Shown piece after piece: positions 1 through 64,000 of a DNA stretch of 64,000 bases (positions are counted from its first letter, which is position 1; each line of letters opens with the position of its first letter). The notes under the pieces were generated by a model. It was not told the DNA's origin, ran no database searches, and saw only the letters and a program-made list of their open reading frames with translations. The DNA comes from an uncultured Ruminococcus sp. Lineage in GTDB: Bacteria; Bacillota; Clostridia; Oscillospirales; Ruminococcaceae. Where the stretch lies: positions 186,001 to 250,000 of the forward strand of contig CANQWR010000002.1 in NCBI GenBank assembly GCA_947627625.1, given 5' to 3'. The translations under genes and the position numbers were made by a program.

Positions 1-34
1 TATGGGGTGGGAGTGTTTCGTCTGTGGGAATAAT

Positions 35-240
35 CATGGGGGGTCTGGGGGGATACTTCCCCCCAGCGGGGTCAAGGGGCAGAGCCCCTTGTGGGGGTTC
101 AGGGGGCAAAGCCCCCTGCCTCCTATCGTTCATAAAAAATTATGGACGAAAATCCCAATGGTGCAGGAGACAATTGCCCCCTAATCGTTCATAAAAGAAT
201 TGGGGGACAAAGTCCCCAATAGTCCACGAAAAAATTATGG
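35..240 (+). repeat. GC-rich hairpin-array repeat, copy 1 (core 35-131 plus degenerate tail with a second atcgttcataaaa end)
   Basis: catggggggtctggggggatacttccccccagcgggg...agggggcaaagccccctgcctcctatcgttc; tail has attgggggacaaagtccccaat hairpin. Confidence 0.9.
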
Positions 241-359
241 ACTTCAAGAACATGAATTATAATTTTATTTTTTTCTTGAAATTTTATTTTCTATGTGATA
301 TAATATAACTGTATGGAATTAAGTGAAAAAAGTTTAATATTATATGAGGAGGCTGGCTT

Positions 360-1775
360 ATGAAAAAAGTGCAGATTACTGAAACAGTCCTGCGAGATGC
401 ACAGCAGTCACTGATCGCCACCCGTATGCCGTATGACGACTACGAGGACATTCTTGACGATATGAACAAGGCAGGATATTATTCGGTCGAGTGTTGGGGC
501 GGTGCGACATTCGACTCATGTCTGAGGTATCTTGACGAAGATCCTTGGGAGAGACTGAGAAACCTGAAAAAACATCTCCCCGACACGAGACTACAGATGT
601 TACTGAGAGGACAGAATCTTCTCGGCTACAAACACTATCACGATGACGTGGTTGAGAAGTTCATAGAGCTGTCCATAAAGAACGGAATAGACATAATCCG
701 TATATTTGACGCTCTGAACGACTTCAGGAACATTGAAACGGCTCTGAAATCTGTCGTAAAGCACAAGAGAAAGAAGACTATAGCGTCGGGTTGCATAGCC
801 TACACGCAAAGTCCCGTACACACCGTTGACAAGTACATAGAGATGTGCAAGGAACTGAAAGCTATGGGATTTCAGACAATATGCCTGAAAGATATGGCGG
901 GAACTATGTCGCCGTGGGAGGCTGAACACCTTATAAAGGGCATAAAGGACGCAATCGGTGATATGACACTTATCCTGCACACGCACTGTACAACAGGTAT
1001 GGCTTATATGACACTGACAAAGGCTATAGAGTCGGGAATAGACGTAATAGACTGTGCGGTATCGTCATTTTCGGGAGGCACTTCACAGCCTGCCACGGAG
1101 ACTATGTACTATGCCATGAAACAGTACGGAATAGAGACAGGTCTTGACGAGGACGTTATAAACAAGGTGAACGACTTTTTCAAGCCGTTGAAACAGAAGT
1201 ATATAAACGGCGGTCAGCTAAATCCGAAAAGTCTCGCCACAGATGCACAGGCACTCGTCTACAAAGTACCGGGGGGAATGCTGTCAAATATGATTGCAAA
1301 TCTCACCGACATGAACGCTATGGACAGATTTGACGACGCACTCGCCGAAATTCCGAGAGTGAGGGCGGATATGGGCTATCCTCCGCTTGTTACACCCCTT
1401 TCGCAGATGGTGGGAAATCAGGCTGTCACGAATGTCCTTGTGGGAGAGAGATACAAGAACATCTCAAAAGAGATAAAGAATTACATAAAGGGAGAGTACG
1501 GAATTGCCCCTGCACCCATAGATGAGGAACTCAAAAAGAAAGTACTCGGTGAGGACGGAGAACCTGTGGACTGCCGTGAGGAGGACAAAAAGCGTACGGG
1601 AGAGGATTTCAAGTCCGCAAAAGAGGCACTCGGAGACCTTTGCCGTTGCGAAGAGGACGTTATGAGTTATATTTGCTATCCCGACCAGACTGTCAAATTC
1701 CTCAAAGAGCAGAAGGAAAAGGCAGAGAGAGAATCTGTCTACACCATTGAGGAAATAGACGACAGTGCTGAGTAA
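360..1775 (+). CDS. oadA: Oxaloacetate decarboxylase alpha subunit / carboxyltransferase-domain protein (no C-terminal biotinyl domain)
   Basis: TETVLRDAQQSLIATRM, ECWGGATFD, RGQNLLGYKHY, HTHCTTGMAYM motifs of the carboxyltransferase family; followed by gamma, BCCP and beta genes. Confidence 0.93.
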   Translation: MKKVQITETVLRDAQQSLIATRMPYDDYEDILDDMNKAGYYSVECWGGATFDSCLRYLDEDPWERLRNLKKHLPDTRLQMLLRGQNLLGYKHYHDDVVEKFIELSIKNGIDIIRIFDALNDFRNIETALKSVVKHKRKKTIASGCIAYTQSPVHTVDKYIEMCKELKAMGFQTICLKDMAGTMSPWEAEHLIKGIKDAIGDMTLILHTHCTTGMAYMTLTKAIESGIDVIDCAVSSFSGGTSQPATETMYYAMKQYGIETGLDEDVINKVNDFFKPLKQKYINGGQLNPKSLATDAQALVYKVPGGMLSNMIANLTDMNAMDRFDDALAEIPRVRADMGYPPLVTPLSQMVGNQAVTNVLVGERYKNISKEIKNYIKGEYGIAPAPIDEELKKKVLGEDGEPVDCREEDKKRTGEDFKSAKEALGDLCRCEEDVMSYICYPDQTVKFLKEQKEKAERESVYTIEEIDDSAE

Positions 1776-1799
1776 AGATCGAGAGGAGTGTTTTTTTCA

Positions 1800-2183
1800 A
1801 TGACGGACTATTCACTTTTTCTTATGAGACAGCTGAGTATAGGTGAAGCGGGAGTTACCGCTATACTCGGCTACTGCGTTGTATTTTTCGGACTTATACT
1901 CCTGATGTGCGTACTCTGCTGCACGGGTTCTTATTTTTCAAGCAGGGACACAAAAAAGGAGACAGAGAGTGCCAGAACTGCAAAGGGAGTCCAAAATAAC
2001 GCTGTCCCCGTACAGACTGCCGTAAAGACTTCAGAACCTGCACCGGGTTCGGCAGGTCATGTAAAGTTGTACGACGTACCCGACAGGGAAGCTGTGCTTA
2101 TAATGGCGATAGTCGCCGACAAGATGCAGAAACCGCTGAACGAACTGCATTTTATTTCAATCAGGGAGGTAAAAGATAAATGA
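1800..2183 (+). CDS. OadG-like sodium pump decarboxylase gamma subunit
   Basis: Small protein with one N-terminal TM segment, located between the alpha and BCCP genes; ATG 1800 preferred over GTG 1788. Confidence 0.7.
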   Translation: MTDYSLFLMRQLSIGEAGVTAILGYCVVFFGLILLMCVLCCTGSYFSSRDTKKETESARTAKGVQNNAVPVQTAVKTSEPAPGSAGHVKLYDVPDREAVLIMAIVADKMQKPLNELHFISIREVKDK

Positions 2184-2581
2184 AATACAGAGTAACTCTT
2201 AACGGAAAGACGTACGAAGTAGAGGTCGAACACGGAAAGGCGATACTTCTTGACGAGTATGAAGCTCTTGCACCTGCCAAATCTGCACCGCCTGCACAGA
2301 CAGCTTCTGCACCTGTTGCACAGAGTACACCTGCACCCGCACAGAGTGCACCCGTTCAGTTGGGAGCGGGAGAACCTGTAAACGCTCCTTTCCCGGGAAA
2401 TATAATCAGGGTGGACGTAAAACAGGGCGACACGGTAAAAGCGGGACAGATTCTTGTCATACTTGAAGCTATGAAGATGGAGAACGAGATAACTGCCCCC
2501 AAAGACGGCACTGTTGTACAGGTAGTCGTTGAAAAGGGTGCGGTAGTGAGTTCGGGCGACCCGCTCGTTGTGCTGGGCTGA
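2180..2581 (+). CDS. Biotin carboxyl carrier protein of the decarboxylase
   Basis: EAMKMENEI biotinylation motif, Ala/Pro-rich linker. Confidence 0.95.
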   Translation: MKYRVTLNGKTYEVEVEHGKAILLDEYEALAPAKSAPPAQTASAPVAQSTPAPAQSAPVQLGAGEPVNAPFPGNIIRVDVKQGDTVKAGQILVILEAMKMENEITAPKDGTVVQVVVEKGAVVSSGDPLVVLG

Positions 2582-2598
2582 ACAGGGGGTGTGTATGT

Positions 2599-3816
2599 AT
2601 GGATATTATCGAAACCCTTGAAACGCTATGGTTCAATTCGGGATTCCAGAGCTTCTTTGTGAACGGCGGTTGGAAAAACCTGATTATGATAGTGATAGCG
2701 TGTGTACTCCTCTATCTGGGCATAAAGAAAAAATTTGAACCGCTTCTGCTTGTGGGAATAGCTTTCGGGTGTCTGCTTGTGAACCTGTCCTATTTCGGAC
2801 CTGAGTCAACTGACGCTCTCTACCACCCCGAACTTTGGGACAATTTTCTCAATTCCGAACATCAGGACTACCACAGTTACGGCACTATAATGGCTAAAGG
2901 CGGTCTTCTGGACATTCTCTACATAGGAGTTAAAGCGGGAATTTATCCGTCACTTATATTTATGGGTGTGGGAGCTATGACAGATTTCGGTCCGCTTATA
3001 TCAAACCCGAAGAGCTTGCTGCTCGGAGCGGCTGCACAGATGGGAGTATTTCTTGCATTTTTTGGTGCGATATGTCTCGGATTTTCGGGTGAACAGGCGG
3101 CTTCAATAGGAATTATAGGCGGTGCGGACGGTCCTACCGCAATACTCCTGACGGGAAAACTCGCCCCCGAACTTCTCGGACCTATCGCAATAGCAGCTTA
3201 CTCTTATATGGCTCTTATTCCTATGATACAACCCCCGCTTATGCGACTTCTGACTACCGAAAAAGAGAGACAGGTAAAAATGGAGCAGGCAAGGACTGTC
3301 TCAAAGACGGAGAAAATAATTTTCCCGATAATAGTTTCAATATTTGTAATACTTCTCCTGCCGTCCACAGCACCCCTTGTCGGCTGTCTGATGCTCGGAA
3401 ATCTCTGGAGAGAGTGCGGAGTTACGGAGAGACTCTCCGACACCGTCCAGAATGCACTTATGAACATAGTTACAGTATTTCTCGGAATATCGGTCGGTGC
3501 GACGACTGCTGCCGACAGATTCCTCTCTCTCAGAACTATAGAGATAGTTTTCCTCGGTCTGACAGCTTTTGCTTTCTCGACAATCGGCGGACTTCTCATC
3601 GGAAAACTTATGTATAAACTTTCGGGCGGAAAGATAAATCCTCTTATCGGTTCGGCGGGAGTTTCGGCAGTACCAATGGCGGCGAGAGTTTCACAGATAG
3701 AGGGACAGAAAGCGAACCCCTCCAATTTCCTCCTCATGCACGCTATGGGACCGAATGTCGCAGGCGTTATAGGTTCTGCAATTGCAGCGGGATTTCTCCT
3801 TGCGGTGTTTGGGTAA
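2599..3816 (+). CDS. oadB: Sodium ion-translocating decarboxylase beta subunit
   Basis: Polytopic membrane protein with GIIGGADGPTAI and SAVPMAARV motifs. Confidence 0.93.
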   Translation: MDIIETLETLWFNSGFQSFFVNGGWKNLIMIVIACVLLYLGIKKKFEPLLLVGIAFGCLLVNLSYFGPESTDALYHPELWDNFLNSEHQDYHSYGTIMAKGGLLDILYIGVKAGIYPSLIFMGVGAMTDFGPLISNPKSLLLGAAAQMGVFLAFFGAICLGFSGEQAASIGIIGGADGPTAILLTGKLAPELLGPIAIAAYSYMALIPMIQPPLMRLLTTEKERQVKMEQARTVSKTEKIIFPIIVSIFVILLLPSTAPLVGCLMLGNLWRECGVTERLSDTVQNALMNIVTVFLGISVGATTAADRFLSLRTIEIVFLGLTAFAFSTIGGLLIGKLMYKLSGGKINPLIGSAGVSAVPMAARVSQIEGQKANPSNFLLMHAMGPNVAGVIGSAIAAGFLLAVFG

Positions 3817-3870
3817 AATAATAATATACTCAAGTCAAATATCTGTATACCGAAAAATTTGTGCAGACTG

Positions 3871-3899
3871 TTGACAAAAGTAAAAAAATATGTTATCAT
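3871..3899 (+). promoter_or_regulatory. Sigma-A-type promoter
   Basis: TTGACA-N17-TATCAT upstream of the DUF4230 gene. Confidence 0.7.
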
Positions 3900-3974
3900 T
3901 AAGCACAGGGCTTTTTCTTGTCGGGAAATTGTCCTGTGCTGAAATTTTTTATATATTTATAGGAGGAATTTTTA

Positions 3975-4763
3975 ATGAACAAATTTTTAGTAATTATTGC
4001 AGTGGTGGTTGTGTTGGGTGTTGCAGCTGCCTTTATTGTGACAAACATGGAAGACAAGCCCGAAGATGCCATAGAGACGGACTACTCAAGCAACTTTATT
4101 CCCGAAAAGACCATTCTGACGGGAGATATTATTGCGGAGTGTATACAGAATGCAGGTGAACTTGTGTGTCTGAAATACAGCTACACGGACTATGAGGAAA
4201 TCGAAAATTCCAAGGAACTTTTTGATGACCTGAAAATTCCGTTCACTACAGAGAAACTTGTCGTACTCTATGACGGAATAATCAAGGGCGGTATAGACCT
4301 TGAAAAAATAAAGTATTACATAGACAACGATGAAATGACGGTTACTATGCTTCTGCCGAGACCTAAAATAATCTCTCACGAACTTGACACTAAAAACTTT
4401 GAATTTTTTGATGTTAAGAAGTCTGTTTTCAATGAGATTTCACCGCAGGAGTTTACCGACAATCTCGACCTTATGAAAACAAAAGCAGAATCGAAATTCA
4501 AAACGAATGAAGAGTATCGTGATGAAATTTACAAAAACGCTGAAACAATTCTCGGAGATTTGATTTCCATTTCGGGAATCGCTGACGGCTATGAACTCAA
4601 CATTGTTTCGGAACTCCCCGAAGACTTTGATGTCCCCGAATCTACAGTAAGTTTCTATGATGATGAAGAAGACGAGGAAGAAGAGACCGAAGAGGGAACA
4701 GGTGAAGAAGAGGAGACCGAAGAGGAGACAGAGGAAGAGACGGAAGAGGAAACCGAAGAATAA
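3975..4763 (+). CDS. DUF4230-like membrane-anchored protein with acidic ETEE-repeat C-terminus
   Basis: N-terminal TM; KIPFTTEKLVVLYDGIIKGGIDLEKIKYYID...LPRPKIISHELD resembles DUF4230. Confidence 0.7.
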   Translation: MNKFLVIIAVVVVLGVAAAFIVTNMEDKPEDAIETDYSSNFIPEKTILTGDIIAECIQNAGELVCLKYSYTDYEEIENSKELFDDLKIPFTTEKLVVLYDGIIKGGIDLEKIKYYIDNDEMTVTMLLPRPKIISHELDTKNFEFFDVKKSVFNEISPQEFTDNLDLMKTKAESKFKTNEEYRDEIYKNAETILGDLISISGIADGYELNIVSELPEDFDVPESTVSFYDDEEDEEEETEEGTGEEEETEEETEEETEEETEE

Positions 4764-4790
4764 AATAATTAAAACTTAAACAAATAAGAT

Positions 4791-4823
4791 CCGCACGGAG
4801 TTTTTCCGTGCGGAAAATTTTTT
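4791..4823 (+). terminator. Intrinsic terminator
   Basis: CCGCACGGA-gttttt-CCGTGCGG followed by aaaattttttt. Confidence 0.8.
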
Positions 4824-4844
4824 TGAAAAAATTTCGGAAAACTA

Positions 4845-4873
4845 TTGACAAATCGGAAAATATGTGTTACCAT
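4845..4873 (+). promoter_or_regulatory. Putative promoter of the gntR-ABC operon
   Basis: TTGACA-N17-TACCAT. Confidence 0.5.
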
Positions 4874-4930
4874 ATAAGCGTAACAACTGTACTATCAACT
4901 TTAATACGCCTGTTACAGAAAGGAGAGCCT

Positions 4931-5311
4931 ATGTTTTCTATTGACCTTACGAGCAGAGTGCCTATCTATGAACAGATTTGCGAAAAAATAATAGAGTTCA
5001 TAATAAACGGCACTCTCACAGAACACGAACAGCTGCCGAGTGTGAGAAATCTTGCAAAGAGTACGGGCGTGAACCCGAACACGGTGGCGAAAGCGTATCA
5101 GGAACTTGAACGCAAGGGAATAATTTACTTTGTTCTGGGCAGGGGGAGTTTTATTGCGGAACTTGACAAGAGCGAGTTAAATAATACAGCCCTTGCGGAT
5201 TTCGACCTGTCAGTGAAAAAAGCCCTTGAAAAGGGAATATCAGCCGATTTGCTCAAAAACCGCATAGACTTCATAAAAGGCGGTACAAAGAAAGGAGAAA
5301 GACATGATTGA
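4931..5311 (+). CDS. GntR-family transcriptional regulator (YtrA type)
   Basis: MFSIDLTSRVPIYEQICEKI...LPSVRNLAKSTGVNPNTVAKAYQELERKG. Confidence 0.93.
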   Translation: MFSIDLTSRVPIYEQICEKIIEFIINGTLTEHEQLPSVRNLAKSTGVNPNTVAKAYQELERKGIIYFVLGRGSFIAELDKSELNNTALADFDLSVKKALEKGISADLLKNRIDFIKGGTKKGERHD

Positions 5312-6236
5312 ACTGAAAAATACGGTGAAAAAATTTGATGACTACACAGCCCTTGACAATATTGATCTGAAAATTGAAACAGGTACGGCTTTCGGGCTTT
5401 TAGGTTCAAACGGTGCGGGAAAGTCCACTATTCTGAGACTTCTGTCGGGAATTTATTCGGCAGAGGGCGGAGAGATACTCATGGACGGCGAACCTGTCTT
5501 TGACAACGTGAAAAACAAGCAGAGAGTATTTTTCATAAATGACGAGACAGTGCAGTTCGGAAATTTCACTCTTGAAAAGTTAAAAAATTATTACAAGGGC
5601 TACTACCCGAATTTTTCGGAGGAGATATTTGAGTCGCTGAGGAAAAGGGTGAACCTCCCGCTTGACAGGAAGATAACTACTTTTTCAAAGGGCATGAAGA
5701 GACAGGCGATAGTCATAATCGGACTTGCGTGCTGTACGGACTACCTGCTGCTTGACGAAGCTTTTGACGGTCTTGACCCGACTATGCGAATAATAGTGAA
5801 GAAAATGCTTGTCGATGCGATGATTGACAGAAATCTCACGACAATAATCTCCTCCCACAATCTCAAAGAGATAAACGAACTCTGTGACACGGCTTGTCTT
5901 ATTCACAGCGGAAAAGTTGTCTTTTCGAGAGATATTGACAGCGTTAAGGGAAGTATCCACAAGGTACAGGTAGTTTTCCCGAAAAATTCTGACGGAACGC
6001 CCGTGGAGTACACAAAAGAACACTTTGCGGAGAGGGGACTTGATATACTCTCTTTCGAGAGAAGTCAGAGTATATATTACGTTATAGCAAGAGGAGACGA
6101 GGAGACTGTCAGGGAGGCATTTATGCCCGAACAGCCCGTGCTTTTGGAGGTTATCCCGCTCACTCTTGAGGAAATATTTATTTACGAATTGGAGGTACTT
6201 GGTTATGACAGCAGTGACATCAACCCTGAAAAATAA
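5304..6236 (+). CDS. ABC transporter ATP-binding protein
   Basis: Walker A GSNGAGKST, Walker B YLLLDEAFDGLD. Confidence 0.93.
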   Translation: MIELKNTVKKFDDYTALDNIDLKIETGTAFGLLGSNGAGKSTILRLLSGIYSAEGGEILMDGEPVFDNVKNKQRVFFINDETVQFGNFTLEKLKNYYKGYYPNFSEEIFESLRKRVNLPLDRKITTFSKGMKRQAIVIIGLACCTDYLLLDEAFDGLDPTMRIIVKKMLVDAMIDRNLTTIISSHNLKEINELCDTACLIHSGKVVFSRDIDSVKGSIHKVQVVFPKNSDGTPVEYTKEHFAERGLDILSFERSQSIYYVIARGDEETVREAFMPEQPVLLEVIPLTLEEIFIYELEVLGYDSSDINPEK

Positions 6237-8454
6237 GAGCTTTTTCGGACAGCGTTTCAGAAATAAGCTTATCGAAAACAAGAGAACGGCAGTAGTAATA
6301 TGTGCAATGGCGATACTCGGACTTCCTCTCCTTGCACTTATGACAGTAATTGACGAGGGAGCGAGTTACGACAGCAGTGGAGCTTATCATATGATAATCG
6401 ACACAGATCCCTACATGACAATAGGCGTGATATGTACGATAATAGGCGTACTTTCGGGAATAGTCGTGGTACACGGACATTTCAACTACCTGTACAACAA
6501 GTCTCTGACGGACATGAACTACGCTCTTCCCCTCAACACGAGACAGCGTTTCTTTGCGGACTATCTTGCAGGACTTTCAATGTACACAGTCCCTATGATA
6601 TGTTCGATAATACTCTTTTTCCTGATAATCATGATAGGACACCTTGCCTATGATTTCGGGGATAATTTCTGGCAGATGATGGGTGAATTTGTGAAAATTT
6701 CGGTTCTGGGTATAGTCGGAATGACACTTATGTACACCCTCTGCACACTTGCGGTAATGTTCTGTGGTTCGACATTTGAGTCAAATTTCAGCATAGTGGC
6801 GATAAACGGTCTTATCCCGGCAGTAATGGCTTGTGTGTGGTTTGCGGTGGAGTCGTCTTCGAGTTTCGGAATGAATGACATTTCCATAGTATACAACAGC
6901 CTTTTCAACTTTTCAAATCCTGTCGGTTATCTGTTCTTTGTGGAGAGATATATCTATAATGTGGACTATGATACTTCCAACATGGCACTGTATTTCCGTG
7001 GACTGCTCTCAACTCTTGTAATGATAGCTGTGTATATAGGCATAGCGTATATTCTGTACAAGTTCAGAAAGGCTGAGGACGTTTCAAAGCCGTATGTTTA
7101 CAAGTGGTACTATTATCTTATAATGACCTGTGCGACATTCTGTGTAATATCACTGTTTATCTACAATGACGAGAGCCCTCTTGCGGGAATATTACTCTGT
7201 GCAATAGGCTGGTTCATAATGGAGATAGTGACGAGAAGAGGAAAGGGATTCAAGAAGTTCTGGACGGCAGGAGTTACTTTTGCAGGTTCGGTAGCAGCGG
7301 TACTGCTTGTGTGCAACATATGTTCGGCTACAGATGGATTTGGTGCGTCAAAGCACGTCCCCTCAAAGATGTCCGTGAGCAGTGTGGAAATATCTATCAA
7401 CGGAGCTAACGGATATAGAGACAGGGGAAAATACAAGGACAGAGATGTTATTTCGGCAGTTGTGGACCTACAGAAAAATGTTGTTGACAGGTATTTCAAT
7501 CCCGATGACTACACATACAAAGTAATAGGCAATACGGAAAATGTCGATGACAATTATATCAATGTGACATACAGTATAAGCATAGTCTATAACACAATAT
7601 CAGGTTCGGCAATTGCCCGTGAATACTCCGTAACAGGCGATATAGTTGACACCCTCTTTGAAGCAATTCTTCTCTCTGACGACTACAGCGACAGCGTAAA
7701 GATACAGGGCAATTACTACAGTGACAAGATAACAGGTAACAAGTCGGTACGGTTTGAAGATATTTTCGGCTACTCTAAGGGAGTACCCCTCTCGGACGAA
7801 AGTATAAAAGAACTGGACGAGGCTTACAGAGCAGACCTTGAGGAAATGACGGCGGACGACCTTAAAAACAGCACTGTTATAGGACAGATAAACGGCGAGT
7901 ATTTTGTCCTTGACACATTCAGCCGTACAAAGAGTTTCCTTGAGAAGAACAATATAGAATGCACTATCGACAAAGATGATATTCTTGCCTGTGTTTACAA
8001 TAACGATGTTGCAATTATGTCGGACCCCGTGTTCTACAGCTATTCGATAATGCTTTATTCCGATGACAAGACAAGAGATATGTACTATGGGAATGGCGGA
8101 GATGAGATATGCGAACTTGACAAGGTGACGTTTACCTATGTGCCGTACAGTATGAATAACTATATGAATGATAGTAATTATGGTCTGCGTTTTTATAATT
8201 TCACGGAAGATGAATATATTGAAGACCTGACGGAGCTTGTAAGTAACTCCACAAGCATTATAATCGGTGAAAAGCCGATAGGATTTATAAGAATAAAGGA
8301 CAGCGTGAGGGCTATTCCCGACAGGGGCAACAACAGGGAACTTATGAAAAAGCTGCTCGGAAGCTCGTATTGGAGGACAGGCGGCGAACAGGACGGCTGG
8401 GACAGCGACCAGACGGAAGTCCTGAGCAATGTGAATGTTGGGGAAATCTCCTGA
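6205..8454 (+). CDS. ABC transporter permease-like multi-TM protein with large soluble domain
   Basis: Overlaps the ATPase gene; several TM helices then about 300 aa of soluble sequence; internal ATG 6205 has RBS ggaggt. Confidence 0.75.
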   Translation: MTAVTSTLKNKSFFGQRFRNKLIENKRTAVVICAMAILGLPLLALMTVIDEGASYDSSGAYHMIIDTDPYMTIGVICTIIGVLSGIVVVHGHFNYLYNKSLTDMNYALPLNTRQRFFADYLAGLSMYTVPMICSIILFFLIIMIGHLAYDFGDNFWQMMGEFVKISVLGIVGMTLMYTLCTLAVMFCGSTFESNFSIVAINGLIPAVMACVWFAVESSSSFGMNDISIVYNSLFNFSNPVGYLFFVERYIYNVDYDTSNMALYFRGLLSTLVMIAVYIGIAYILYKFRKAEDVSKPYVYKWYYYLIMTCATFCVISLFIYNDESPLAGILLCAIGWFIMEIVTRRGKGFKKFWTAGVTFAGSVAAVLLVCNICSATDGFGASKHVPSKMSVSSVEISINGANGYRDRGKYKDRDVISAVVDLQKNVVDRYFNPDDYTYKVIGNTENVDDNYINVTYSISIVYNTISGSAIAREYSVTGDIVDTLFEAILLSDDYSDSVKIQGNYYSDKITGNKSVRFEDIFGYSKGVPLSDESIKELDEAYRADLEEMTADDLKNSTVIGQINGEYFVLDTFSRTKSFLEKNNIECTIDKDDILACVYNNDVAIMSDPVFYSYSIMLYSDDKTRDMYYGNGGDEICELDKVTFTYVPYSMNNYMNDSNYGLRFYNFTEDEYIEDLTELVSNSTSIIIGEKPIGFIRIKDSVRAIPDRGNNRELMKKLLGSSYWRTGGEQDGWDSDQTEVLSNVNVGEIS

Positions 8455-8520
8455 TTTGAGATGTTTTTGAACGTGAGGGGAACACCCCCTTGACTTCCGA
8501 AATTAAAACAGTAGAAAATT

Positions 8521-8706
8521 ATCATGGGGGGTCTGGGGGGATACTTCCCCCCAGCGGGGGTTTGGGGGCAGAGCCCCCTGCCCCTTATCGTTCTAATAAA
8601 AAATATTAAATCTCTAAAAAAATATAATTTTAATAAAATTATTTTTTGGGCAAAGCCCCCTGCCCCTTATCGTTCTAATAAAAATTTTCACAAAGTCCCC
8701 AATAAA
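8521..8706 (+). repeat. GC-rich hairpin-array repeat, copy 2 (core 8521-8593 plus AT-rich tail and a second end)
   Basis: atcatggggggtctggggggatacttccccccagcgggggtttgggggcagagccccctgccccttatcgttctaat. Confidence 0.92.
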
Positions 8707-8923
8707 AGACCTCCGAACTTTGCAGTTTGTGTAATATAATAAAAATATAACAGAAAAGACTTGATTTTTTTCCCGAAATATATTATAATCATTTATAACA
8801 GGGAGAAAGTTGATGACATGGGAATTTTTTATAATCTTGAACAGACGTTTCCGTTTTGTTTTATTAAAATAAAATAAATTAAATTAAAATAAATTGGAGA
8901 CTGTCCGAAAGAAGGGGTATTCT

Positions 8924-18486: not shown

Positions 18487-19833
18487 ATGGTTAATCTTAA
18501 AGTCGGTCAGGAAGTTGAGCTTGAATACGGCGGAAAAGCCATTGTCAAGAGAGAGATAGGCAGAGGCGGTCAGGGAAGTGTCTATCTTGTCGAATATAAC
18601 GGCATGGAGTGGGCACTCAAATGGTATGACAGCAGTAAATTCAGGGATATAGCCGAATTTCGTAAAAATCTCAAAAATATTGTGAGCGACGGCTCTCCGT
18701 ACAACAAATTTGTATGGCCAAAATATCTCACTAAACAGAGTGAAGATGGTCAGTTCGGATGTCTTACGGAGATGGTCCCGGAGAGTTTTGACTCTTTTGT
18801 GAATATCCTCAGAGATTTCAAGGTGGTGACAGACCCTCTCACTTCGCATCTTGTGAGGAAGCCTGTCAGATTCACAAGGCTCTACGCAATGGTGACGGCT
18901 GCTATAAATATAGTGAACACTTTCCGCAAACTCCACACGGCGGGCAAGTGTTTCCAGTATCTCAACGACGGAGCGTTCTTTGTAAATATCGAGACAGGTG
19001 CGGTACTGATAGGAAGCTGTGACAATATAACTGCGGAGAATATGGACATGGGTATAACGGGCAAACCCGGCTATACAGCTCCCGAATACGTTCTCGGCAA
19101 GGCAAAACCAAGCAGGCAGACTGACTATTACGCCCTTGCGGTAGCCCTTTTCAAGGTCCTGTTCAGGGGAGATCCTCTTGAGGGCAGAAAAGTTGTAATG
19201 GACATATGTCTGACTGAAGAGGACGTTCTGAAACACTACGGCGAAAAGGCACTGTTTGTCATGCACCCCGATGACGATTCAAACAGACCTGTAAGGGGTA
19301 TCCACGACAATATAATAAAATTCTGGGACACCTACCCCGAATATATAAAAGATGCTTTTGTGAAGTCCTTTACGGAGGGTATTTCAGATCCCGAAAAGCG
19401 TCTTGATGAGGACCAGTGGCAGGAGATCTTCATACGCCTGCGTTCAGAGATAATACAGTGTGACATATGCGGCAGAACTAACTTTGTCTCACTGTTTGAC
19501 AAAATAGATTCGACTACATACAAGTGTCCGAAATGCGGATACGACATAGCTACAATACATTTCAGCAACTACGACTGGAGACTGCCCGTGTACAAGGGAC
19601 GTAAATTCTACGAGTGCGAGATAAACCCGTTTTCGGACGATTTTCTCAGTGTCTCGGGAGAAGTGGTTGAGAATAAACTCCGCCCCGGAGTTATGGGAAT
19701 AAAGAACTGTTCTTCGAGAACATGGAAGGCGAAAATGCCTGACGGGCAGTTTCACGATGTCGGTCCGGGAAAGGGTTTCCCACTCTGGCAAGGTCTTGAA
19801 ATAGACTTCGGCAGAGTCAAGGCTAAGATGTGA
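18487..19833 (+). CDS. Protein-kinase-like protein (probable pseudokinase) with C-terminal zinc ribbon, TerY-P-like
   Basis: GRGGQGSVYLVEYNGMEWALKWYD; catalytic region CFQYLNDGAFFVNIETGAVLIGSCDN; PGYTAPEY; CDICGRTN...CPKCGYD. Confidence 0.85.
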   Translation: MVNLKVGQEVELEYGGKAIVKREIGRGGQGSVYLVEYNGMEWALKWYDSSKFRDIAEFRKNLKNIVSDGSPYNKFVWPKYLTKQSEDGQFGCLTEMVPESFDSFVNILRDFKVVTDPLTSHLVRKPVRFTRLYAMVTAAINIVNTFRKLHTAGKCFQYLNDGAFFVNIETGAVLIGSCDNITAENMDMGITGKPGYTAPEYVLGKAKPSRQTDYYALAVALFKVLFRGDPLEGRKVVMDICLTEEDVLKHYGEKALFVMHPDDDSNRPVRGIHDNIIKFWDTYPEYIKDAFVKSFTEGISDPEKRLDEDQWQEIFIRLRSEIIQCDICGRTNFVSLFDKIDSTTYKCPKCGYDIATIHFSNYDWRLPVYKGRKFYECEINPFSDDFLSVSGEVVENKLRPGVMGIKNCSSRTWKAKMPDGQFHDVGPGKGFPLWQGLEIDFGRVKAKM

Positions 19834-19898
19834 TAATGCTGTTGCGGTTTTCTGCAAAACGGTCAAAAACAGCCAAATAGAAAGGGAGTATTTGTTTT

Positions 19899-20723
19899 AT
19901 GAGTAATAAAAATAATAAATCTGCTCAGGAGAGTGTAAAGGAGAATACAAGAGCTTCAAGTCTTCTTGATTTCGACGACGATGACCCGCTTGGTGCGACT
20001 GCCGTCTCGAAAAAGAGCCTTGTAATATTCTTTCTGATAGACACTTCCGGAAGTATGAAGGGCAAAAAGATGGGAGAGCTTAACACCGTCATGGAGGAGC
20101 TTATCCCCGAAATACGCCGTGTTGGTGAAGCCGACACGGACGTTAAAATAGCCGTTCTGACATTTTCAACGGACATAGCGTGGATGTACTCAATTCCGAT
20201 TTCAATTGAGGAGTTTGAGTGGTCAAGGCTTGAAGCAAGCGGTGTCACGAGTATGGGTGCGGCTTTTCAGGAGCTGTCTGCAAGAATGTCAAGAAACAGT
20301 TTCCTGAACTCTCCGTCACTGTCGTTTGCACCCGTAATATTCCTTATGACGGACGGCTATCCGTCTGACGACTACAGAGAGGGACTGAAAGCACTACAGT
20401 CAAACAGCTGGTACAAATTCGGTCTCAAAGCTGCTCTCGGCATAGGAAATGAAGCTAATGACGAAATGCTTGCGGAGTTCACAGGTTCAAAGGACACGGT
20501 TGTACACGCCTATTCGGGCGGACAGCTTGCACAGATGATAAAAGTCGTAGCCGTAACGGCTTCACAGATAGGAAGTAAGAGTATGACTCTCTCCGATGAG
20601 ACAAACAAGGAGCTTACCGAGGAGGACGTAATGACTGCAAAGCAGAAGATGCTCGGTCAGCAGATTCAGGAGCTTGTTAAGCAGGACGATTCCAACGATG
20701 TCTCTTTCGACACAGGTTGGTAA
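19899..20723 (+). CDS. vWA-domain protein, TerY-like
   Basis: MIDAS motif FLIDTSGSM...GVTSMGAAF...LMTDGYPSDD. Confidence 0.92.
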   Translation: MSNKNNKSAQESVKENTRASSLLDFDDDDPLGATAVSKKSLVIFFLIDTSGSMKGKKMGELNTVMEELIPEIRRVGEADTDVKIAVLTFSTDIAWMYSIPISIEEFEWSRLEASGVTSMGAAFQELSARMSRNSFLNSPSLSFAPVIFLMTDGYPSDDYREGLKALQSNSWYKFGLKAALGIGNEANDEMLAEFTGSKDTVVHAYSGGQLAQMIKVVAVTASQIGSKSMTLSDETNKELTEEDVMTAKQKMLGQQIQELVKQDDSNDVSFDTGW

Positions 20724-20757
20724 TCTACAAATATAATCGGAAGGAGTTTTTATTGCC

Positions 20758-21660
20758 ATGTTCAACGGTTTCAGCCATTCCGTCATAGGTCAGAGCCACG
20801 TTCTGAGGAACCTTGTCTGTCAGGACAGTTCCTCACACGAGGTCAATGAAAACTATGCCGTTGCGGTCGTCGCTGACGGTCACGGAAGTAAAAAACACTT
20901 CAGAAGTCACATAGGTTCGGCATCGGCAGTCGAGGCGACTCTTGAGACGATAGCCAAGTTCTACAAAGACCCCGATGATTTTGAGGAAAAATTCTTGCGG
21001 GACAGCAGGCTTGTCACGAGGAGTATTGAAAAGCAGATTCTCTGTGTCTGGAACGACAAAATAATGAAACACCTTGAGGAAAACCCCATAACAAGGGAGG
21101 AGAGAGGTCCTTTTACCCTTGACGAGTTCGACAAAATTCCGCCCGCCTCCTATTACGGAACTACCCTTATAGTGGCGGTTATGGGAAAAAATTTCTCTTT
21201 CGGCTTTCAGATAGGAGACGGCAGTCTTGTAGCGGTGTACGATGACGGCGAAACGGTTATGCCGATTGAGGACGACGAGTCCGCACCCGCAAACGTCACG
21301 GCTTCGATATGCAACTCAAACGCAATAGGTCTTTTCAAGATGTTCAGAATAGACAGCAGACCTCTCCTTGCACTTTTCACGTCAACAGACGGTCTTTACA
21401 CGTCTTTCGGAAGCGACAACGATTTTCTTGACTATCACACAATAATTGCGAGTCAGCTGCCCGATATAGAGACGTTTGAGCCGTCAATCGTTAAAAATAT
21501 GACCAAGAGGACGCATTTCGGAACAGAGGACGATATTTCCTTTTCTTGTGCGTATAATAAAGACCTTGTCGCCGAAAAAGCACAGGTTCTTGTTGACAAA
21601 GTCGCTGAAAACAAGCAGAAGGCAGCCGAGAGAAAAGCTAAGTTGCTGAACAGAATGTGA
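20758..21660 (+). CDS. PP2C-family serine/threonine phosphatase
   Basis: AVVADGHGS, YYGTTLIVAV, QIGDGSLVAV, STDGLYTSF. Confidence 0.9.
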   Translation: MFNGFSHSVIGQSHVLRNLVCQDSSSHEVNENYAVAVVADGHGSKKHFRSHIGSASAVEATLETIAKFYKDPDDFEEKFLRDSRLVTRSIEKQILCVWNDKIMKHLEENPITREERGPFTLDEFDKIPPASYYGTTLIVAVMGKNFSFGFQIGDGSLVAVYDDGETVMPIEDDESAPANVTASICNSNAIGLFKMFRIDSRPLLALFTSTDGLYTSFGSDNDFLDYHTIIASQLPDIETFEPSIVKNMTKRTHFGTEDDISFSCAYNKDLVAEKAQVLVDKVAENKQKAAERKAKLLNRM

Positions 21661-21764
21661 GAGTTTGACTTAGTTAATAATTTGGATTAAAATAAAAAAA
21701 TGCGGTTCGGGTTTATTTGAAAACCCCGGGCCGCATATGTTTTTTGTAATTAAAATTAAAAAAA

Positions 21765-21800
21765 GCCGTGTGGAAAAGTCACACGGCAGTTTTTTTGTGC
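21765..21800. terminator. Bidirectional intrinsic terminator
   Basis: aaaaaGCCGTGTGgaaaagtCACACGGCagttttttt. Confidence 0.8.
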
Positions 21801-21806
21801 TGATGT

Positions 21807-22322
21807 TTACTTGATAGATATACCCCAACTCGTTCCGACTTTGTTGTAGAGCTTGAGTTTCGCCTTGCTTCTGTAGACCTTTGAAAACTGCGTTATTCCG
21901 ACAAAAGCGACAACGGACAGGACTGCACCGACAATTATTCCGACGACTCCCTTTATGACAAAAATCGAGAGAACCCAGATTATCACGAGTGCGACTATAA
22001 TAATGGGCAGGTCAAATGTTGCGAAAGTCTTTCCCGTAGCTTTGAGATAGCGACCAATGTCGTCCTCCGTCAGCTTTTCATAGTAGCGTGCAACGAAATC
22101 ATCAGGTCTTATCCATTTGCAGAATTCCTTTACATCAGCGAAAGAAGCGGTGAAGTCCTGATTTGTACGGGACACACGGTATTTGACATTAGTACCGCTG
22201 CCGCCCTGTTCAGTACCCATGATATGTACCACAGAACCCATTTTGGCTTGATTCGGCAGGGACTTTGTAACAACATACTTTCTGTCAATAGCTTCTTCGA
22301 TATCGTAAAGCATGAATGCCAT
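21807..22322 (-). CDS. Hypothetical protein with two C-terminal TM helices
   Basis: ATG 22322 with RBS aggaag; hydrophobic LPIIIVALVIIWVLSIFVIKGVVGIIVGAVLSVVAFVGI. Confidence 0.7.
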   Translation of the reverse strand: MAFMLYDIEEAIDRKYVVTKSLPNQAKMGSVVHIMGTEQGGSGTNVKYRVSRTNQDFTASFADVKEFCKWIRPDDFVARYYEKLTEDDIGRYLKATGKTFATFDLPIIIVALVIIWVLSIFVIKGVVGIIVGAVLSVVAFVGITQFSKVYRSKAKLKLYNKVGTSWGISIK

Positions 22323-22750
22323 ATAGTTTCTTCCTTTCATATAGATTTTTATGTTCCCTTGTATTATTATAACATACTTTGGGAATAATTTCAATAGCAA
22401 GTCAAGAAAATTTATAAAAATTGATATAATATTTTCTGAATTATTTTTTCATAAGCGGTGTACACTCAAAAAGCGGAGGAGTTACGACAGAGGGAAGTCA
22501 CCTCAGCAACACAAAAAGCGTGTACACAATCGACTACTATAATTATAACATACTTCACAGACAGATGTCAAGTTTATATTTAATGATTTTCTGCAAAAAT
22601 TTTCCGACGCTGAAAAAATAGTGTTTTTTTATATTTTTTATATTTTTTATATTTTAATATTTTAATATTTGAATATATATTTTAATATATTTATTATAAC
22701 ACTCCCCCCGTATTCTTTCGGAGACACGAGGGGAGTGAATAGAAAACAGA

Positions 22751-23743
22751 TTACTGTCCATCTATTGAGAAGTCGTCAAAAGTACCCTCCTGAACAAATT
22801 CGAGATATTCGGTAGTGCCGTCCTCCCAGTTTATGATAATCTGGTTATCACTTGGGAAAGAAATTTCGCCGTTTGTGGAGTTATCGGCGGCACCGAAGTG
22901 GAATACGGCACTTGAGCCGTCTATTTCGTAGTCAAAAGCCAGACCCCTGCTTGTGTCCTTGCTGAGGAACTGTCCGCCCGTGCCGTCGTCATAGAAGCAG
23001 AAATATCTGTCGTAGTCGAGACCCGTTGCGGACCAGATACCGCTTTTTATAGTGCCGCTTGAGACGTTACCGCTGTCTGAGGGCTGTTCGGAATTTTCAA
23101 GATTTTCGGGATTTTCCGACGAAGGCTGAGACTGAGACTGTCCGTTTTCATTGGAGCTGTCGGAGTCATCGGAATTGTAGTAGAGAGTTTCTGTGATACC
23201 GCTGTCCCAAGTGAGGTACATAACGTCATTGCTCTCGACATACATAGTAGCATAAGCGTCATAGCCGTCCATGTGGAAAGTTATATAGACATCATATACT
23301 TCATAGGCGAACGAAATCGGCACACCGCCGTTTACAGATGTAATAGTTCCGCTGCCGTCCTCGTTGAAAGTAATATATCTGTCGTCAAAGCCCGTGGCGT
23401 ACCACTGACCGTATCTGATGGGACCGTCAATTTCCTCTTCAGTGGAGGGCTGTTCGGTAGTTTCGGCGGAATTGTCGGCAGTTGTCGCCTGAGAGGTTTT
23501 TTCCGTGGTAGAACCGGAAGTACCCTCGGTAGTTTCGGAGGAGTCATTTGTTGTGTCCGTGCCGTCAGCAGTAACTACATCAGAGGGAAGAGTATTTACG
23601 TCTGTTCCGCCCTCATCGGTGGTAATTTCCGAATCCGAGCCTGTAGCATTTGGGTCAACGGGTTCGGAGGGAACTGTGCAAGCTGTGGCAGTGAGAGTCA
23701 TCAGCAAAGAGGTAAATAAAGCAATCATTCTGACTTTTTTCAT
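22751..23743 (-). CDS. Lipoprotein with Thr/Ser/Glu-rich linkers and two tandem related beta domains
   Basis: Lipobox LTATAC; repeats IRYGQWYATGFDDRYITFNEDGSG and IKSGIWSATGLDYDRYFCFYDDGTG. Confidence 0.8.
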   Translation of the reverse strand: MKKVRMIALFTSLLMTLTATACTVPSEPVDPNATGSDSEITTDEGGTDVNTLPSDVVTADGTDTTNDSSETTEGTSGSTTEKTSQATTADNSAETTEQPSTEEEIDGPIRYGQWYATGFDDRYITFNEDGSGTITSVNGGVPISFAYEVYDVYITFHMDGYDAYATMYVESNDVMYLTWDSGITETLYYNSDDSDSSNENGQSQSQPSSENPENLENSEQPSDSGNVSSGTIKSGIWSATGLDYDRYFCFYDDGTGGQFLSKDTSRGLAFDYEIDGSSAVFHFGAADNSTNGEISFPSDNQIIINWEDGTTEYLEFVQEGTFDDFSIDGQ

Positions 23744-23919
23744 TTTTTTCTCTCCTTTTATTATTATAGTTTCATAAAAAAATCGTTGTAAAGTCCGGCA
23801 GGGCAAACATAACAGAGAAAATATATCCGGACAATACTATTCTATCATATTATGTCGTAAATGTCAATGATTAAAAGAAAAAAATAACCGATTTGCATTC
23901 AATTTGTAATTTTTTATTA

Positions 23920-24020
23920 GAACGATAGGAGGCAGGGGGCGTTGCCCCCTGAACCCCCATTGGGGGCTCTGCCCCCAACCCCCCGCTGGGGGGAAGAATC
24001 CCCCCAGACCCCCCATGATT
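23920..24020 (-). repeat. GC-rich hairpin-array repeat, copy 4
   Basis: gaacgataggaggcagggggcgttgccccctgaacccccattgggggctctgcccccaaccccccgctggggggaagaatccccccagaccccccatgatt. Confidence 0.92.
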
Positions 24021-24161
24021 ATTCCCACAGAGGAAACACACCCCCGCCAAAGGGTTAAATCCCTCACAAGGCAGAGTTCACCACAGGGCTATTGACAAAT
24101 CCGTCAAGTTGTGTTAAAATTATCAGAAGTGAAAAAATAACTTGAAAATGAGGTATTTTTT

Positions 24162-25238
24162 ATGGATATTAAAAATATAAAAAAAGACTTGCGGAGAGTG
24201 TCAAATATAAACTCCCTCCTGATGCTTATATTTTTCGCACTGGTTTTCGGAATTTCCTTGCTTATATTGCCTGTCTCACGCCTTTTTGCGGACGTGGACA
24301 CCGAAATTTTTTACAGTGTCGAAATGCTTGTGAGTTATGTGCTTCAGGACGTTGTGTGCATAGGCGGAACGGTTTTAGTCTACAGGCTGACTAAACAGGG
24401 CAGGAAGTCCGCCGAGAATTACAGACTTTTTTCAAAGCCGAAAGTGAGTGCGAAGTGGGTAGTCCGACATATATTCATAGGGATGTTTTTCACATACGGC
24501 ACGGCGTTTTTGTCAAATATTTTATTCAGCATAATACAGATGATTTTCGGGATAGAGATGTACGCCGTGGACTTCACCGCCGAAAACAACGCAGTATCAA
24601 TATTCACAAATATATTTGCAATGATGTTCCTCGCACCGTTTTTTGAGGAAGTGTTTTTCAGGGGGACTGTCCTCAGAAATGTCTCTAAATACGGCACATG
24701 GTCGGCGATAGTGGCAAGCGGAATATTTTTCGGACTTTGGCACATGAACTACCAGCAGACTATTTTTGCGTCTGTGATGGGAATTTACGCAGGATTTATG
24801 ACTTACAAGTCGAAATCGCTGATACCGTCAATGACACTCCATTTCTGCATAAACACCATAGGAGCAGTTCAATCAATAGCTATGGCAGGGCTTGACCTTG
24901 AAAAACCGGTGTCTGAAAACACAGCTGACAACATAGCGTACATGACATCTTACATGATCATGCACGTTGAACAGATCGCCGTCATGGCGTTTCTTGAAGT
25001 GCTTGTGATAGGCTGTGTTGTGACAGGACTTGTGCTTTTTATACTTGAGATTAAAAAGCACAGGGAGAGTTATAAACTTGAGCCGATAGTTCCCGAAAAT
25101 TTAGAAAACAGCGGGGAGAGTGCGGAAAAACTTTCCGAAGTCCAGAAAACAGGGGTTTATTTTTCCGCACCCGTCACAATTTTTGTGATAATCATGCTGA
25201 TAGGACTGACTGTTATAAGGGCAATGGGTTTATTTTGA
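24162..25238 (+). CDS. CPBP-family intramembrane metalloprotease
   Basis: FFEEVFFRGTVL, FGLWHMNY, TLHFCINTIG; multi-TM. Confidence 0.9.
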   Translation: MDIKNIKKDLRRVSNINSLLMLIFFALVFGISLLILPVSRLFADVDTEIFYSVEMLVSYVLQDVVCIGGTVLVYRLTKQGRKSAENYRLFSKPKVSAKWVVRHIFIGMFFTYGTAFLSNILFSIIQMIFGIEMYAVDFTAENNAVSIFTNIFAMMFLAPFFEEVFFRGTVLRNVSKYGTWSAIVASGIFFGLWHMNYQQTIFASVMGIYAGFMTYKSKSLIPSMTLHFCINTIGAVQSIAMAGLDLEKPVSENTADNIAYMTSYMIMHVEQIAVMAFLEVLVIGCVVTGLVLFILEIKKHRESYKLEPIVPENLENSGESAEKLSEVQKTGVYFSAPVTIFVIIMLIGLTVIRAMGLF

Positions 25239-25251
25239 TTAAATTAAAAAT

Positions 25252-27798
25252 CTAATTATTTTTCAGGTACTCTTCAAGACCTGCTTCACCGCCCGTGGAG
25301 ATGTAGGCGTAATAGCTCAGTACGAGACTTGCATCGCCCGCATCAATCATATTGTCGCTGTTCACGTCCATGCAAGCGAAATCCGCTTCACTTGCAGTAG
25401 CCTGTCCCGTGGAGAGATTTGCGTACATTCCGAGTATAGACGAGGCGTCGGAAGCATCAATCATTCCGTCGCTGTTGGTGTCGCCCAATTGCGGAGGAGT
25501 CACCGCACCATCGGGAACGGTCACTTCAAGGGCGTTTCCAATATCGACGTAGTGAGACTCATAGCTGAGGTTGTTGCCGTCCAGAAGGGGATTTATTTTC
25601 ACAACATAGGGTTTTTTAGAGAGACCGAAAGAGAAAGTTTTTCCCGTTGTGTCATATGGGAGAGTAAAAGTCATTTCGGCTATGACGGAGTTCTGTTCCA
25701 TATTTTTTGAATCTGCACAGGCTATGTAAACGCTGTTTTCGTCTGTTTCGACTGCCCCCAGTTCCGTCATGATCTTTATGTCACTGTTTGATATTTTGAG
25801 ACTGCTGTCGAAATTGACAATAAAATCGCCTGCGGAAAAGGTCTCCCCCGTGCTTATTAAACTTATTTTCAGGCGGTTTTCAGCGGGAGTGTCCGCATTT
25901 ATCTCAATTTTGTAACCGTCTGTAGCTGTGGCACTGTCGGCAAAACCCGTCACGAGGTTTCCGACAGCCTTTTTTATGACCTGCTGTGCATCATCGTTGT
26001 CAACTTCACAGTTGCCGTTGTAGTCAAAGTACATCTCCCTTGCCATGTTGGAGAGTTCCCAGTTATTTTCCGATGCAAAGAGGAGTACGGAAGCATCGCC
26101 CGCACGGATAGCACTGTCCTTTGTCACGTCGCCCGACATATATTCGACAGCGGTTATATTTTCGTCCGAGAGTGATTTTACATAGGTTTCGGCAGTACTT
26201 TCGGGGCAGTAGTAAATATTTTTTGCGTGCAGAGTACCCGAATCGGGGTCAATTTCGCAGTCCGTACTCCTTATGCCTATATTTTGATAATATTCGGCGG
26301 AGTAAAAGGCGTTTTTGCCGAGTTTTTCCAGACTTTCGGGGAGTACAACTCTATCGGCGGAGGGTGCAAAGTCACCCGTGTTAAAACCGTCCTCACCTAT
26401 CTCAATGAGAGAGTTTGAAAATCTTATCTCTTTGAGGGAGGGGCAGTCCGCAAAAGAACCGCTGTCGATTATTTCGAGACTTTCCAGATTTATCTCCGCA
26501 AGAGCCTTGCAGCCCTTGAAACTCTCTATGCCTGTCTCCTTGACGCTTTCGGGGAGCAGGACTTTTTCTATGCCTGTACACTGTGTAAACATATGTGGAC
26601 CGACTTTCTCCGAGCCGTCCTCAAATTCTATTATTTTGACAGTGTCGTTCATATAAGTCACACTTTTTCCGTAACTTTTTACAGTTGCGGGGATAACTAT
26701 TTTTTCAGTGTTGAGATTTTCGAGTGCCCTGTCGGCTATACCCACAGCACCCGCAAGACTTGCCTCTCCCTGTGAGCTGTTTGTTGAAATTATCCAGTTC
26801 CCGACAAATATTACAGGTTCACCGTCCGCTTCTCTGTCAGAGATGTACTTACTGCCCGAAAATGCCGAGTAGCCGACCGATCCAAGACTGTCGGGAAGAG
26901 ATATTTCGCTTAGTGAACTACAGTTTGCAAAGGCAAATCCCGATATTTCTTTTACTCCGTCAGAGACAGTGAGAGATTTCAGAGACTCCGCACCCGAAAA
27001 GGCGTGTTCCCCGACAGAGACGACATTTGCAGGGAGTGTCAGGCTTGTGAGAGAGGGCAGACAGCCGTTTCCGAACGCACTTATCCCTATTGTCAGGGGA
27101 TTTGTTTCGGGGAGGGAGAGCTGTTCAAGATTTGGGATACTCCTGAATGCACTGTCGCATATGTACTTCAGAGACTCAGGGAGCGAAAGTTTTTCCGTAC
27201 CCGAAAGTTCCGCATTGAACGCCCCCGAAGCTATTCCGACAACACCGTCGGGAATGACGAGTTCGGAGAGCGAGGAAATATCCGTATCTGCACAAAGTCC
27301 GACAGCCCAGTCCCCGATTACGGCTACACCGCCGCTCTGTGAGTTGTAGTCGGCAGTATTGTTGAATGCACCGTCCCCCACAAATTCCACTCTCTCAGGC
27401 AGTTCTATATCTTTGAGAGCAGGGCAGTCCGCAAAGGCATTTCCGCCTATCTTTTCGAGACTCTCGGGGAGTACAACACTCTCAAGGTTTTCATATCCCA
27501 TAAAAACTTCTCTCTCAATTGCAGTTATTCCCTCCTCTATAATTATTGACCTGATTTCACTGTTCGGAGCAGGTTTTGTGCTGTTTCTCAGCCAACCGCT
27601 TCCCGAAACTCTCATAATGCTGTTGCCGTCGGCATCTTTTTCGATGTCATATCTTGCATTTGAATCCCAGTCCTCAGCGTGTGCGGATATGACTGCCGAA
27701 TTTGAACTGTTCCGACTGCTGTAAGGCATAAAACCGCCGTAAACGCACACAGCGGAGGTGAGGGCAGTGAGAAAAGCAAGTATTTTTCTGAATCTCAT
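25252..27798 (-). CDS. Secreted BspA-type LRR protein with cohesin-like and dockerin-like modules
   Basis: Signal peptide; LRR_5 repeats; C-terminal GDTNSDGMIDASDASSILGMYA...MDVNSDNMIDAGDASLVLSYYA. Confidence 0.88.
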   Translation of the reverse strand: MRFRKILAFLTALTSAVCVYGGFMPYSSRNSSNSAVISAHAEDWDSNARYDIEKDADGNSIMRVSGSGWLRNSTKPAPNSEIRSIIIEEGITAIEREVFMGYENLESVVLPESLEKIGGNAFADCPALKDIELPERVEFVGDGAFNNTADYNSQSGGVAVIGDWAVGLCADTDISSLSELVIPDGVVGIASGAFNAELSGTEKLSLPESLKYICDSAFRSIPNLEQLSLPETNPLTIGISAFGNGCLPSLTSLTLPANVVSVGEHAFSGAESLKSLTVSDGVKEISGFAFANCSSLSEISLPDSLGSVGYSAFSGSKYISDREADGEPVIFVGNWIISTNSSQGEASLAGAVGIADRALENLNTEKIVIPATVKSYGKSVTYMNDTVKIIEFEDGSEKVGPHMFTQCTGIEKVLLPESVKETGIESFKGCKALAEINLESLEIIDSGSFADCPSLKEIRFSNSLIEIGEDGFNTGDFAPSADRVVLPESLEKLGKNAFYSAEYYQNIGIRSTDCEIDPDSGTLHAKNIYYCPESTAETYVKSLSDENITAVEYMSGDVTKDSAIRAGDASVLLFASENNWELSNMAREMYFDYNGNCEVDNDDAQQVIKKAVGNLVTGFADSATATDGYKIEINADTPAENRLKISLISTGETFSAGDFIVNFDSSLKISNSDIKIMTELGAVETDENSVYIACADSKNMEQNSVIAEMTFTLPYDTTGKTFSFGLSKKPYVVKINPLLDGNNLSYESHYVDIGNALEVTVPDGAVTPPQLGDTNSDGMIDASDASSILGMYANLSTGQATASEADFACMDVNSDNMIDAGDASLVLSYYAYISTGGEAGLEEYLKNN

Positions 27799-27916
27799 TA
27801 TTATCTCTCCTTAGTAAAGCATATCGGACCAAAAAAAGTCCTGTATATATATTTTATCAGATTGAGAGTAAAATTTCAATAGTGATGACACGAAAACAAA
27901 AAATACCTGTAATAAA

Positions 27917-28182
27917 GAACGACAGGAGGCAGGGGGCGTTGCCCCCTGAACCCCCATTGGGGGCTCTGCCCCCAAACCCCCGTCGGGGGGAAGTATCCCC
28001 CCGAACCCCCCATGATTAACCCAAAACTCAAAAATTAGCGGAATTGACTGTTGGTTCTATTATGGGGGTCCGGGGGTTTTTAACCCCCGGCGGGGTCAAG
28101 GGGCGGAGCCCCTTGCAGGGGTCTGGGGACGGAGTCCCCAGTCAGGGGTTCAGGGGGCGAAGCCCCCTGCCTTCTATCGTTC
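27917..28182. repeat. GC-rich hairpin-array repeat, copy 5: composite inverted pair
   Basis: gaacgacaggaggcaggggg...ccccccatgattaacccaaaactcaa...tctattatgggggtccggggg...agccccctgccttctatcgttc. Confidence 0.92.
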
Positions 28183-28209
28183 AATCTAATAGTCCTCCAA
28201 ATTAAAAAA

Positions 28210-28239
28210 ACGCCCGAAAACATATCAGGCGTTTTTTGC
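28210..28239 (-). terminator. Intrinsic terminator downstream of pheT
   Basis: aaaaaaACGCCcgaaaacatatcaGGCGTttttt. Confidence 0.75.
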
Positions 28240-28262
28240 AGAATATTTTATAGATAGTCCGA

Positions 28263-30677
28263 TTATCTCATCTCAATGTTGAACTTCTCCTTGAGATTTT
28301 TGAGTATATCCGTGATAAAGCCCGAGACTTCCTCGGCAGAGACAGCTTTTTCGGTCGGAATGAAATTCAGTCTGAAAGCCATACTCTTTTTGCCGTTTTC
28401 GATCTGACCACCCCTGTATATGTCAAAAAGTTCGGTGTTCTTTGCAAGCGGACAGGTTTTCTCGATTTCGTCCACTATGTCACCGCAGAGTATTTCCTCG
28501 TCGGCGATAAGGGCGATGTCTCTTGAAACAGCGGGGAACTCCGAGACAGGCTTATAACTTATGCTGTCGGGGAAGAGTTTAGAAAAAGCTCTGTAGTCGA
28601 TTTCACCAATGAAAATATGGTGATTTTCCTTGCTGTCCCTGTGGAGACTCAGTTCACCGAGAACATCGTTTGCGAGTTTTCCGAAACAGCCTATTTTTTC
28701 ACCGTTACAGATTATATAGGCTGAAATTCCGGGGTGTAGGTAGGGGACATCTTTCGCTCTCTCATAGGAGAATTTCAGACCATAAGCGTCAGCGAGAGCC
28801 TCAACAGTACCCTTTACCGTGAAGAAGTCCTCACTGTCACCGAAAGCGGCAAAACCGAGGTGCAGAATTTCGTCGGGCAGTTCTGTAAGGGGGAGGGACT
28901 TGGGAACGTATATATTCGAAATTTCAAAGATACGTCCCGACATATTGCCAAGTTTTATATTGTTCACGACAGTGTTCAGCACGGAGGGTGCAAGGAGAGA
29001 ACGCATTATTGTGAGGTTTGAGCTTATGGGGTTGAGAATCCTGATGACGTTTCTTTCGGGAGCATTCGGGGCAATGTGGAGTGAATCGAGGTCAGAATCT
29101 GCATAGAATCCGAGAGTAGATATTTCGCAGTAGCCCTGTGAACACATAATGTTTTTAGTTTTAATAATTTCGTTCTGCTGACGTGTCAGACCGCCCACTG
29201 TCACGGCAGAGTCGGAGAGGAAAGTGGGGGTAATGTGTTCATAGCCGTATTCACGGATAATTTCCTCAGCTATGTCCGCAGAACCCGTCTCTATGTCCTC
29301 ACGCCAGCGTGGAGCAGTTATGTGGAGGGTGTCACCGTCTTTCACGGTCTCAAAGCAGAGATTTGAGAGAATTTCGAGAATTTTTTCCTCGGGGACTTCA
29401 ATGCCGAGAATGCTCTCTATCGACTTAATCGACACGTCAAATTTTTTGCCGACTCTCTCCGCACCTGCACTTACGTCAAAGGCAGAGGCAGTCACTTCAC
29501 CGCAGTCAAGCTCCTGAATAAGGTGGAGGGCACGGCACATAGCTATTTCGGCAGTGTACTCCGAGACACCCTTTTCATAGTGTGCGGAAGCATCGGTACT
29601 CTGTCCGAGACTTCTTGAAGTTTTTCTGATATTGTCACGGGTGAACTTTGCGGACTCAAAGAGAAGTTCCTTGGTGTTTTCGCTTATACCGCTGTTCAGA
29701 CCGCCCATAATTCCCGCAAGTGCAACAGGCTTTTCACCGTCACATATGACGAGATTATTTTCACTCAGAGTAAATTCTTTTGAGTCAAGAGTAGTGATTT
29801 TTTCGTCCTTTTTGGCACGTCTGACCACAATTTTTTTGCCTGAAAGCTGTTCAAGGTCAAAAGCGTGCATAGGCTGACCGATTTCGAGCATGACGAAATT
29901 TGTTATATCAACAACGTTGCTTATACCTCTTATGTCGCAGAGAGCGAGGTATCTCCTCATCCAAGCGGGGGACTGTGCATATCTTATATTGTGAACGCCG
30001 TGACCTATATAGCGTGGGCAGAGGTCGGGGGCTTCAACAGTTATCTCAAAACCGTCATAGACGTAATCCGAGACCGTGTAGTCAAGGGCAGGCATTTTGA
30101 GAGGTTTTCCGAGAATTGCGGAGACTTCCCTTGCTATTCCGAGAACAGACTGACAGTCGGGTCTGTTTGCGGTCACGGAAATGTCAAAGATATAGTCATC
30201 GAGACCGACAACTTTGCAGATGTCCTCACCCGCTTTTGTGTCTTTCGGGAGGTCAAGCAGACCGTAGACTTCCGAACCAGGGTAGAGGTCGTCATTGAGA
30301 CCGAGTTCCTCACCCGAACAGAGCATACCGTTTGACTCTATGCCCCTGAGAGGTTTTGACTTGATTTTTACGCCGTTCGGGAGACTTGAGCCGTCAAGGG
30401 CAGCCGGGGTGTGCATACCCTTGTAGACATTCGGTGCACCCGTTGCGATCTGGATATTTTTACCGTAGTCACCGCAGTCCACCTTGCAGACGAAGAGGTG
30501 AGTACCCTCAACGGGTTCGCACTCCGTGACTATACCGACCACAACACGGTCTATTTCGGCAGAGAGGTCAATAAGTTCCTCAACTTCAAAACCACAGCCG
30601 AACAGTTTTTTTTCGAGTTCCTGAGCAGTTATATCTATGTCAACATATTCTTTCAGCCAACTGAATGGTACTTTCAT
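28263..30677 (-). CDS. pheT: Phenylalanine--tRNA ligase beta subunit
   Basis: MKVPFSWLKEYVDI...GIESNGMLCSGEELG...FDLEQLSGKKIVVRRA. Confidence 0.97.
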   Translation of the reverse strand: MKVPFSWLKEYVDIDITAQELEKKLFGCGFEVEELIDLSAEIDRVVVGIVTECEPVEGTHLFVCKVDCGDYGKNIQIATGAPNVYKGMHTPAALDGSSLPNGVKIKSKPLRGIESNGMLCSGEELGLNDDLYPGSEVYGLLDLPKDTKAGEDICKVVGLDDYIFDISVTANRPDCQSVLGIAREVSAILGKPLKMPALDYTVSDYVYDGFEITVEAPDLCPRYIGHGVHNIRYAQSPAWMRRYLALCDIRGISNVVDITNFVMLEIGQPMHAFDLEQLSGKKIVVRRAKKDEKITTLDSKEFTLSENNLVICDGEKPVALAGIMGGLNSGISENTKELLFESAKFTRDNIRKTSRSLGQSTDASAHYEKGVSEYTAEIAMCRALHLIQELDCGEVTASAFDVSAGAERVGKKFDVSIKSIESILGIEVPEEKILEILSNLCFETVKDGDTLHITAPRWREDIETGSADIAEEIIREYGYEHITPTFLSDSAVTVGGLTRQQNEIIKTKNIMCSQGYCEISTLGFYADSDLDSLHIAPNAPERNVIRILNPISSNLTIMRSLLAPSVLNTVVNNIKLGNMSGRIFEISNIYVPKSLPLTELPDEILHLGFAAFGDSEDFFTVKGTVEALADAYGLKFSYERAKDVPYLHPGISAYIICNGEKIGCFGKLANDVLGELSLHRDSKENHHIFIGEIDYRAFSKLFPDSISYKPVSEFPAVSRDIALIADEEILCGDIVDEIEKTCPLAKNTELFDIYRGGQIENGKKSMAFRLNFIPTEKAVSAEEVSGFITDILKNLKEKFNIEMR

Positions 30678-30719
30678 ATATACATCTCCTAATAGTAATC
30701 TTGTGGTTATTTTTATTGT

Positions 30720-30883
30720 CACTTGGACTTTAATTAGAACGATTTGAGACAGGGGGCTTTGCCACTTGGACTTTCAAAATTAGGACGATAGGGGGCAGGG
30801 GGCTTTGCCCCCTGAACCCCCATTGGGGGCTCTGCCCCCAAACCCCCGTCGGGGGGAAGAATCCCCCCGAACCCCCCATGATG
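30720..30883 (-). repeat. GC-rich hairpin-array repeat, copy 6, with duplicated end, between pheS and pheT
   Basis: acttggactttaattagaacgat...agggggctttgccacttggactttcaaaattaggacgataggggg...ccccccatgat. Confidence 0.92.
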
Positions 30884-30918
30884 ATCTCCTGAAATTATTT
30901 TGGGGACTGAAAAAACGG

Positions 30919-31941
30919 TTAATCCCTGAACTGTGAGAGAAAACGCAGGTCGTTCTCAAAAAACAGACCTATATTGTTTATTCCGTATTTCAGCATGGCA
31001 ATTCTCTCAATTCCGATACCGAAAGCAAGTCCCGAGTACTCATTCGGGTCTATACCGCCGTTTTCGAGTACTTTCGGGTGGACTATTCCGCCGCCCAACA
31101 CTTCTATCCAGCCCGTCTGTTTGCAGAGATTACAGCCTTTTCCACCGCACTCAAAACAGCTCACGTCCACTTCAACACTCGGCTCTGTGAACGGAAAATA
31201 GCTCGGACGCAGACGTGTTCTGACGCTCTCACCAAAAATATTTCTGACAAATTTGTCAAGCATACCTTGCAAATCGCAGAGAGTAATTTTCCTGTCGATA
31301 ACGAGACCCTCCATTTGGTGGAACATCGGGGAGTGTGTAGCATCACTGTCGGAGCGGAAAACACGTCCGGGAACAAGTACTTTTATGGGAGGTTTTTCCG
31401 TGTCCATAACCCTTATCTGACCTGGGCTTGTGTGGGTACGGAGAAGTATTCCGTCAGCGACATAGAAAGTGTCCTGCATATCACGGGCGGGGTGGTTTTC
31501 GGGGACGTTCAGACGGGTGAAATTGTGGCTTTCGTCCTCAATTTCGGGACCCTCAAAAATCTCAAAGCCCATGCCCGCAAACACGTCAATCATCTGGTTT
31601 TTTACCAGAGTTATCGGGTGGAGACATCCCTTTTCCCTCTTCTTTGCGGGGAGAGTTATATCAATAGTCTCAGCCTTGTTTCTGAGTTCGAGTTCCTTTT
31701 TTTCGAGAATCTGTTCAACTTCACGGTATCTCGCCTTGGCGGAGACTTTGAAGTCGTTTATTATCTTTCCGACAGCGGGACGCTCTTCCTTTGAAACTTT
31801 TCCCAGACCTTTCATAAGTTCCGAAATTTTTCCCTTTTTGCTGAAATAGGTCTGCCAGAAGTCTGACAGCTCACTCTTGTCCTTTACCTTGCTCAGAGAA
31901 CTTTCCATAAGTTCGTGCAGAGCTTTTATTTTATCTTCCAT
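30919..31941 (-). CDS. pheS: Phenylalanine--tRNA ligase alpha subunit
   Basis: HPITLVKNQMIDVFAGMGFEI, FRSDSDATHSPMFHQMEGL, GLAFGIGIERIAMLKYGI. Confidence 0.97.
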   Translation of the reverse strand: MEDKIKALHELMESSLSKVKDKSELSDFWQTYFSKKGKISELMKGLGKVSKEERPAVGKIINDFKVSAKARYREVEQILEKKELELRNKAETIDITLPAKKREKGCLHPITLVKNQMIDVFAGMGFEIFEGPEIEDESHNFTRLNVPENHPARDMQDTFYVADGILLRTHTSPGQIRVMDTEKPPIKVLVPGRVFRSDSDATHSPMFHQMEGLVIDRKITLCDLQGMLDKFVRNIFGESVRTRLRPSYFPFTEPSVEVDVSCFECGGKGCNLCKQTGWIEVLGGGIVHPKVLENGGIDPNEYSGLAFGIGIERIAMLKYGINNIGLFFENDLRFLSQFRD

Positions 31942-32142
31942 AATACACCTCTTTAGTATCTCTTAGTCTGTCTGCCAGGACAGCTATTGAAATTCACAAC
32001 AATAATATTCTAACACATTGTGAATTATTTGTCAAGTGCAGGCGATACTCTGATTGACGATAAATTTATGTATAATATATAATATAATAATATAATAATT
32101 ATAATTTTTACAAATTTAACAGAAATTTTTTTATTCTCCCTA

Positions 32143-32171
32143 TTGACATTTGAGAATTTGTGTGATATAAT
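32143..32171 (+). promoter_or_regulatory. Sigma-A-type promoter of the V-type ATPase operon
   Basis: TTGACA-N17-TATAAT. Confidence 0.8.
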
Positions 32172-32323
32172 ACTCGCAACGGAATGAAATTCCGGCAAGG
32201 GAGCTGTCTGTAGAGGTGGCTCCCTTTCTGGTTTTTTGTTCCCTTTAAGGGGACTTTCACACCTCCCGGAAATTATAAGATCGGGGGAGTTTTTTGTGAG
32301 AGTCTGTGCAAAGGAGGGTAATT
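32172..32323 (+). promoter_or_regulatory. Structured 5' leader of the V-type ATPase operon (putative attenuator)
   Basis: AAGGGAGC...GCTCCCTT + U-rich; GTTCCCtttaaGGGGAC; CTCCC...GGGAG + TTTTTT; then SD. Confidence 0.5.
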
Positions 32324-32644
32324 ATGGCATCTGAAACGGTAAACAGGATTCTCAGTGCGGAAGCTGAGTCCGACAGAAAACTGCGTGAGGCGAGGAGCAG
32401 GGCAGAGGAAATCGTGAGAGATGCGGAGAGAAGTTCCTCGGTCGCCGTACAGAAAAAGCTTGGTGATGCAAATTACGAGATCCAGAAGATCAGGGCGGGC
32501 AATGAGGAAAAACTCGCCGAGTATACTGCTCTTGCGGAGGAGAAGTGCATGAAAGATATTGAAAATATCGAAAATATGGCACGTCTCAACTTTGAAAAAG
32601 CTGTCGGGGCGGTTATACAGACATTCTTTTCACGGGGAGAGTGA
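32324..32644 (+). CDS. V-type ATPase subunit H-like coiled-coil peripheral stalk protein
   Basis: Coiled coil, first gene of the V-ATPase operon. Confidence 0.7.
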   Translation: MASETVNRILSAEAESDRKLREARSRAEEIVRDAERSSSVAVQKKLGDANYEIQKIRAGNEEKLAEYTALAEEKCMKDIENIENMARLNFEKAVGAVIQTFFSRGE

Positions 32645-32653
32645 CGGTGTTAA

Positions 32654-35096
<2,443 letters not shown>

Positions 35097-35108
35097 GGTG
35101 TCTGGATT

Positions 35109-35696
35109 ATGGCAGGAATTGACGAAATTCTCGGTATAATCGGTACAAGACAGGCTGAGAACGAGAAGAGCATAATATCTTCGGCAGAGAGCAAGGCTTC
35201 CGAGATAAAGAGACAGGGCGACAAAAACGCCTCCGAAAAGTATGCGGAGTACATGAGCAGAAGTGCCGAAAAGTTGGAGAGGGATTATAAAAACGCCTGT
35301 AATTCGGTTGACGCTGAAATGAAGAGGAGGGTACTTGCCTGTAAGGTTAAGTGCATAAACGAGGTTGCGGAGAAAGTCCCCGAGAGACTTAGGAGTCTCC
35401 CCGATGAGGAGTATTCGGAGCTGATTCTGACACTTGTTGAAAAATTTGCCCACGATGGTGACGGAGTACTCTGTATGTGTGAGAGAGACCTGAAACGCAT
35501 TCCGACTGATTTTGAGGAAAAACTCCGAAAACTCCACACAAACGGCACGATAAGTCTCTCAAAAGAGCCTGCCGACATAGAGGACGGCTTTATTCTCTCC
35601 TACGGTCTTATATCCGAAAACTGTTCATTCGGGGCGGTTATCGAATCGGAGAGAGATGCCGTTAAGGACGTAATTGCAGGGAAACTATTCGGGTAG
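35109..35696 (+). CDS. ntpE: V-type ATP synthase subunit E
   Basis: Coiled-coil stalk protein at the expected operon position. Confidence 0.8.
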   Translation: MAGIDEILGIIGTRQAENEKSIISSAESKASEIKRQGDKNASEKYAEYMSRSAEKLERDYKNACNSVDAEMKRRVLACKVKCINEVAEKVPERLRSLPDEEYSELILTLVEKFAHDGDGVLCMCERDLKRIPTDFEEKLRKLHTNGTISLSKEPADIEDGFILSYGLISENCSFGAVIESERDAVKDVIAGKLFG

Positions 35697-35705
35697 GTGA
35701 TATTT

Positions 35706-36641
35706 ATGGGCAGAGCAGATTATGCGAGTGCGGTGTCAGCGGTGAGGGCTATGGAGAGCAGTCTGCTGACTTCGGCAGATATGGAGCAGATATTGAGTGC
35801 AAGGGGAAAGTCTGAAGCGGATATGATAGTGAACTCCAAAAAGGGAGAGAATTTTTCACTCTCACAAGTCTGGGATATGCTGTCGGGTTACGCACCCGAC
35901 AGTGAGGAACTGAAGATACTGCTTTACAAAAATGATTTTCACAACCTGAAAGCGGTTTTGAAATCTCTTGCTATGGGAAGCAGTCCCGAAAAGTACTATA
36001 TTTCCCCGACAAATCTGAATCTCGGCGAACTTGCAGGCGTTATTTCGGAGAAAAATTATGAAAATCTGCCGTCGTACATGGGGGACACTCCCGAAAGAGC
36101 CTACGATATTATCACGGGGACAATGGACGGTCAGCTGACGGACTGCCTTGTAGACGTGGCTTGCATGAGGGCTATGATGGACAGTGCCGAAAAGACGGGT
36201 AATGACTTCATTATAAAATATGCGGAGCTGACGGCGGTTTTTGCGGACATAAAGACGGCTTACAGGTGCTGTCTCATGAAAAAGAGTGAAAATTTTCTTG
36301 AGACTGCCATATGCGGTACTCATGAACTCCCGAAAGAGGGGCTTATAAGGGCGGTTCTTGCGGGCATGGACAGTCTTATGGGATTTATAGAAAATTCTCC
36401 CTATGGGGAGTCGGCTGAACTTCTCAGAAAGTCGGTCGCCGCATTTGAGAAGTGGTGCGATGACGAGATATGCGAATTTGCACAGTCCGCACGTCTCAAA
36501 GCGTTCGGGATAGAACCTCTTATAGCCTATTACATTGCCGTTGAGACCGAGATAAAAAATCTTAGGATAATATCCGTGTGCAGGGAGTGCGGTACGGACA
36601 GGGCGATTATTTCTGAAAGGGTGAGAAAACTGTATGCCTGA
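35706..36641 (+). CDS. ntpC: V-type ATP synthase subunit C
   Basis: Helical V-ATPase C/d-type protein; operon position. Confidence 0.85.
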   Translation: MGRADYASAVSAVRAMESSLLTSADMEQILSARGKSEADMIVNSKKGENFSLSQVWDMLSGYAPDSEELKILLYKNDFHNLKAVLKSLAMGSSPEKYYISPTNLNLGELAGVISEKNYENLPSYMGDTPERAYDIITGTMDGQLTDCLVDVACMRAMMDSAEKTGNDFIIKYAELTAVFADIKTAYRCCLMKKSENFLETAICGTHELPKEGLIRAVLAGMDSLMGFIENSPYGESAELLRKSVAAFEKWCDDEICEFAQSARLKAFGIEPLIAYYIAVETEIKNLRIISVCRECGTDRAIISERVRKLYA

Positions 36642-36954
36642 ACTTTACAAGACTGCCGTCATAGGTGACACGGCGAGCATATCGGGATTTTCAGCACTTG
36701 GACTGTCTGTTTTTCACGAGACAGAGCCGAAAACGGTTTCGGGGTTGATTGACAGGCTTGCACTTAATAATTTTGCGGTGATATATATAACGGAACCTGT
36801 TGCAGTCGGAGTGGGGAGTACAATAGCGAAGTACAGGGATAAAAAACTGCCGTCAATCGTACTGATACCTGCTGTCGGGGGCAACACGGGCGAGGGCATG
36901 AGGAAACTGCACGAAGCTGTTGAAAAGGCAGTCGGTTCTGATATACTGGGATGA
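36634..36954 (+). CDS. V-type ATP synthase subunit F
   Basis: AVIGDTASISGFSALGL, AVIYITEPVA. Confidence 0.85.
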   Translation: MPELYKTAVIGDTASISGFSALGLSVFHETEPKTVSGLIDRLALNNFAVIYITEPVAVGVGSTIAKYRDKKLPSIVLIPAVGGNTGEGMRKLHEAVEKAVGSDILG

Positions 36955-36967
36955 TTATGGTTAGGAG

Positions 36968-38746
36968 ATGTGTGATTTGAGCAGTATCGGCAATATAGTA
37001 AAAATATCGGGTCCTCTGGTAGTTGCGGAGGGCATGAGAGATGCGAATATGTTTGACGTCGTGAGGGTCAGCGACAAGAGACTGATAGGTGAGATAATAG
37101 AGATGCACGGGGACAGGGCTTCCGTGCAGGTCTATGAGGAGACAGCGGGTCTTGGTACGGGAGAGCCTGTTGAATCGACGGGAGAGCCTATGAGTGCGGA
37201 ACTCGGACCGGGGCTTATAGGTAGTATCTATGACGGCATACAGCGTCCGCTTGACGACATAAGAAAGGTGTGCGGAAACAACCTTGCAAGGGGAGTAGAA
37301 GTGCCGTCTCTGAAGAGAGATAAGAAGTGGAATTTCACGCCCTGTGTCAAAGAGGGGGACGAAGTAACAGGCGGTGACATTATAGGAACAGTCCCCGAGA
37401 CGGATATAGTTCTGCACAAGATACTTGTCCCGAACGGCGTTTCGGGAAAGGTAAAGGAGATAAAAGAGGGCGATTTTGCCGTTGACGAGACCGTCTGTGT
37501 TCTGGAGACCGAAAACGGTGAAAAAAATCTCTGTATGTTTCAGAAGTGGGCGGTCAGAAAGGGCAGACCTTACAAGAAAAAGCTTTCACCGGATATGCCT
37601 CTTGTGACGGGACAGAGGGTTGTGGACTGTCTTTTCCCTATTGCTAAAGGCGGAGTTGCTGCAATTCCCGGACCTTTTGGAAGTGGAAAGACTGTCACAC
37701 AGCACCAGCTTGCAAAGTGGGCAGAAGCAGATATAATAGTGTATATAGGCTGCGGAGAGCGTGGAAACGAGATGACGGACGTTCTGAACGAGTTCCCCGA
37801 ACTTATAGATCCCAAAACGGGTAAATCGCTAATGGAGAGGACTGTCCTCATTGCGAACACCTCCGATATGCCTGTTGCGGCGAGAGAAGCATCGGTGTAT
37901 ACGGGAATAACAATAGCGGAATACTACCGTGATATGGGCTATTCCGTGGCACTTATGGCTGATTCAACTTCAAGATGGGCAGAGGCTTTGAGAGAGATGT
38001 CGGGAAGACTTGAGGAAATGCCCGGAGACGAGGGCTATCCCGCATATCTGGGAAGCCGTCTTGCACAGTTTTACGAGAGAGCGGGAAGAGTTATTTCTAC
38101 AGGCAAAGAGGGCAGAGAGGGTGCACTGTCGGTAATCGGTGCGGTGTCTCCTCCCGGAGGTGACATTTCCGAGCCCGTTTCACAGGCTACTTTGCGTATA
38201 GTAAAAGTTTTCTGGGGACTTGACGCAAATCTTGCGTATCAGAGACATTTTCCGGCTATAAACTGGCTTACAAGTTACTCTCTCTATGTGGATTCGCTTT
38301 CGGACTGGTACGACAACAACGTCTCAAAAGACTGGATACCGCTTAGAATGCGTTTTATGAATATTCTGAACGACGAAGCGGAACTGAAAGAGATAGTAAA
38401 ACTTGTCGGCATGGACGCACTTTCACCAACAGACAGGTTAAAAATGGAGACTGCACGCTCTATCCGTGAGGACTTCCTACACCAGCTTGCTTTTCACGAA
38501 GTGGACACTTACACAAGTCTGAAAAAACAGCTCTACATGATGAAGCTGATACTGAATTTCAATGACGAAGCACAGCAGGCGGTTACAAAAGGTGCGGACA
38601 TAGAAAAAATTTCGGAACTGCCCGTGCGTGAAAAAATAGGACGTTTCAAGTACGTTGAGGAAAAGAACACGGATTCGGAGTTTGATAAAATTTCGCTTGA
38701 AATTTCAACCGAACTCGACAGGCTTATTAAGAGGGGGAATGACTGA
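36968..38746 (+). CDS. ntpA: V-type ATP synthase catalytic subunit A
   Basis: P-loop [42 protein letters not shown]. Confidence 0.98.
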
Positions 38747-40122
38747 TGCCGAGAGAGTACAGGACGATTGAAGAGGCGGCAGGACCTCTTTTGCTTGTCA
38801 AAGGCGTGGAGAACGCAACATACGGAGAACTTGCGGAAATAAGGCTGAAAAACGGAGAGAAGAGAAGGTGCAGGGTGCTTGAGATAGACGGTTCAGACGC
38901 ACTTGTACAGCTGTTTGAAAATTCAGCGGGAATAAATTTGCAGGACAGTGCGGTAGTATTTTCGGGACATCAGATGGAACTCGGAGTTTCGGAAGATATG
39001 CTTGGACGAGTGTTTGACGGTCTGGGCAGACCTATTGACGACGGTCCCGAAATAATTCCCGAAATGCGTATGGACATAAACGGACTGCCTATGAACCCTG
39101 TTGCAAGGAAGTACCCGCAGGAATTTATACAGACGGGAGTTTCGGCAATAGACGGTCTCAACACGCTTGTAAGAGGACAGAAGTTGCCTATTTTTTCGGC
39201 AAGCGGTCTCCCGCACGCACAGCTTGCGGGACAAATTGCACGTCAGGCGAGAGTTCTTGGCGATGACGAGCAATTTGCGGTAGTGTTTGCGGCAATGGGA
39301 ATAACTTTTGAGGAGTCGGAATATTTTGTGCAGAGTTTCAAGGAGACGGGAGCTATAGACAGGACTGTCATGTTCGTGAACCTTGCGAATGATTCCGCTA
39401 TAGAGAGACTTGCAACTCCCAAAATGGCACTGACCTGTGCGGAGTACCTTGCGTTCAAAAAAGATATGCACGTCCTTGTAATAATGACTGATATAACGAA
39501 CTACGCCGACGCTTTGAGGGAAGTTTCCGCTGCAAGAAAGGAAGTCCCCGGAAGAAGAGGTTATCCGGGATATATGTACACGGATTTGGCTTCACTGTAC
39601 GAGCGTGCGGGAAGACTTGACGGCTGTGGGGGAAGTATCACTATGATACCTATTCTGACAATGCCCGAAGACGACAAGACACACCCTATCCCCGACCTTA
39701 CAGGCTATATAACAGAGGGACAAATTATTTTGTCGAGAGAACTTTACAGAAAGGGCATAAATCCGCCTGTGGACGTTCTGCCGTCACTGTCGAGACTAAA
39801 AGACAAGGGTATAGGTGAGGGCAGGACGAGAGCCGACCACTCCGACACCATGAACCAATTGTTTTCGGCTTATGCCCGTGGAAAGGACGCTAAGGAACTC
39901 ATGGTAGTGCTTGGCGAGGACGCTCTTACTCCCACAGATTTGTTGTACGCAAAGTTTGCGGACGAATTTGAGAAAAAGTATATCTCACAGGGCTTTGACA
40001 ACAACAGGAGCATAGAGGAGACACTCTCCGTCGGTTGGGAACTGCTCAGACTGCTCCCAAGGAGTGAACTGAAGAGGATCAGAGACGAGTATCTTGACAA
40101 GTACTATGATGTCAGGAAGTGA
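38746..40122 (+). CDS. ntpB: V-type ATP synthase subunit B
   Basis: [48 protein letters not shown]. Confidence 0.98.
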
Positions 40123-40140
40123 CGGCGGAGGTGAGAATCA

Positions 40141-40791
40141 TTGGCGAGACTTAATGTGAATCCCACCAGAATGGAACTCAGCAAGCTGAAAAAAAAGCTT
40201 GAATCGGCAAGGCGTGGACACAAACTTCTCAAAGACAAGCGTGACGAACTTATGAGACAGTTTATGAACCTTATAAAGGAGACGGTACAGCTGAGGAGCG
40301 AAGTCGAGAGCGGTATTTCGGAGGCTGACAAATATATGGCTGTTGCGGGTTCGGTAATGCAGAGTGAGGCTCTTGAAACGGCACTGATGATGCCGAGTCA
40401 GGAAGTTGAGATAGAAGTCGGGGAAAAGAACGTCATGAGCGTGTGCATACCTGTTTTCGGCACGAAGTACAGGACTTCCGACACGGGCAGTATCTATTCA
40501 TACGGAACTGCTTTTACGTCCATTGACCTTGACGGTGCTGTCGGTGCGTTGAACGAAATTTTCCCGAAGATGATACGACTTGCGGAGACGGAAAAAGCCT
40601 GTCAGCTCCTTGCGGACGAGATAGAGAAGACGAGAAGACGTGTAAACGCTCTTGAACACATAATGATACCCGATTACGAAGAAACTATAAAATATATAAC
40701 TATGAAACTCTCCGAAAACGAGAGGAGTACGGCGGTATCACTTATGAAAGTTAAAGACATGGTACTGAAACAGAGCCACAATTTCAAGTGA
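40141..40791 (+). CDS. ntpD: V-type ATP synthase subunit D
   Basis: NPTRMELSKLKKKLESARRGHKLLKDKRDEL. Confidence 0.95.
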   Translation: MARLNVNPTRMELSKLKKKLESARRGHKLLKDKRDELMRQFMNLIKETVQLRSEVESGISEADKYMAVAGSVMQSEALETALMMPSQEVEIEVGEKNVMSVCIPVFGTKYRTSDTGSIYSYGTAFTSIDLDGAVGALNEIFPKMIRLAETEKACQLLADEIEKTRRRVNALEHIMIPDYEETIKYITMKLSENERSTAVSLMKVKDMVLKQSHNFK

Positions 40792-40792
40792 A

Positions 40793-40827
<35 letters not shown>

Positions 40828-40865
40828 CGGACTGTTCGGGAAACCGTAAATATTTTTGATTATAT

Positions 40866-40902
40866 CGGGGTACGCAAAAAAAGTGTACCCCGAAAAATTT
40901 TT
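40866..40902 (+). terminator. Intrinsic terminator of the V-ATPase operon
   Basis: CGGGGTACgcaaaaaaagtGTACCCCGaaaaattttttt. Confidence 0.85.
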
Positions 40903-40946
40903 TTGAAAAAACCCTTTACAAACGAAAAAATTTGTGATATAATAAA

Positions 40947-41041
40947 CTCACCGTGTACTCAGATGGGGGTGAGTCCTCATTTTTACGCCCTCTTCTTGGT
41001 TTGCGGAATTTTGTCTATTTTAATAAAGAGGTGCTTAAAAA
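40947..41041 (+). promoter_or_regulatory. rpsO leader with two hairpins, the second sequestering the SD
   Basis: CTCACC...GGTGAG (40947-40973); CCTCTT...AAGAGG (40989-41031) overlapping the SD. Confidence 0.55.
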
Positions 41042-41308
41042 ATGCTCTTGAAAGAGGAAAAAACGGCTGTTATTGAAGCCAACAGAACACACGAAAATGA
41101 CACGGGTTCACCTGAAGTCCAGATTGCCATTCTCACAAGGAGAATCAACGACCTCACAGAACACCTGAAAATCCACAAGAACGACCACCACTCCAGAAGG
41201 GGACTTCTCAAAATGGTAGGTCACAGGCGTAATCTTCTCGCTTATCTCAAGAAGAAGGACATAAACAGATACCGTGCTATTGTAGAAAAGCTCGGTCTGC
41301 GTAAGTAA
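41042..41308 (+). CDS. rpsO: 30S ribosomal protein S15
   Basis: [50 protein letters not shown]. Confidence 0.99.
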
Positions 41309-41324
41309 TTTTTCGGGAAACGGC

Positions 41325-41370
41325 AGGGCGGACGGTATGAAATTTCAAGCCCGTCCGCCCGTGTTTTTAT
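41325..41370 (+). terminator. Intrinsic terminator after rpsO
   Basis: GGGCGGACGG...CCCGTCCGCCC then gtgttttta. Confidence 0.8.
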
Positions 41371-41553
41371 GTGCCGTCAAGGTCCGGAAAACAAGGCGGA
41401 AGTCGAATGCAAGTCACGGACGGGAGTTTTTTCCGTGCTTTGCCTTTGACCTCCTGCCCTTTCCGGAACTGTCGGCATATGTTTGCAAAAAATCATTATA
41501 ATTTATTATAATTATAAATTGTAATTATTATATTTCAGTTTGGAGGATAGAGT

Positions 41554-43677
41554 ATGTTTGAAAATTACAGAGTTTTCGAGACAGTCTATGCGGGCAGACC
41601 TCTTGTTGTCGAGACAGGCAAGACCTGCGGACTGTCAAACGGTTCTTGCTGGGTTAGGTACGGCGAGACAGTCGTAATGGCGAACGTCACAGCGAGTGAA
41701 AAGCCCAGAGAGGGAGTTGACTTTTTCCCGCTGTCGGTGGACTATGAAGAGAGAATGTATTCGGTCGGAAAAATACCGGGTTCGTTCACAAAGAGAGAGG
41801 GAAAACCCAGTGACAAGGCGATTCTGACTTCAAGGTGCGTTGACAGACCTATAAGACCTCTTTTCCCGAAGGACATGAGAAATGATGTTTCCGTAGTTAT
41901 GACGGTGCTGTCGGTAGAGCCTGACAATTCCCCCGAAATTGCCGGAATGATAGCGACTTCTGTAGCAATTTCGATTTCGGATATACCGTGGAACGGTCCT
42001 ATTGCGGGAATAAATGTCGGACTTGTTGACGGTGAGATAGTCCTGAACCCCACTCTTGAACAGAGAGCCAAGACGGATTTGGTTCTGACAGTGGCGGGTA
42101 CTGCCGAAAAGATAGTCATGATAGAGGCAGGAGCAAACGAAGTCCCCGAAGATACCATGCTTGAGGCAATTCTCACAGGTCACGAGGAAATCAAGAAGAT
42201 GGTCGCTTTTATTGACGGCATCAGAAAAGAGATAGGAAAGCCGAAGTTTGAGTTTGAGTCTCAGGAAGTAGACCACGATATGTTTGAAGCTGTCGAGGAG
42301 TTTGCGGGCGAGAGGGTTAAATTTGCCCTTGACACCAATGATAAAAATGTCCGTGACCAGCGTCTTGCACCCGTGATTGACGATGTTCACGCAAAGTTTG
42401 ACGAGATCTATCCCGAAAAAATCGCAATGCTTGACGAGTGTATGTACAAACTTCAAAAGAAGATAGTCCGTGCGTGGCTGTATGAGGGAAAGCGTGTGGA
42501 CGGCAGAGGAATAGACGAGATAAGACCTCTTGCGGCAGAAGTCGGAGTACTCCCGAGAGTACACGGTTCGGGACTTTTCACAAGGGGACAGACACAGGTG
42601 CTCACAATTGCAACTCTTGGACCTGTCAGTGACGCACAGAGAATTGACGGTCTTGACGAGGAGGAGTCCAAGAGATATATGCACCAGTACAATTTCCCGA
42701 GTTATTCGGTCGGTGAGACTAAGCCGAGCAGAGGACCGGGAAGACGTGAAATTGGACACGGTGCGTTGGCGGAGAGAGCTTTAGTGCCTGTTATACCGTC
42801 TGTGGAGGAGTTCCCCTATGCACTCAGACTTGTTTCGGAAGTTCTGTCCTCAAACGGTTCTACTTCACAGGGTTCAATATGCGGTTCTACACTTGCTCTC
42901 ATGGACGCAGGTGTGCCTATAAAAGCACCTGTTGCGGGAATTTCGTGCGGACTTATAACAAAGCCCGACAGTGACGAATTTATGACTATGGTCGATATAC
43001 AAGGTCTTGAGGACTTTTTCGGTGATATGGACTTCAAAGTCGGCGGTACTCACAAGGGCATAACTGCTATTCAGGTCGATATAAAAGTGGACGGTCTCAC
43101 GCCTGCCATAATAAAAGAGGCTTTTGAAAAGACCAGAAAGGCGAGACTTTATATTCTTGACGAGATAATGCTGAAAGCTATACCCGAACCGAGAAAGACT
43201 GTCAGTCGGTACGCCCCGAAAATGCTCCAGACTAAAGTACCCGTTGACAAGATAAGGGAAGTTATCGGACAGGGCGGTAAAGTTATACAGAAGATTTCCG
43301 CAGACTGTGATGTCAAGATAGATATAAACGACGACGGAAGCGTGTTTATAAGCGGTATAGACGGCGAAAAGGCTGAAAAGGCTTTGCAGGTCGTTGAGAC
43401 TATCGCAAACGGTCCCGAAGTGGGAGCTATATACATGGGCAAAGTCGTCAGAATAAAGGACTTTGGTGCATTTGTGGAGATAGTCCCGGGCATGGACGGT
43501 CTTGTCCACATCTCAAAACTTGACAAATCGAGAGTTGAGAGGGTAGAGGATATAGTTTCTGTCGGTGACGAGATAGTTGTCAAAGTCATAGAGATAGACA
43601 GTCAGAACAGGATAAACCTCTCACGCAAGGACGCTCTTGCCGATATAGAGGCTAAAAAGAGAAGAAACAGAAGGTAA
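41554..43677 (+). CDS. pnp: Polyribonucleotide nucleotidyltransferase
   Basis: RNase PH domains, KH (IREVIGQGGKVIQKI) and S1 domain. Confidence 0.99.
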   Translation: MFENYRVFETVYAGRPLVVETGKTCGLSNGSCWVRYGETVVMANVTASEKPREGVDFFPLSVDYEERMYSVGKIPGSFTKREGKPSDKAILTSRCVDRPIRPLFPKDMRNDVSVVMTVLSVEPDNSPEIAGMIATSVAISISDIPWNGPIAGINVGLVDGEIVLNPTLEQRAKTDLVLTVAGTAEKIVMIEAGANEVPEDTMLEAILTGHEEIKKMVAFIDGIRKEIGKPKFEFESQEVDHDMFEAVEEFAGERVKFALDTNDKNVRDQRLAPVIDDVHAKFDEIYPEKIAMLDECMYKLQKKIVRAWLYEGKRVDGRGIDEIRPLAAEVGVLPRVHGSGLFTRGQTQVLTIATLGPVSDAQRIDGLDEEESKRYMHQYNFPSYSVGETKPSRGPGRREIGHGALAERALVPVIPSVEEFPYALRLVSEVLSSNGSTSQGSICGSTLALMDAGVPIKAPVAGISCGLITKPDSDEFMTMVDIQGLEDFFGDMDFKVGGTHKGITAIQVDIKVDGLTPAIIKEAFEKTRKARLYILDEIMLKAIPEPRKTVSRYAPKMLQTKVPVDKIREVIGQGGKVIQKISADCDVKIDINDDGSVFISGIDGEKAEKALQVVETIANGPEVGAIYMGKVVRIKDFGAFVEIVPGMDGLVHISKLDKSRVERVEDIVSVGDEIVVKVIEIDSQNRINLSRKDALADIEAKKRRNRR

Positions 43678-43700
43678 TTTGTTTTTATTTCAGATATTTC

Positions 43701-43735
43701 GGGACAGTCCGCAAGGGCTGTCCTTTTATTTTTTG
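43701..43735 (+). terminator. Intrinsic terminator after pnp
   Basis: GGACAGtccgcaagggCTGTCCttttatttttt. Confidence 0.85.
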
Positions 43736-43872
43736 ACACCCGAAAATAAAAAAAATATTTCAGGTGTATTGACGTGAGAGGAGAAATATTATATAATAAA
43801 AGTGTGTGGAAACTTGTTTATTGTATAAAAGACAGGGCTTGTTATCAGCCTTAAACGGAAGAAGTGATAATT

Positions 43873-44532
43873 ATGAAAAATAAAATTTCGGTGTCGTTGC
43901 TTAGTGCCGACATGATGAATCTTGAGAGAGAGATACGAAGAGTAGAGAAAAGCGGTGCGGAAATGCTCCACTTTGACGTTATGGACGGTGTTTTTGTAAA
44001 TAATATAACTTATGGACTGCCCGTTCTGGAGCAGGTCAGAAAAATAACAAATATGCCCCTTGACGTACACCTCATGATAACAGATCCTCTTGAATATGCG
44101 GAGCGTTTTGTAAAAAGCGGTGCGGATATAGTGTCTTTTCACATTGAGAGCAACAGCGACACGGCGGAGACTCTGAGAGTGATAAAAGAGAGCGGTGCAA
44201 AGGCTTGCATAGCAATAAAGCCGTCCACAAAAGCGGAGGCGGTCTATAAGTATCTTGAATATCTGGACATGGTTCTCGTGATGACAGTCGAACCGGGTTT
44301 CGGCGGGCAGAGTTTCATTGCGGAAACTGTCGGAAAGATAGGGGAGATAAGAAAAAAACTTGATACAATGGGGCTTGCGACGGATATTGAAGTTGACGGC
44401 GGTATAAATGATGTAACGTCCGAACTTGTGAAGAGTGTCGGGGCGAATGTGCTTGTATCGGGGAGTTATCTTTTCGGTTCAGATGATATGGCAAAGTCCG
44501 TCAGAAAAATCGGGAAAGAGGTTCTGCGATGA
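43873..44532 (+). CDS. rpe: Ribulose-phosphate 3-epimerase
   Basis: SLLSADMMNLEREI, LHFDVMDGVFVNNITYG, DVHLMI, MTVEPGFGGQSF. Confidence 0.96.
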   Translation: MKNKISVSLLSADMMNLEREIRRVEKSGAEMLHFDVMDGVFVNNITYGLPVLEQVRKITNMPLDVHLMITDPLEYAERFVKSGADIVSFHIESNSDTAETLRVIKESGAKACIAIKPSTKAEAVYKYLEYLDMVLVMTVEPGFGGQSFIAETVGKIGEIRKKLDTMGLATDIEVDGGINDVTSELVKSVGANVLVSGSYLFGSDDMAKSVRKIGKEVLR

Positions 44533-45536
44533 AGGCTGTCAGGAGAGAGCGTTTTGTGTCGCTTGATATAATGATAACACTTTCCGCACTGGAGACTATG
44601 GCTTTTTTCTATTACGGTTCACACGCCCTTGCGGTCGGTCTTATGTGTATGACAGCGTCTCTTGCGGTGGAGATAGTATCACTCAGACTTGTAAACAGAA
44701 AATTCACGGCAGATAATTTGTCGTGCGTTGCGGACGGTCTCGTGACGGCACTGATGTTTTCCGCTGTAATGGACTACAGACTCGCTGTTGTGGGGACGAT
44801 TTTCGGGGCGGTGATAAAAAATGTTTTCGGTGGACGTGAGAACATGATATTTTCCGCATCGGCAGTCTCGTATGTGTTTCTGCTCACGTCCTGGAAAAAC
44901 CGTCTTTTGCAGTTCCCACAGCCACACACTCTGACGGGAGTTTTAGATGATATTAAAATTTCCGATTTGACAGTCTCCGCAAGTCACGAATTTAATTCAA
45001 CGGGGAAGTTTGATTTCTCGGACTTTGAAATTCTGCTCGGAAATTTCAGCGGACCGTGCGGTGCGGTCAGTATATTGCTACTGATAATTTCGGCAGTCAT
45101 ACTAATTTTAAGGAGAGATATATCGGCAGGTGCTTTTACGGGCTTTATAGGCGGTACGGTGCTTATGGCGTGCGTTTACCCCGTTTGCGGCAGTGTCTCC
45201 GACTCTGTGAAGTACACCCTCTGCACCAATATGGTGCTGTTCTCCGCTGTCTATATCATATCGGACAGGAGGATTTCTCCCGAAAACAACATTTCGGCAC
45301 TGATTTACGGATTTTTTATATCGGTGTTTTCATATACTTTAACATCTGTGAACGCACAGGAAAATGCGGTTGTGACGGTCTCGCTTCTGCTTACTCCCCT
45401 CGCACTGTTTCTGAAAAATGTTGAGGGAGTTATAAAAAATAATAAAAATAATAGAAATATTGAAAATAAAAATAATAAAAATATTGAAGATGACAAAAAT
45501 TCGGAAGGGGGAGAGACTTCTCTTGAAAGAGAGTAG
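44529..45536 (+). CDS. RnfD/NqrB-like membrane protein (divergent)
   Basis: VADGLVTALMFSAVMDYRLAVVGTIFGAVIKNVFGGRENMIFSASAVSYVFL; followed by RnfE- and RnfA-like genes. Confidence 0.75.
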   Translation: MKAVRRERFVSLDIMITLSALETMAFFYYGSHALAVGLMCMTASLAVEIVSLRLVNRKFTADNLSCVADGLVTALMFSAVMDYRLAVVGTIFGAVIKNVFGGRENMIFSASAVSYVFLLTSWKNRLLQFPQPHTLTGVLDDIKISDLTVSASHEFNSTGKFDFSDFEILLGNFSGPCGAVSILLLIISAVILILRRDISAGAFTGFIGGTVLMACVYPVCGSVSDSVKYTLCTNMVLFSAVYIISDRRISPENNISALIYGFFISVFSYTLTSVNAQENAVVTVSLLLTPLALFLKNVEGVIKNNKNNRNIENKNNKNIEDDKNSEGGETSLERE

Positions 45537-46167
45537 CAAAAAGGGAAAAATTCACCTGTCGGACGGCATTTTCAGAGATAATACAGTCCTGTCGTCACTG
45601 ATGGTCATATCGCCCGTGATAGTCTGCGGGGACACTCTTGTGAATGCAACAGCAGTTGTGTGCATATTTTCACTGATAACTTTTGTGTCGGTGGTCATAG
45701 CCTCGTTCATACCAAAGAGACTGCCGTACTGTTTAAGAGCGATTTTGTGTGCAGTTATTTCGTCACTTGTATATGTTCCCGTGAGGATTTCCGCACAGGA
45801 GTTTTACCCCGAAATAATACCCCGTCTGGGGATATACTTTCCGCTTCTGGCGTTAAATTCGGTGATAATATTGCAGACGGGTGCTAAGTTTTCAAAAATG
45901 AAAAAATCGGGAATGCTTGTCTCGCTGTTGTCGTACATAGTCGGCTTTGACCTTGTGATGATCGTGACCGCCTTTGTGCGTGAACTTCTTGCGTACGGCA
46001 CTATAGACAGCAGAGTCGTGAATGCAGATTTCCTTGTGTCGGGAATGGGAACGTCTTTCGGAGGATTTATATTCCTCGGACTGCTCTGCGGACTGTACAG
46101 AAAAATAAGAAAATCCGTAACGCACGGAGAGGATTCGGAGGGTGAAGAGAATGTTTCTTGTGACTGA
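45523..46167 (+). CDS. RnfE/NqrD-like membrane protein (divergent)
   Basis: LSSLMVISPVIVCGDTLVNATAVVCIF...LGIYFPLLALNSVIIL; TTG 45523 behind aagggggagag RBS. Confidence 0.75.
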   Translation: MKESSKKGKIHLSDGIFRDNTVLSSLMVISPVIVCGDTLVNATAVVCIFSLITFVSVVIASFIPKRLPYCLRAILCAVISSLVYVPVRISAQEFYPEIIPRLGIYFPLLALNSVIILQTGAKFSKMKKSGMLVSLLSYIVGFDLVMIVTAFVRELLAYGTIDSRVVNADFLVSGMGTSFGGFIFLGLLCGLYRKIRKSVTHGEDSEGEENVSCD

Positions 46168-46711
46168 ATTTATCGCAATTCTGGGAGCAAATCTCGTTTT
46201 CACAAAGGCACTCGGAACGAGTACGCTCTTTGCCTCGGCAGACTCATGGAAAAATCTTGTGAGGACTTCTTTTATAATAACGCTTTTTGCGGTGTGCAGT
46301 TCGGCGGGAGCGTATTTTACAGACCTCTATACAGGTGGAAGTCTCGAAAATTTCAGGCTTGTCTTTTACGTCCTTGAAACGGGGCTTGTGTATATTTTAT
46401 TTCTCGCTCTCAGCTTTTTTGTGAGCAGGAAAAATTTTGACAGGACAAAAAAATATATTCACCTGTCAGCCTATAACTGTGCAGTTATGGGAACGGTTCT
46501 GACGGTCAGCGGAAGTGTGCCTGAGGGAAGTCTCTGGGGGTATATACTGTCGGGACTTGAAACGGGTGCGGGATTTATAATTGCATCGCTCACAATGTCG
46601 GTCGCCTACAGGAGACTTAATTCCGTTAGAGTACCGCAGTCTTTCAGGGAATTCCCCGCAATGCTTATATACATAGGCATAATTTCAATGGCGGTTTATG
46701 CAGTGTCTTAA
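46151..46711 (+). CDS. RnfA/NqrE-like membrane protein (divergent)
   Basis: LGANLVFTKALGTSTLFA...SAYNCAVMGTVLT...VRVPQSFREFPAMLIYIGIISMAVYAV. Confidence 0.75.
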   Translation: MFLVTEFIAILGANLVFTKALGTSTLFASADSWKNLVRTSFIITLFAVCSSAGAYFTDLYTGGSLENFRLVFYVLETGLVYILFLALSFFVSRKNFDRTKKYIHLSAYNCAVMGTVLTVSGSVPEGSLWGYILSGLETGAGFIIASLTMSVAYRRLNSVRVPQSFREFPAMLIYIGIISMAVYAVS

Positions 46712-46787
46712 AAGAGAGAAAAATTAAAATTAAAATAATTAAAATAAATAAAAATAAAAAAAGAAAATTTTGTCAGGAGACAGACAA

Positions 46788-47996
46788 ATGAAACAAAGGA
46801 ACAAGGGAAGGAAAATTTACAAGACAAAGGAGAAAAATTACCACGGAAACAGTTTTGGCGGGAAATTTATGTCATCGGTGCTGACCGTCCTGCTTGTGGG
46901 CGGACTGGGCTTTATAGGCTACAGCACGGTCGGACCGCTGCTTGATTTTGACAGACAAAAGGGTGACAGTGCTTTTCAGGAGGAAGTGCCTGTATTTGAG
47001 AGCAGCGAAATTACACAGCAGGACAGCACGGGTGCAGAGGACAGCGACACGGACGAGGGTGACGGAGTTTTTCCCGAACCTCTCGGCGGTGAAAAATACA
47101 ATGCGACAGTCCTGTCGGCTTCTGATCTGGAGAGCTATGACACTCTCAGGGATGCTGTAAAGAGGATTCCCGAAGAGTGGGAGTCTGATTTTGTGGAAGT
47201 GCCTTTGAAGTCAAACGGCGGGTACGTCTACTATTCGACAAACTGTGAAGAGGAGCGTGCGGCTGGGGCGGTTGTCTGTGAGCTTGACCCTGCAAAAATA
47301 GCGGAGATAATCAGAGAGAGCGGTCGACACCCCTCCGCAAAGATAAGTGTTTTCAGGGACACTCTCCTCCCACGCACCTACGATTCAAGCGGTTTTATGA
47401 ACACAAAAACAAATCTCCCGTGGCTTGACAGCAAGAAAAATCCGTGGGTGACACCGTTTGAAGATACGGCTCTGAGGTGTGCGGAGTTTATGGCGGGGGA
47501 ACTGTCCAAAGCGGGGTTTGAGAAGATAATCTGCACGGATTTGCGGTTTCCCGAATTTGAGAATACAGATTTGGCGGTTCTTGACGAGAGACTGAAAGAC
47601 CCCGAAAAGAGGTCGGAAGTGCTGATATCGGCAGTAAATGCACTGTCGGAGACGGCAGGAAGTCCTGAATCTGAAGTCATTCCCGAAGTCTCCGCTGTGC
47701 AGATACTTGAGGGGAGTGCGGACGTATTCAAGCCCGAAAAACTCTCTCCGAAGTCGGTCATGGTGAATATAGACATTGACGAGATAGGTGATTCTGTTTC
47801 GGACGGCGTTACCGTCTACCAGTTCAGCGGTACTCCCGCAGACAGGACTGCAAAAATTATGAGTCTCATAAATTTCAGACTGACGGACAAAAATTTCATA
47901 TTCAGGATAACGGGGGAAGGTCTCACGGAACAGGAGCTGTCCAAAGCGAGAGATGAGGTCTCCGCATATGGGTATGAGTCCTTAGCACTCGGCTGA
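46788..47996 (+). CDS. Membrane-anchored protein with extracytoplasmic domain, function unknown
   Basis: Basic N-terminus, single TM, acidic linker, about 300 aa soluble domain. Confidence 0.6.
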   Translation: MKQRNKGRKIYKTKEKNYHGNSFGGKFMSSVLTVLLVGGLGFIGYSTVGPLLDFDRQKGDSAFQEEVPVFESSEITQQDSTGAEDSDTDEGDGVFPEPLGGEKYNATVLSASDLESYDTLRDAVKRIPEEWESDFVEVPLKSNGGYVYYSTNCEEERAAGAVVCELDPAKIAEIIRESGRHPSAKISVFRDTLLPRTYDSSGFMNTKTNLPWLDSKKNPWVTPFEDTALRCAEFMAGELSKAGFEKIICTDLRFPEFENTDLAVLDERLKDPEKRSEVLISAVNALSETAGSPESEVIPEVSAVQILEGSADVFKPEKLSPKSVMVNIDIDEIGDSVSDGVTVYQFSGTPADRTAKIMSLINFRLTDKNFIFRITGEGLTEQELSKARDEVSAYGYESLALG

Positions 47997-48096
47997 AACA
48001 CGGGTGACGGGAGACAATAAATAATAAATAAATAAAATTAAATTAAATAAAACAAAACAAAAAACCGGTCTGTTTTGCCGGAGAACGGAGAAAAAA

Positions 48097-49056
48097 ATGG
48101 CTGAGAGCTTTAAGGTTTCACTTAAAAAAATAATAGACGAGTTCAAGCTGGAGATAATATATATCCACAGAGACGCTGAGACGATAATGATAGACGAGAA
48201 CGATGTGAACCGCCCGGGATTGCAGCTTATGGGCTTTTATGAGTACTTCAATCCCGAAAGAATACAGATAATAGGCAAGATGGAGTTTGCGTACCTCTCC
48301 ACCATTGATGAAAAGACAAGGCGTGAGAGACTGCAAATGCTCTTTGCACAGAGGCTCCCCGCACTCATAATCGCAAGGGAACTGCCCTATTTTGCGGAAA
48401 TGCTGGAGCTTGCAAAGGAGTATGAAGTACCGCTTCTGAGGAGCAAGGAGAGTACATCAAATTTCATGTCGGGGCTGATAGAGTTTCTGAACATGAATCT
48501 TGCACCGAGAGTTACAAGGCACGGCGTTCTGATAGAGATATACGGCGAGGGTGTTTTTATAACGGGGGAGAGCGGTGTCGGAAAGAGCGAGACGGCTATA
48601 GAGCTTGTAAAGCGTGGACACAGGCTTGTTGCGGACGATGCTGTTGAGATAAGGAAAGTCTCAAACACAAGTCTTGTGGGAAGTTCCCCCGACAATATAA
48701 GGCATTTTCTGGAGCTGAGGGGCATAGGTATCATAAACGCAAGGAGACTTTTCGGTATAGGAGCTGTCAAAATGACAGAAACGCTTGATCTGGTCGTTGA
48801 GCTTGAACAGTGGAACTCCGAAAAGGTCTATGACAGAATGGGTGTCGACACGGAATATGTGACGCTTCTGGGAGTAAAAGTCCCCGCTCTGACAATTCCT
48901 GTAAAGCCCGGAAGAAATCTTGCTGTCATACTCGAAGTGGCTGCTATGAACAACAGGCAGAAGAAGATGGGTTACAATGCCGCTGCGGAACTTCTGAACA
49001 GGCTCGGAATGGACTCTGATCCGAAAGAGACTGTCAGAAATTACGAGGCGTTCTGA
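48097..49056 (+). CDS. hprK: HPr kinase/phosphorylase
   Basis: GESGVGKSETAIELVKRGHRLVADDAV; ELRGIGIINARRLFG. Confidence 0.97.
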   Translation: MAESFKVSLKKIIDEFKLEIIYIHRDAETIMIDENDVNRPGLQLMGFYEYFNPERIQIIGKMEFAYLSTIDEKTRRERLQMLFAQRLPALIIARELPYFAEMLELAKEYEVPLLRSKESTSNFMSGLIEFLNMNLAPRVTRHGVLIEIYGEGVFITGESGVGKSETAIELVKRGHRLVADDAVEIRKVSNTSLVGSSPDNIRHFLELRGIGIINARRLFGIGAVKMTETLDLVVELEQWNSEKVYDRMGVDTEYVTLLGVKVPALTIPVKPGRNLAVILEVAAMNNRQKKMGYNAAAELLNRLGMDSDPKETVRNYEAF

Positions 49057-49131
49057 CAACAGTTTCACGAATTATTAAATTAAATTATTAAATATTTTTT
49101 ATTATAACAAGAGATCGGGAGAGTGACAGTG

Positions 49132-50040
49132 ATGGATATAGGCGAGATTTCAAAGCTTTGTCTCAGACTGGGGTGCAGGCTTCTGACGGACTGCCCTTTG
49201 AGTGAGTACACCACTTTCAGGCTCGGCGGTATTTGCAGGGCAATGATAAGTATAAATTCTGCAAAGTCGGCTGTGGAAGTTCTGAGATATGTGAGGGAGA
49301 AGTCTCTGAAATACGGTGTTATCGGCAGGGGGAGCAATATAATCGCATCAGACAGCGGTTTTGACGGGGTCATACTCCTTTTCGGGGCTGATTTTGCCGA
49401 AGTTTTGGTCTGTAAAGATGACAATGAAATAAAATGCAGTTCGGGAGCATTGCTGTCATCGGTTTGTGCACAGGCACAGCACGAGGGGCTTTCAGGTATG
49501 GAAAACCTCTACGGTATACCCGGAACAGTCGGGGGTGCGTTGTACATGAATGCGGGGGCTTACGGGAGCGAGATTAGAGACATAGTTGTCTGTGCGGAGT
49601 ACATAGACGAGAGCAACACTCTGAGGACTGTCTCCGCCGAAGATATGGATTTGTCCTACAGACACAGTATTTTTGCCGACAGGGGCTATATAATAACGTC
49701 TGTCACTTTGAGACTGAAAAAGGGAGACCCCGAAGATATAAAGATTGCTATGGACGAGTGCATGAAAAAGAGGAAACTGAAACAGCCGCTTAATTACCCG
49801 AGTGCGGGGAGTACGTTCAAAAGACCCGAGGGGAGTTATGCGTCACTTCTGATAGAACAGTGCGGACTGAAAGGAATGACTTGCGGAGGAGCTATGGTCA
49901 GTGAAAAGCACAGCGGTTTTATAGTCAACAAGGGAGGAGCTACCTGTGAGGACGTTCTAACGCTGTGCAGGAGAGTTCAGGAGATAGTCAGGGAAAAGAC
50001 GGGTTTTCGGCTTGAACTTGAACCTGTCATATTGAGCTGA
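49132..50040 (+). CDS. murB: UDP-N-acetylmuramate dehydrogenase
   Basis: GRGSNIIASD, GIPGTVGGALYMNAGAYG, YPSAGSTFKRPEG. Confidence 0.97.
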   Translation: MDIGEISKLCLRLGCRLLTDCPLSEYTTFRLGGICRAMISINSAKSAVEVLRYVREKSLKYGVIGRGSNIIASDSGFDGVILLFGADFAEVLVCKDDNEIKCSSGALLSSVCAQAQHEGLSGMENLYGIPGTVGGALYMNAGAYGSEIRDIVVCAEYIDESNTLRTVSAEDMDLSYRHSIFADRGYIITSVTLRLKKGDPEDIKIAMDECMKKRKLKQPLNYPSAGSTFKRPEGSYASLLIEQCGLKGMTCGGAMVSEKHSGFIVNKGGATCEDVLTLCRRVQEIVREKTGFRLELEPVILS

Positions 50041-50111
50041 TTTTAGTGTCCTCTTGACGGTTGACGGCTGGAAGATGGAGTAAAGAGCCAATAAGGGAGG
50101 TAAAGAGAAAG

Positions 50112-50990
50112 ATGGAACTGCTTATAGTTACGGGAATGTCGGGTTCGGGAAAATCGAGTGTCATGGAAGTTATGGAGGATATAGGATATTACTGTGTTGA
50201 CAATATCCCGCCTGTCCTCATCGGGAAATTTGTCGACCTTTGCAGGAAGTCGGGAACCGATATAAAGAAAGTCGCACTTGCCGTGGACATAAGGTCGGGG
50301 GAGATGTTTGCCGAAATTTTCAGCTCTCTATCCGAACTAAAAAGGCAGACGGACGTGAGGGTCAAAATACTCTTTACGGAGGCAGAAGACGAAGTTCTGA
50401 TAAAGCGTTACAAGGAGACAAGACGCAGACACCCCCTTGACGAAAAGACAGGCGGAAATCTCCACGAGGCTATAGCCTGTGAGAGGGAGAGACTTTCGCA
50501 GTTACGAGAGATAGCCGACTACTACATAGATACTACAAGTCTGTCCGCATCTCAGCTTAAGGAGCAGGTGAGGAACACTTTTCTCGGCAAAAATTCCGAC
50601 AGTCTGACCGTAAAAGTTATATCTTTCGGGTTCAAGTACGGAGTTTCAACGGAGTCTGACCTTGTATTTGACGTAAGATGTCTGCCTAATCCGTTTTACA
50701 TTACCGAACTTAAAGGACACACGGGTTGTGACGAGTGTGTCAGGGATTACGTAATGAGTTTTGAGCAGTCCAGAGAGCTTTTCAGGAGACTTGCGGACCT
50801 TATTGACTATCTGCTCCCGCTTTACGTCAAAGAGGGCAAGAGCCAGCTTGTCATAGCTTTCGGCTGTACGGGCGGCAGACACCGTTCCGTGACGTTTGCC
50901 GAACTTATGGCGGAATATCTTGTCAAAGAGGGCTATATAGTCCAGAAGTACCACAGAGACAGGCTGAGGAATCAGGGCAGACAGGGTTGA
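50112..50990 (+). CDS. rapZ: RapZ/YvcJ-family nucleotide-binding protein
   Basis: VTGMSGSGKSSVMEVMEDIGYYCVDNIPP; FGCTGGRHRSV. Confidence 0.96.
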   Translation: MELLIVTGMSGSGKSSVMEVMEDIGYYCVDNIPPVLIGKFVDLCRKSGTDIKKVALAVDIRSGEMFAEIFSSLSELKRQTDVRVKILFTEAEDEVLIKRYKETRRRHPLDEKTGGNLHEAIACERERLSQLREIADYYIDTTSLSASQLKEQVRNTFLGKNSDSLTVKVISFGFKYGVSTESDLVFDVRCLPNPFYITELKGHTGCDECVRDYVMSFEQSRELFRRLADLIDYLLPLYVKEGKSQLVIAFGCTGGRHRSVTFAELMAEYLVKEGYIVQKYHRDRLRNQGRQG

Positions 50991-51038
50991 TATAACGATT
51001 TTAGTGGAACGTTCAAAAGAGAGGGGAGTGTATAACAG

Positions 51039-51938
51039 ATGTCTTTCACGGGGAGAGTTAAAACAGAACTTGTGAAATGTCTGTCGGACAGGGACAGAGA
51101 ATTTGCCTGTCTCTGTGGAATGCTCCTGTTCTCTCAGACTCTCACCGACGGGAAAATAGTTTTCAGGACGCACAGCAGGACTTCAGCGGGAGTTTTCCCC
51201 GAACTTTTCGGAAAAATTTTCGGCTGTGAACCGCTGCGGAGACAGTCCGACGGGGAAAATTCCTCGGTATACTCCTTTGAGATATGCGACACGGAACTTG
51301 TCGGGAGAGTTTTCCGCACATACGGCTTTTACGATTTCAGTCCCGATATGTTTTCAACGGGAAGTCTCGGGGCGTTTCTGGGTGGGATATTTCTCGCCTG
51401 TGGGAGCGTCAGCGATCCCGAAAAGGAGTACCACCTTGAATACTGCTGTGTTAGAGAGAGCCTTTGCAGTCTGCTTATCGGACTTCTTAAGAGTATAGGA
51501 GTCTCCGCAGGGGAGGCAGTCCGCAGAGGACAGCATATAGTCTATATAAAGGGCAGCACGGGCATAGAGGACAATCTCACTTTTATGGGGGCTACACAGT
51601 GTACTCTTGAGATAATGAATATCAAGATATACAAGGATGTCCGCAACAAGGTGAACAGAATTGCCAATTGCGACAGTGCGAACATAGACAAGGCGATAAG
51701 TGCGTCTGCCAGACAGACCGAAGATATACGGCTTATAGAGGAGACAAAGGGTCTTGACACCCTCCCCCCACAGCTAAGGGAAGTCGCAAATTTACGGCTT
51801 GAAAATCCGTTTGTCAGTCTCAGGGAGATAGGACAGAGACTGCCTGAACCGATAGGGCGTTGCGGAGTTAGCAGGCGTTTCGGGAAGATTGCCGACATAG
51901 CCTGTCGGATAAGAGAGGAGATGAAGAGAAAAAGTTGA
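51039..51938 (+). CDS. whiA: DNA-binding protein WhiA
   Basis: LGAFLGGIFLACGSV; RLENPFVSLREIGQRL. Confidence 0.95.
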   Translation: MSFTGRVKTELVKCLSDRDREFACLCGMLLFSQTLTDGKIVFRTHSRTSAGVFPELFGKIFGCEPLRRQSDGENSSVYSFEICDTELVGRVFRTYGFYDFSPDMFSTGSLGAFLGGIFLACGSVSDPEKEYHLEYCCVRESLCSLLIGLLKSIGVSAGEAVRRGQHIVYIKGSTGIEDNLTFMGATQCTLEIMNIKIYKDVRNKVNRIANCDSANIDKAISASARQTEDIRLIEETKGLDTLPPQLREVANLRLENPFVSLREIGQRLPEPIGRCGVSRRFGKIADIACRIREEMKRKS

Positions 51939-54900
51939 GTGATTTTGATAACAAATTCGTACACCTGAACGTCCGCACAGAGTACAGTCTTCTTGAATCA
52001 TCGTGCAGAATAAAACAGCTTGTCACGAGAATAAAACAGCTTGGACAGACTGCCGTTGCAATTACAGACCTCGGAAACCTGTACGGTGCGGTGCGGTTCT
52101 GGGAGGAGTGCAAAAAGCAGGGTATAAAGCCGATAATAGGGTGTAAAGTCAAAGTCTCACGGCAGTACAGCCTGATACTTCTGTGCAGAAATCAGGAGGG
52201 CTATGGGAATCTTATAAAGCTTGTTTCGGAGAGTTCCGCTGACAGCAGAAATTTTGACAAAAATTTTCTCCGACACCACAGCGGTGGTTTAATATGCCTT
52301 TCGGACTTCTCGGACGGTGAAATTTCCTCACTCCTCCTGTCGGACAGGGAGGACTTTGCATATAAACTCGCTATCGAATATTCGGAAATATTCGGCAGTG
52401 AGAACTTTTTTTTGGAAATCCAAAATCACGGCTCTGCGGAGGAAAACGAACTTCTGAAACGTCTTTACAGGCTATCGGAGAACACAAATATACCGCTTGT
52501 TGCGACAAACGACTGTCGCTATATATACCGTCGGGACAGCGAGGCTTACAGGGTTTTAAGGTGCATAAAGGACGGCAGAAAACTGCTTGAACACAGTCGG
52601 GACGGCTTTGGTTGCGAGGGAGACGAGTATTATATCAAGTCATATGAGGAGATGAAAACTCTTTTCCACGGTCACGACAATGCACTTGAAAATACTTTCA
52701 AAATAGCGGAAATGTGCAATTTTGATTTTACTTTCGGGAAGATGATGCTCCCGAAGTACAAAGTGGAGGAAATTTCGGAGAGTGCAGACAACAGGGAGTA
52801 TTTCGGAAAACTATGCTATGAGGGAGCAAAAAGGCGTTATGGAGACAGTCCGAACAGTGAAGTAATCGGGAGACTTGAGCATGAAATTTCGGTAATAATC
52901 TCAATGGGCTTTACGGACTATTTCCTGATAGTTCGGGATTTTGTCGGTTATGCAAAGAAAAACGGTATACCTGTGGGTGCGGGGAGAGGTTCGGGAGCGG
53001 GAAGTCTCTGTGCCTACTGTCTGGGTATAACCGAGATAGACCCGATTAAATATAATCTTCTGTTTGAGAGGTTTTTGAACCCCGAGAGAGTTAGTATGCC
53101 CGATTTTGATATAGATTTCTGCATAAGGGGTCGGCAGAGGGTAAAGGACTATGTCACCGAAAAGTACGGCAGAGACAGAGTTTGTGAGATAATAGCTTTT
53201 GACACCATGAAAGCAAGGGCTTCTGTCCGTGATGTCGGGAGAGTTATGGACATTCCGTATGTTATATGTGACAGAGTTGCGAAACTGATTGACAGGTCTG
53301 ACAGTTTAAGTGAGTCTCTTGAAAATTCTCCCGAACTTGCAAATATGTACAAATCGGACGTGACAGTCAGAAAGCTGATAGATACTGCCATTATGATAGA
53401 GGGAATGCCGCATCACACGACAGTCCACCCGGCAGGACTTGTCATATCGCCGATTCCCCTTGAAAGTGTCATACCGATACAGAAGACGGACGGCACGGTC
53501 GTGACACATTACACAGCGGAGTATCTTGAAAGGCTTGGACTTCTCAAAATAGATTTTTTGGGACTGCGAAATCTGACCATAATAGACGATGCTGTAAAGG
53601 AGATAAGAAAAATTCAGCCCGATTTTGATATATGCAAAATTCCCCTGTCCGACAGAGGAGTATACAAAATGCTGTCCGATGGGAGGACTGCGGGAGTATT
53701 TCAGTTTGAGAGTGCAGGCATTACGCAGAAACTGCGTGAGATAAGACCTGAAAACCTGAACGACCTCTTTGTGACACTCTCCCTGTACAGACCGGGACCA
53801 ATGAAGTCGATACCCGTCTACATAAGGAACAGGAGAAACCCCGAAAAAATAGAGTATCTCCACCCTATGTTAAAAGATATTCTCTCCGAGACATACGGCG
53901 TAATGGTCTATCAGGAGCAGGTCATGGAAATTTGCAGAAAGGTTGCGGGTTACACATACGGACACGCCGACAAAGTGAGAAAGGCTATGTCCAAAAAGAA
54001 ACAGGACGAACTTCTCAAAGAGAGGGAGAGTTTTATCGGGGGGGCAGTCTCAAACGGCATGGACAGGGGGACTGCCGAAAAACTGTTCTCTCAGATGGAG
54101 AGTTTCGGCTTGTACGCCTTTAACAAGTCCCACGCCGTTGCGTATTCCCACATAGCGTATCAGACGGCTTATCTGAAATATCACTACAGGGGAATATATA
54201 TGTCGGCAGTTATGTCGAGTGTCATTCAGTTCACGGACAAGCTTGCGGAGTACATAAATATCTGCCGTGAGGAGGGTTTGGAGATAGTCAGACCTGATAT
54301 AAACATAAGTGAGAGGGAATTTGTCTTCAGGAACGGAAAAATATATTTCGGTCTGCTCGCCGTAAAGAACACGGGAGACACCTTTGACAGAAAGATAATA
54401 TCGGAGCGTGAGCGGAACGGCGTTTTCAGAAATTTGCAGGACTTCTGCAAGAGAATGTGCACGGGTGAGCTGAACAGGAGGGCGGTTGAGAGCCTTATAA
54501 AAGCAGGGGCTTTTGACGGTCTCGGACTGAACAGGAGACAGATGCTTGAGAGCTGTGAGAGTATAATAAAGTCTGCTTGTGCGGACGGACGGAACTTTAT
54601 AGAGGGGCAGATGAACTTCTTTGACGTTTCGGGTATGGACGGGGAGAGCGATATAAAAATACCCCCTCTGCCCGAGTACGACATAAAAAAACTTCTCTCA
54701 ATGCAGACGGAAGCCACGGGAGTTTATTTCGGTAATAATATTAACAGTAGTAACAGCAGTGATAATAAATATCTGTACAGAATTATAAAGACCGACAATG
54801 CAGAAAAATTTGTCCGAAACCCCGAAAGTATTGGAGATAATTTGACTCTTTGCCTGAAAACAGCCTCCTGTGACAGCAGATTGCCTGAGTTTGAGAGAAT

Positions 54901-55060
54901 ATGCCGTAAATACAACGGCAGGACACCCGTCTGCATATATTTCACCGATTTAAGGAAAAAAGTCAGACCGAGGGGAGGTCTTTTTACGGAAATATGTCGG
55001 GAACTTTGCTTTGAACTGGCGGAAATTTTCGGCTGGGAGAATATAGGTCTTATAAATTAA
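51935..55060 (+). CDS. dnaE: DNA polymerase III subunit alpha (DnaE)
   Basis: PVGAGRGSGAGSLCAYCLGITEIDP, SMPDFDIDFC, YRPGPMKSIP, FNKSHAVAYSHIAYQTAYLK. Confidence 0.97.
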   Translation: MSDFDNKFVHLNVRTEYSLLESSCRIKQLVTRIKQLGQTAVAITDLGNLYGAVRFWEECKKQGIKPIIGCKVKVSRQYSLILLCRNQEGYGNLIKLVSESSADSRNFDKNFLRHHSGGLICLSDFSDGEISSLLLSDREDFAYKLAIEYSEIFGSENFFLEIQNHGSAEENELLKRLYRLSENTNIPLVATNDCRYIYRRDSEAYRVLRCIKDGRKLLEHSRDGFGCEGDEYYIKSYEEMKTLFHGHDNALENTFKIAEMCNFDFTFGKMMLPKYKVEEISESADNREYFGKLCYEGAKRRYGDSPNSEVIGRLEHEISVIISMGFTDYFLIVRDFVGYAKKNGIPVGAGRGSGAGSLCAYCLGITEIDPIKYNLLFERFLNPERVSMPDFDIDFCIRGRQRVKDYVTEKYGRDRVCEIIAFDTMKARASVRDVGRVMDIPYVICDRVAKLIDRSDSLSESLENSPELANMYKSDVTVRKLIDTAIMIEGMPHHTTVHPAGLVISPIPLESVIPIQKTDGTVVTHYTAEYLERLGLLKIDFLGLRNLTIIDDAVKEIRKIQPDFDICKIPLSDRGVYKMLSDGRTAGVFQFESAGITQKLREIRPENLNDLFVTLSLYRPGPMKSIPVYIRNRRNPEKIEYLHPMLKDILSETYGVMVYQEQVMEICRKVAGYTYGHADKVRKAMSKKKQDELLKERESFIGGAVSNGMDRGTAEKLFSQMESFGLYAFNKSHAVAYSHIAYQTAYLKYHYRGIYMSAVMSSVIQFTDKLAEYINICREEGLEIVRPDINISEREFVFRNGKIYFGLLAVKNTGDTFDRKIISERERNGVFRNLQDFCKRMCTGELNRRAVESLIKAGAFDGLGLNRRQMLESCESIIKSACADGRNFIEGQMNFFDVSGMDGESDIKIPPLPEYDIKKLLSMQTEATGVYFGNNINSSNSSDNKYLYRIIKTDNAEKFVRNPESIGDNLTLCLKTASCDSRLPEFERICRKYNGRTPVCIYFTDLRKKVRPRGGLFTEICRELCFELAEIFGWENIGLIN

Positions 55061-55090
55061 GTGATTTTGAATAAAATTCCCGAAAAAGCC

Positions 55091-55119
55091 TTGACAAAAT
55101 TATACTGAGGTGATAAAAT
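55091..55119 (+). promoter_or_regulatory. Sigma-A-type promoter of pfkA
   Basis: TTGACA-N17-TAAAAT. Confidence 0.65.
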
Positions 55120-55239
55120 AGTATTGCAAAGACCTGAGTCGGGATAGCAGACTAAAGAAACGCTGTCCCCCTGTTTCGGGAACTGTCATGTTCCCGACAG
55201 CGTTGATTAAAATAAAATTCAGAATGGAGAGTAGTGTTT

Positions 55240-56202
55240 ATGATCAAGAAAATCGGTGTGCTTACAAGCGGCGGAGATGCCCCGGGTATGAATGCCGCTG
55301 TCAGGGCGGTCGTCAGGACGGCAATAAGCAAGGGCATGGAGGTTTACGGTGTCCGCAGGGGATATGTAGGTCTTATAACCGGAGACGTATTCCAGATGGA
55401 CGAGAAGAGCGTAACAGACATTATACATAACGGCGGTACTATACTCTATACAGCAAGGTGTCCTGAGTTCAGGACAGCCGAGGGAGTTGCAAAGGCTAAA
55501 GCTAAGTGCGATGAGATTGGAATAGAGGGACTTGTCGTAATAGGCGGTGACGGCTCTTTCAGAGGTGCAGCAGACCTTTCCGCACAGGGAGTTCTCTGCA
55601 TAGGACTGCCCGGAACTATCGACAACGATATTGCCTGCACAGAATACACAATAGGTTTCGACACTGCAATGAACACAGCTATGGAACTTGTTGACAAACT
55701 CCGTGACACGTCACAGTCTCACGACAGAATTTCTGTAGTTGAAGTCATGGGCAGAGGTGCGGGACACATAGCAGTAAACACGGGTATAGCCTGTGGAGCG
55801 ACAGACATAATCACAAAGGAAGTCCCCTATGACCTTGACAAGATCGCAAACACGATGCTTGAAAAGAAGTCAAAGGGCAAGCAGAATTTTGTGGTGATAG
55901 TTGCGGAGGGTGTAGGACACTCTCAGGAGATAGCTACGGCACTTCAGGAGAAGACAGGCATAGAGGCAAGGGCTACAATTCTCGGACACGTACAGAGGGG
56001 CGGTTCGCCGACACTCAGAGATAGGGTAGAGGCTACGAGAATGGGCTATTACGCAGTTGAACTGCTTGAACAGGGTATCGGAAACAGAGTTGTCGGCTTG
56101 AAAGAGGGCAAGATAGTTGACTACGACATTCAGGAAGCTCTTGCAATGCAGAAGCCGTATGACGAGAAGCTCCACAAGATAGCCGAGCAGATAGCTTTCT
56201 AA
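55240..56202 (+). CDS. pfkA: ATP-dependent 6-phosphofructokinase
   Basis: IGVLTSGGDAPGMNAAVRAVVR; LPGTIDNDIACTEYTIGFDTA. Confidence 0.98.
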   Translation: MIKKIGVLTSGGDAPGMNAAVRAVVRTAISKGMEVYGVRRGYVGLITGDVFQMDEKSVTDIIHNGGTILYTARCPEFRTAEGVAKAKAKCDEIGIEGLVVIGGDGSFRGAADLSAQGVLCIGLPGTIDNDIACTEYTIGFDTAMNTAMELVDKLRDTSQSHDRISVVEVMGRGAGHIAVNTGIACGATDIITKEVPYDLDKIANTMLEKKSKGKQNFVVIVAEGVGHSQEIATALQEKTGIEARATILGHVQRGGSPTLRDRVEATRMGYYAVELLEQGIGNRVVGLKEGKIVDYDIQEALAMQKPYDEKLHKIAEQIAF

Positions 56203-56227
56203 AAATTTTAATTTAATTTGATTATTA

Positions 56228-56270
56228 AAAACTGCCGTGTTCGTTTTGGTTGGACACGGCAGTTTTTTAT
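56228..56270. terminator. Bidirectional intrinsic terminator
   Basis: aaaaACTGCCGTGTtcgttttggttggACACGGCAGTtttttt. Confidence 0.85.
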
Positions 56271-56305
56271 GTGGACGATATTGGGGACTTTGTCTCTATA
56301 TGTCA

Positions 56306-56404
56306 GAACGATAAGGGGCAGGGGGCTTTGCCCCCTGAACCCCCATTGGGGGCTCTGCCCCCACCCCCATCGGGGGGAAGAATCCCCCCGAACCCCCCAT
56401 GATA
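56306..56404 (-). repeat. GC-rich hairpin-array repeat, copy 7
   Basis: gaacgataaggggcagggggctttgccccctgaacccccattgggggctctgcccccacccccatcggggggaagaatccccccgaaccccccatgat. Confidence 0.92.
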
Positions 56405-56452
56405 ATCTACTGATGTAAGTTTGAGGTTCGAAGATTTGTACCCCCACAAATT

Positions 56453-57376
56453 TTACAAGCTGAAATCTGTCTCTATAGTTTTCGAGGACTCCTCCGGGGT
56501 GTATATCCACTTGTCTATGTGAGAGCCGTTGAAATAGTAGGAGAAGTCACGGCTGACTCCGCACTCCTCACAGGTGTCCACTATAATCAGCTTTATCTTC
56601 ATTTTTTCGGGTATTATCGCCTTTATATACACGCTGACACTCTGACCTGCCGACACATTGTCCTTTAGTTCGGCAAGTCCTGCAAGATTCGGAGCGAGTT
56701 CAACAAATATGCCGTACTCCTCAACAGAGCGGACTACTCCCGAAACGGTCTCCCCCGTGTGGTAATTTTCAGCGTTTTCGGACCATGTTCCGAGAAGTTC
56801 CTTGTGGGTTAGAAATACCCTTGATTTGTCAACTGATTTTACGACAGCTTTTATGAACTGTCCGACTGTGAACCTGTCGGAGGGGTGGGAGATGCGTGAG
56901 ATGGAAATTGCATCTATCGGTATGAGAGAGGGCATTCCGCAGCCTATGTCTACAAAGCACCCGAACTGTTCAAGGTGAGTGACCTTTGCGTCAATGACAT
57001 CTCCGTGGAGAAGATGGCTTATGTATTCCGAAATGCACTCCTCCTGTGCTGATTTACGGGAGAGATTAGCGGTAACTCTGCCGTTTTCGTGCTGCTGTAC
57101 GGAAAGGACTTTGAAACAGACTATCTTGTTCACCTTTGAGATAAGAGCGATGTCACGGGTAGTACCCTCGGCGATTCCCACAGCACCCTCTTCACGCTCT
57201 ATTATGCCCTCACCGCACGGCAGGTCGACAATCAGGTTGTGGGAGCTGTCACAGACGGAAGCACGGGCTTCAAGGATAATTTTTTTGTTCATAGCATCGG
57301 TCAGACCCTCGGCAGATGATATATACTTTTGATTTTCGGCTGTTCTGAACAGACAGCCCTCCGGTTTGTAATTCAT
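56453..57376 (-). CDS. S1 RNA-binding-domain protein (ribosomal protein S1-like)
   Basis: GDVIDAKVTHLEQFGCFVDIGCGMPSLIPI and GETVSGVVRSVEEYGIFVELAPNLAGLAEL. Confidence 0.88.
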   Translation of the reverse strand: MNYKPEGCLFRTAENQKYISSAEGLTDAMNKKIILEARASVCDSSHNLIVDLPCGEGIIEREEGAVGIAEGTTRDIALISKVNKIVCFKVLSVQQHENGRVTANLSRKSAQEECISEYISHLLHGDVIDAKVTHLEQFGCFVDIGCGMPSLIPIDAISISRISHPSDRFTVGQFIKAVVKSVDKSRVFLTHKELLGTWSENAENYHTGETVSGVVRSVEEYGIFVELAPNLAGLAELKDNVSAGQSVSVYIKAIIPEKMKIKLIIVDTCEECGVSRDFSYYFNGSHIDKWIYTPEESSKTIETDFSL

Positions 57377-57544
57377 ATTTTTACCTCCGTTTTATAAATC
57401 TTTTCTGGATATTTAATATTATTCGGGACAGTATAAAAATATTCTGAAAAAAATATTTCATTGCATTTTTATGGGACGAGTTACAGGAGAAAAAGTATTC
57501 GTAACTTCTGACTTGGTTTGTCACTCCCAAATTCCCAAAATTGA

Positions 57545-57720
57545 AACAGTAGAATATAATGGGGGGTTTGGGGGGATTCTTCCCCCCGACGGGGGTTTGG
57601 GGGCAGAGCCCCCAATGGGGGTTCAGGGGGCAAAGCCCCCTGCCTCCTATCGTTCTAATTAAAAAATATTAAATTTTCAAAAAAATATAATTTTAAGAAA
57701 ATTATTTTTTGGGCAGAACC
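57545..57720 (+). repeat. GC-rich hairpin-array repeat, copy 8 (core 57559-57655 plus AT-rich tail)
   Basis: aacagtagaatataatggggggtttggggggattcttccccccgacgggggtttgggggcagagcccccaatgggggttcagggggcaaagccccctgcctcctatcgttctaat. Confidence 0.93.
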
Positions 57721-57770
57721 TCCCACAAAGCAGAGCCCCCCACAAAACAGCATTCCCCAATTATACAAAA

Positions 57771-58121
57771 TCAGTGTATATTCATAGCTCCCATAGAGTT
57801 GAGAATAGAAGTGACGTTGCCTATTGTGCTTTTTTCGCAGACTACATAGATAGTAGTTTTCCTGCTCCGTGCGGGTTCGGGTATAACGTCCTCACAGGCA
57901 GGAGACTCCATAACAGCGGTCATGAAGTGGGTGCTGTGGACGGTGTTGACGGTCGGTATAAGAGTGTAGACAGTGCCGTTTCTGAGTCTCTCAGCCCTGT
58001 CCGATTTTTTGTTGTAAATCATGTTTGTGGAGTAAACGTCCCTCACGCTCTCTCTTATCCTGTTCAGAGCGATTTCGGCGAGTTCGGGTTCTTCAAACTC
58101 CGCAACAACTCTTGTCACCAT
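57771..58121 (-). CDS. Conserved-looking hypothetical protein, 116 aa
   Basis: Complete ORF with no coding competitor. Confidence 0.6.
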   Translation of the reverse strand: MVTRVVAEFEEPELAEIALNRIRESVRDVYSTNMIYNKKSDRAERLRNGTVYTLIPTVNTVHSTHFMTAVMESPACEDVIPEPARSRKTTIYVVCEKSTIGNVTSILNSMGAMNIH

Positions 58122-58324
58122 AGAAAAAAATCCCCCTTGTGATAATATTCGGAATATATTTACTCAATACGCCTGTGTGGAGTATCGGGAGTATAATTTG
58201 TCGGACTTGAATGCCTTTACATCGGCATTTTTATTATTTTTACACAAAATAAAAAAAATATACTCCCGTGATATTGATTTATGCAGGATCAGGGAGTATA
58301 ATATTTATATGGGAGTGATTTGAT

Positions 58325-59395
58325 ATGTTTAAGAAACTTGAGATAATGCAGAAAAAATATGACGACATAAGCCGAAAAATTTCGGACCCCGAAGTCATAA
58401 GCGACAATAAATTATATACACGTCTTATGAAGGAGTACAGGAATATGACTCCCATAATAGAGAAGTATGACGAGTATTGTATCGCAAAGAATGACGAGCT
58501 GGAGGGTTTTAGCATTCTTTCGGGGGAGCATGACAGCGAGCTTGAAGAGATGGCACAGGAGCAGATACGTGAGGCGAATGTCAAGATAAAGAGAATTACC
58601 GAGGAGTTAAAAATACTCCTCCTGCCGAAAAATCCCAACGACGACAAGAGTGTGATAATAGAGATAAGAGGAGGTGCAGGAGGTGAGGAAGCCTCACTTT
58701 TTGCAAATTCTCTCTACAGAATGTACAGTATGTACGCAGAGACAAAGGGTTGGAAGCAGGAAGTCCTGAACGCAAACCCCACGGAATTGGGAGGTTTCAA
58801 GGAGATAAGTTTCTCAATAGAGGGAGAGGGTGCATATTCAAGACTGAAATACGAGAGCGGAGTACACAGGGTGCAGAGAGTCCCCGAGACCGAATCACAG
58901 GGGCGTATACACACTTCCACGGTGACAGTGGCGGTACTCCCCGAAGCGGACGATCTGGAGCTTGAAATAAATCCGTCCGACTTGAAGATAGACTATTTCA
59001 GGGCGAGCGGTGCGGGCGGACAGCATATCAACAAGACTGAATCGGCGGTCAGAATAACCTATCTCCCGACAAATGTAGTTGTCGAGTGTCAGGACGAGAG
59101 AAGTCAGCACAAAAACAAAGACAAAGCCATGAAAATATTGCGTTCGAGAGTTTACGAGGCAATGCAGAAAGAGCAGTCCGAAAAGATAGCATCTGAAAGA
59201 AAAATGCAGGTGGGTACGGGAGACCGTTCCGAGAGAATAAGGACTTACAATTTTCCGCAGAGCCGTCTGACAGACCACAGAATAGGTCTGACTATATACA
59301 GGCTTGAGGACATCATGAACGGCAATCTTGACGAAATTTTTGATGCTCTTGCAACGGCTGAACAGGCTGAAAAACTTGCAAGTCAGGAGGGTTGA
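58325..59395 (+). CDS. prfA: Peptide chain release factor 1
   Basis: [57 protein letters not shown]. Confidence 0.97.
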
Positions 59396-59400
59396 TTTGT

Positions 59401-60420
59401 TTGGAAACTCTTTTACTTAAACCCGACAGTGACGGCATTGAGACAGCTTGCAGGCTTATAAAATCGGGGGAGATAGTAGGCATACCGACCGAAACCGTGT
59501 ACGGGCTTGGTGCAGATGCCTGTAACCCCGCAGCTGTTGAGAAAATTTTTCGGGCAAAGGGAAGACCTGCCGACAATCCTCTGATAGTACACCTTGCGGA
59601 TTTTGGTGACGCTGAAAAATACACGTCGTACATACCTGAACTTGCCTATAAACTTGCGGAAAAATTCTGTCCCGGACCTCTTACAATGGTTCTGCCCAAG
59701 AACGAAAAAATTCCCTATATAACATCGGGAGGACTTGACACTGTTGGAATAAGAGTGCCGTCACACAAAGTCATGCACGAGATAATAGAAAAATCGGGCT
59801 GTCCGATTTCCGCACCCTCTGCCAATATTTCGGGCTATCCCAGCCCGACTTCTGTACGTCACATGATTCACGACATGGACGGAAAAATTTCGGCTATAGT
59901 TGACGGCGGGGAGTGTCAATTTGGTGTGGAGTCAACGGTCATTTCTTTTGACAGTGAGGACACTGTGAGAATATTACGCCCGGGTTGTGTGACGGCTGAA
60001 ATGCTCTCGGAAGTGTGCAGAACGGTCATAGACAGGGCAATTCTGAACGAAGTCGCAGAGGGGGAAAAAGTCTCCTCACCGGGAATGAAGTACAAGCACT
60101 ATTCCCCCGTTGCAAAAGTTACGATGGTCGAGTGTCCGCAGGGGGAGTTCAGAAAATTTGCGGTGAATAATGACGGTGAAAAGACGTATTTTGTAGTTCA
60201 TTCCGAAGAGAAAGAAAATTTTCCCTGTAAATTTCTGACTTACGGCAAGGACAGTTCGGAGCAGGCACACAGGCTTTTTGCGGTTTTGAGGGAGCTTGAC
60301 GAGATGGGTGCGGAGAAGGTTTACATTGAAGCACCCGAAAAAAACGGCGTAGGGCTTGCGGTGTACAACAGGCTTATAAGGGCTTGCGGATTTGAGGTGA
60401 TAAGATTTGAAAATTCCTGA
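59401..60420 (+). CDS. L-threonylcarbamoyladenylate synthase (TsaC/Sua5 family)
   Basis: GIPTETVYGLGADA, AKGRPADNPLIVHL, SAPSANISGYPSPT; C-terminal Sua5-like domain; TTG 59401 behind aggaggg. Confidence 0.93.
   Translation: METLLLKPDSDGIETACRLIKSGEIVGIPTETVYGLGADACNPAAVEKIFRAKGRPADNPLIVHLADFGDAEKYTSYIPELAYKLAEKFCPGPLTMVLPKNEKIPYITSGGLDTVGIRVPSHKVMHEIIEKSGCPISAPSANISGYPSPTSVRHMIHDMDGKISAIVDGGECQFGVESTVISFDSEDTVRILRPGCVTAEMLSEVCRTVIDRAILNEVAEGEKVSSPGMKYKHYSPVAKVTMVECPQGEFRKFAVNNDGEKTYFVVHSEEKENFPCKFLTYGKDSSEQAHRLFAVLRELDEMGAEKVYIEAPEKNGVGLAVYNRLIRACGFEVIRFENS

Positions 60421-64000: not shown

Follow-up and report, generated by a model that had tools for sequence, protein, structure and literature searches.

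Organization of the locus

The window, i.e., the whole stretch of 64,000 nucleotides from an uncultured Ruminococcus sp. that was analyzed, contains three consecutive forward-strand genes (18487-21660) encoding a kinase-like protein, a vWA protein and a PP2C-type phosphatase, in this order (Table 1). An earlier note on this DNA had described the genes as such, and the motifs given there (FQYLNDGAFF, IGSCD, CDICG, CPKCG, DTSGS, and DGHG) are found exactly in the translations of the window. Pfam matches were obtained for the vWA protein (VWA, E 2.7e-10) and the phosphatase (PP2C_2, E 1.7e-33), and the kinase-like protein matched Pkinase slightly below the cut-off of 31.7 bits (30.0 bits, E 4.5e-7). 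Good Shine-Dalgarno-like ribosome binding sites, which are consensus matches only, precede all three genes. Together with the promoter-like site upstream and the terminator-like hairpin at the end, the three genes look like a single transcription unit.

Table 1. Features of the kinase-like/vWA/PP2C locus and its neighborhood in the window.
Feature	Position	Strand	Basis
Gene upstream of the [FeFe]-hydrogenase-like gene	13813-14595	+	
[FeFe]-hydrogenase-like protein (Fe_hyd_lg_C, 4Fe-4S, FeS domains)	14756-16447	+	
BspA-type LRR protein with non-LRR C-terminal region, 5' of the triad	16510-18270	+	
Promoter-like TTGACA-17-TATACT, TG before second hexamer, 5' of the kinase-like gene	18308-18336	+	consensus match only
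Kinase-like gene (pseudokinase, 448 aa: kinase fold, zinc ribbon, FHA-like C-terminal domain)	18487-19833	+	ORF, Pfam
Degenerate catalytic loop FQYLNDGAFF (HRD Asp = Tyr158; Asn position = Ala163)	18952-18981	+	profile alignment
Degenerate DFG region LIGSCD, residues 174-179 (DFG Asp = Ser177; Asp179 kept)	19006-19023	+	profile alignment
Zinc ribbon (Cys325, Cys328, Cys347, Cys350)	19459-19536	+	
C-terminal beta domain, FHA-like by fold search	19576-19830	+	model, Foldseek
vWA gene (274 aa; MIDAS residues intact: DTSGS, GVTSMG, TDG)	19899-20723	+	ORF, Pfam
PP2C-type phosphatase gene (300 aa; metal-binding motifs intact: DGHG, GDG, TDG, EDD)	20758-21660	+	Pfam
Terminator-like hairpin at the end of the unit, strong	21765-21787	both strands scored	consensus match only
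Small protein with predicted membrane segments, without Pfam match	21807-22400	-	

The [FeFe]-hydrogenase-like protein encoded further upstream resembles sensory types. Its gene and the one preceding it are kept directly 5' of the triad at six further loci (L079, L081, L084, L085, L088, and L090), and the hydrogenase-like gene is also conserved ahead of the triad in L009. In R. albus, a sensory hydrogenase was proposed to be linked to a Ser/Thr phosphatase (PMC6776011). By analogy with this proposal, the triad might receive an input from H2 or the redox state via the hydrogenase-like neighbor.

Loss of catalytic residues in the kinase-like protein

Residues were assigned by means of a family HMM profile aligned to solved kinases, including GRK2. 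In GRK2, 'RDLKPAN' is the counterpart of the family stretch 'qDlndGn' and 'ISDL' that of 'icdn', which identifies Asp158 as the HRD Asp, residue 163 as the position of the metal-binding Asn, and Asp177 as the DFG Asp. The window kinase carries Tyr, Ala, and Ser at these three sites. Thus, the replacement of the catalytic Asp by Tyr and of the DFG Asp by Ser, as reported in the earlier note, holds in the alignment to solved kinases, and a shifted alignment restoring the Asp residues was ruled out by the family alignment and the HMM alignment to kinases. The third replacement, previously read as Asn to Ala, stands only in part: Ala163 does occupy the metal-binding Asn position, but Gly is already found there (YQDLNDGGFF) in all close active-type relatives, including copies from eleven other genera of the family, and Asn is retained only in distant canonical kinases of ~38% identity (YQDLNNGNFF...ICDNDN). 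The change is therefore one of an inherited Gly163 to Ala, and, judged from these alignments, the two Asp losses are the only changes special to the window copy among the three sites. The term active-type denotes the presence of both Asp residues by sequence alone.

As also stated before, the Gly loop (GRGGQG) and the ATP-site Lys45 are kept. A kinase counts as a pseudokinase if the Lys, the HRD Asp, or the DFG Asp is missing; the window kinase has lost both Asp residues while keeping Lys45 and is by its sequence a genuine pseudokinase, which with an intact GxGGQG loop could bind ATP. The predicted full-length model (mean pLDDT 73, poor in the loops of the C-lobe) matches protein kinases in the PDB. 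An annotation as anti-phage protein was rejected, as only weak PD-T4-6/mad6 matches confined to the generic kinase stretch were obtained.

Beyond the kinase fold, the protein features a zinc ribbon, which is common to pseudokinase and active-type copies, and a C-terminal beta domain, which was modeled well on its own (AF2 pLDDT 90). Among its top 50 Foldseek matches, FHA proteins form the majority, with modest similarity (probability up to 1.00, TM 0.4-0.64, best E 0.013). The phosphothreonine-binding Arg, Ser, and Asn are not recognizable by eye in the alignment (A3), which renders phosphopeptide docking uncertain. The domain is conserved to 0.77 in pseudokinases vs. 0.76 in active-type copies.

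An active-type paralogue in the same genome

The 2.04-Mb genome from which the window derives (87% complete) encodes a second kinase copy outside the window at C2:166747-168087, inverted, 36 kb from the window triad and 60% identical, in which both Asp residues are present (YQDLNDGGFF, VCDCDN). The search for a second, active paralogue that the earlier note had recommended thus led to an active-type triad close by, and the assumed phosphorylation of substrates from elsewhere fits such a paralogue. At this second locus, a zinc-ribbon BspA-type LRR protein is followed by the kinase, the vWA protein, and a PP2C (L003 5061-5924). The latter is extremely diverged, with an end branch of 2.79 in the PP2C tree vs. 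0.37 for the window PP2C, and nevertheless has all motifs intact.

The layout of LRR protein, kinase, vWA, and PP2C recurs with the active-type motif across eleven other genera. This quartet, with the zinc-ribbon BspA-type LRR protein, is conserved in many genera of Oscillospiraceae (loci L160-L176). The kinases of these quartets and of the active-type loci of the genus uniformly feature Gly in place of the metal-binding Asn and retain both Asp residues. These loci are direct relatives of the triads described here, as the active-type locus of the own genome shows the quartet layout. The window locus differs from them in its pseudokinase, in an upstream LRR protein (16510-18270) of another type than the zinc-ribbon LRR protein of active-type loci, and in a promoter-like site of the triad's own. 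Homologues of the small protein encoded downstream of the window triad adjoin the loci described here in 12 places, four of them directly 3' of the vWA gene at active-type loci without PP2C (L078, L086, L087, and L107).

Pseudokinases in the genus Ruminococcus

The census covered 101 genomes of the genus, 18 of which (the window's and 17 relatives) contain a pseudokinase copy. All 18 possess the active-type paralogue as well, and in the single-copy genomes of the genus that were checked the kinase of this clade is always of the active type. The motifs of the pseudokinases are diverse, comprising FQYLNDGAFF..IGSCD (window), YQYLDDGG..VGGCD, YHQMSRNS..IGGCD, YQ[YN]LSDGG..VCDCD, YHALSDGG..MSDCD, and FQGLSEGS..VSDCD. 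In a tree calculated without the motif columns, 16 pseudokinases form one clade (support 100/99) and the group L085/L088 is placed among active-type copies. Two origins are favored by this topology; a single origin was not rejected by the AU test (p 0.067). An orthologue of the window copy above ~66% identity was not found among 126 genomes of the genus. Outside the genus, the kinase-like protein of L184 (G179:C112, 1274-2533; FYALYDNSIIIN, IVSC) has diverged strongly and is possibly a further pseudokinase of this family; its genome also holds an active-type copy.

The pseudokinase clade has lost residues at positions 28, 30, 150, 158, 160, 176, 177, 180, 192, and 193, which map to the Gly loop, the catalytic loop, the DFG region, and the activation segment. 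Altered Gly loops (GxGRQS, GxGIHD) occur in the other pseudokinase copies, and residue 161 varies between D, E, and R. Retained throughout the clade are K45, D179, the APE motif, D213, and the four zinc-binding Cys residues. Between related pseudokinases, dN/dS amounts to 0.06-0.13 vs. 0.015-0.05 for the active-type copies of the same genomes, both being approximate values with dS often ~1 or above. Judged from these ratios, the pseudokinases are under purifying selection. With intact frames in 18 genomes, they are conserved in the manner of functional genes, and a pseudogene or an assembly error was ruled out for the window kinase by conservation, dN/dS, and intact frames.

Association with PP2C and vWA proteins

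The pseudokinase has a PP2C gene as neighbor in 17/17 evaluable loci and a vWA gene in 6/17. Five active-type loci (G026, G030, G061, G050, and G091) have no PP2C while the vWA gene is kept, and G026, G050, and G061 possess no other PP2C of this type than the one beside the pseudokinase. For the vWA gene in G026, G030, and G061, dN/dS is 0.02 at the pseudokinase locus vs. 0.07-0.13 at the active-type locus; by this measure, the conserved vWA of these relatives of the window is the copy at the pseudokinase locus. The catalytic motifs of PP2C are intact in both classes of loci, with QDD replacing EDD at active-type loci. A reciprocal loss, with dead PP2C or vWA proteins at active-type loci, was ruled out by the intact motifs there. 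Taken together, neighbor counts and motifs indicate that the pseudokinase and an intact PP2C travel together and that kinase and phosphatase are partly split between the loci. This linkage shows a functional association with PP2C rather than direct binding. In the TerD-linked group described below, the active-type locus retains its own PP2C; the division in trans is thus not universal.

Relation to TerY-P triads and other known systems

TerY-P triads consist of a vWA protein, a PP2C, and a kinase with a C-terminal zinc ribbon (PMC11090510); they are also described in PMC4978471, and both publications cite Anantharaman et al. (2012). The resemblance to this arrangement pointed out in the earlier note is confirmed by a vWA protein with a MIDAS motif (DxSxS...T...D; here DTSGS, GVTSMG, TDG), an adjacent PP2C with its metal-binding residues, and a Ser/Thr kinase-like protein with kinase-fold matches and the four zinc-ribbon Cys residues. 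The kinases of Ter-linked triads in the genus, ~38% identical to the window kinase, add to the resemblance. Unlike in TerY-P, the HRD Asp (Tyr) and DFG Asp (Ser) are missing, and the window triad has a paralogous second triad of the active type. Neither did the suggested tie to a Ter (tellurite) system find support in the own genome: TerD and TerC searches gave no match at E<=0.01 in the assembly, which is 87% complete. By gene content and motifs, the window locus represents a TerY-P-like kinase/vWA/PP2C triad that arose by duplication and whose kinase has become a pseudokinase.

In the sister pseudokinase group, TerD is linked in 8/8 evaluable loci, with the order pseudokinase, PP2C, phosphomannose-isomerase-like protein, TerD, and AIM24. 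Furthermore, TerD occurs in 17/17 of the other pseudokinase genomes vs. 20/83 of those without a pseudokinase (Fisher p 3e-8, a value inflated by shared ancestry), and distant canonical triads with adjoining TerD also exist in the genus.

Modules of a kinase (with zinc ribbon and beta-rich domain), a PP2C, and a stand-alone vWA protein were linked to GTPase-centric conflict systems (PMC7159879). The window locus shares with them a zinc-ribbon and beta-strand-rich kinase adjoining PP2C and vWA genes; in contrast, the published modules come from actinobacteria and are considered catalytically active, and no GTPase-centric genes were identified beside the window locus. Bacterial Ser/Thr pseudokinase families, namely ActPs1-3, GLW, CP1, DYD, DLHK, and EssB, have been reviewed (PMC12599244). 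These families are likewise conserved, each having lost particular catalytic residues and being of unknown function, but by text search none is linked there to vWA, PP2C, or zinc. The window protein differs in being cytosolic, in its zinc ribbon, and in its pairing with PP2C. No description of a pseudokinase version of the TerY-P triad, or of a pseudokinase connected with TerY or Ruminococcus, was found in the open-access literature. The triad as such is known; its pseudokinase version is provisionally new.

Proposed function

The conservation of the change in 17 relatives, always alongside an active-type copy, suggests a probable regulatory function of the dead kinase. The earlier note had suggested an allosteric or sensor role; from the comparison of genomes, a partner of the phosphatase is the better fit. 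On an evenly balanced judgment, the window protein would be a non-catalytic kinase paralogue that assists PP2C in a docking or regulatory capacity and works in trans against the active-type kinase. One of the two duplicated kinases lost its HRD and DFG Asp residues, and in most relatives residues of the Gly loop and the activation segment as well, whereas purifying selection preserved the residues that bear the fold, the Lys of the ATP site, the zinc ribbon, and the FHA-like domain. The pseudokinase may then dock via its zinc-ribbon/FHA-like part onto partners of the active-type kinase and hold or target PP2C there, so that the pseudokinase-PP2C unit of one locus would counteract, in trans, the phosphorylation by the active-type kinase of the other. 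More tentatively, and with somewhat less than even confidence, the pseudokinases might represent a conserved bacterial class of dedicated, kinase-shaped targeting subunits of PP2C opposing the active-type paralogue, i.e., a switch split over two loci.

The coexistence with an active-type copy in 18/18 genomes and the preserved N-lobe, Lys45, and C-terminal domain would also suit a STRAD-like protein that activates the active-type paralogue allosterically or dimerizes with it, instead of a phosphatase partner. We regard this as rather unlikely, since the conserved neighbor is PP2C (17/17), the active-type kinase is encoded elsewhere in the genome, and PP2C is gone from the active-type locus in five genomes.

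A remaining enzymatic activity of an unorthodox kind, e.g., nucleotidyl transfer or catalysis by a moved acidic residue, is improbable for the window kinase. In the window copy, the GRGGQG loop is preserved along with Lys45, Asp161, and Asp179, the last of which is invariant, and the metal-binding Asn is missing even from active-type copies; nevertheless, HRD and DFG Asp are both lost, sister copies lack glycines of the Gly loop and are variable at residue 161, and no residue invariant in the pseudokinase copies alone suggests a new active site.

A sensor of ATP or a metabolite, in which ATP bound without hydrolysis would switch PP2C or vWA through a conformational change, appears highly improbable: the Gly loop and Lys are retained in the window copy and Lys45 in all pseudokinase copies, but the altered Gly loops of the others indicate that ATP binding would be no common feature. 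Finally, a functionless, decaying duplicate is scarcely credible, as the two to four times faster evolution compared to active-type copies and the long branches are opposed by reading frames that are intact in 18 genomes, a dN/dS far lower than 1, the promoter-like site and ribosome binding sites, and a conserved operon partner.

Significance

Few bacterial Ser/Thr pseudokinases have known partners. For the pseudokinases proposed here as partners of the phosphatase, the genome comparison points to PP2C as a specific partner and to the paralogous kinase of the same cell as a specific antagonist. Moreover, genomes with one active-type copy and those with an active-type and a pseudokinase copy constitute a natural comparison. 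With partner, antagonist, and natural comparisons at hand, the function of a bacterial pseudokinase would become directly testable. The organisms degrade fiber in gut and rumen. This may also offer an entry point to TerY-P triads, whose kinase-phosphatase logic remains largely hypothetical.
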